This document shows positions 1 to 64,000 of a stretch of DNA of 64,000 bases, one piece after another. The stretch is taken from the NCBI GenBank assembly GCA_943736015.1, contig OX031061.1, positions 55,868,192-55,932,191 on the forward strand, written 5' to 3'. The notes beneath the pieces are model-generated. The model was not told where the DNA came from. It searched no databases and saw only the letters and a program-made list of their open reading frames with translations. How positions within the stretch are numbered: position 1 is the stretch's first letter; each line of letters begins with the position of its first letter. The position numbers were made by a program, and so were the translations under genes. The stretch is from Tridacna crocea. Lineage: Eukaryota > Mollusca > Bivalvia > Cardiida > Cardiidae.

Positions 1-55
1 ACACTTTCAATTGTGGACAAATGTAAGATTCTGTCAGCAGGCAAAGAGCTAAACA
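1..55. mobile_element. MITE right-end fragment
   Basis: Ends in an arm like those described below (CTTTCAATTGTGGACAAATG, then GGCAAAGAGCTAAA). Cut by the window edge. Confidence 0.5.
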
Positions 56-285
56 CTGATGAATGAGCTCATCCAATAGAAAAAAAGCACTAAAACAAAA
101 GGTCCATGAAGGCCTAACAGGTACTTCTACCTATAAATTGACAATGTAATATGTTAATCTTTACAAAAAAATCACGTGTTTCTACAACCCTGAGGGAAAG
201 AAACATTGTCAAAAATTCTGGTTACCAATTTTTCTCCCTTTTTTACCACAATGTTCTCTACCTTTTAAAAGGCAAATCCCATCAT

Positions 286-476
286 CTGTGCTCGTACCAT
301 TCTTAAGGATATTCTTTGTCTTATTCTCCAGAATTTTCAGCATTTGTAAGTAACACAACTTCTGATTGGCTAAACCAATGGTTTAGCCAATCAGAAGTAG
401 TGTTACTTACAAATTTAGAAAACCTTGCAGAATAAGACTAAGAATATTCTAAAGAATGGTTGGTGAATACAGGCCC
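286..476. repeat. Foldback family 1, copy 1
   Basis: Long inverted repeat centred near 385. The arms contain GTAAGTAACACAACTTCTGA and TTGGCTAAACCA and their complements, then GAATGGTTGGTGAATACAGG at the right end. It matches a second copy at 30885-31082. Non-coding. Confidence 0.8.
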
Positions 477-659
477 CGTTCACCTTACTGAGAGCAAATG
501 CTTTTAAAATGGACCAGTGCAAAAGTTTTTTGTATGGTACACATAAAGGTTCTAATGGTACTAATGTTGTGTGTTATAAAGTCTTTAGAAGAAAAAAAAA
601 GTTACTGACTTCATCAAACAAAACATCTTATGTCTATGTTCTGAAAAGAAACTCTAAAC

Positions 660-813
660 TCATAAAATATTTGGTTTCTAAAAATTTAGAAATACATAGC
701 TGGGAAAGGAGAAAATGCTGTTTACCAGTATTTTCTACTTCTCCCACGATAGTTTTCAAAAGCATTTTTTGCTCAGCGTCATTGAAAGCCAGCATTGTGT
801 GTTGAAAGGTTAA
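660..813. mobile_element. Degenerate type A MITE
   Basis: A weathered core (GGGAAAGGAGAAAATGCTG, CCAGTATTTTCTACTTCTCC) with a right end reading AAAGGTTAA. Confidence 0.6.
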
Positions 814-1207
814 TCTAACAGATTTTTTTTCCATCAGAGGGTCAAAGCCCAAGGTCATATAATTGAACGGTGCATTTTCAAAAGAATTATATCAAAAAAC
901 AAAATCTGTGACAACCATGATAGCAGTCTGTCAGAAAAATATGCAACATAACATGAACTTTTGCAAAAAAGCCTGTTACAGTATGCTCAGCTCTTTACAG
1001 GTATGGATCAAACTTGTTTTGTCAAAACTTGGAACTGAATACCTTTGTAAATCACGCCCTATTTCATGAATAGAGCATCTATTTTGAGGACATGTACGGA
1101 ATGAGCACAACGGAGAGAATAACACATATTTATAGAAACCGTAAAAGAAGAAACAAAAACAGAAGCACTAACAGGAAATATTGCTCTCTGTACAATTCAT
1201 CCATGCT

Positions 1208-1436
1208 TTTATCCTTTACCCGATAAGGCATTTCTATGGCATCTCTAATTGACCCTAAATAACAGCAAGGATGAAGCCATTTTTCATGTGTATATGACAT
1301 CTTTTGATAGCATAGAAAACATTGTGACAAAAGGTGAAATTGCTCGTGACGAGCAATTTCACCTTTTGCCACAATGTTTTCCAAAGGCTCCAACAAGCAA
1401 TGCCTAGAAATGAGTATCTATGGAGTAAAGGGTTAA
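1208..1436 (+). mobile_element. Type B MITE
   Basis: Type B arms (AAGGCATTTCTATGGCATCT left, GAAATGAGTATCTATGGAGT right) surround a core with AAGGTGAAATTGCTCGTGAC and its complement. The left TTAA has decayed to TTTA; the right end is GGGTTAA. Confidence 0.85.
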
Positions 1437-1451
1437 TATTTCATGTGGCAT

Positions 1452-1600
1452 TTAACCTTTTTCAACCTAATCCTCATTTTAATGATCTTGAGGAAAAAAG
1501 GTTTTGAAATGTTGAAAACACAGACAACGCCTGTATCCAGCACTTTCTCGATTTCTCACAATGTTTTCTACCTTTTCAGAGATAAATCGTAACATATGCT
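1452..1600. mobile_element. Degenerate type A MITE fragment
   Basis: Retains AATGATCTTGAGGAAAAAAG and the half core TTTCTCACAATGTTTTCTACC. Confidence 0.5.
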
Positions 1601-1931
1601 GGTGACTGGTATTTTATTCTTTTCTCTCAATGTTTTCTACCTGAAACCCTTTGATTTGAGCTGCAACCTTGCATTTATTTTGTTGTCTGCTTATGTTTCT
1701 TCTTTGACCCAGTCTGATTTTTCTTTAATTGGTCAAAGGTTACTCATTCAATCTTGAGACAAATCTGCAACTGACAATTTTGAAATATCAGTATCAAATG
1801 AGCACTATCATCAATCAAAATTTGATACAAGAATATAGGAAAAAAACATAAATGCTAAAATAATAAAACTTGCTCATTTGTTACAAACAATTTCTTCTTT
1901 AGCCATTTCATCTTTAACAACTCTGAATTTA

Positions 1932-2186
1932 TTAACACACAATCCCTACTTTTGACGACCCTGAAAAAGAAGCCTCTAGAAAACATTGTGGGAAAAAGAG
2001 AAAATGATGGTAACCTGCATTTTCTCCTTTTCCCACATGTTTTCTTACCAGCATTTTCTCCTTTTCCCACAATGTTTTCTACCCTTTGCAAAACAGATTT
2101 CAAATTTTCAGTCACTTTTACTTTGTCATCTGCAAATACTTACAATTCGGACAAGCCTAAAATATTGTCCTTAGGTAATGAGTTAA
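1932..2186 (+). mobile_element. Type A MITE with extra half core
   Basis: Reference for the common type. It runs from TTAA to TTAA with CACACAATCCCTACTTTTGA in the short arm, and GTCATCTGCAAATACTT with AAAATATTGTC in the long arm. I call a copy plus when the short (CACAATCC) arm is on the left. Here the distal half of the core palindrome is duplicated. Confidence 0.88.
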
Positions 2187-2315
2187 TAAAAAGACTAGGA
2201 AAGTTTTGTAAAAGCCTTTGTGTCATATGCCTTGAAATATGTCGATTATAAAAATGAACATTTAGAAATCCACTTTTAGGTCAACATTTCACCATGATCA
2301 CATTAGAAAAAGTCC

Positions 2316-2408
2316 TCAATTCATCCACTTTCTACAGTTCCAGGCACCACAAGCACATGGGATCTTGTTGGCTTTGTCTTCTTCATCAAAATGATAGTCA
2401 TAGCATAA
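2316..2408 (-). CDS. KMT2C/D-like: KMT2C/D last exon, distal duplicate (alternative C-terminus)
   Basis: Encodes [20 protein letters not shown] and [10 protein letters not shown], then TGA (2316-2318). It is the same length (93 bp) and phase as the proximal exon, with its own acceptor (CTGTTTTGCAG, 2409-2419). Aligned codon by codon, 22 of 30 residues are identical and nine further codons differ only silently. The YDY tyrosines and all CxCx4C zinc ligands are kept; changes fall at T/C, Q/H, F/E, D/K, Q/A, H/N, N/A and H/W. Could be an alternative terminal exon, or less likely a decaying duplicate; use in mRNA is not shown by DNA alone. Confidence 0.85.
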   Translation of the reverse strand, partial: LCYDYHFDEEDKANKIPCACGAWNCRKWMN

Positions 2409-5400
2409 CTGCAAAACAGATTTACCAAATCCCAAAACATAATTAGCCATCATGTTAAGTGCAAGCAAACATAAGAACAAAACAATCTTTTAAGTATTTA
2501 GTTATTTAATTATCAGGAAAAATAGCAAATACTTTGCAATAGCCACTATTCGGATTTTACTACTGGCTTGAATGTTTTATCCAACTTATTTGGCAGCTTA
2601 ACTCATTACCAAATGACAAGATTTTAGACTGGCCCAATATGAAAGCATTTGCAGACGACAAAATAAGAGTAATCAAAAATTTGAAATTTCTTTTGAGAAG
2701 GGAAGAAAACATTGTGGGAAAAGGAGAAAATGCTGGTTACCAGCATTTTCTCCTTTTCCCACAATGTTTTCAGAAGCCTTCTTTCTCAAGGTCGTCAAAA
2801 GTAGAGACTGAGTGGTAATGGGTTAAGGGTTAAAATCTTATGATATCAGTAAATGTGAAAACATTGTGGCAAAAAAGAAAATTGTTTATTGAAAACAACA
2901 TCTCCTTTTACCACAAACATTTACATACACATGAAACCATAAGTATTATCCACAAAAAAAAAAAAATTCAAAATCATCTGGTGTAAATTTGTTTTATGTG
3001 GGAATGCAGTAACTGGCAACATGCCAAGGATAAAAGTTCTTATAAAATTGAACACCTTACTCAAAGATTAAACAAAATGTTTAAAAACAAAAAAATATGT
3101 TGACATTAAAACAAATCACTTTTTCAAACCAAAATCAAACAAGAAACAACAATAAATAATAAAAGTGGAAAATTCTGTTGGTTGACGAGTACATCTCCAT
3201 GATGACTTAGGCATCATGGGACTGGACTCCAAACCGTGATCTGATGTCCTTCCTGTTGGAGGGTATTCTGGGAAATATGTAATGACTACATCATCAATTC
3301 CAGTGCCCAATCCACATGAAGTTTGTATGAAGTCAAGGGGATGACGGAAAACACATGTTGTTAATATGGCAACCATGGAAGGGTTGGGAAGGGTAAATTT
3401 GTGAGAGATTTCGGATTTAGTTCATCCATTTTCGACAGTTATGAGCCCCACAGTTGCAGGGGATCTTGTGTTGATCGTCTTCAAAGTCAAACTGATAGTC
3501 ATAAGTTAGCTGTAATTACAAGAAATAGGTCAAGTATCAACCTAATTTCTCACAGATTTAAGACTTATTTCATGCATCCAGATGTATCAAGAAATAAAAG
3601 TGAAATATTGTTCAATATTTCATGGTTATGACCAGTGAAAAATACCAATTTATTTTTTTTAACTCTTCACTTGTGCTACTTGTGAAAATATTATCAATGA
3701 TTTTTGCTTAATGAAATAATTTCAATCTGTCACCAAAAAAATATCCTCTATAATTATATCTTCATTACTTTCAAGACTAGATTTATTTTAATACTGTGAT
3801 GGCTGCTAGCTAGATACCACCTACTTCAACTCTTTACCACACAATCCCGACTTGTAACGACTCTGAGAAAGAGGTCTTCTGAAAACATATTCAGAGAATT
3901 TACAGATTACAATTAAAATGAGTTTCAATGGATACTATCTGTCTTTGAATGGGTAGAAAACACTGTGGGAAAAGGAGAAAATGCTGGTTACCAGCATTTT
4001 CTCCTTTTTCCACCATGTTTTCAAACAGTTTCTTGCTGAGGATCTTTAAACACAGGATTGTGTAGGGCTTAACCGATATTACAATAACTTATATTGGTAT
4101 TGACCTAAGGGACAGAGAATAGTTTTCTTTTACAGAATACTTGATGCAGAACTCAAGACCTGATCAAATTTTGAATACAATGTCTACCTTTTACTTGCTG
4201 CTTTAAAAATACATTATAGCCAAAGACTCATGGGCAATATAGGGTTTGTGAGTGGATAGAGATTTGTGCATAGTACAGTTTAAGGAAAAGCAGAAAAACA
4301 TGCATAAACAAAGCTCCAGATAAGAGGAAGTGATGGCTTTCTAAATCCATTATTTCTCCTCCAAACCCTATGTTGTGGGTGCTCATTAGCATCATCTCCA
4401 TGAGACGATTCTAGTGAACACCCACAACATAGGGTTTAGTGGATAATAATAAATATTTTCAATTATGAAATCAAAAATCACTCCCTCTATCTGGAGCTCT
4501 GCATAAATACCCTGGCTGCCAAAATATAACCAAATCAATATCAGTAATCAGTGATAAATAAATAAACAGTTTTCCTGAATTATGCTCATCCCTACCACTG
4601 ACACTGGCACAACTATACACACCTCTTCTCCTTTTTGGATCCTGCGGTTGGTAATGATGATGATCTTACTCTCCTTGTCTATCTCCACTACTTCTGCCAC
4701 ACAGTTTGGATCACAGGAATGATTGATATACCTTGCTGGCCCTCCTGCCATGGTTGCATCAACTACTGTGTCGTTGTCGATACGGAACATGTACACACCA
4801 CGATTCTAAAACAGACAAATGAGGCTTTGATAGTTAACTCTTTACCAAACGACAAAATTATAGACTGGTTCAAATTAAAAGCATTTGCAGATGACAAAAT
4901 AATTGTCACTGAAAAATTGAAATTTGGTTTTGGAAGGGTAGAAAGCATTGTGGGAAAAGTAGAAAATGGTGCTTACCAGCATTTTCTCCTTTTCTCACTA
5001 CGTTTTCAAAAAGCTTCTTTCTCAGGGTCGTTAACAGTCGGGATTGTGTGGTAAAGAGTTAACCCTTTCCCAAACGACAAATTTTCGACTCTTCCAAACT
5101 CAATGAGTTTCCTGATGACAATTTCAAATTTGATAAAAATGGCAGAAAGTTCTCCAAATGGGTAGAAAACACTGAGGGAAAAGGAGAAATTGCTTGTTAC
5201 GAGCAATTTCTCCTTTTCCCACAGTGTTTTCAAAAGACTTGTACTGCAGACACATAAAAACAAGGGCTTATGTGGTAAAGAGTTAATCTCTGTCCTAACA
5301 TCTGTGAACATGACTGTTTTTTTTTTTGACGAAAGATCTTGTTCTCTAAGTCTAGCCTAGCCCAAGTAGTACAGTCTGTGGCATACAAGACTCAAGAACT

Positions 5401-8400
5401 GGGGGTCACGAGTTCAATCCTTGGCTCGGGAAATTTCTAACAAAGGATTGATGAGTCAAAGCAAAAAGGTTCATTCCTCTCTCACCACTGATCATTGTTT
5501 CAATGATGGCTATGTGGGAAAGCAGCCAGTGGCTTGGAAAGAATATTGTGTGGGATACATGTAAAAGAAACTCCAGGAAAGCATTATAGGGTGCACTGGC
5601 CACCATGATATAACTGAATTAATGTTGAAAAAGGTATTGAGACCAGACAATCAATCACTTAATCTAGAAGTAGGACTCAGAGTCAGCATGTAATTACAGG
5701 CTGTATTCACCAACCATTTTTATTTAATTTCTATAGCTAAATTCACATCAATTACCTTTACAAACCCGAACAGAACTATCACCATGTCCTGTATACCTGA
5801 ACAACTTTTGTCTGTTGCTGTTGAAGACGTCTTAGATCATTGTGACAAAATGGACAATGCTCGTTACAAGAAATTTTTCCTTTTGCCAAAATGTTTTCAA
5901 AGGCAATCTAACATAAGAAAGAAAGAGTATTCTAAAATTAACCCATTACCACACAATCCCTACTTTTGACGACCCTGAGAAAGAAGTCTTGAGAAAACAT
6001 TGTGGGAAAAGGAGAAAATGCTGGTAACCAGCATTTTCTCCTTTTCCCACAATGTTTTCTACCCTTCACAAAACAAATTTAAAATTTTCAGTCACTTTTA
6101 TTCTGTTGTCTGCAAATGCTTTTGATTTGGACAAGCCTAAAATATTGTCATTTGATAATGAGGTAACAACTGTATACAAAACAATGCCTTGTGTTAAAAA
6201 CCCAAGGAAAACAAGGCTTTACAGCACAATGTTGGAAAAGGAAAAAATACAAGTGACCAGCAATTCACTTTTCCAACGATGTTTTCTACACTTCCACAGG
6301 TAAATTAAATCATTTCATTCGGTCAGTTTTCGTTTTCGGCAATATTCTCAGTTAGGATCAGTCTAGTATTTTGTCAGCAGATAAAATAATGGGAGAGTTC
6401 ATCACTCACCTGGTCTTCGTAGATCTTTTCCCTGTGATTGGCCACTTCATTTCTGATCAAATCTCCAATATATTCTATCACCATGGTATGCATCTCCAGG
6501 TCTTTGGCAGCATACAAACCTAAACCCTGTAAAGTTAGACTAGACATATAGAGAGCAGGCATATCTCTAAATTGATTATTTAATCAAAATAGATTTCATT
6601 TATGTGGAAAAAAGATGCAAACATTGTAATTTCATGACTGTTTTGACTACAGTCAAAAATCAAAGTTTAGATATCAAATTCTAGGATCAGACATTCTCAG
6701 ACACAAGATCACAACAAAAAGCCCAACAGTCCTTTTCGATGACTGTTATGTTGACCCAATTCTACAGGTACATCATCAACTAATGCTTACTTCACTCCTT
6801 TAGCTTTACTAGTTGATCCTAAAATACACAATCCTTACTTTTAACTCATTACCAAACAACAAAATTTTAGGTTTGTCCAAGTCGAAAGCATTTGCAGACA
6901 ACAAAATAAAAGTGACTGAAAATTTGAAATTTGTTTTGTGAAGGGTAAACATTGTGGGAAAAGGAGAAAATGCTGGTTACCAGCATTTTCCTCCCTTTCC
7001 CACAATATTTTCTAAAGGCTTCCTTCTCAAGGTTGTCAAAAGCAGGGACTGTGTGGTAATGGGTTAACTCTCGACCAAATGACAAAATTTTAAACTGGTC
7101 CAAATTCAGGGCATATGCAAATGAAAATTCAAATCTGGTTCAAATAATGGAATTTGTTCTTAATGGGGTAAAAAACACAGTGGGAAAAGGAGACAATGCT
7201 AGTTAACAGCATTTTTCCTTTTCCGACGATTTTTTCAAAAGTCTTCTTTGTTAAGGTTGTTAAAACTAGTGATTTTGTGGCAAACAGCAGAAAACCTCGC
7301 AGCTAACAACTTCCTAAAATAATCTGTGAAAAAAGATAATTGCAGTTTATTAGCATATTTTTCCTCCATTTCCCGCCATGTCCTCCATCCTGTTGGGGAC
7401 AAACACCATGATCTGGGCCAGATTTAATTTGTTGTCTGCAAATGCTATCAATTTAGATTAAGTCTGAAATTTTGTCATCTGGCTAAGGCTTGATAAACTA
7501 GAGCTGTCACTAAATGTGACTTAATACCCCCGCCAGCACTTTGACAGGAAAAAAGTGTCAATTTCGAGGGGAGATAATTCCTCAACCAAGAAGAGCTGAC
7601 ACTTGAAAATTGTGTCTTGCAAATCTTCAATATATGACAGTATATGTGCAAAGTTTCAATACAATTGAAGGAAAACTGAAGGACGAGTTCGTGACACAAA
7701 ATTACTAGTATTTTGTACACAGACACATGGACAGACAGACGGACGGACACATGCACAGACGGGCTGATTCCAGCATATCCCCGAAAATATTCGTTTTGCG
7801 GGTGTATAAATATTTATTCTACATACCTGAATCCTGGACCTGCCAAGATAGACTAGATTCTTCCATTCTGTCTTTAAACGTCTGTATTGCTGTGATTTGG
7901 AATGAACAAAATGTTTCATGTATGGGGAGTTAAGGTCTCCCGTTAGACCAGTGACTGTGGACGGCAAAGAATGAGTGCTGCTGGATTGTAGAGTATGAGG
8001 CCTGAAACAGCACAATTAAAGGTAAATATAACAGGTTGATCATTTTAAGTTTTCTTTGTAAGATTTATGCAAACTATACCATTTGTTTAGCCATGACTTT
8101 AACCCTTTTATCACACAATCCCATCTTTTGACGATCCTGGGGAAAAAAACATTTTCTTTTCCAACAATGTTTTTTTCTACCCTTTCAAAAAACAAATTAT
8201 AATTTTTGAGCCACATTTAATTATCATCTCAAAATACTTTCAATTTGGACCAGTCTAAAATTTTGCCATTTGGAAAAGAGTTACCATACAGTAACCTTTA
8301 CCTTAATCAATAAAATACACAGATATATTCAAAAGGACATCACTGAAATAATGTAATTTAAAGGCTTGTTTTACCAAATAAAAATCTACTGAAGTTAAAC

Positions 8401-11400
8401 AATCACAGATATCTTATACAAAACAGATATCTTATACAAAAACTAAATGATAGGTTTTATCTTGGAATGGTCTCTCCTTTTGGAAATACTTTAGACCGAC
8501 ATTAACCCTTTACCCCATGAGGCATTTATATGGCATCTCTAATTGACCCTAAATGACAGCAAGGATGAAGCTGTTTCTTATGTGTGAATGACACCTTTTG
8601 ATAGCATAGAAAACATTGTGACAAAAGGTAAAATTGCTCAGCATGAGCAATTTCACCTTTTGCCACAATGTTTTCCAAATGCTCCTTCAAGCAATGTGTT
8701 AAAAAGAGTATCTGAGTAAAGGGTTAAGAGCATTTGTTCATAGGATTATTTACCAGAATGTTTACAAAGTCATCTGCAAATTTGGTTCTGTGTTACCAGC
8801 ATTTTCTCCTTTTCCCACAATATTTTCAAAAGGCTCCTTTCTACCGGTCTTTACAAGTTGGGATTGTGCGGTACAGGGTTATTGAGAGAATCAAAACCAT
8901 TATAAAGACTGCTTACTTTCTGAAATGAGTTCTAAGTTTAGGCTCTGTTCTAGCACAGCCTGTTGGGTTAATTGTGAGAGGAAGATCAATGAGCTGTCGC
9001 CGACCAAATTTGAACACATAATCCTTCAATAAATCTGTCCCTGGAAGCTGAAATACAAAAAAAAAAATGCCAAATCATACTTTCAAAAGCCCTTTTCCTC
9101 AAGGTTCTTAAAACACAGAACTGTGCGGGAAAGGGTTTAATCATTTGTAAGGGTAGAAGAAACATTCTAACATGACACACGACTTTGGCTCTATAAACAC
9201 AGTGCATGGAAAACGTGGTAAAATATGCGACAATCCATGTAGAGTGACGTCATCCTATATTGAGTGACGTCATTCAATGCGTGAGTTATTCAACGGAACA
9301 TAATCTTCATCCGCGTTTTTACTCTAAGTTTGAACTTGTTTTCATTTCACTAAGAATTGGCCATGTTAGAATCGAAATAATCTTCTTTCTATCGTGGTAT
9401 ATCATTCAATAAACCACGTGGTTTATTGAACGATATACCACAATAGAAAGAAGATTATTTCTTAAATTAAATATAGGCGAATGCTTGTTATCAGTATTTT
9501 CTCCTTTTCACAAAATGTTCTGAAAAGCTTGGGTTTTTTTTTTTCCTCAGAGTCCATTAACTCTTTACCACACAACAAAATTTTTGACTAGTCCAAATTG
9601 AAAGCAATTGCAGACGACAAAATGTGAATCAAAAAGTGAAAATTGATTTGGAAAGGGTTGAACACAGTGTGGGAAAAGGAGAAAATACTGGTTGCCAGCA
9701 TTTTCTCCTTTTCTTATAATGTTTTCAAAGGTGTTCTTTCTCTGGAGGTAAAACTCTGGATTGTGTGGTAAAGAGTAAAACATGTGATAGTTTGTAAACA
9801 AATAAGAATCTAACACTTACAGATTCTATCAGTCTGATGATGTTCAGATCAGTGAGACCATATAACTCTTCACCCGATGTGAAAGCTGGGAAAATTTTCA
9901 CCAAGTCTGCTTCTTTATGAAGCATCTCCAAAGGTTCCAGGATATATTTCCACACCCCTGTACAGGTTGAATGTTGTAATACCACGTCTTTTTGACCCTC
10001 TTCCATCACAGTGACGACAAACTCCGGACGACCATCCTTCTCCTGTATGGTGCACACGTAACGACAACGCTTATACAGGGTCTTCATGCTCCAGTAGAAC
10101 CTTGTACACTTGTATCCAACCTATATCAAGGAGATATAATATATGTTTAACTCATTACCACACGAGAAAATTTTGGACTGGTCCAAATTGAAATCATTTG
10201 CAGACGACAAAATAAAGGTGACTAAAAAATAGAAATTTGTTCTGGGAAGGGTAGAAAACACTGTGGGAAAAGGAGAAAATGCTGGTTACCAGCGTTTTCT
10301 CCTTTTCCCATAATGTTTTCAAAAGGCTTCTTTCTCAGGGGCGTTAAAGTAGGGATTGTGTGGTAATGGGTTAAGTCATGTCTGTCAAATTAACTCATTA
10401 CCAAACAACAAAATTTTACGTTTGTCCAAATTGGAAGCATTTGCAGATGACAAAATAAAAGTTCCTGAAAATTTGAAATCTGATTGTGAAGGGTAAAAAA
10501 CATTGTAGGAAAAGGAGAAAATGCTGGTTACCAGCATTTTCTCCTTTTCCCATGATGTTTTCTCAAGACTTCTTTCTCAGGGTCATCAAGAGAGTCAGCA
10601 TTGTGGGGTAAAGGCTCTTGCAATAGCCATCATGCCAACATACTTTTATTTCTATATGGTTTAGAATAACATTCCGAACATGCTTCATTCAGAACATACT
10701 TCTGGAACAGTAAATTGTATTCTGAAATATTCCTTTCGCACATTCCAGAACAGCATTCTAGAACACAGAACATTGTGCCAGAACAGGTGAAAGGAATACA
10801 CCCTTTATCAGATCCTGCGCTGAAATCTTCAGTCATCAAAAATACTCTGAACACGGTCTAGGAGTACTTACTGGATAGAGAAAATCTCTGTTGTTGAACT
10901 TCCCTCCGGCCATCTGATGTGGAAGTAACTGACCAATAGTGTGGAGAACAAGGGATCCAATCCTTAGAGTATGTTGACCATCTTCTTGTAGGTACATGCT
11001 GAAATATAAAGGCGATCAGTGAAAGGAGCTGTGTAACAGAGTTATTCAGGAGGTCACTGATCATGTCCATTTTATAACCCTATACTACATAATCCTAAGT
11101 TTAATGATCCTGATGAGGAAGGATTTTGAAAAAATTGTGAGAAATGGAGAAAATACTGGTAACCAGCATTTTCTCCTCTTCATACAATATTTTCTGTCCT
11201 TCCAAAGATAATTCCTGTCATGTGGAACCCAATCAATTTGTAGTCAAATACTTTCACTTCACAGATGTTTAATATTTTTACATGTGGTAAAGGGTTAAAT
11301 TACTTCAGTAATTGTACATTTACCACAATTTTCAATGTTAAAGCAAACAGTTATTGCCCTACTCTGAAAATATTGTGGGAAAAGGAGCCTACTACTTGTT

Positions 11401-14400
11401 ATTAGCAAAATTAGGGAGGCTTTGCAAACTAGTTAATTGAAAAATACTTAAGATAAAACTAGGAGTTAAAGTATCTTTTTACAAACATAGAGTTACTGAT
11501 AAATATAACATGACTGAATTACTTTTAAAACATATATAAATACTAAACACTACAACAAATCATTGAAAGATCCATATATGTTGACTTCTTCAAGCCTTTT
11601 ATTACTTGGATTCAAATATCATTTTTCACAGAATTTAAATGTTCAATATACCAAGCTTATTATTTTTTCCTTTAATCCTTTATCACATGACAAAATTTTC
11701 GATCCGTCCAAATCCAAAGCATATGTAGATGCAAAATTTGATGTTGCGAAAAATGGGGACGATGTAGAAAATGGTAGAAAACATTGTGGGAAAAGGAGAA
11801 AATGCTGGTTCCCAGCATTTTCTCCTTTTCCCACAATGTTTTCAAAAGTCCTGTTTCTCCAGGTCATCAAAAGTCGGCATTGTGTGGGAAAGGGTAAGCA
11901 ACACAAAATGATATTGTATATGTATGAACCATGCTCTGTGAAAAGGGGGCTAAATACATCTGCAAAAACTCTAGACCCAGGTCAGCCTGAGCAGTTTGTG
12001 CAGGCTGATTTGTGCCAAAAATTTGTGTTGATAAATTTTCTTTGTGTCACAGAACCAGTCTAACTCATGATTCAGTTGGTTGATGTTACACAAAATGAAT
12101 TCTTATGGATCCATAATAATATACCGTAATATGCTTAAATTTTGGGACAGCAAAAAATGATTAATTTTTTTCGTGTCCCAATACTTTGGTCTACAAAAAA
12201 TAATTATTCTGTCAGCTGTCCCAAAACTTATGGTCAAACACGACGGTCTGTCAAAGTGAAAGTCACTCGCTGCTAACACATCGAATATTGCCGACGTTGA
12301 AATATTGCAACGTGATTGATGTCAGGTTTGTAGGTTGGTCTATTTTTAGACTGATTGGAATTCCACCGATCAGTTTGAGCACTAAGAGCTTGCGATTTTC
12401 CTTGATTATGAACTTTTCACTCATTTTTGTTTGCATCTTGGGATATCAATAAAAACGTTATTTTGCGTTTGTAGAAAAAATTCACAACATATTTTACCTG
12501 CTTACATGTACGCGAGGTGAACGACGTTAACTGCACTCTTGACAAGTACCAGCTCGGACCGTTCTCAAATTTGATTGGTTCGTCGATCTTCGATCGATAA
12601 ACCTTGGGTAAAACTGTGTAACGTTACCTAGATTTCTATTTATAAACAACAAACTCGATTGACCGTAAAATACACGCGTGTCAACTCTGTTAACCTGATG
12701 TACACACACGTTATACATGTTATGGATCTTGGATAGAAGTTTATCACACCCTTTTTACAGTTACGTCGGATTTCTTTTTGAATTGGGGTTTACATTAGAC
12801 AATCAGGTGATCGGGTTTTTCGTCTTGGATCGGGTAATTCCTATTGAAATGGGGGGAGTTAGGAAGCATGCTTACGACGTTACGAGCGTAAAAATAAAAC
12901 GACGAGAAATAAATATTTGCAAAGGGTAGGCCTATCAACGGATTGAAAAAAGAAAATTAAATAAGATATTCACTGTCCCAATTCTTTGGAACAAAAAATT
13001 ACCGATCTTGCTTTGCAATTTTTAGTATGTCCCAAATCTTTGGGTCATGAAAAATAATTATTTTCGTGATTTTTGATGGTGTCCCAATTCTTTGGGTGTC
13101 CCAAAATATACGCAAATTACGGTATGGTGACTTGCTTGTTATAATAGGTCACTGAGATGCATCAAGCCCCCTTTTGCCAAACCATGGCACATATAAAGAT
13201 TTTCCTACTTGGCAACTTGTGCATCTTCCTCTCTGTTTATGTACACCTTTCTGTATACCACCAGCGACTTTAAGATTTGATCCAGGACAGCACCTTTCTG
13301 CGTGTGGGGTGGACAGTAGATTGTCTGCAAGAGAAAAGTCAAGTTTTAGTCATAGCCATACATAGTTACACATAATTATGATATATATGTTCCCGGCATG
13401 TTAACCATTCAGATCACAAGAAATTTCTTTGCAGTGTAATAAACATAGTAATACATAATCTGCAAGATTAACATATAATCACTCAAGTTATCTAAACCCT
13501 TTACCAACCCTTTAACCCATTACCACACAATCCCTACTTTTGACAACCCTGAGAAATAAGCCTTTGGAAAACATTGTGGGAAAAGGAGAAAATGCTGGCA
13601 ACCAGCATTTTCTCCTTTTCCAACAATGTTTTCTACCCTTCACAAAACAAATTTCAAATTTATAGTCACTTTTATTTTGTCTTCTGCAAATGCTTTCGAT
13701 TTGGACAAGCCGAAAATATTGTTGTTTGGTAATGAGTTAAGCAATTCAAATTTTAATGATTGATAAAGAAAACCTTTGAAAAAGTCACAAATGCTGCTAA
13801 TGAGCATTTTTTTCCATTTCTCTACCCTGACTTGAGATGACAAAGTTTATTCTCAACAAGCACTAAATGCTGTAAAAATGATGATCATAGAAAAATAACT
13901 CAAAGACACTGTGAGGTAGAGTTACATGCTTGCATACTGCACTTTCAAATATTGTAACAAATAAGCATAACATATTTCAAGTCATTCCTATTTAAGATGA
14001 CAAAGTCATAATCAGGACAAGCAAGAGATGCTGTAAATATGCAGATCAAAGGGGGAATATCTCAAAATTCGAGCTAGAAAGTATTATGGTTCTTGTGCAC
14101 TGCACTCAGTGATTTTTCAACAATCATGCATAGGAAATTTGAAGATGTTCAGACAAGAGATGATAAAAATGCTGTAAAAATGACAAAGAGAAATAACTCA
14201 AAGACAGTACAAGGTAGAGTTATGGTTCTTATGCACTGAACTCTGTAGTATTGAAACATACACAAATGCGAAGTTTCAAGTCAATCAGAATGGAGATGAC
14301 GAAATTTATGCTCAGGACAAAAAACTGGATGCTGTCCGCCCGAGCACCAAGGGTGATCCCCATAATGTCCTCTCTTTGATTAGGGTATAAAAATAGTTTG

Positions 14401-17400
14401 TTTAAAATCCAGTATAGACATACTGACAGATTTAAACTGTCCAATATCTTGTGATATGCTAAGGCCAATACAAACTTCATAATGTAATCTCCGGACTCAT
14501 TACCAAATGACAAAAATCAAGACTTTTCCAAGTCCAAAGCAATTTCTAATGACAAATCAAAGGTGGCTAAAATGGAGAAAATTGTCTTTGAAAGGGTAGA
14601 AAACATTGTGGGAAAAGGAGAAAATCCTGGTAACCATCTTTTTCTTTCTTTACCCTTCAACTCTTCTCAGAAATAAATTTCAATTTTTGAGCTGCGTGCC
14701 AGCTCACTCCTGTCCAAAATTTTGTAGTTTGGTAAAATATTAACCCATTACAATACAATCCCTACCGTTGATGACCTTGAGAAAGAAGCCATTAGAAAAT
14801 ATTGTGGGAAAAGGAGAAAATGCTGGTAACCAGCATTTTCTCCTTTTCCCACAATGTTTTCTGCTCCTCACAAAACAGATTTGAAATTTTCAGTCACTTC
14901 TATTTTGTCCTCTGCTAATGCTTTCGATTTGGACAAGCCTAAAATATTGTCGTTTGGTAATGAGTTAACCAAATGACAAAAATTTAGACTTTTCCAAGTC
15001 CAAAGCAATTGCAAATTACAAATCAAAAGCAGCTAAAATTGTCTTTGAAGAAGAAAGCACTGTGGAAAAAAGAGAAAATGCTGGTAACCCGCATTGTCTC
15101 CTTTTCCCACAATGTTTTTAAAAGGCTTCTTTCCAAAGGTCATCAAAAGCCATCATTGTGGGGTAAAGGGTTAAATCACTCTAGAAATTTAATACAGTAA
15201 CAATCAACCCTCATTCTTTTTGTGGAAAAATTATGATTAAGCTGAATCATCATTGCCTTTTTGATCAATTAGCTCTTCGCAAACTGGTGATACAAGATTT
15301 TCTGTTATTGATTAGGTGCAAAGAAACAATGAAATATTTTCTATTTGAGAGCAATAAAACAATATAAATTGAGATAGAGATAATTGTTGTTATTATTACT
15401 ACTACCGGTATTTTGTAGTTTGGGAGAGGATTAACAAAATTTGTTATACCTTGTCTTCAAAGAAAGTACAGCCTACAAGCTGAGCACATGGCACATGGTA
15501 GATATTGTTACATCTGGCTTTAAAACACTGTAGAGAAGCCCCAATCTTGTGACAAAGGACACACTTCTGTTTCAAGGCCCGTTTATGTGCCTGCTGTACG
15601 TTCATCAAGGCCCCGTTCAGTGTTTCGTATACATCCTGAGACCACAGAGCACAGTTGAGATGAGCCCATTTGTTTATATCCATATTTAGCAACCTAAAAT
15701 ATTGATACAAAACAATTAATACAATGTACAACAAGATTGTACTGCTTTGGAAGAGAAATCTGGTCATCAGACAATCTCTTTCAAGGCTGATATACGAGGG
15801 GCTTTCAATAAGTAATGCAACTGACCCACTTCAGGTTGTCTGATTTAGTTGAAATTTTGCATGTGTAATGATTTATATCTCGATGGGTTATGTGACAACT
15901 TACAGCTCTGAACTAAATGTGGTTTCTGATTTACTCATCATATGCAAATATTAATAATCCTCCACTAAACCCTATGTTGTGGGTACTCATTAGAATCGTC
16001 TCATCGAGACGATTCTACTGAGTACCCACAACATAGGGTTTGGAAGAGAAGTAATGGATTTAGAACCCAATCACTCCCTCTTACCAGGACCCCTGTAGAT
16101 ACATAACAACTTATCTGAGTTTGAAGTAAGTATCTTCAGTGATGACATAGATAGTACAAAAATATCCCAGAATGTGCATGAACGACGACTAGGCAAGCAA
16201 TGACGGGGCTATCACAATACCTCAATGTTTTCTTCACAAAATAGTCAAGCAAAAGGTAGCTCCATCCATGATTAATTCTAGCCTAAAACAATTTAATTCT
16301 GGATATGAGGTTTAGTCATGAAGACCTTCAAAGATTGCAATATTGGTTCTATAGAGAAAATGGACTACATTCATACATAACTGCCACAATGTTTAAAAGC
16401 ATAAAGATGGCATCACATATTCTGAGGCAAAGTCTACACAAAATTATTCATGCCAAATTCTGAACACTGATTTTTGCAAAAGATTGCACTACAAGTCAAC
16501 AGAAAATGGTGTTTACCTTGCGACCCCGTCACTTGGACCATCTCCAATTTCCTGACAAAACTCACATTTTCTCAAATCTGTTATCTTATCTCTGTCATGT
16601 GCTAATGACATGGCTAACTTGGACCAATTCTAAAAAAAAAAGAAACATCAAAATTACCTATCAGCTTTAACTCTTTACCAAACGACAATATTCTAGGTCT
16701 GTCCAAATTGAAAGCATCTGCAGACAACAAAATAAAAGTGATTGAAAATTTAAAAAATTGTTTTGTGAAGAGTTCTCCTTTTCCCACAATGTTTTCTACC
16801 CTTCACAACACATATTTCAAATTTTCGGTCACTTTTATTTTGTCATCTGCAAATGCTTTTAATTTTGACAAAGCTAAAATTCTATCGTTTGGTAATGACT
16901 TAAAAGACCACCACTTTAACCACTGAGCTATAAAGAGAATTTTCCCCAAACTCAGTATCCCATTTCATATCACTATGCCAAGGTGTGAATAAGCACTACA
17001 GGGAATATAAAGTAACAGTAAACAAGCCCACAAAGAGGCCAGTGGAAGGGAATGCAGATTAACTCTTTACCAAACGACAAAATCTTGGACTGGCCCGAAT
17101 TCAAAGCATTTGCAAACGACATTATAAATATGGCTCAAAATTGAAAATTGTTTCGGGAAGGGTGGAAAACAGTGTGGGAAAAGGAGAAAATGCTGGTTAC
17201 CAGCATTTTCTCCTTTTCCTACAATGTTTTCAAAAGGCTTCTTTCTCAGGGTCGTTTATCCGGATTGTGTGGTAAAGAGCTAAACATGTTTTACTCTCAC
17301 ATTCATGTATCAGTGATTTTGGATCACCACAACCCTCACATACCCATTGCTATGGCAAATGACAAAATACAAACTATACCTCTGACTCCTCTTCTTCTTT

Positions 17401-20400
17401 TTTCACCACTGTATGCATGACAGTAAAGTAGGCTGGGTCAAACCTTCTATACTTGATATCTTTCCATTTCTTCAACTGAGGCTGTAAAATACATATTAAG
17501 CATTATACGGTAGGATCGTCATCTAACTCTTTACCCTATAAGGCATTTCTATGGTATCTCTAACTGACCCTACATAACAGCAAGGATGAAGCCGTTTCCT
17601 ATGTGTATATGATACCTCTTTATAACATAGAAAACATTGTTGCAAAAGGTTAAATTGCTCGTCACGAGCAATTTCACCTTTGGCCACAGTGTTTTCCAAA
17701 GGGTCCTACAAGCAATGCGTAGAAATGAGTATCTATAGAGTAAAGGGATAATAACAGATACCTCCAAGCAGTAGCCTCGTCTCTGGATTTGGACAAAAGC
17801 CAGCAGTTCTACAAGTCCGTAATAAGGAGCGACAGCGAGTTACGGGCGAAACATGCACCACTTTCAAAGGTAGAAGCCAGGCGCCAGTAGCTGAGCCATT
17901 AACATACTGGACTTGAGAACAGGGTGTAGCTAGTTCGATCCCCAGCTCAACTACTCTCTTTCCATGGATTGATGACAGTCACTGTGACAGGATTCATTCC
18001 TCTCTCACTGCTAATGTTTCAATGATAGACATATGGGAAAGGATCAGTGGCTTGAGAAGTATATTGTGTGGAGTACCTGTTAATGGAACTCTAGGAAAGT
18101 ATGGATAGTTGTCCTGGCTGCTGAGATATAACTGAAATAATGGAAAGCCCTTTTGAAAACATGGGAAAAGGAGAAAATGCTGGTAACTAGCATTTTCTCC
18201 TTTTCCCACAAGGTTTTCTACTTTATTAGATACAAATCCTATCACTGGCCTCTGCAAATGCATGCAATATGAATGAAGCTAAAAACTTTTTCGTTCACCT
18301 CACTTACCCTCATTTCTGATATACTGCCACTTCGTCTAAATTTACTTTTCCCCAATTTGTCAAAGTCTGATTTCTGTCTCATGAAAGAGGTAGGACTTCC
18401 TAGAAGTGGAGTTGAAGGACCAGATTTTGTTGGAGTGATTTCCATTGGTTCAATGCCTGACGAGGGTGTGACAGCAGGTGTAGCTGTTGTACTTGAGGAT
18501 GGAGTGACCTCCCCTGGACTCAATGCTCCGAATTCTTACAATAGAAAAAGTGTTATTCATACTAAACATGCATGTACATGCCATTTTGCAATACTGTTGT
18601 ATAGCAACAACTTTACCTGTTACCTAAAAAACACTAGTGTTACACTGTTATAGGATTACAGAAAACATTGTGGACAAACGAAAAGTGCTAGTTACCAGCA
18701 TTTTCTCCTTTTCCTACATTGTTTTCTAAAGCATTCCCTTTTAGTGTTGTAAAGAAATAAACTTAAACTTTTCCAACAATAGTTTTTTAAAGTGGAAACT
18801 GCTATACTTTCAAAATTTTAAATTTCCCGCATCTGTATCCTTGTTTCGTATGCAATGTTGTGTCACCAGCATTTTAATTCTTTCACTGTGACAGTTCAAA
18901 GATCCATTTTTTTTTTTTTTCTCTTCACCAATACTACCTGAAGAAAGTGCCACTTGCATCAGTGCACAAATAGTATTACCATTATGTGCAACAGTACATA
19001 GGTGCACTTTTAATTCAATATCTACTACAAAAGTACACGTGCAGTAGGATGCATATGAACATTTGTCCTAAACGTTGTTAACCCTTTCCCATACAAGCCC
19101 TGGTAATTATGTGTCTGCAGTAAAAGTCTTTTGAAAACACTGGGAAAAGGAGAAATTGCTCATAACGAGCAATTTCTCCTTTTCCCACAGTGTTTTCTAC
19201 CCTTTTTGAGAATTTTCTACCATTTTCTCCAAATCTAAAACTGTCGTTTGCAAACTCTTTCAGTTTGGAGGAGTCCAAAATTTGTCATCTGGGAAAGGGT
19301 TAAATGAGTGTTTAAAAAATTGATCTGTCACACTGCCTACATCAAATCGGTCTTTATTCAAACTTGGTTGAGCTATACAAGACTAAAAAAGAAAGTATTC
19401 AATCTGGTTATCAAGTCTAATCAAGTTCAAACCCTTTATGAAGTCTGATCCCTTTCAGTCTAATATGGTTATAAAGTTTGATTGCGTACCCTCAAGTTAC
19501 TCAAAGCCATTTACCTGTCACTATAGGAAATGCAATGAAAAACAGTCTGTTTGCTCATCTTTAATTGAAAAAAGCAATCTTGATATTTGATATTTTTTCT
19601 TATCTATAAAATAGAAACAAACATATTTACCCCTTATAGATGTTTTCAGTAAATTTGATGATGAAAAGGTGTTTTGTTCTGCTGTGTCTGTGTCATCTAG
19701 TTTCTGGGTTAGTATACGAGTATTTTTGAAGTTGAGAAAACATGGCTGGCTGCAAAATGTGATCATTTCCTCTTCACTTTCCTGCAGGTAAAACAACAAA
19801 AATCCTACTGTTAACATTTACTGTCCAAACTGATCTTAGATCAATCAAAACCTGGTACTAGTACAAAAACCTTGCAAAAAAAAGATTTTTTCTTGATTTC
19901 TATTAGAAACATGTAAATCAAATAAATATTTGCTCTATTTTCCAGCCAGGAGTGATTAACTCATTACCAAACAACAATATTATAGACTGGTTCAAATTGA
20001 AAGCATTTGCAGATGACAAAATCAAAGTAACTGAAAATTTGAAATTTGTGTTGTGAAGGGTAGAAAACATTGTGGGAAAAGGAGAAAATGCTGGTTACCG
20101 GCATTTTCTCCTTTTCCCACAATGTTTTCTAAAGGCTTCTTTTTCAGGGGTTTCAAAAGTTGGAATTGTGTGGTAATGGGTTAAGAAAGTAGGTTTATGT
20201 TTCTCAATGATTCTATCAAAGGTTATCATAACATCAATAATGAGAATATAACATGCAGATGTGCTGACAATATAACATCTCTATCAACATTGAACTCTTT
20301 ACCAAATGACAGAATTTTGGACTAGTCCAAATTGAAACCATTTGCACGCGACAAAATAAATATGAATCAAAAATTGACTTTTGAATTGGAAAAGGTAGAA

Positions 20401-23400
20401 AACATTGTGGGAAAAGGAGAAAATGCTGGTTACCAGCATTTTCTCCTTTTCCCACAATGTTTTCAAAGGCTTTCTTTCTCAGGGCCGTTAAAAGTTGGGA
20501 CTGTGTGGTAAAGAGTTAAGTCCTGCTCTGTGGAACAAAGATTCAATACATCTCTATGAGGCATTATACTGAGCAAGCCATAACACAATCATGGACCCAT
20601 AAAACCATTTTTGTCCAACAACAAGCTGAAACCTGAGGTAGGCTGGCCCTAAATCATGCTTTAACCCTTTCCCAAACAACAAATTTTAGACCCTTAGGAA
20701 CTGAAAGAGTTTGCAGACGACAACTTCAAATCTGATAAAAATGGCAGAAAGTTCTCCAAATGGGTAGAAAACATTGTGGGAAAAGGAGAAATTGATTGTT
20801 ACCAGCAATTTCTCTTTTTCCCCCCAGTGTTTTCAAAAGACTTGTACTGCAGACACGTTAAAAAACAAAAAAAGGGCTTGTTTGGGAAAGGGTTAACAAC
20901 AGCAAAATGTTTTAACACTGTAAGCCTCTAAGGACTGTGCAGACTGATCAGGTAGATACTTTTTGCAGATGCTCATTTCTTCTCTCAGCCAGTAAGACTA
21001 CATAAATCTTATAGATTGGATTAAAACAAGATCACTTGTAGTTACTGGAACAGAGTGCCTTAACTGAAACTGGAAACGAAAGCTTAAATTGAAACCAAGC
21101 TTTTGAATTAGTTAACCCTTTACTCCATAGATACTCATTTCTACGCATTGCTTGTAGGAGCCTTTGGAAAACATTGTGGCAAAAGGTGAAACTGCTCGTC
21201 ACGAGCAATTTCACCTTTTGCCACAATGTTTTCTATGCTATCAAAAGGTGTCATATACACATAAGAAACAGCTTCATCCTTGCTGTTATTTAGGGTCAAT
21301 TAAAGATACCATAGAAATGCCTTATGGGGTAAAGGGTTAAGAAGGGGCAACATGGTCATGGTATCCATACAAGAAAAATTTCTCCAAGATTTGAAAACAG
21401 AGTCTGCAAGTTTCAAGCAACTTTTTCTGAATTACAATAATTTTTTCGAAACTTATGCTTGGCATTTTATGGATCAAAGCGGTCAAGAGTTTAGCACATA
21501 AGAATGGCAGTGACAACATTCTATACTTCTGTTTGCAAATGATGTTTTCTTTTCTTCAGTACCATATGGAAGGGGTCACAAGTTTAAACCCCTCTGACAC
21601 AAAATTTGAGACTAATTAAGATTGAAAGCATATCAAGATAAAATAGTAAATACCGTAATTTGCTTAAATTTTGGGACAGTAGAAAATAATTAATTTTTTT
21701 CGTGTCCCAATACTTTGGTCTACAAAAAATAATTATTTTGTCAGCTGTCCCAAAACTTATGGTCAAACAAGACTATTTGTCATACTGAAAGTCACTCGCC
21801 GCTAACCCGTCGAATATTGCTGACATTGAAATATTGGAACGTCACTGATGTCAGGTTTGCAGGGTGATCTATTTTTAGACAGATTGGAATTCCACCGATC
21901 AATTTGAGCACTAAGAGTTTAAAACTTCGCTTTTTCTCATTATTTTTGTTGATTATTAACCTGTCACTCATTATTGTCTGCATCTTTGGATCGCGATGAA
22001 GATGTTATTGGGCATTTGTAGATAAATTCACAACATATCTTACCTCCTTACATGTACGTGAGGTGACGTTAATTCCACTCTGACAAGTACCTACTCGGAC
22101 CAATCTCAAATTTGATTGGTTTGTCGATCTTCGATCGATAAACCTTGGGTAAAATTGTGTACCTTGATTTCTATTTCAATGTCTATTGAACTCGATTGAC
22201 CATGAATTACACGCGTGTCAACTCTGTCAACTTCGGATGTACATACCGTTATGGATCTTGGATAGAAGTTTATCACACCCTTTTTACAGTTACGTCGGAT
22301 TTCTTTTTGATTTAAGGTTTAAATTAGACTGTCAGGTGAACGTTTTTTTGTCTTGAATCAGGTAACTCCCATCAGGGATCTTATATATACATATAAGATC
22401 CCTGCTCCCATTGAAATCGTGAGGGTTGGGAAGAATGCTTACCACGTTACGTGTGGAGAAATAAAACTACGCGAAAGCCGAAATAAATATTTGCAAACAA
22501 ACGTTTTAAAATGGATCGAAAGATTTTCTTTTTCTCTAAATAGCTGTTCACTGTCCCAATTCTTTGGAACAACTAGAAGGCCCTGAAGGGCCTGAATATG
22601 CTCTACTGGCAGAGAGTTTGCTTTTAAACAAAGCATACATAGGAGTTCATTACGCAAAAAGACAAAAAAGTTGACATTTTCAACTCAAAATGGCTACTTT
22701 TCCATTACTGTTTGTTGAATTTTTTCAAACTCAAAAGGGTTAAAAAGCTATTGATGGGATAAACAAGCTGAAAAATTCATAAAAGTCTGATCACAAATAA
22801 ATACTTTATCATGTAAACAGGCAATGTAATTGTTCAATTTGAAATGGCTACTTTTCCCATTCTGTTTGTCAGATTTTTTTCAAAATAGATAGGCTTAAAG
22901 CTATTGATGAGATAAACAAACTGTGTAAGTTTCACAGAAATCTGACCAAAAATGAAGACTTTATTGCGTTAACAAGAAATGAAAGTTTTCAACTTGAAAT
23001 GGCTACTTTTCCTATACTGTTCGTTGAATTTTTTTCAAAATCAATAGGGTTGAAGCTATTGATAAGACAAACAAACTCTGCAAGTTTCATGGAAATCTGA
23101 CCAAAAATACAACAGACTTTATCGCGTAAACAAGAAATAAAAATTTTAAACTTGAAATGGCTACTTTTCCCATACTGTTTGTCGGATTTTTTTCAAAATC
23201 AATAGGGTTAAAGCTATCGATGAGATAAACAAACTGTGTAAGTTTCACGAAAATCTGACCAGAAATGAAGACTTTATCGCGTAAACAAGAAAAAGACTAA
23301 CGGACAGACGGACGACGGAAACCACGCCATGACATAAGCTCTGCTGGCTGAAAGCCAGTAGAGCTAAAAAATTAAAGATCTTGCTTTGCAATTTTTAGTA

Positions 23401-26400
23401 TGTCCCAAATCTTTGGGTCATGAAAAATAATTATTTTCGCGATTTTTGATGGTGTCCCAATTTTTTGGGTGTCCCAAAACATACGCAAATTACGGTATGT
23501 CACAGGCAATAGCACTTGTCTGTGATAAGATGGAAAACCACTGTGGGAAAAGGATAAAATGCTTGTAACCACCATTTTCTCCTTTTCCAAACATGTTTTC
23601 CGAAACATTCTTCCTCAGAGTCTTTAAAACTAAAATAAAGAATTAGCCCATTACCACTCAATGACACCTTTTAACACCACTGAGGAAGAAACCTTTTGAA
23701 AACATTGTGGCAAAAGGAGAAATGCTGGTAACCAGCATTTTCTCCTTTTCCCACAATGTTTTCTACCCTATCAAGGTCATATTCCATTGTTTGAGTCACA
23801 TTTAAATTGTTGTCTGCAAATGCATTCAATTTGGACAAGGCTAAAATTTTGTCATCTGTAAAAGGGTTAATGTAGAGAGGCTTTTCTGTGTAAAATATTC
23901 ACCAGTTCATCCTTTGTTAGATTTGGTAGCTCTGATTTCCTTTTTCGGACTCCAGCATTGACAAAGGCCACATCACAGTGTTTACAGTAGGTGTTCCTAT
24001 TCTTGTTGAGAGATTGGATGTTCAGTGCTTCCTCTTTATCTACAGAAAATTTTAAAAAAATCCTATATGGGTGCTTTATTTGTCCACTATATGAGGCAAA
24101 CCAGTTTAAAAAAAAAAAAGCTTGTTGAAAAGAGTACTTTGTTTATAAATAAGAAATTATCTTCTTCTTATCATGGTTTATTGTTTAATAAACCAGTTGT
24201 GAGTTATGAGGCACAATAATCCACGAGGGCAATAGCCTGAGTGTTTTATTTATTGCACATCTTAACTCACAACATGGTTTATTGAACGACAAACCACAAC
24301 AGGAAGAAGATTATTTCGATTCTAACATGGCCAGTTCTTAACAAAAGGAAAACAAGTTCAAACTTGTAGTAAACACGCATATGAAGATTATGTTCCATTG
24401 AATAACCCACTCATCGAATGACGTCACTCGATATAGAATGGCGTCATTATGCATGGATTGTCACAGATTTTACAACGCTTTTCTTGCACAGTGTTTATAG
24501 AGCCAAATTCGCGTGTCATGTTAGAATGAGCTATATTTCCTTTTGCACCATGGTATTAACTCTATACCACATGACAAATTTTTAGACTGGTCCAAATTGA
24601 CCGCTCTTGCAAGCGACAAAATGATAGTGACTGAAAAATCGAAATTTGATATGGGAAGGGTGGAAAACATTGTGGAAAAAGGAGAAAATGCTGGTTACCA
24701 GCATTTTCTCCTTTTCCAATGATGTTTTCAAAAGGCTTCTACCTCAGGGTCCTCAAAAGTCGTCATGGTGTGGGAAAGGGTTAATACATATTAGCAGGTT
24801 AATACTGATCATCCTATCTCAGTGCTTTTGCCTGGTTTTTATGACCCCGAGATAGAAGCCTTCTGAAAACATTGAGGGAAAAGGAGTAAATGCTGGTAAT
24901 CAGCACTTTCTCCTTTTTCAACAATGTTTTCTACCCTTCCTAAATCAAATTTCAATTTTTGAGTCACATTTATTTTGTCATCGGCAAATGCTCTCATTTT
25001 GCACCAGTCCAAAATGTTGTCGTATGGTAAAGAGTTAAGATTGGTTGCCAAGTGTGTGATTTTGTTGGTTTGTATAAGGTTGAACAAAATTTATGGACAA
25101 AAAAAACACCTCTACTTACGTTTCAAGTTAGACTTGAACTGCTCTGGAGAAGGACTGCGACTAACTTCATAGGTAGGAGGAGCCGCAATCTTTAACAAAT
25201 CAGCAATGGCTGACAATACTCCACCAATATCTTCTGCGGCTTTTGCAGATAGGGTCAAGGTCACTGAAACTTCAGTATCTGCATTAGAATCCTTGGAGGA
25301 TCTTGGAAGACCAGTTAAAGGATCAATTTCACCTATCCTATTGTCTTTTCCAGCAAGACCCAGCAAAGCAGAATCAAGCTCTTGCTTTCCTTTATGTGTG
25401 GGTATAGGGGCTCCTCTGGCTTCCATTGGCTGTTTTTCAGCTTCCTGTTGTGTTTCCTGTTTGACAAGGAATGGTGGGTATTTCACAGGAACTGGTTGCA
25501 GAAGTGGCATTGTGGGAGAAGTTCTGGTTTCATCATCCTCAGCTGGCAGGTCAATTGGGCGTAACATTGGGTAATCCATTTTATCCTGTTCTTCAAACCC
25601 TACCTCTGGGGATGACGAGGAGATCACAGACTCTGGACTGTCTGTGGCCCTGAAATAAGACACAAAACCAATAATAACAAATTAGGAACAAATTCTTTTG
25701 CTTTCCTGTAAGACTGATTTCTGATTTAGCCAGTTTTTTTTTTTTTTTTGGAGGTGCTGAAATTAACCTATTACCACACAATACCTATTTTTGACAATCC
25801 TGAGAAAGAAGCCTTTAGAAAACATTGTGGGAAAAGAAGAAAATGCTGGTAACTTTTCTCACAATGTTTTCTATCCTTCACGAAACAAATTTCAAATTGT
25901 AACTCACCTATATTTTGTAGTCTGCATATGCTTTTGATTCGGGCAAGCCAAAACTTTTGTCATTTGGTAACAAGTTAATCAACACAAAACCACAATTTGT
26001 AGACAGCTACCAACATATCATCTGGTTTATGTTAGTATTCCTCATCTCCACCAAATGTTAAATATCATACAAGGATTTATCCAACATTCAGTGTTCATTT
26101 AACCCTTTACAAATTTCGGGTTTAAACGACCTTGAAAACGAAAGATTTTGAAAACACTATGGGGAAAGGAGAAAATGCTAGTAACCAACATTTTCTTCTG
26201 TTCCTACAAAGTTTTCTACCCTATGTAAAAAGAAAGTTGCATTTTTGAGTAAATTGATTTTGTTTTCTGCAAATACTTTCAAATTGGACAAGCCTAAAAT
26301 TGTGTCATTTGGTAAAGATTTAATACAGATATTCTCTGAAACAACAACATCTGGAGTGTCACAAAAATGCAAAGCAAATATAGATTTTCGTAAAAAGAGT

Positions 26401-29400
26401 ATCAAATTCACATTACTTACTTTGGAATCTGTATCCTGGGTTCTACACGTGGGTGGGGTGGGAGAGCAGGCAATATCCCTCTAGGCATACCAAGGGAAGC
26501 AAATCCAAAGGGGGGTGAAGACCTTAATCCACCATCATTTTTAATGTTCTCCATCATTAGCCTGTATCTCTGTTGTTCATCTGTGAAAAAAAAAGTGAAA
26601 ACCTAGCTCTATATTCAACTCCAGACTGCAGATATCTTGAAACACATTCTACATATGTCATTTATGACAGCCTTGTGGACAACCAGTCTGTTTGTGGATA
26701 ACCAATCTCTGTATGGACAACTAGTCTCTGTGTGGACAACCAGTCTCTGTGACCATAACCATCTATCATATCACAAAATCTTAATCTTGTCAGAATTGAA
26801 AGCAATATATTTTGCTTTCGAAAAAATAAAATGTGACTCAACTATTGGGATTTACTTTGTAGATAATACACAAAATTGTGGAGAAAGGAGAAAATGCTGG
26901 TTACCACCACTTTTTCCTTCAACCACAATGTTTTCAAAAGCCATCTTCCTTCAGTAATTAAATTTCAAGGGTTCTAAGGTAAAGGGTTAAACATATAATC
27001 CTAAACATAATAAAAATAAAACATGTCTACTGTATTCATACTTATTAGAGTTGTTTCCTGAATCCATGTTGTTGTCTAATTATGTTGTTGTCAAAGGGAA
27101 AATATCTATTAACAAGAGTATTTTCTATTAAAGTTGCTTTTGCAGCAAGTGTTGACCAAAGATCAGACTACACTAATGTGCAGTCTGATCTTTCTTATCT
27201 ACACTACCTGCCATGCTGACACTCTATAAACTAGAGCCATCATACAATGATACTTATTCTGGTTGTTTTTCAAAACTAGAAATATCTGTTGGGTTTTAAA
27301 ACTGTTTACCACATGGAAATTTTTTCGACAGGTCCAAACCAAACTGAAGGCATTTGCAGTCGAAAAATTCAATATTGCTAAGATGATGATTTCTCTTTTT
27401 GATAAGGTAGATAACATTGTGGCAAAAGGAAAAAATGCTGGTTACCAGCATTTTCTCCTTTTCTCACATTGTTTTCCAAGGCATTTATTCTCAGGACTGT
27501 AAAAACTCAAAAATGTTAGATAAATGGTTAAAGGTTGGGGTGTATGACTTATTATAGGATTAATATACCATGCAGTCATAAGAGCTTACCTGTCATATCC
27601 TGTTTTCCGTCACTGATTAACTTTCTCCGCTCGCCAATATCTTTCGCTATCATCAATTCAGATGCCGGAGGATTACCAGACAAAAGATCCTCGTAAAAAT
27701 CAGACTGATCTGTCAAGTTGGCTTTACCAAAACCTCCACTAACTAAACTTTCACCTACAAACACACACAAAAAAAAATACAGTTTGGTTTAACTCATTAC
27801 CAAACAACAATATTTTAGGCTTGCCCAAATTGAAAGCATTTGCAGACAACAAAATAAAGGTGACTGAAAATTTGAAATTTGTTTTGTGAAGGGTAGAAAA
27901 CATCGTGGGAAAAGGAGAAAATGCTGGATAGCAGCATTTTCTCCTTTTCCCACAATGTTTTCTAAAGGCTTCTTTCTCAGGGGTGTCAAAAGTAGGGATT
28001 GTGTGGTAATGAGTTAATCCTTTAGGTCTAAAACCCCTGACTATAATATTAACTCTTTAACAAACAACAAAATTATAGACTTGTCAAATTAATACATTAC
28101 AACACAATCCCTACTTTTGACGACCCTGAGAAAGAAGCCTATAGAAAAAATTGTGGGAAAAGGAGAAAATGCTGGTAACCAGCATTTTCTACTTTTCCAA
28201 CAATGTTTTCTACTCATCACAAAACAAGTTTCAATTTTCATTTGCTTTTATTTTGTCGCTTGCAAATGCTTTCGATTTGGACAAACCGAAAGTTTTGTCG
28301 TTTGGTAATGACTTAAAAGCATTTGCATACAACAAAATTGTATGACTCAAAAATTAAAAATTGTTTTGGGAAGGGTAGAAAACATGGTAGGAAAAGGAGA
28401 AAATGCTGTTAACCCACATTTTCTCCTTTTCCTACAATGTTTTCAAAAGGCTCTTTTTTATCCGGGGTTGTTGCAAATGAGGATTGTGTGGTAAAGAGTT
28501 AACCCATTACCACTCAACCCCTACTTTTGACGCTCCTGAGAAAGAAGCCTTTTGAAAACCCTGTGGGAAAAGGAGAAAATGCTGGTAACCAGCATTTTCT
28601 CCTTTTCCCACAGTGTTTTCTACCCTTCCCAGAACAAATTTCAATTTTTCAGTCACTTTTATTTTGTCATCTGCAAACCCTTTCAATTTGGACCAGTCTA
28701 AATTTTTCTCGTGTGGTAATGGGTTAAAAGATGGAATCTGCGTATATTGGCCTAGTAATCTGTACAAAAAGGTCCGTGTTACATGATATTTACCAACCAG
28801 TTAATGATTGTACAGTGTTTAACTTTTATATTACAAGACAGAAGCTGCTGAGATTGACCCAAAAGCCTTTAAGAAAACCTTGTTACACAATATTTATCAA
28901 TGAGTTAGGGGTATTAATCCTTCAGTCTTCACCACACACTCCAGACTTTTAACAAACTTTGCAAAGAAGGCTTTTGAAAACATTGTGGGAAAAGGAGAAA
29001 ATGCTCTTGAACCTTTCCTAAACAATCCCTGGATTTTACAACCCCAAGATAGTAGCCTTTGGAAAAAAATTGTGGGAAAAGGAGAAAATTTGAAATTTGT
29101 TTTGTGAAGGGTAGAAAACATTGTGGGTAAAGGAGAAAATGCTGTTTATCAGCATTTTCTTCTTTTCCCACAATGTTTTCTACAGGCTTCTTTCTCAGGG
29201 TCATCAAAAGTAGGAATTGTGTGGTAAAGGGTTAACCCATTACCAGACGACAATATTTTAGACTGGTCCAAATTGAAAGCAATTGCAGACGACAAAATAA
29301 AAGTGACTGAAAATTTGAAAATTGTTTTGTGAAGAGTAGAAAACATTGTGGGAAAAGGAGAAAATGCTGGTTACCAGCAGTTTCTCCTTTTCCCACAATG

Positions 29401-32400
29401 TTTTCTAAAGGCGTCTTTCTCAGGGGCGTCAAAAGTAGGGATTGTGTGGTAATGGGTTAACTAATATTTCTCCTTTTCCCAAGAAGATTTTTTTTCCCTT
29501 TCAAAGACAAATCTTATCATCTCAGGCACATCTAACTTGCCATCAGGAAAATGCTCAATTTGGACAAGTCTCAAATTTTGAAGTCTGGTAAAGAGCTAAA
29601 GGACCTTGCACGGCTGTAATTAACCCATTACCACACAATCCCTCCTTTCAACGACCCCGAGAAAGAAGCCTTTGAATTTCAACCAGTCTAAAATTCTGTC
29701 GTTTGGTAAAGAATTAACACACTTACCATTGAAATTGGAAGATGCCCCTGCTAATGTACAGATAGCATAGGAGTGACCAACATACGGTTCCATTAAAGGA
29801 ACAGGTGGCAACTGTTTCAACTGCTGGTTGAAAGTCTCTAAAATTGTCTCCACATTTTCCAAGTCAAATGTTTTATCTTTCTTTGTCTTTTTTCGTGCCT
29901 TCTTTTTCTCTTTATCGGGTGACTGTAGCAGACTTGTCACCTCAGTATTGTCTACTATATTCTGTGGGTCATATGGGCCGAGGGGTGGATAGGTGGCAGT
30001 TCCAGGTATAGGCTGTTTTATGGGCAGCTCTGTGGAATCCTTCTTCTTTTTCCTCTTTCTAGGTGTTCCATCTGGATTTTTCCTCTTAGTTTTCCTCGAC
30101 TCTTCAATTGCCTTTCTACGTCTCTCATACTCCAGGCGTTTAGCTTCTGTGAGAAAGTAAATATAGTCTGAAAAACTTGGATTCTATCATAAAAATTGAT
30201 TTTATTTGCCCTATATGTTACATTCAAATGTAATCTTAAGTTTCCAGACTAACCATCTGATTGAGCAAGATTCGTAGTCTCAGCCAGTTAGATAGCCAGT
30301 ATTTCAACTAAAATTGGAACTGAATTAACTAGAACTGTCACTGAATGTAACATAATACCCTCTCAGTGCTTTGACAGAAAAAAGTGTCAAGTTCAAGGGG
30401 AGATAATTTCTTAACCAGGAAGACTTGTCATTTGAAAATTGCATCTTGCAAATATTCAATATATGATCAGTAAGCTTCGATACAATTGAAGAAAAACTGT
30501 AAGAGGAGTTTGCGACACAAAATGACTAGTACACAGATGGACACACAGATGCACACATGCAGACGGAAACAGACAGACAGACTGGCTGATTCCAGTATAC
30601 CCCTGAAAACATTCGTTTTGAGGAGGTATAATAATAGTTATATAGTCCCCATTCCACTTCCAAAACTTTCTCATCCACTCTGTTACAAAGAAAAATCTTT
30701 GATGCACATCAAGCTCAACTGTCTTCATCAAGCAAGGAAAAGACAATGTCAACAATAACAATTATCAAATGTCCCGTCATTAAACACCAAGATATTTACA
30801 ATTTGATAATATTTCATATAATGGACTATGGAGAGCAAAGAAAAATATAAGACAAAATCACAGTAATCTGAAATATGTTTCCAGGGTCCGTATTCACCTA
30901 CCATTCTTAAGAACATCGTCTTATTCTCCAGTATTTTCTACATTTGTAAGTAACACAACTTCTGATTGGCTAAACCGGATGGTTTAGCCAATCAGAAGCT
31001 GTGTTACATACAAACTTTGAAAACTTTGGAGAATAACACAAAGAATATTCTCCAGAATGGTTGGTGAATATGGTCCCTGAAGCCTTTCTCCATAGGACCA
31101 CAAAACCAATTACTTCTTTGCAAACAGATCATACATAAAAATGATTATCAAAATGTAATTTGTGTACAAGGAACTTGCTAACCTAGGTCAGGATCTGGTA
31201 TATCTGGGATATCACCCACTGGGAGAGTTCTCTTTGTAGTTAACGGCATTTTCTCTATCAACTCTAGCTGTCTCTGCTGTTCTGGAGTTAACTGTATGTT
31301 ACTGAAGTCATTGGAGTCCTGTAATATTGGTTCATCAAATATGATACAGTTTACCGGTATATGTTTTCGTTAACCCATTACCACACAATCCCTACTTTTG
31401 ATGACCCTGAGAAAGAAGCCTTTAAAAAACTTTGTGCGAAAAGAAGAAAATGCTGGTAACCAGCATTTTCTCCTTTTCCCCACAATGTTTTCTACCCTTC
31501 ACAAAACAAATTTCACATTTTTAGTCACATTGATTTTGTTGTCTGCAAATGCTTTCAATTTGGACCTGTCTAAAATATTGTCGTTTGGTAATGGGTTAAA
31601 TGTAAAATGGGAATAAAGCATATAATTATGCTGGGAGTACTGTACAAGTGGAAACTTGGCAACATGGAATTTTAGTTAAATGTAAAAATGGAACAGGGCA
31701 AATATGCCAGGAGTACTGTACACATGGGAATTTGGCTATATGGAATTTTTGCAATTTAGCGAAAAATTTGCAAGTTTTTCTACCTGTATACCAACAAATA
31801 ACAAGTGTCTCTGACTCGCAAATATTTCTGTTTGCAAAATGTAAATCATTAATTCGCAAAGTATCTGACACACATATAATACTCGGTATCATCCATGTAT
31901 ACAATGTGGCTATGGTTTGATTATACATTCAACCTTGCACCACACAATCCTGTCTTAATGACCCCGAGCAAATATGCTTTTTAAAACAAAAAAAGAATTA
32001 AACATGTTTCCTATTTCCGCAATGTTTTCCACCTATCAAAGACAGAAATATATTCCATAAATAGGGCAACATTTAATTTATAGTCCGCTAATGACCCTGG
32101 AAAAAAGCCTTTTGAAAACATTGTGGAAAATGGAGAAAATGCTGTAACCAGCATTTTCTTCTTTTCCCACAATGTTTTCTATCGTATCAAAGAAAATTTG
32201 CACCATCTGAGCTACACTAATACTGTCATCTACAAATGCTTTCAGTTTGGACAAGGCTAAAACTTTGCCGTCTGGTAAAGGGTTAAACTCTGCATGAAGT
32301 ATTTCTGATTCATAATAAATGAGCCAGGCTCTGGTAAAAGCGGGGTTTAACCCATTACAACACAATGACGACTTTTGACGCTCCTGGAAAAGAAGCCTTT

Positions 32401-35400
32401 TGAAAACATTGTGGGAAAAGAAGAAAATGCTGGTAACCAGCATTTCCTCCTTTTCCCATAATGTTTTCTACCTTTCACAAAACAAATTTCAAATTTTCAG
32501 TCAAGTTTCATTTTGACGTCTGCAAATGCTTTCGATTTGGACCAGTCTAAAATATTGTTGTTTGGTAATAAGTTAAAACATACCACACATGTCATCACAT
32601 AACTATGGATCCATGAAATCAATTATGTTCAATAAACCACTTTATTTCACACCTAAAACTGAACATCCAATGAAATTGCTTTAATACTACCACATGAGTA
32701 CAGAATATCTTAGCCAATATTAGACGCTGTAGAGTCCAATATGGATTTCAGAATGAGGCAAGAGCCCAATACAGATTTTTCAGAACAAGGCAAAAGTCCA
32801 ATACAGATTTTTTCAGAATGAGGCTAGAGTCCAAAACGGATTTTCCAGAATGAGGCTAGAGTCCAATACGGATTTTCCAGAACTAGGCTAGAGTGCCGAA
32901 TATTGGACCGGAAGAGTAGTCTACCGAAGTCCTTGACCGTATACTTGTCGTTTACATTAAAGTCAATCTGGGAGTGTGAAATAAAGAGGTCATTTAACAT
33001 GCTTGGGTACAATACTGAATTCAATTGGATTCGTGAACTGCAGAACAAGTCTATATTTTGCTGTTGCCTCGTCCAAAATATAGACTGGTTCTGCAGTGTA
33101 TTCATCCAGTAGAATTCAGTATTGTACCCAGGCATGTTAAATAACCTCATAATATCCTGAGGTCGCTTGGTCCTTAGTCATAAAGAAAACCGACATAAAG
33201 GAAAAAAAGTTTCAACCCAGGTCTGCCTGTGCAGACTGATGGTTGGTTGTATTAGGTGTTTAATGCCACTTTAAAAGCTAAGGTCATATCATGGCGGTTG
33301 GTGACGCACATGTGTTTCCTGGCTTTCTCACACCAGTACTTACACAAATTTCTTTCCAAAGCTACCAACTACTTTTCTCAAATTTCTTTCCAAAGCTACC
33401 AACTACTTTTCTCACATGCTTCAGCAGAGGTGAGTGACGAAAATACGTCAGAAAGAAAGTTCACCTCAACCCAGTATCGAACTCACAACCACCAGGTCAT
33501 GAGTCCGACACACTTACCACTGAGCCGGCCCTTTGCAGACTGACCCGAGTAGATACTTTCTGCAGATGCTTTGAATCCCTTTTTCACACAGCACTGCTGT
33601 AAGTTCTGGATACTCTACAGAATGGTCGCAACGAGAAAACAGTTAGTTAGTACAGACTAACAACAACTGCTGTCCTCATTTTCAGGTATTCTAACATTAT
33701 GTTACCTCAGAATGGTCCGACTGTGGTGTAGTTTGTCCTGATGCCAGAGCAGCTGCTCTTGCTGCATTGTTCTTTGCTAGCAATTTCTTCAACAGTGCAT
33801 TTTGGGCTGGATCCATTCCAGGTGGAAGATCTATAATGGAACAGTTAAACCCATTACCACACAATCCCGACTTTGACGACCCTGAGAAAGAAGCCTTAGG
33901 AAAACATTATGGGAAAAGGAGAAAATGCTGGTAACCAGCATTTTCTCCTTTTCCACAATGTTTTCTACCCTTCCCAAAACAAATTTCTTTTTTGGAGCTA
34001 CATTTATTTTGTCTCTGCAAATCCTTTCAATTTGGACAAGTCTAAAATTTTGTCGTTTGGTATTGAGTTAATACTTAATGCCTGTACATTTGGCATCACA
34101 AATCATTTGTAGAAAGCCATCACTACCTTTCCAAATTTTCCTGTATTACAGACCTTTAACAAAAACAATTTCATAATTTTGTTCAAGTATTCGTCTCTGT
34201 AATTTGAAATAACATAATCATTACATTACATAATTATGTTCTGTTACATAATTTTAAAGAGTTTCCATTATTTTTTGCCTTTGAATGACTCCCTTCTGTG
34301 AACTGCTCTACACGAGTATAAAAACTGCCTGTAGTGTATTAGGTATACAAAATAAACCATACAGAAAATGCAATACTTTCCAACACATTCGCAAGTTTTA
34401 ATGATCCTGATATAGAAAGCCTTAAAAAATATTGTAGGAAAAGGATCATATTGTGGGCAGCCAGCATTTTCCACACTTCCAAAACTATTTTCTACCCTTA
34501 CAAAAAACAAATTTCAAATTTAGCTCTTTCCAAAACGACAAATTTTGGGCTCTTCCAAACTAAGGAGTTTGCCGACGACAAATTTAGATTTTGAGAAAAT
34601 GGCAGAAAGTTCTCAAAAAGGGTAGAAAACACTGGGGGAAAAGGAGAAATTGCTCATTACGAGCAATTTCTCCTTTTCCCACAGTGTTTTCAACAGACTT
34701 TTACTGCAGACATGTAAAAACCAGGGCTTGTTTGGGAAAGGTTTAAGTCACACCTATTTGGTCTTCTGCAAGTGCTCTCCATTAGATTTAACATGAGTAG
34801 CTCTGGATCTATATTTAACTCTTTACCAAATGACCAATTTTAGACTGGTCCAAATCGAAAGCATTTGCAGACAACAAAATAAACAAAACAAAAAATTGAA
34901 ATATGTTTCTAGCAAGGTAGAAAACATTGTGGGAAAAGGAGAAAATGCTGGTTACCAGCATTTTTTTCATTTTCCCACAATGTTTTAAAACGGCTTCTAT
35001 CTCAGGGTCATAAAAACCACGAATTGTTTGGTAAAGGGTTAATTGATCATATTGACACTACAGATCAAGATCAGACCAGACATACCATACAATATGATCT
35101 TAAATACGTACTGTTAACTCCCTTATTAATTACTTTAACAAAGCAAGCTTTGAAATTCGAGTGTCTGCATCTTTTATAGCAAGTAAGAATGTGCAGTAAG
35201 TTTACTTAGCACTTCAAGGGTTAACAAGGATAAAGTACAAATCTGGTTCCTATTCTCAGACCAGAAAATTCTTAGTCTTCTCAAAATATTTCTGATCTTA
35301 TTCTAAAAAAACCTGCAGAGTTTGAAAGAAGCACAACTTCTGAATGGCTACTTGGTTTAGCCAATTAGGGTCCCTATTTACCAACTTTTCTAAATAATAT

Positions 35401-38400
35401 TCTCGATCTAATTCTCGGAATTTTCTAAATTTAAAAGTAGCACAACTTCTTACTTTCTAAATCCGTATAAAAATAAAACAAAGAATGGGTGCTAAATAAC
35501 AGGCACTGATCTCTACTTACCAGGATCAGGTTCCTGTTTTACTGCTGGAGTGGAAGAAGTACTACTTGGCCTTGTGTCGGAGCCTGACAATGGTGGGGTA
35601 ACACTAGCAGAGCCTGGGCGATGCATAGGTGAGGTGGTCACAGATGATGCCCTGTTTAGACCAATTCCACCTGGTCTCATACTCTCATCAGTTGGTCCAA
35701 TGCCAGTGCCAGGTGGACTTGGACCAAGCTTATTCTGTAACATTTGGTGTTGCAACTCGGCAGGAAATCTTGACATTGCCCCCGGTGCTCTAAGCATATC
35801 TGGATTAATATGACCACTAGAATGGTCATACATCATTCTTGGATCAAAATGCATTCTTTGACCAGCAAAGGGCATTCTATGATACGGAAACTGCGGTCTA
35901 GTGTTGATTTCTCCATGGTATGCTGGAACTGAAGTCTGTGGTACAGTGCTTGACACAGGAGGTAGCATACCTGGTGAGAATGAAGATGGAGTAGGAGAAG
36001 GAGTAGATGGTACAGACCCTGGGGTGAGGGGAGCTCCAGGATGTCTGGTTGGGGAGGTAAGTTCAGAGGGCTGTGATCCTATGTGCTGTGGATAACCTGG
36101 TGGGCCCATCATTCCTGAAGTTGGAGGATGGATTCCTGGATGCATTTGGGGTGCACCTGGATGACTATTTGGTGACATTTGTGGAGAAATCTGTGGCGAA
36201 ATTTGTGGTGAAAGCTGACCATGATGTAGTTGCTGCATTGGATGCCCAACTGGACCCCCTGGTGCTGCTGACCTCATGGAACTGGGGTGCATCATTCTAT
36301 GTAACCCAGGATGCATCATTCCAGGATGTCTTCCAGTAGGAGACATCATCATTCCAGATGATGATGGCATAGAACTAGGCACTCCATCTGTACTGACTGA
36401 ACTAGGAATAGGAAAAGCTCTTGGACCTCCTGGAGCTACAGACATTGGATGACCAGGTGGGTACCTTATAGGTCCCATTGGCATACCAGGATGTCTTTCT
36501 TGTTGGTGAGGATACATGGGCTGCCTTGGCATTGGGCCTCTCATGCCAGTCAGCATTCCTGCTAAGTGTGGTGGTAGATTACTTGGCATATTTGGAAATC
36601 TCTGATGTCCTTGGTGACTGTAGGGTTGCCTTGACCCTTTGCCTCTAGGTCCTGGTGGTTGAATGGCCGATGTGACAGGCTGCATCCCAGGTCGTGGTGC
36701 AAACATTCTAGCACCTCCCATGTGATCATGGAGAGGTGGTGCAGATCCTGTTGGTCCTTGGTATGATTGCATTGGTGGTAGTGATGCTTGATTTCCATGG
36801 GTTCCTGGAATATTTGACAAACCTACAGAAGACAACATTGAAGGGGGCACTGCGGTCTTTGTAATGGATGAAGTAACACCTGCTGTTGGCCTTGACATCT
36901 GATCAGCAAGACTAGTTGCATGCACCTCATCATGATCTTGTGTCTGAGTTGAAGCAGCAAAACCTTGGCTGGGCAAAGAAACATCCTCTGCTTTCACGAC
37001 AGTGCTTGGTGGTAGTGCTATTTCTGCTGGTGGAGTTTGAGCTGCAATACCTGTTTGTGTTGTTGTTTGTCCTGCAAGAGCAGGGAATGAGACAGTTGAT
37101 ACTGACTGTACAATGGAAGAAACTGAAGAAAACCCAGAGCTAGCCATGCCCATATTTGATGTAGATACTCTCTGACCAACAAAAGAACCTGGAGCTGTTG
37201 GAACATTTTCACCTAATCTCATCATCCCTGCCGCAGCAAAAGTTGCCGAGACTGATGGCAAATCATCATGAGGGGAAGGCACTGCCGATTTCACTGGCGA
37301 TTGACTCTGTGCCGGAGATGATCTTTGACTGTTACCAGATGGAGATGGATGAGCTTGACTTCCAGTTGATTGTGCTGGTGATGGAACAGGCTGTGGTGTT
37401 GCTCTCTGGCTAGCTGATAGTGCTGGGGATGGCTGTGGAGTTGTTCTACAGATTGCTTGAGCTGTTTGTGTGGTTGATGAAGATGTAATATGGCATGGTA
37501 CTGAACCAGCTGCCTGAACGTCAGATTTGCTAGCTGACTCAGGAATTTCAGCAGCACTAGCATCTGCTTTTACATTTTCATCTGTCAAAGAAGGAACATT
37601 TGTCTGGTTTTCTGGGGTCAGTGGAAGAGAGCTGATGTTTGGCTTCACATCTTGAATGGCATCAGGTATTGGGGACTTTGCTTGTTGTATGTTTACCGGT
37701 AACTTCATAGGATCTGAGGCTGGTGAAACAGGTTGTCTTAGAGGCAAAGTTTGTTCTGGCCTCATGAACCTTTGCATACCAGAATACCTCTGTTGAAAAT
37801 ATGGAGGAAATTGCCCTGGATAAGGGTTTCTAACATCAAGCTGGCCTTGTGCAAAATGTCCAGCTACCCTGGGCATGTGAGCTCTTGGATCTTGTTGGCC
37901 AGTCTGAGTGTATCTAGGGTCTGGTGCCTGATGTTGCAATTGATATCGTGATTCTTGCACTGGTAGTTGTGATGGGCTTGTAACAGAACTTGAAAGTCTC
38001 AACTGAGTTCCTTGTCCAGGAAAGACTCGACCATGACCATTGCTATATCCTGGATCATGGAGGGTGTATCTCTGACTTTGTTCTGGTCCGAGACCCGAAT
38101 CAGTTTTGTTTCGATCTTCTGGAGCCATCATTCTCTGATTCAATGTTTGAGGCCTGAGTCTTGGATCAAATCCTGGTCGCCAATGCCTGGAATCTAAATG
38201 TCCTCCTCTCCGCTGACCTTCTGCAATACTTTGTTCCAGTGAACTATGACCTTGTGGTAATGGTTGTCTAGGCATACCTGGTTGGCCAAAATTTGAAGGA
38301 GGATGACCTCTTATATCCATTCTTGGAAAACCTGGGTTAACTTGCGCATAACATTGGGGAACAGATGGTCTATTTGGCTGAGGAAACCTCTTCTGTTCTC

Positions 38401-41400
38401 CTTGAGGTAAATTTTGCCCAGGGTACCTTTGGATGGGCCCAAAGTGTTGTGGTTTCGGAATTTCAGTTAACTGAACTTGCACAGAAGAGTTTGCTTGAGA
38501 CGCAGGTGTTACAACTGCAGATTCCGATAATACACCTGTTGCTGATGTAGACAAAGAAGCATTAGCATTACTGGATACTGAAATAGTGTCCGCTACATTC
38601 GATTCTGGTGCATCAGTTTGTTTCTCAGATTCCTGTTTAATTATTTTAAGTTTTGTTACATCATTTGCCTGTTCTTGACTGCTCATTTCTGCTTCAGGCT
38701 TAAGGTTGTAATCTGGTCTTTGTGAACTTTCCTGTGTAAAAAGCTGATGACCAACACCGTTCCCATTATTTTCCAACTTAATTTCTTTTGGAATACTGCC
38801 AAGTTTGGCACTGGAAACTTGTGGAGAAGGGGTAATACCACTGGTGGACGTATTTAGAGAATTGCGTGACTCCATGGAATCTTTATCTGAAGAGGAAGAC
38901 ATTGTATCAGGACAAGGCTTTGGGCCAGTACAGGTATCTTGAGATGTTTTTGTTTCTTTAGAGGGAGAAGGTGTTTTCTTTTGAAAAGGAAGAGAAAAGG
39001 CACTCTCTACTGATGGAGAGATTGTCACATTGGAAGGTGTTATGGATGACACCTCAACTGCACTGTCTAACAGAGTGTCCCTTTCAGATAACTGTGGTTT
39101 TTGTATCACATTTGAAGAAAATTGAGCAATATTCACATATTGATGATCTGCCTGTATTGCTAACTGTTGAGGTGATAATAATTTTGATTCTACTGTTTTA
39201 TTACTATAACACTCTGGAACAATACTTGCATCTGGGATTACGTTTGCTTCAGGTTTCTGGTCTGTATCCGTTTCCATATTATGAGTTCTCAAGGATGGTG
39301 AACATTCTTTATCAAAGGACTGGGGTGAAGGAGTACTACCAAGATGACCTTCCCCTAAATCCTCCTTGTTATTCTCAGCTGGGCCTGCAGCTAGCCGATT
39401 TAAAGATTCAGAGTTACCACTTCCTGAACTACCAGCTTTATTTTCATTCACATTTTCCTGGACAGGAACCATTTCAGAGTGTTTATTATCTGAAGACTCT
39501 CCTTCTGGTGGTGGAGTACCACAGTGTAACCCATCTGTGCATTCATTTTGAGTAGTTCTTTGTTGTAAACCATCCCTACAGTCTGCTGGTGGAGGTGTTC
39601 CACAGTGTGTCCCATCAGTACATTCACCTGGGGGTGGAGTCCCACAATTCCTCCCATCATTGCATCTGTCTGGTGGTGGGGTTCCACAGTGTGTCCCATC
39701 AGTACATTCACCTGGTGGGGGAGTACCACAGTGAATTCCATCTGTACATTCACCTGCTGGGGCAGTTCCAGAGGGTAATCCATCAGTGCTTTCTCCTGGA
39801 GGTGGAGTACCACAGTGTATCCCATCTGTGCATTCTCCTGGTGGTGGAGTTCCACAGTGTTTGCCATCTTGACATTCTCCTGGTGGAGGAGTGCCACAGT
39901 GTATCCCATCTGTGCATTCTCCTGGTGGTGGAGTTCCACAGTGTATCCCATCTGTGCATTCTCCTGGTGGTGGAGTTCCACAGTGTTTGCCATCTTGACA
40001 TTCTCCTGGTGGAGGAGTGCCACAGTGTATCCCATCTGTGCATTCACCTGGTGGTGGAGTTCCACAGTGTATCCCATCGGTGCATTCTCCTGGTGGTGGA
40101 GTTCCACAGTGTATGCCATCTGAACACTCTCCTGGTGGTGGAGTTCCACAGTGTATCCCATCGGTGCATTCTCCTGGTGGTGGAGTCCCACAGTGTATCC
40201 CATCTGAACACTCTCCTGGTGGTGGAGTGCCACAGTGTATCCCATCGGTGCATTCTCCTGGTGGTGGAGTCCCACAGTGTATCCCATCGGTGCATTCTCC
40301 TGGTGGTGGAGTGCCACAGTGTATCCCATCGGTGCATTCTCCTGGTGGTGGAGTCCCACAGTGTATCCCATCGGTGCATTCTCCTGGTGGTGGAGTGCCA
40401 CAGTGTTTGCCATCTGAACACTCTCCTGGTGGTGGAGTGCCACAGTGTATCCCATCTGCACACTCTCCTGGTGGTGGAGTGCCACAGTGTATCCCATCTG
40501 CACACTCTCCTGGTGGTGGAGTGCCACAGTGTTTCCCATCTGCACACTCTCCTGGTGGTGGAGTGCCACAGTGTTTCCCATCTGTACATTCTGGTGGTGG
40601 AGTGCCACAGTGTGTTTTATCCTTACATTCCCCTGAAGAAGGTAATTTACTTTGTCCCATATCTTCTATCTGACTTTCCTCATCAGTTTGAGCATTTTGT
40701 GATAAGCTTGATTGTTCATTAATTCTTTCTTTGTCAAATTCATTTGATGATGAACCCTGTTTTTTTCCAGGTACTGTTTGCTCCAAACCTTCATTATCTG
40801 TTGAACCCTTTTCTTCAATGTTTGACTCTGTCAAAGGTGCACCTGTTGCTTCTCCCTCCAAGTGGTCAATGCCCTTAACTTTCAATTCTGTTGTAGTATT
40901 TCCTGAGTCTTTATTGATTCTCTGAGAATTCTCCCTTTTAATGGTAAGTGTTGATGATGTGCTAACCCCTGATGTGGAAATAGCTAATGACTCTGGCAAA
41001 GGTTCAGGATCTGAAACATGTGTTTGCCCTGATAATGGTAAAGTTCCATGAATGTGGCTGGAATGTATGCCTTGGCTGTGTATCCCATGCTGCATCTGTA
41101 GTGTATTTTCTGGTCCTGGATATCTTGTTCGAGGCATGCCCATCCTAACCAAGGTATTAATACCAGGCCCAGCTGGTCTTGGTGAACGTCTTGCTGACAA
41201 ATTATTGGCTGATGTTGTACCAGGGGCCATCCAATGAGGTGAAACAGGTGGTCTTTGAATTGCATGACCTTGTAAAGGATCAAAATGTGGAAAACCCTGA
41301 AGATGCTGCTGCATTTGAGTAACCATATCTGGACGAATGTGACGTAAGTGGCCAGGAAAACCAACTGAAGGTCTAGGATGCCCTGGAAAACGGCCAGACT

Positions 41401-44400
41401 GACCTTGCAAACCAGGATGAACGGGTGAAATTTGATGGCGCTGAAGATGACCAATCTGTGCTGTAATTGGGTTTACATTAGTGGAAGTGCCCATAGAGAT
41501 TCCTGAGACCTGACTTCTTCCTGCAACAGGTTGAAGAGCAGGGGCCTGCGAATCTTGCACACTGCCTTGAGTAACATGTGATGATGATAGCATGGATGAT
41601 GGTGGGATCTCCACATGATGTGTTACAGTTGTTGAAAATTGTGATGTCATCTGTGATTGGATTGTAGTTGATAGGTTCTGAGCAGCAATATTCACAGCCT
41701 GACTTGAACTTCCTCCTCCAATTCCAGGATGTGAACCAGGAGTCTGTCTTCCCTGGGAAGGAGGTGTCTGAAATCAATCAAAAGTAGCACTGATAATGTC
41801 TGCTTGGTCTTTTGATTTCTTACTTTTTTCAATAATTCTTTTGAAAATTTCAAAAACTAATTTTTTAGTTGATTCCTGGCTAGACCTCTACTAATCCTTT
41901 CACACTGATGACTACTATAAAATTGTCTAATAATTAAAGCATTTGCAGGCAACAAATTAAGTAAGAATCAAATAACAATGTTTGCCTCTGAAGCATGGCA
42001 GTCAAGAATCATGGTTCTTGTGCACTGCACTTCTCCTTGATAAGATCTATCAACCTAAGTTTCATATTAATATCCCATGTAGTTTTCACGTAAAGGTCTG
42101 GACATTTCAGTAATAGAAATATCATGAGGGCCAAGATGGCCCCGGATCGCTCACTTGAATTGTTTTGGAGACCATAGCCTTTTTTTTTTTTTAAGTATTG
42201 AAACATTGGAAATATAATCATTATTTTGCCAAGAAATTTTCAAAAGGTCACCTGTAAAAGTAATTACAAAATCCGACCATCAGTTTCAGAAAAGAAGAAT
42301 TTTTAAGAATTTCTTAATTTCCATGTAATGCAAGTAGCCCCCATTCACCAGAGCCATGTTTCTTGACAGATCAGAATTTCGCAATCAAGTTTTTAAAAGG
42401 GTCATTTAAGAAACATTTCTGTGAAATAATTTCAAAACTGACCAGCCGTTTCATAGAAGAAGAATTTTCAAGAATTTCTTCATGTCCATATAGTGCAAGT
42501 AGACCCCACTCACTAGAGCCATGTCTCTCGACGGATCAAAATTTCGAGAACAAATTTTGAAAAGGGTCACCCAAGAAACATCCCTGGGAAATTATTTCAA
42601 AATCTGATCAGCGGTTTCTGAGAAGAAGAAGGATTTAAAAAAAAAATTCATTTCTGTATAGTGCAAGTCGCCCCCATTCACCACAGCCATGTTTCTTGAT
42701 GGATAAAAATTGCACTCGCACTTTTTGAAAAGGGTCACCCAAGGAACATCTCTGTGAAATTATTTTAAAATCTGTCCAGTGGTTTCAGAGAAAAAGATTT
42801 TTAAAGAATTTCTTAAAAAATTCCATTTGGTGGCCATGGCAACCAGAGTTTTTGATGGAATCAAATTCTGTGAACACTTTTTAATGAAGACCTCCCAAGG
42901 AACATTCCAGGCAAGTTTGGTCCAGATTGGCCCCGCTGTTTAGAAGGAGTTGATGTTTAAAGAATTGTTGACAACGCACGACACACACCAGGTGATCCTA
43001 AAAGCTCCCCTTGAGCATGTTATGCTCAGGTGAGCTAATAAAGGGCAATAACTCCTATATTATGCAATCAAGACCTATGGTTCTTGGACACTGCACTTCT
43101 CCTTGATGAGATCTACCCAAGTATTATGTTCATATCTTTTGTATTTTTTCAGTTATGCTCTTGACAAAAAAGTGGGACAAAAGGAAGGACAGATGAAAGG
43201 ACAACTACTATTATCATATTCTCAGTCTTCTGTTTTTGGCAGGGGATAATAAACATTCTAGTACTTTCATACAGATAGGAACAAAACATGACAAGAGTTT
43301 GATCCACTATGAAAAACAACAAAGGGCAATAACTCAGAAATTAAGCAAGCAAGAGTCATAATTCCTGTGCACTGCACTCCCCCTCGGTGAGATCTATCCA
43401 CCCATGAAATTTCATAACCCTGGCTAGTATAGTTTTGGACATATGCTCCGGACAAAATTCAAGTATGAAAAACAACAAAGGGCAATAACTCAAAAATTAA
43501 GCAAGCAAGAGTTATGATTTCTGTGCACTGCACTCTCCTCGATGAGATCTATCCACCCATGAAATTTCATAACCCTAGCTAGTATAGTTTTGGAGATATG
43601 CTCCGGACAAAGAACTGGACGCTGCCCAACCGCCCGCCCATCTGCCCACCATGGGTGATCCCACAATACGTCCCGTCTTTGACGGGCGTATAAAAATTAC
43701 ACATTGAACAACAAGAGCGGCAAATTGTCGCAAGATTCGCCCATCTTACCCCAAGTTGTAAAGCTGGGGCATGCACCGGACAAAATTCAAGCATGAAACA
43801 CAAAGGGCAATAACTCAAAAATTAAGCAAGCAAGAGTTGTGATTCCTGTGCACTGCACTCCCCATCGATGAGATCTATCCACCCATGAAATTTCATAACC
43901 CTAGCTAGTATAGTTTTGGAGATATGCTTCGGACAAAAATCAAGAATGAAAAACGACAAAGGGCAATAACTCAAAAATTAAGCAAGCAAGAGTTATGGTT
44001 CCTGTGCACTGCACTCCCCCTCAGTGAGATCTATCCACCCATGAAATTTCATAACCCTAGCTAGTATAGTTTTGGAGATATTCACTGGACAAAATTCAAG
44101 TATAAAAAAGACAAAGGGCAATAACTCAAAAATTAAGCAAGCAAGAGTTATGATTCTTGTGCACTGCACTCCCCCTTGGTGAGATCTATCCACCCATGAA
44201 ATTTCATAACCCTAGCTACTATAGTTCTGAAGATATGCTCCGGACAAAATTCAAGTATGAAAAACAACAATGGGCAAGAACTCAAAAATTAAGTGAGCAA
44301 GAGTTATGATTCTTGTGCACTGCACTCTCCCTCAAGAGATCTATCCACCCATGAAATTTCATAACCCTAGCTAGTATAGTTTTGGAGATATGCTCCGAAC

Positions 44401-47400
44401 AAAATTCAATTATGAAAAAGACAAAGGGCAATAACTCAAAAATTAAGCAAGCAAGAGTTATGATTCCTGTGCACTGCACTCCCCCTCAATGAGATCTATC
44501 CACCCATAAAATTTCATAACCCTAGCTAGTATAGTTTTGGAGATATGCTCCGGACAAAATTCAAGTATGAAAAACAACAAAGGGCAAGAACTCAAAAATT
44601 AAGCAAGCAAGAGTTATTATTCTTGTGCACTGCACTCCCCCACGATGAGATCTATCCATCCATGAAATTTCATAACCCTAGCTTGTACAGTTTTGGAGAT
44701 ATGCTCTGGATAAAATTCAAGTATGAAAAACAACAAAGGGCAATAACTCAAAAATTCAGCAAGCAAGAGTTATGATTCCTGTGCACTGCACTCCCCCTCG
44801 ATGAGATCTATCCACCCATGAAATTTCACAACTCTACCTTGTATAGTTTTGGAGATATGCTACGGACAAAGAACTGGACGCCGCCCGCCCGCCCGGATGC
44901 CCGCCCGCTACCGGTGATCTCATAATACGTCCCGTCTTTGACGGCCGTATCACAAATCAGAGAGACAGTCATCCTGTCAAAGCTCAATATGGAAAGACTG
45001 ATGAAAACCTGAAAAGTTTGGTTTCAGATGACTCATGACTAGATGTTAACCCTTACAACACAATACCAAGTTTTCATAACCCTGGTGAAAGAAAGCTTTT
45101 GAAAATGTAACAGAAAAAGAGAAAATCCTGGTAACCAGCATTTTCTTCTTTTCCCATGTTTTCTACCCTATCAAAGACAGAAGCCATCATTTGAGCAACA
45201 AAATGAGACAGATAACAAATAAAATCAGACTTAAACAATGAAAGATCTCATTGAAAGGGTGAAAAAAATGTGGGAAAAGAAGATGAGGCTTACGACAAAC
45301 CAGAATGCTTTCAAAAGGCTTATCGACTAAGGGTCATTAAATCTTTGAATCTTATGGTAAAGGATTAAATTTGGTCCAGTCCATCATGTTGACATGTAGT
45401 ACAGAGCTAAGATTATTTAGAACTAAATACTAATTTTACTTAAAATACCTTTGCTAAAGGCACTGATCCTGGGCGACTGCCTGGTGGATTGGTTGGGGAG
45501 GCCTGTGGCTGAATGCTTGTTACAGTGGTCTGAGATTCTGACTGGCTTACAGAAGGCTGAAAAGACAGGAAGAAACGTGTCACACTCCCCTTACCGAATT
45601 TATCATCCCAGGTTTTTTGTAACCCCAAGAAACACAGCCTCCAAAAATAGTGTAGGAAATGGAGAAAGTGCCGGTGAACACCGAGTACAACTATATCCTG
45701 CCCTATGTCAGTTCAGACAAGATCAGAATGCCCAACTCAGGCAGTCTGACTCCTCATTTCCATAAAGGCTGTATAAAGTTATCATTTTGGTCAAAAACAT
45801 ATGTGTTTTATTTCTAGGTGTTTTAACTATGGCAAATTGTCTGTTTCGTTTTATCAAAGCTCTACACCTTCTAGGTTCAGAGAAGATTTTCAAAGATTTT
45901 TTTTCCCCTTTTTGTTGCCATGGCAACCAGAGTTATGGGAGGAATTCAATTCTTTGAACAATTTTGATAGAGCTTCACCCAAGCAACATCCCTGCCAAGT
46001 TTCATCAAGATTGTCCCAGTGGTTTAGGGGAATAAGATGTTTAAAGACATTGTTGATAAACAACAGATGCTGGACGCCGGACATAGGGCTATCACAATAG
46101 CTCACCTTTAGCACTTTGTGCTAAGGTGAGCTAAAAAAAACCAAAACACATGGATCCAATTAAAAAAGCATACAAAGACAATAGATTACATGTATGTAAA
46201 TGGTAAGATACCATAATTTTTGGAAAGAACAAAAAACATTGTGGGAAAAGGGGAAAATGCTGGTTACCAGCATTTTCTCTTTTCCCAAATAAAGTTTTCA
46301 AAAGCCATACATCCTCAGGGTTGTTCAAAGTCGGGGTTGTGTGATAAAAGCTTCAATGTTAAGATCAGATGCATAATTACCTGTGTTGTTGTGACAGCCG
46401 TTACAGTGGTAGAAGTAGCTGTGGCTGTAGCTGATGTCAAGGTCACAGTCGTAGTTACTGGTGTGCCTGGCGACTGAGCTCTCTGCATGTTTGCTGTACT
46501 GTTGTTCAGTATCTCCATTATTCTTCTTTCCGTTTCATCTTGTGGTTTGAAAGTTACTGGAGCTACTTTACCAGGAGGGGCCTGGGTTGCTGGAGTTTGA
46601 GCACCTGAAATGGAACAGAATTGATATAAAGCCGTGATATGTTATTGTATACTACTTTTTAGTTTGCTACAAATTGTCTTTTTTTCTTTAACCCTTTACT
46701 CCATAAATACTCATTTCTACGCATTGCTTGTGAAGCCTTTGGAAAACATTGCGGCAAAAGGTGAAATTGCTCGTGACGAGCAATTTCACCTTTTGCCACA
46801 ATGTTTTCTACACTATCAAAAGGTGTCATATATGCATAAGAAACAGCTTCATCCTTGCCATTATTTAGGTTCAATTAGAGATACCATAAATGCCTTTTGA
46901 AGTAAAGGGTTATGTGTTTACTGGATTTTTGCAGTAACAATCTGTTATTCCACAATTCCTGATAACACATCCAAGCAACCATTAACCCTTCACAACACAG
47001 TCCAAGTTTCCACCAATCTGAAGGAAAATAGAAAAGGCTTTCACAAACATTGAGGGAAAAGGAGAAAATGTCTGTAACCAGCATTTTCTTGTTCCCCAAC
47101 AATAATTTCTACCCTATCAAAGACAAGTTTCATCTCTTGAGTCGCAATTAATTTGTTGTCTGCAGATGCTTTCAATTAGGACAAGTCTACAAACATGTTT
47201 TTTCTTCTGTAAAAGTTAAAAGATCCGTCGGCTTAACCCATTACCATGCAGTCCCTACTTTTGATGACCCTGAGAAAGAAGCCTTTAGAAAACATTGTGG
47301 GAAAAGGAGAAAATGCTGGTAACCAGCATTTTCTCCTTTTCCCACAATGTTTTCTACTCTTCACAAAACAAATTTCAAATTTACAGTCACTTTTTATTTT

Positions 47401-50400
47401 GTCATCTGCAAATGCGTTCCATTTGGACAAGCCTAAAATATTGTCATTTGGTAATGAGTTAACATTTTACACGACAACAAAACCTAATACTGATCTGTAT
47501 TGATAGCATTTGAAGAAAATGAAAAAAACAAGGTTAAAGTGATCAGATTTGTCTTTGAAATGGAAGTATATCTTGCAGGAAAAGAAGAAAACGTTTGTTG
47601 CTAGCATATTCTAACTTTCGCTCAGTACTTTTGTAACAATTTTGCCTACAAGTCATTTGAATATCTGATTTTGTGGGACCCCTGTGTACAATTTCTTCAA
47701 ATTAATTACTTCATAATCCGAAGTACATGTATGAAGAAAGTGCAAGTTAAAAGCATGCCAATAATAATATTTACATGTTTTTGTGAACAGTGTACATTAA
47801 GGTCAGACTGCACATTTTGCAGAGTTTTATCAAGGATCTTTCAGCTGAATATTTAGACAGAATTCTTTAGAAAAGAATCCTGAGTAGATTTCTTCCTTTT
47901 CCATACTATAGAAAATAGAAAAAAAAAATTGACAAGTAATCTATTAAAGCTATTGGTAAGCATTAACACTTTACCAAACAGTTCCTGGTTTTTACAACAA
48001 GAAAGAAACCTTCTGAAAACATTGTGGGAAAAGGAGAAAATTGCATACAATGCGTTTTTTTTTTTTAATTCTTCTAAAGTCAAGTTTCAATCTTTAAGTC
48101 ATGTTTAATTTGTCATCTGCAAATGCTTTCAATTTGGAAAAGTCTAAAATTTTGTTCTTTGGTAAATAGTTAAAATGGCTTATACAGTTAAGGTCTAAAC
48201 CACATGAAAATATTCTAGACTTGTCCTAATTGTAAGTATTTCTACACGACACATAAAAATTGTTCAAACGTTGTATCTGCAATTGTTAGAAAAGCAAATG
48301 ACAAAATTCTTGGTTTATCCAAATCGAAAGCATTTGTAGAAGACAAAAGTGACTAAAAATTTGAAATTTGTTTTGCGAAGGGTACAAAACATTGTGGGAA
48401 AAGGAGAAAATGCTGGTTAACAGACTTCTTTCTCAGGGTCATCAAAAGTAGGGATTGTGTGGTAATGGGTTAAAATGCAGGATTGTTGGAAAAGAGTTAA
48501 AGTCTGCCAAGGCAAAATAATCTGAAAAAAATTTGGGCTCAGTATACATAAGGATCTTTCATTTGGATCAATCTTTTGATATTAACCTAATTTTATCATT
48601 TGCATGTAAAATTTCCAGGTTTAATTAATATAAATTTAAAAATCTAACTACATGTATCTATAAGCAAAAAGATAACCAAAACAACAATTTTACAATATTC
48701 TTACAACATACAAAAAATGAGACTACTGCTTAACCCTTTACCAAATAATCCCTGGTTTTTACGACCCTCTCTGGGGATAGAAGTCTTTTGAAAACATTGT
48801 GGGAAAAGTAGAAAATGCTGGTTACCAGCATTTTCTCCTTTTCCCACAATGTTTTCTACCCTTCACAAAACAAGTTTCGATTTTTCAGTCACTTTTATTT
48901 TGTTGTCTTCAAATGCTTCCGGTTTGGACAAACCTAAAATTTTGTCGTTCGGTAATGTGCTAAATACAAATAATAGAATACACTGCTGTGTTAAACACTA
49001 GATCCCGCAACGAAGCTCCTTTTATATCGTTAACTACCTTTATTAGCCAGAGGAATACAGGGCCGTAATAACCCTCCATTTCATATCTAATCTTTTCACC
49101 TTTTACCAGATGCCAAAAATATATCTACTCTGACTTGAAAGCATATACATATGACAAATTTAGTGTGGTACAAAAAAAGACAATTTTATCAAAAAGAGTA
49201 GAAAACATTGAGAAAGAAATAGCAAATGCTGATTACCAGCATTTTCTCTTTTTTTCCATGATGATTACGAAAGCTCTCTCGCTCGAGGTCGTTACAACTG
49301 TAGCGTTGTTGGCAAAGGGTTAAGTGTATTTCCCAACAGTAGTTACTATTGTTTTTAGCTCTTTACCAAACGACAAAATTTTAGACTGGACCAAATCGAA
49401 AACATTAATAAAATTGAGTCTAAAGAATTAAAATTTGTTGTAGGAAGGGAAGAAAACATTGTGGGAAAAGGAAAAAATACTGGTTACCTGCATTTTCTCC
49501 TTTTCCCACAATGTTTTCAAAAGGCTTCTTTCACAGGGGTGTTAAAAGTCGGGATTGTATACACGGTTCGATCTTGATTTTCACTGTCTGATCCTTTTTT
49601 AGATAGACAGGCAAAAGAAATATTAAGTTTAACCCTTTACCAAACCATCCCTGGTTTTCACGACCCTGAGATACAAGCATTTTAAAAACATTGTGGGAAA
49701 AGGAGAAAATGTTGGTAACCAGCATTTTCTCCTTTCCCCACAATCTTTTCTAACTTGCTAGAAACAAACTTCAATATTGGAGTTACATTTATTTTGTCGT
49801 CTGCAAGTGCTTTCAATTTGGACCAGTCTAAAATTTTGTCGTACGGTAAAGAGTTAAAATTATCAAGGTCTTTCCAACAGCCTGAATATAAGTATGTTAA
49901 AGTTACATGTATATATTTAGCAATCTAAGGATTAAAAGTCTAATGATTGTGCATATCTTAAAATGACGAGACTACAGGCTGGTGCAAATGCTCTGCAGCA
50001 CTTTTATTTCCGTGAATATTCTGAGAAGAAAAGAGAAAGAGGAATGGGGTCAATTACACACAAGCCATACTCTGACAAAAAAAAGGGGGGTGTTAATTGT
50101 TAACACTTTACCAAATAAAAAAATGTTGGACTAGTCCCAATTGAAAGCATTTGCAGACGACAAAATAAATGTGAATCAAAAAACGGAAATTTGATTTGGG
50201 AAGGGTAGAAAAAAATGTGGGAAAAGGAGAAAATGCTGGTAACCAGCATTTTCTCCTTTTCCCACAATGTTTTCTACCCTGCCAGACACAAGTTTAAAGT
50301 TTTGAGATACGTTTAGTTTGTCGTCTGCACATGCTTTCAAATTGGACTAGTCTATAATTTTATCGTTTGGTAAAAAGTTAAAGGACATAATTATATTCAG

Positions 50401-53400
50401 TTACAACAAAGATAATAGTGAATGTCAAAAGATTTTGCACAATGATAACAACAACAACAAAAGAGCTAGACAATATCTCTCTAAGATTTCGCAGAAGACA
50501 GCTGAGGTAAGAATTCACTTCAATCTTCCTGTATAACTTGCATTATCTTTGTGTAATGTAGAAATAAGATTATTATTATGTATGGGTAATTGTTTTTCAA
50601 CTCTTGGTGAATTGAAGAAAAGAATAAATTTTAAGAAGTAGACATAATTATTCGAGGCTGTATGACCAAATTCCTTGACACAGGTGACAGTATAAATCAC
50701 AGATTAGACGGTATGTTGTGAGCAATCTTATCTTGGTCTACTCTGTACACAAAACGAAGGTATCTTGTCAAGAGTTAAATTATTATAACATGACCCGGCT
50801 TAAAGAAGTCCAATCAAACTGATATTAAAGGAAAAACAGCATTGTCTTTGTTCAAGGTTTGAACTTGTGACCCCCCCCCCATTAAAGAAATTGTTAACTG
50901 ACGATAGACATAGGGTGATCACAATAGTTCACCTTTAGCTTTAGCCTACGTTTTCCAACTTTAGATTCTATTATAAGAGAATTTTAGAATACTCATACTA
51001 ATCTTGATTTGTTTTCAAAGAAACCCTAGAAACAAAAAAACTAGACTGATATCTTGTCATTCTAAACTTAGGTTGGGCAATTTTTTTTTGGTTCATCATG
51101 GGTCACCTGAAGCTCTAATGTACATTTATTCTTCTCAGCTGACAGCTCTGTATCATCCTTTCCTTGCTATCATGCTTGTCAATACCAAACAATCCTCTTT
51201 TCCCCAAATATGTCTTTCTCAACAAGTGACACAAATTCTCCCCAAATGAAGTGCACACACACATTTTCGCAGGCTTTTGCATTACCTAGTATGGTTCAAA
51301 AAGAAAAGTTTTCTTACCGTTGACAAAAACTTTTTCGTTAACCCAAAGCCTACTAAGCATGATAATGTAGATCAAGATCAGACTGCACAAAACATTTAGT
51401 CTGATTCTGTCCTACACTACAGAGATGTTTCTCTCTAAAAAATAACTTCAAAACTGCAATATTTGGAGTCTTATTAGCATTTTCTCCTTTTCCCACCATG
51501 TTTTCTAAAAGCTTCTTTCTCAGGGGCATCAAAAGTAAGGATTGTGTGGTAATGGATAAGACACTTAGATATCAATTAAATTTTCAAATATGCTTTAACA
51601 AACATAAAATAATGTGTTCTGTTGTCATAATGCATCAGTGTATAAATTACCAAGAAAGTAACTTAGCAAGGTGAGGTTCACTTAAAAAACTTGAACATTC
51701 TAGGCCTAAACAATATCTTATACATTCACCATTTATGAGTTCATTTGACTATGTAAGCATTGAATAATAAATAATATGCGTGTCTATAATTTTTGCAACA
51801 CAACATACAGTCTGTTAGTAAAATACACACACAATATACTCTTATTAACTTTGTCCATACTTAGTTTGAAAAATTGAATTTATAAGCCTATTTACTTGTT
51901 TAAAGACCATTCTTAATATATTCACATAAAATCAATAGAGGATAATCAACTGGTTATTTTTTATATGAAAAATATCTCATGAGGATGCGTTGTAAGGCGT
52001 TGACAAAACAAGTGCGCAGCAGTAGTTTTATTTAACGCCTTACAAGGCATCCGAGTGAGATATTTTTCATATCAAAAATAACCAGTTGATTATTCTATTT
52101 ATTATATACCTTATTAACATTATTTTTTAAAAATTTTTCATATGAAAGTTGAAATCAATAAGTGCTTAATGAAAAAAAAAAAGTAGTTCCAAAATTACAG
52201 CTGTAAGTGAAAGTTGATATCATCACTAGTGATGATATCAAAATTTATTACACTGGGAAATTCCAGGATTTCACTGCTAGGTACATAAAAAAGAACTTCA
52301 ACAGACTGTGAATCATGGTTTAATTATGAATACAGCCTCTAGTTTGTACCAAGAACACTTTTCAAACACATGTTTCATAGGTACATGAGATTATTATCTT
52401 TATTAGGTCAAATACATAATAATCATTAACCCATTACCAAACGACAAAATTTTAGACTGGTCCAAATTGAAAGCATTTGCAGCTGACAAAATAAAACTTG
52501 CTTAAAATTTGAAATTTGTTTTAAGAAAGGTAGAAAACATTGTGGGAAAAGCAGAAAATGCTGGTTACCAGCATTTTCTCCTTTTCCCACAATGTTTTCT
52601 AAAGGCTTCTTTCTCAGGATCATCAAATGAAGGGATTGTGTGGTAATGGGTTAACTTCACAATGAAGGTTTTAATGAAAACAGCCTGTTGGCAAACTAGA
52701 AAGCTGAGCATATATCCTGATGTATCCTACTGCATTTCAGTATGGCAATGGGCTCACATATATTTACACTGTGGTGAACAATTTCATGCTGTTTTACTGG
52801 GAGAAAATCTATAAAAAAGAGACTATAAATCTGTCAACAGAAAAAAAAAGCACAATATTAAAGTCCTATAAAAGTATTTAGTGTTAACCTTTTATTTACT
52901 GAGAGCAAAGGCTCGAATGGTGGAAATTGTTTTTGAAAGGGCAGACGATGGACATGGCCCTTAACGTTTTCAAAACCCCTGCTCCTCAGGGATGGCTAAC
53001 CAATTACCACACAGCAAAATTTTAGACCTATCCAAATTGAAAGCATTTGCAGACAAGAGTTCTGTTTAAAACACTATTACTTTTTACCAAAATACAAACA
53101 TAATCAGCAGCTGATATATTCTCGCTGTAACTTGTTTGGTCTAATTCCTTCAATATTCAAGTAAAATCTAGCATTAACTGTTACTTTGCTAATCTCTTTA
53201 CCAACCAACAACATTTTAGACCTGACCAAACTGAAGGCAGTTGCACACAACAAAATAAATGTGGCTAAAGTACTGGATTTGCCATTTAACCCATTACCAC
53301 ACAATCCCTACTTTTGACGCCCCTGAGAAAGAAGCCTTTTGAAAACACTACGGGAAAAGGAGAAAATGCTGGTAACCAGCATTTTCTCCTTTTCCCACAG

Positions 53401-56400
53401 TGTTTTCTACCCTTCCCAGAACAAATTTCTATTTTTTAGTCACCTTTATTTTGTCGTCTGCAAATGCTTTCAATTTGGAGCAGTCTAAAATTTTTTTGTG
53501 TGGTAAAGAGTTAAATGGTAGAAAAAAAATTGTCAGATGAGAAGATGATCTTGATGAAAAGCATTTTTCTCCTTTTCCAACAATGTTTTCAAAAACCTTA
53601 TTCTTCAGGGCTGTTTATATGGGACTGTGTGGTAAATTACCATATTGGAATATCAATACTGATTTAGGCAGAATTTTGTAAAGAAAGAGGACCCATGTGG
53701 GTGTCAATGCATGGCCATAGTTGATTTTACTGAAAAATTTTAAGATGACAGGGGCCAAAACTGTGTCCAAAAGGTTTTGAAGATTACATGCCCCTGGTGT
53801 ATAAGTTCCCTGTTTGACAATTAACTCTTTACCACACAATCCCGACTTTTAATGATCCTCAGAGAGAGGCCTTTTATAAACACTGTGGGAAAAGGAGAAA
53901 ATGCTGGTAACCAGCATTTTCTCCTTTTCCCACAGGGTTTTCTACCCTTCCCATACCAAATTTTAATTTTTTCAGTCACCTTTATTTTGTCGTCTGCAAA
54001 TGCTTTCAATTTGGACCAGTCTAAAATTTTCTCGTGTGGTAAAGAGTTTACAACTAGTCCAAGTTTCACAAGCATATCTCAAGTAAAAAAAAAAGATATC
54101 ATAAAATGCCTGTTTGTTTTTTCATGACAATGCCTAGGCTATGACCATGCCTTAACTCATTACCAAACAACAAAATTTTAGTTTTGTCCAAATCGAAAGC
54201 ATTTGCAGACGACAAAAATAAAAGAGACTGGATATTTGAAATTTGTTTTGTGAAGGGTAGAAAACATTGTAGGAAAAGGAAAAAATGCTGGTAACCAGCA
54301 TTTTCTCCCTTTCCTACAATGTTTTCTAAAGGCTCCTTTCTCAGGTGGGTTAAAAGAAGGGACTGTGTGGTAATGGGTTAATGTTTTCCTTGAAAACAGG
54401 CAAGTTAAAAATGTCAGAGTAGTTCAGAGACCAATTTCTTCTCTCCAATCTAGATCTGTCCAAAAAAGTGTGTGTTAATGTCACCATCCTAAAGCTAAAA
54501 GCTAACTATAAAAGGTTATTTCCAAATAAATACTTTTATAGGACAAACTGCACGAGTCAAAAAGCACACTACAAGTTAGAAAACATTATAAATTTTGGTT
54601 AATTACTCTCTGTCGGTTTTTTCTTCTTCTTTCGCTTCTTGGATTTCTCTTTTGAGTCTATGTTAGTCACTGCATCCAGTGATGAAACTTGGTTAACTTC
54701 TGTAAAATGCATCCCAGCCAATCAAACGCAAGCAAACGCACACAAACCACCAATCATAAAACAATCAAATATGCCATTCAAAGTTCAAATCTATGATTAG
54801 ACAAAAACAATAATTTCCTGCGAGACAAGAATAAAATCCCAAGTTTTATTGACCCTGAAGTAGACAGCTTTTGCAAACAATGCGGGAAAAGGGGGAAATG
54901 CTGGCAACCAGCATTTCCTCCTTTTCCCACAATGTTTTCTACCTTGTAAAGAAATTTTGATTCATTTCTAATAGCGCCTAATTTGAGGTCTGCAGATGCT
55001 TTCAGTTTGAGTCTAGATTTTGTTGTTTTGTATGGAATTAAAAACAAATGGGATCACAAGGTTCTAAAATGAGTTCAGATTCAGGCAGTTTTACTACATC
55101 TACCCTCACATTTTAAATACAATTCAAAACCTGTACTTCAAACAAATTAACAAATTTTGTTTTCCTGTCACCTTTGGTAGCAATTACAAAGAGTCCAAAG
55201 TAGAACAATGGATTACTTCTTGTATTGTATTTTAAGACTCTCAAAATAACTAGAACTATCACTAAATGTGATCATACCCCCCACCACTCGTCACAAAACA
55301 GCTCCTTATCACAGAATTCAGAATGGTTTAGGAAAAAAAGTAAGAGTTGGAAAAAAAAAATGAAACTTCCGACAAAGGGTTTGCAGTCATTAAAGGGTAA
55401 GGTTAAAACACAAAGGTATATATCTTTTGCAATATACACAGGCAGTAAATTGAACTATTGGAGTGATACAGAGGTAACATTACCAATAATATTTACAGAA
55501 CATGTTTTTTCCATGGAATTGCAGCTGTAATCAAACTCTGGTCAACATAGTATTTCAGTGTATGTGTTGTTATTCACACAAATAAAACACAGAATTCAAA
55601 TTCATTGAGTCTTTGGACTGACAGACGGTCAGACAATTAAAAACAGAATTCAGAGTAAGATACACATTATTAACCCATTACCACACAATCCCTACTTTTG
55701 ACGCCCCTGAGAAAGTAGCCTTTTGAAAACACTGTGGAAAAAGGAGAAAATGCTGGTAACCAGCATTTTCTCCGTTTCCCACAGTGTTTTCTACCCTTCC
55801 CAGAACAAATTTCAATTTTTCAGTTGCCTTTATTTTGTCGTCTGAAAATGCTTTGAAATTTGGACCAGTCTAAATTTTTCTCGTGTGGTAATGGGTTAAT
55901 CAGTCCTGTACATTAAAAGGTGAAGGATTATTTTACTGGCCAAAATTTGTACAAAAGCAATACAATTTAGTGAAAATTGCAAAGTTCAAGGGGAGACAAG
56001 TCTGTAACACATCACAGCAGGGTCATGAAAATTGCACACACGCAATTTTATAGATATACATATATATGTATATATAGAAACACTACGTATAAATGTGAGT
56101 TCGGCACCTAAAAAACTGTAGGAGTATTTCGCTGGACAAATCTGTGTCTATGGACAGACAGACAGCCATGGCGATTCCAGTATACCCCCCTCAACTTCAT
56201 TGTGGGGGGTATAATAACAAGTTAGTAACCTAAGAGGGGAAGGGGAGAAGAGACTATTCACCAAAAACAAACTATAAATGTTACAAAATGAACAAATATT
56301 CTCCCTCCAATCAGCACCATGTCAGTAAAGTGGCAAAATCCGAGAACGGAAATGATTTTCAAAATAAACATCACAAGTGACCTTGACCTTTGACCCCATG

Positions 56401-59400
56401 ACCCAAAAAACAGTAGGGTATCTCCTTCGGTAATTAGCAACACTTGTATAAGTTTCAGGTACCTAGGTCAAATAGTTTTTTAAGTTAGAAGACAGAAATG
56501 AAAAAGTATACAGATGGATAGATTGACAGATGGGTAATCAGACAGACACAGTAAATCCAGTATACCCTCCCCATTTTGTAAGTGGGGGGTATAATGAGAG
56601 TACTTTTAGGACAAAAAAATGTCATCCAATCTATTAATAGCCAAATACAGCTTCGTGAATTTTTATTTTTAGTCAGGGTACAGAAAATTATCGACTCAGA
56701 TAAACAAAAGGCATTCATAGTCCTTTTAACTCTTTACCAGACGACAAAATTTTGGACTTGTCCAAATTGAAAGCATTTGTAGACGACAAAGTAAATGTAA
56801 ATCAAAAATTGAATTTTGACTTTGGAAGGGCTGAAAACATTGTGGGAAAAGGAGAAAATGCTGGTTACCAGCATTTTCTCCTTTTCCAACAATGTTTTCA
56901 AAAGGCTTCTTTTTCCGGGTCATTAAAAGTTAGGATTGTGTGGTAAAGAGTTAAAAGCACCTTCTCATTTTTCCAAGGCCTGTTTCCTTGGAATCATTAA
57001 ACTCTGTATTGTGTGGCAAAGGGTTATTGCTATTCCTGAAAACATTAACTACTGAAAACAATTGCAGGTATATAGGAACAATGTACGAAGAAATAGGCTA
57101 TAGTTTCAACTAGTTCAGATTGGCCATAGCCACTAAATGCAATATGGCCATCATGGTCTTCAAAAAGCTTACTTGAAATTCCACAGTCTGAAATTCATTG
57201 TTTATGAAGAATCTTACTGGTTTAGTTTCACAAAAAGCAATCTGTTTATAAATAAAACTCAAAACGAATGAAGTTGACAATGGACGACAAATTAATACAA
57301 AAATTTCCCCCAGCCTCTGCTCAGGTGACCGAAAAACAATAAACTTTTCCAATTAATTAAACTGACATGTACATGATATTCACCTACTGGTGAGATGTGA
57401 AAAAAGTCAGCACTTAACACTGAAAAAAGAAATTAACTTAGATTAAAACATACCAGTTGTCTGTGGAAAAGGTTGTGGTTGTTGCAACTGGGCACTAGGA
57501 AAAGGTCCAGGGAATCGCTGGTCTGGAGCTGGCATTCTTTGACTTCCACTGCTTACTGCAGGGTCAAACGGGAACCGCTGTGGAATCCAGGACTGTCCTT
57601 CCATGGAACCAGGTGGGAACCGGAACTGAGGATCTCCACCTTCATCTAGATAATGATGAAAGCATATCCATCGATGACCTCATATTGGTACAAGCATTTC
57701 TTATAATAAACTAACACTAAGATCGATAAATGATAGTTTCTTGAACTCGGCAAGCTTTCCAGCACGGGTAGGAATTCCATCTGATAAGCCAAAGGTGAAC
57801 TGAATAAAACCCTGAGAGAGAGTCTTATAAACTTTCCTGCTACCTAATAATTAATGTTAATTATTATGTTGTTGCTCAGAAAAAATATCATATCGACGTA
57901 TCATTAACCCTTTACCACATAATCCCCAGTTTCAATGACCCTGAAGAAGAAGGCTTTTGAAAACATTGTAGGAAAAGGAGAAAATGTTTTCAATCCTTCC
58001 TAAACAAATTTCAATTTTTGAGCCACATTAATTTTCGCATCTGTGAATGCTTTCAACTTGGACAAGTCTAAAAATTTGTTGTTTGGTACAGAGTTAAATA
58101 CTTCTATAAAAATAAATGACAAATTGATACTTTTTTCATTAGCACTGCCAAACGAAATTTTAGCACTGTCCAAATTGACAGCATTTGCAATAACAGTTTC
58201 ATATTGGCTCAAATTGTGCAAATTTTCTACGATAGGGCAGAAAACACTAAGGGAAAAGGAGAAATTGCTGGTTACCAGCATTTTCTCCTTTTCCCACAGT
58301 GTTTTAAAAATGCTTCTTTCCGAGGGACATTAAAAGTCAGGATTGTGCAGTAATGGGTTAAGAAATATCGTAGGAGAGTGATCAAGGATTTACCTGGCTT
58401 CCCAGAGATATTTTTGTTTTGATTTCCTTGTAATTCCCTCTGCTGGTACGTATCACTGAAAGGGTTGTTGTCCTGAAATACGACAAACAAGCAGACAATT
58501 AGCTATCTTAATACACAACAAAAATGTGTACTTGTGCAAATAAATTAAAGTGTTTGCAAATGACAAAGTCTCAGTGACTCAAAGATTGAAATTTGATTTG
58601 AAAAGGGTAATAAACAAGGCAGGAAAAAGAGATAATACTGGTTACCAGCACATGTGCGGATCCAGAGGGGGGGACCGGGGTTCCTCAACCAGGAAGAGTT
58701 GACACTTGAAAATTGCGTCTTGCAAATCTTCAATAAATGATCAGTATATGTGCAAAGTTTCAATTCAATTGAAGGAAAACTGTAGGAGGAGTTCGCAACA
58801 CAAAATTACTAGTATCTTGTACACAGACAGACACACAGACTGGCGGACACACAGGCTGATTCGAGTATACCCCCGAAAACATTCGTTTTTCAGGGGTATA
58901 ATGATGATGTGTCTGTAATAGGGCAGAAAAGATTGTGGGAAAAGAACAAAATGCAGGTTAACCTTCTTCCTAAGGTTTTTAAAACTTGGGACTGTTTGGT
59001 ACAGAGATAACTCATTACCAAACAACAATATTTTAGACTTGTCCAAATCCAAAATAGTTGCAGACGGCAAAATTAAAGTAAATGTAAATTCAAAATTTGT
59101 TTTGTGAAGAGTAGAATACATTGTGGGAAAAGGAGAAAATGCTGGTAACCAGCATTTTCCCCTTTTCACACAATGTTTTCTAAAGGCTTCTTTCTCAGGG
59201 TCGTCAAAAGTGGGGATTGTGTGGTAATGCATTAAAGGGTTAACCAATGAATACACAAACCACAATGGCCATTCTTGGTTGTGCAGGCAATCCAGGTGGA
59301 CGAGGCATGCCTCTGGGGGGTAGCCCTTGTCCCATCTGCTGAAGTCGGCTTTGTACATAAGCATCATACTCTATCCTCTTGCTAGGCGACAGTCTTGCCG

Positions 59401-62400
59401 AACCCTGCATGCCCGGCATGCGTGGAGGTGGGGGCTGCATGGCAGTAGAGGAGACGGGGTTTTGTCCTACTATTGGCATAACTCCTGGGGTTGACTGTTG
59501 TCCCTGCTGAAGCATCTGCTGGTTAAACCGCTCCTATAACAATGTCAGAGTGCCATACAGGTTACTTTCAATTTGTTTTGTTTTGTTAAAATCTATTTGG
59601 ATTTTACCTCAATATTTAACTCATTACCAAACGACATGTTAGGTTTGTCCAAATCAAAAGCATTTACAGACGACAAAATAAAAGTGACTGAAAATTTGAA
59701 ATTTGTTTTGTGGAGGGTAGAAAACATTGTGGGAAAAGGAGAAAATGCTGGTTACCAGCATTTTCTCCTTTTTCCACAATGTTTTCTAGAGGCTTCTTTC
59801 TCAGGGGTCTCAAAAGTACAGATTGTGTGGTAATGGGTTAATTAAAACATCATTTTCAACATTATTATGTACATAAAGTAGCTGTCAGTACATCAGTAAA
59901 TGCTTGCTAAAGTTTCTTTTACCACTACCATGTAAAACATTCTTTCTTAGCCACTAGCCGACTTCACATATACACTGTCAAAACCATGTTTAGGAAGGAA
60001 ACAGACATGAATCTTGTCAAAGTGACCATCATAAATCCTCAAAAAGAATTTGACTCGGCCTGGGATCAAGCCAACAACCCAAATGATTAAGCTCATACTT
60101 TTAACCCATTACCACACAATGATGACTTTTAAAAACCCTGAGAAGGAAGCCTTTTGAAAGCCTTTTGAAAACTTTCTGGAAAAAGAAAATGCTGGTAACC
60201 AGGATTTTCTCCTTTTCCCACAAAAATTTCTACTTTATGAAAGAAAAATTGCATCATTTGAACCACTACAAAATTATCATCTGCAAATGCTTTCGAGTTG
60301 GCTAGGTATGAATTCATGCCTCTAGAGAGTACAAAAGACTTTTTACCCCACTTCACCAATTTTAAAACTTGACCGAGATATCATTAAAAGAAACATTCTG
60401 AATTCTGGACTGAAAATGTAGCCTCTAAAGCAAACAGAAGGTAAAGCCTTCAGAAAACATTGTGGCAACACAAGACAGAAACAGTACTATCACAACAGCT
60501 CACATTGTGTACTTAGTGCTCTGAAGAGCCAAAAAAAGCATGTACTTTTTTTCAGACGTATAATGGCAGTATAAAGGCAGACTTTTAAAATTATCTGATT
60601 GCATTGATCATTTGAACCTGAATTCTACATACCTGTTGTTTTGCCCTATATTCTTGATAAGTGATCTGATGCTGTCTGTTCTGTTTGCGGACCTGCTCTA
60701 GCTGTTTCTGTAACATACTCTGTTCCTGACTGGCTCGCTCCAACTCCATTGCATCCTGAGGTGGCATCTCTAGCCCATTCTTCTTGGCCTGGAAAATAGA
60801 TGTCTTGTGTAGAAACATTATCTATTTTACATATATTTATTAGTTGCTTTATACGGATAAAATGATCTGTCCGAATGGCAAATCTGAGAAGTTCTCCACT
60901 TGTCACATCATCTCTTAAACATTGTTCAGTCTTGAGAGTTAAAAATAAAAGATAGCATGATAACTCTTTACCAGGTAAAAACAATCCCTGATTTTTACAA
61001 CCCTGAGATAGAAGCCTTTTGAAAACATTGTGGGACAAGGAGAAAACGCTGGTAACCAGCATTTTCTCCTTTTCAACAATGTTTTCTACCCTGCTGGAAA
61101 CAAATTTCAATTTGTTAGTTATGTTTTACTTGTCATCTGAAAGTGCTTTCAGTTTGGACCAGCCTAAAATATTGTTGTTTGGTAGAGAGTTAAACTATCT
61201 TGGGGAGAAGAAGACAAAAATAAGAGCTTAACTTCTTACCAAACGACAAAATTTTAGACTTGTCCAAATTGAAAGCACTTGCAGACGACAAAATAAACAT
61301 TATTAAAAAATTAAAATTTGTTTCTAGCAGGGTGGAAAACATCGTGGGAAAAGGAGAAAATGCTGGTTACCAGCATTTTCTCCTTTTCCAACAATGTTTT
61401 CAAAAGAGGTTTATCTAAGGGTCTTAAAAACCAAGGATTGTTTGGTAAAAAGTTAAATGCTGTACTGCAAATGATGGGAGAAAAGCTAAGACAGACAATG
61501 GTGAAACCAATCTGACATTGATGATGCTAGGACCCAAGAAACTGTTTGTATAGGTCAGCATTCTTGCAGTGTTTACCTGTCTATTTCTAGCATTGATAGC
61601 TTTCTTTGTTCGTTTCTGCTTCTGAATCTGTTGTTCCAAAAATTTGATATGCCCTTCCAAAGCCTCTCCATGTTTCACAAGCCAACTCTCGTACTGTATT
61701 TGTTGGTTCTCTGCCTCTGGGCCTGTGTCACCTATACTCAGGATGAAGGAAAAATAATTATGCTCATATGAAATGATCTTTTGTTTATGATAATTTCCAC
61801 AGAGATTGCTTGAGAAGGAGTTCAACTTGTTCCATAAATTGTTTGTAAAAGTTTTAAGTGAACTAAGTTTTTCCTTGTAATACTAGGGTTGACTTTATTT
61901 TTTGATTGTGGATTTTGCCTTCCAAAATCATTGTAAAATTAATGCATGAGCCTTTATCACACAACTAAATTTATAAAAATTAATAGCATTTGCCAATGAA
62001 CAACTGGTTGTGGCTAAAATGATGAGCTGTCTCACAGAAAGGGTAGACCTATTGTCAAACTCATCAAGACAAGAATTCAGACCAAGTTTCACAAGTCAAG
62101 GACTGAAAATATGATCACAAGGGCTTCCACAAGGTAAAAGTTGATGATGGACCTCACGACACACCATGCATGTAAAATGACCATAAACCATGACTTCGAG
62201 CACTTTGTGCTCGGGCGAGCTAAAATGTAGGGAACCAAAATGACACTGAAAACAGCATTATGCACCGACCACACAAAATTAACAAAGCTCATTAACTACT
62301 GAACATATTTTTAGAAATATCCATGCAAAATACAGAATAAAAATACTTATCTGGTTCAATATAAGTAAAAACATTTCAAGCACCTTCTCTTATCGCATGA

Positions 62401-62895: not shown

Positions 62896-62940
62896 CTGAA
62901 AACATTATTAGTTGTATGGTCAAGTGGCAGAGGACTTATA

Positions 62941-63062
62941 AACTTGTTCACGGCTGTGGGGAATCATGTCGCCCCAAGCCTTCCCCTGGAAACTTGTTCA
63001 CGGCTGTAGTGAATCATGTCGCCCTGAGCCAAAGGCATGATTCACCACAGCCGTGAACAAGT
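62941..63062. repeat. Direct plus inverted repeat
   Basis: ACTTGTTCACGGCTGTGGGG is repeated in direct orientation at about 62991 and inverted at about 63040-63062 (CACAGCCGTGAACAAGT), so one half can fold back on either of two partners. Confidence 0.85.
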
Positions 63063-63389
63063 GTCCAAGTCCCCTGCCATCTGATTTACAAATTTATTGT
63101 ACTGCAAAGTTTTACCCTTTCAAAGTGCGTTGAGCGAAATTTTCCTGTATTATAATCTAACAAAATCGAATATGCTGACGAAATAGAAATTCCCTTCTGA
63201 GTGCCCCAATTCAATGAACACTGACGTCACTGGAAACTAACGTCACTAAAACATGCAGATTGCCGCATAAACATGCAGTCTGGTGATCGATCGACACCGC
63301 CATTTTGGATGTTGTGTTGCATGTGTATTGATGTTTACGGGGGCACTCAAAAGGGAAACTGGCTTTACATGGTTTTTGCAAGGGAACAT
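63063..63389. other. Intron stretch, nothing recognised
   Basis: Less A+T-rich. Contains ACTGACGTCACTGG and CTAACGTCACTAAA, CRE-like sites similar to those of foldback family 3, and GATCGATCGACACC. No exon found. Confidence 0.45.
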
Positions 63390-63452
63390 GATATATATGT
63401 TCCCAGCATGTTAACCAATCAGATCTTGAGAAATTTCTTTGCAGTATAATAA
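63390..63452 (+). repeat. 60-bp repeat, copy 2
   Basis: Matches 13380-13442 with few changes. Confidence 0.7.
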
Positions 63453-63551
63453 TAATTTTTACATCATTGACTTGAATCACTTTCTTCAGCCACAAAGAAA
63501 TAAGAAAACAAATTAGTAATATCAAATGCAGGATCTGGAATAAGTTGGTGT

Positions 63552-63781
63552 TTAACTCTTTACCACACATCAATATTTTTGACTGGTACAAATTGCAAAA
63601 ATTTGCAGACGACAAAATAAAGGTGACTAAAGAAGTAAAATTTGTATTAGCAAAGGGAAGAAAACATTGTGGGAAAAGGAGAAAATGCTGGTTACCAGCA
63701 TTTTCTCCTTTTCCCACAATGTTTTCAAAAGGCTTCTTTCACAGAGGTGTTAAAAGTCCGGCTTGTGTGGTAAAGGGTTAA
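63552..63781 (-). mobile_element. Type A MITE
   Basis: Full copy, TTAA to TTAA; intact core. Confidence 0.93.
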
Positions 63782-64000
63782 AATAAGACTTTATCAACAG
63801 GTCTACAAAATATTTTAATAAGCAAGCCTTCTGCAGGCTTATACCATTTTTTTTGTGGATCAGTTTTGTAAAATCTTATGTGAACCAACAAATGCCAGAT
63901 TCCTTTTATTTCATAACTACATCTCAAGAAGGATAGTTCCTGATGTAATAAAAAAGAATGCCAAACTGTGCATGATTTTGTATTGTATTTTTCACATATG

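Follow-up and report, generated by a model that had tools for sequence, protein, structure and literature searches.

At its 3' end, the KMT2C/D gene of Tridacna crocea carries two homologous, in-phase copies of its last coding exon, the farther of which is best read, with good confidence on our part, as a constrained alternative last exon. The window analysed here is a 64,000-nt stretch (C6:55,868,192-55,932,191) of a 1.05-Gb genome assembled into 31 contigs, and its minus strand holds the 3' end of the gene (Table 1). KMT2C and KMT2D are also known as MLL3 and MLL4, and the fly gene is trr.

Gene context and the shared SET exon

Eight open frames of the window were submitted to Pfam, revealing domain matches in three (extended PHD, FYRC/FYRN and SET) and none in the remaining five. 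The PHD, FYRN/FYRC and SET frames probably belong to one transcript. The SET exon ends in AAA GGA GAA GAG (KGEE), followed by the donor gtgtgt, with a full codon at the junction; it also encodes the fourth zinc cysteine (NHSC) and is common to both proposed isoforms. When the SET exon was joined to the distal exon and compared with PDB sequences, KMT2D and KMT2C were the best matches (E from 5.8e-46 to 1.6e-44), followed by KMT2A (from 1.1e-32), KMT2B (6.8e-31) and Set1 (from 3e-26); for the human KMT2C SET domain, 5F59 and 5F6K are available as structures. The assignment to KMT2C/D made in the first-pass annotation of this DNA is borne out both by this ranking, in which the SET domain is closer to KMT2C/D than to KMT2A/B or SET1, and by the FYRN/FYRC and extended PHD frames, which lie upstream of the SET exon on the same strand.

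Table 1 Features at the 3' end of the T. crocea KMT2C/D gene, in window coordinates
Feature	Position	Strand	Evidence
Extended PHD (zf-HC5HC2H_2)	15830-15447	-	Pfam E=1.4e-14
FYRC and part of FYRN	10120-9728	-	Pfam E=4e-15 (FYRC), E=8.5e-9 (FYRN)
SET open frame	4805-4551	-	Pfam SET E=1.4e-15
SET exon (much of the SET domain, NRGVYMF...IQKGEE, 61 codons)	4805-4623	-	Sequence, Pfam and PDB matches
Proximal terminal exon (30 residues and stop)	3509-3417	-	93 nt, phase 0; acceptor ...TAATTACAG
AATAAA followed by a T-rich run, candidate proximal-isoform poly(A) signal	2885-2890	-	Hexamer match only
Distal terminal exon (30 residues and stop)	2408-2316	-	93 nt, phase 0; acceptor ...CTGTTTTGCAG
First AATAAA past the distal stop, candidate distal-isoform poly(A) signal	1928-1933	-	Hexamer match only

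Two homologous terminal exons

The KGEE frame is continued by the proximal and distal exons alike, both of which follow an AG acceptor, and the two agree in phase and in length (the stop being included in the 93 nt), as mutually exclusive homologous terminal exons do. Codon by codon, 13 of 30 are identical, nine differ silently and eight are replaced, for a residue identity of 22/30, and the exons end in different stop codons (TAA in the proximal, TGA in the distal). From proximal to distal, the replacements are T to C at exon position 2, Q to H at 6, F to E at 9, DQH to KAN at 12-14, N to A at 19 and H to W at 23, while the zinc cysteines (C18, C20 and C25) and the tyrosines of the YDY motif (Y3 and Y5) are the same in both. 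These results confirm the first-pass description of two 93-nt phase-0 exons after KGEE, both with a good acceptor and coding for 30 residues before the stop, and with zinc ligands and YDY retained; its tally of replaced, silent and identical codons proved exact on recount.

Among the matches listed in a motif-filtered and repeat-swamped comparison of the window with itself, the exon pair scored E = 1.7e-13, a resemblance far above chance. The proximal exon is the canonical copy, with 28/30 residues identical to human KMT2D and 26/30 to KMT2C; the distal exon is identical to each of the two at 23/30.

Age of the duplication and constraint on the distal copy

Ungapped similarity between the two copies extends over 95 nt at 71% identity, starting six bases within the acceptor and running through the final sense codon. 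Because the copies resemble each other only in the exon and the final acceptor bases, the duplication is old. Beyond the exons, the flanks have only a common repeat and short matches of at most 25 nt in common, which disfavours a recent segmental duplication. The comparison of replacement and silent rates that had been proposed in the first pass gave a dN of about 0.25 (0.25 by NG86, 0.24 by maximum likelihood (ML)) with saturated silent sites, dS being undefined by NG86 and unbounded by ML, where it runs to 33.

We used two simulations with a joint target of at least 22 identical residues and at least nine silent differences. In the first, the proximal exon evolved at an omega of 0.05 and the distal exon was unselected (20,000 runs at each of nine divergences); as rough figures, given that the simulations start from the present-day proximal sequence and use a simple mutation scheme, the target was reached in at most 0.29% of runs (at a divergence of 0.20), in 0.11% when frame and stop also had to be intact, and in none at a divergence of 0.05 or of at least 0.40. 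In the second (4,000 runs at each of four divergences), the best rates, which are rough for the same reason, were 0.32% without selection, 4.9% at an omega of 0.5, and 32%, 39%, 61% and 80% at omegas of 0.20, 0.15, 0.10 and 0.05, respectively. Absence of selection on the distal exon is disfavoured by these results; strong selection fits them, and a moderate relaxation (omega 0.5) is compatible with the simulation.

Positions common to human KMT2A, KMT2C and KMT2D were all retained in the proximal exon (17/17) and in the distal exon (17/17). Of the 27 positions that agree between human KMT2C and KMT2D, the proximal exon kept 26 and the distal exon 22, departing at 9, 12, 13, 14 and 19, and the probability that five random departures among 27 would spare all 17 deep positions is 0.003. 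As judged from this alignment, the distal exon is kept where the family is kept and differs where KMT2 subfamilies differ. With five departures against one, constraint on the distal exon is therefore looser than on the proximal. The earlier proposal that the distal copy is constrained rather than visibly decaying is nonetheless upheld by the simulations, the deep positions and the intact frame and stop.

Splice and polyadenylation signals

The acceptor pyrimidine tract is richer in the proximal exon (14/20) than in the distal (10/20). When 3,868 AG sites were scored with a generic acceptor matrix, the proximal acceptor fell at the 96th percentile, that of the upstream SET exon at the 93rd and that of the distal exon at the 91st. 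The AATAAA at 2890 lies 527 nt past the proximal stop and ahead of the distal exon, and the one at 1933 lies 383 nt past the distal stop, with further ones at 1679 and 1618. Because AATAAA also occurs inside the last intron (3787 and 3654), these hexamers alone prove little. Since each exon has its own stop, inclusion of both would yield the proximal protein only. In the reading preferred here, both exons would be spliced and polyadenylated.

It is also conceivable, if unlikely, that the distal exon long served as an alternative, fell recently into disuse and is intact only because little time has passed. Its looser conservation and weaker acceptor would agree with such a history, as would the fact that its use is deduced from sequence, but frame, stop, phase, acceptor AG and all 17 deep positions are intact and there is no sign of decay. 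An exon still in use as a constrained alternative therefore remains the reading that we prefer.

The post-SET loop and possible effects on the enzyme

Counted from the chain end, exon position 1 corresponds to KMT2C residue 4882 and the exon to residues 4882-4911, a numbering that fits the zinc cysteines (C18, C20 and C25 as C4899, C4901 and C4906) and the tyrosines (Y3 and Y5 as Y4884 and Y4886). In a computational study, a post-SET loop at about 4889-4902 of KMT2C is described as linking SET-C to the zinc site and as fluctuating more in all variants computed (PMC10715303). The same computations are reported to show a main-chain bond of H4900 to SAH, a loss of contacts with the H3 peptide in Y4884C and lower SAH binding in F4890Y (PMC10715303). 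Of the eight residues that differ between the T. crocea exons, five (9, 12, 13, 14 and 19) fall within this loop, position 9 corresponding to F4890 and position 19 to H4900 of KMT2C. The post-SET segments of a KMT2A-like gene (C6:2,190,558) and a SET1-like gene (C15:26,494,792) of this genome are shorter by two residues within that loop.

The first-pass annotation had suggested that exchanging the exons could alter the product state or complex binding of the enzyme. In MLL1, a change of Y3942 to Phe is said to turn the isolated SET domain into a trimethyltransferase, and a proposal cited in the same article holds that Y3942 limits the methylation state of that isolated domain; the article's own result, as given there, is that mutation of Y3942 failed to support activity of the complex (PMC2990719). 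The MLL1 fragment described there ends at 3969, and Y3942 therefore corresponds to exon position 3. Because this tyrosine is present in both exons, a switch of product state through it is not expected. The earlier interpretation thus stands as regards two homologous, constrained, in-phase last exons that resemble alternative terminal exons, and is weakened as regards a product-state change by the known tyrosine switch. Most likely, the isoforms would differ in loop dynamics, in affinity for cofactor or H3 tail, or in complex activity, and not by a Phe/Tyr switch.

The position of these differences also bears on the idea that both exons are used with functionally neutral substitutions, and that what is gained is an alternative 3'UTR and poly(A) site, not another enzyme. 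Each exon would have its own 3'UTR and candidate AATAAA, and loop positions 9 and 12-14 also vary between human KMT2A and KMT2C/D. However, a change of 3'UTR alone should not need a duplicated coding exon, and the differences are concentrated in one loop, so we regard this explanation as quite improbable.

Origin of the second exon

We searched the whole genome with two queries. The distal peptide gave two matches at E <= 0.001, the distal exon itself and the proximal exon (four best candidates scored), while the SET exon with the proximal exon gave 17 at E <= 1 (21 best candidates scored), of which one was the KMT2C/D SET exon of the window gene and two were its post-SET exons. Neither search revealed a third KMT2C/D post-SET copy among the best candidates scored, which makes a strong but not absolute case that there are no further copies elsewhere in the genome. 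That the distal exon is an unconstrained duplicate, or a fragment retrocopied from elsewhere, is extremely improbable: it does lie within repeat-rich DNA, but an unselected copy reached the simulation target in at most about 0.3% of runs, no other source locus appeared among the candidates scored, and the KGEE codons that a spliced message would have left upstream are absent, with an AG acceptor in their place, so that the retrocopy origin raised in the first pass as a possible refutation finds no support in these checks.

The exon boundary has a counterpart in human genes. On chromosome 12, KMT2D c.16521 and c.16529 are tabulated at 49,022,043 and 49,021,865 (one printed with a stray comma) (PMC10715303), and 178 bp for 8 coding nt implies an intron of roughly 170 bp, located between codon E5507, at its final base, and codon Y5510. 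For human KMT2C, the same tabulation places an intron within c.14579-c.14651 (1,943 bp for 72 nt), and the post-SET boundary falls inside this interval (PMC10715303). Compared with human KMT2D as tabulated there, the T. crocea gene agrees in these residues and in the position of the intron, but it has the exon twice. With this boundary, duplication of the last exon would yield a complete in-frame alternative end.

By comparison, the KMT2A-like (C6:2.19 Mb) and SET1-like (C15:26.49 Mb) genes of this genome, labelled by resemblance, have no intron at the post-SET boundary. Each has one post-SET copy within 1.5 kb downstream, which led us to reject a duplicated post-SET segment as a general property of the KMT2 genes of this genome.

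Repeats and other loci

A near-palindromic repeat (core GAAAACATTGTGGGAAAAGGAGAAAATGCTGGTTACCAGCATTTTCTCC...) is abundant in the first 6.6 kb of the window, with 13 copies of a 60-nt core at an identity of at least 60% (for example, 1979-2038, 2705-2764, 3956-4015, 4941-5000, 5165-5224 and 5993-6052), some of which are embedded in longer units of roughly 230 nt. This intron repeat looks like a miniature inverted-repeat element. We considered whether two palindromic copies (3956-4022 and 2705-2771; 94% complementary) could loop out the proximal exon, and did not adopt the idea because each copy is itself near-palindromic and other members of the family are spread through the introns.

Two other observations concern loci apart from the terminal exons. 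SET-exon matches with the same aligned peptide occur about 49 kb apart on C7 (54,485,823 and 54,535,269); they carry what we take to be an EZH-like motif and may represent a tandem gene duplication or an assembly duplicate. At 39451-40719 in the window lies an array whose translations recur every dozen or so residues and which has several frames open on either strand, inside or overlapping a large open frame (41773-35516, minus strand).

Discussion

Our preferred reading, a constrained alternative last exon, would begin with an old tandem duplication of the final KMT2C/D exon, giving two homologous alternative terminal exons. By default, the donor after KGEE would be joined to the nearer exon, with its better acceptor and its own AATAAA, to give the proximal end; if that acceptor were skipped, the donor would be joined to the farther exon to give the distal end. 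The outcome would be two full-length enzymes differing in eight of their last 30 residues. The choice between the two exons may also be regulated, possibly under tissue control.

Mutually exclusive exons arising from tandem exon duplication were reportedly the subject of work by Kondrashov and Koonin in 2001. Swaps between homologous exons, including by way of alternative poly(A), are described as an established class (PMC4465641, PMC7561204), and tropomyosin, dynamin and alpha-actinin are among the genes listed with mutually exclusive homologous exons from tandem duplication (PMC4465641). As in the tropomyosin-type swaps described there, the T. crocea exons are adjacent, homologous and equal in phase and length, and splicing of one or the other would be expected (PMC4465641). 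The difference is that the swapped unit in KMT2C/D is the one with which a histone methyltransferase closes its active site; neither KMT2 nor methyltransferase occurs in the main text of PMC4465641.

Alternative splicing is described as altering histone methyltransferases in their catalytic or interaction domains (PMC1949830). In contrast to the exon pair reported here, the variants of epigenetic regulators described in that article remove or damage domains (MLL3 being listed for its PHD), and the available text contains no swap of one post-SET segment for another and does not use the term post-SET (PMC1949830). Planarians have two genes, trr-1 and trr-2 (PMC6128892), and a study of annelids took the longest isoform (PMC12153100); the available text of both mentions no alternative post-SET exon. 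Overall, the open-access literature searched, as far as its available text extends, describes no alternative last or post-SET exon of KMT2C/D, and an annotated isoform may exist in public genomes.

KMT2C and KMT2D carry out H3K4 monomethylation at enhancers and are often mutated in disease, as is generally known and described in PMC10067056. Four human variants in this exon appear in the tabulation of PMC10715303, all of uncertain significance. The interest of the exon pair lies in its location, the lid of the catalytic domain, and a natural swap of the post-SET loop would offer a ready-made pair of variants for probing loop function.

More tentatively, and at less than even confidence, a regulated splice switch may swap this catalytic lid, so that one gene gives two H3K4 methyltransferases with different post-SET loops. 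If so, the two enzymes would have different kinetics, cofactor affinity or partner dependence, and an invertebrate would diversify its KMT2C/D enzyme by splicing, where vertebrates use two genes instead.
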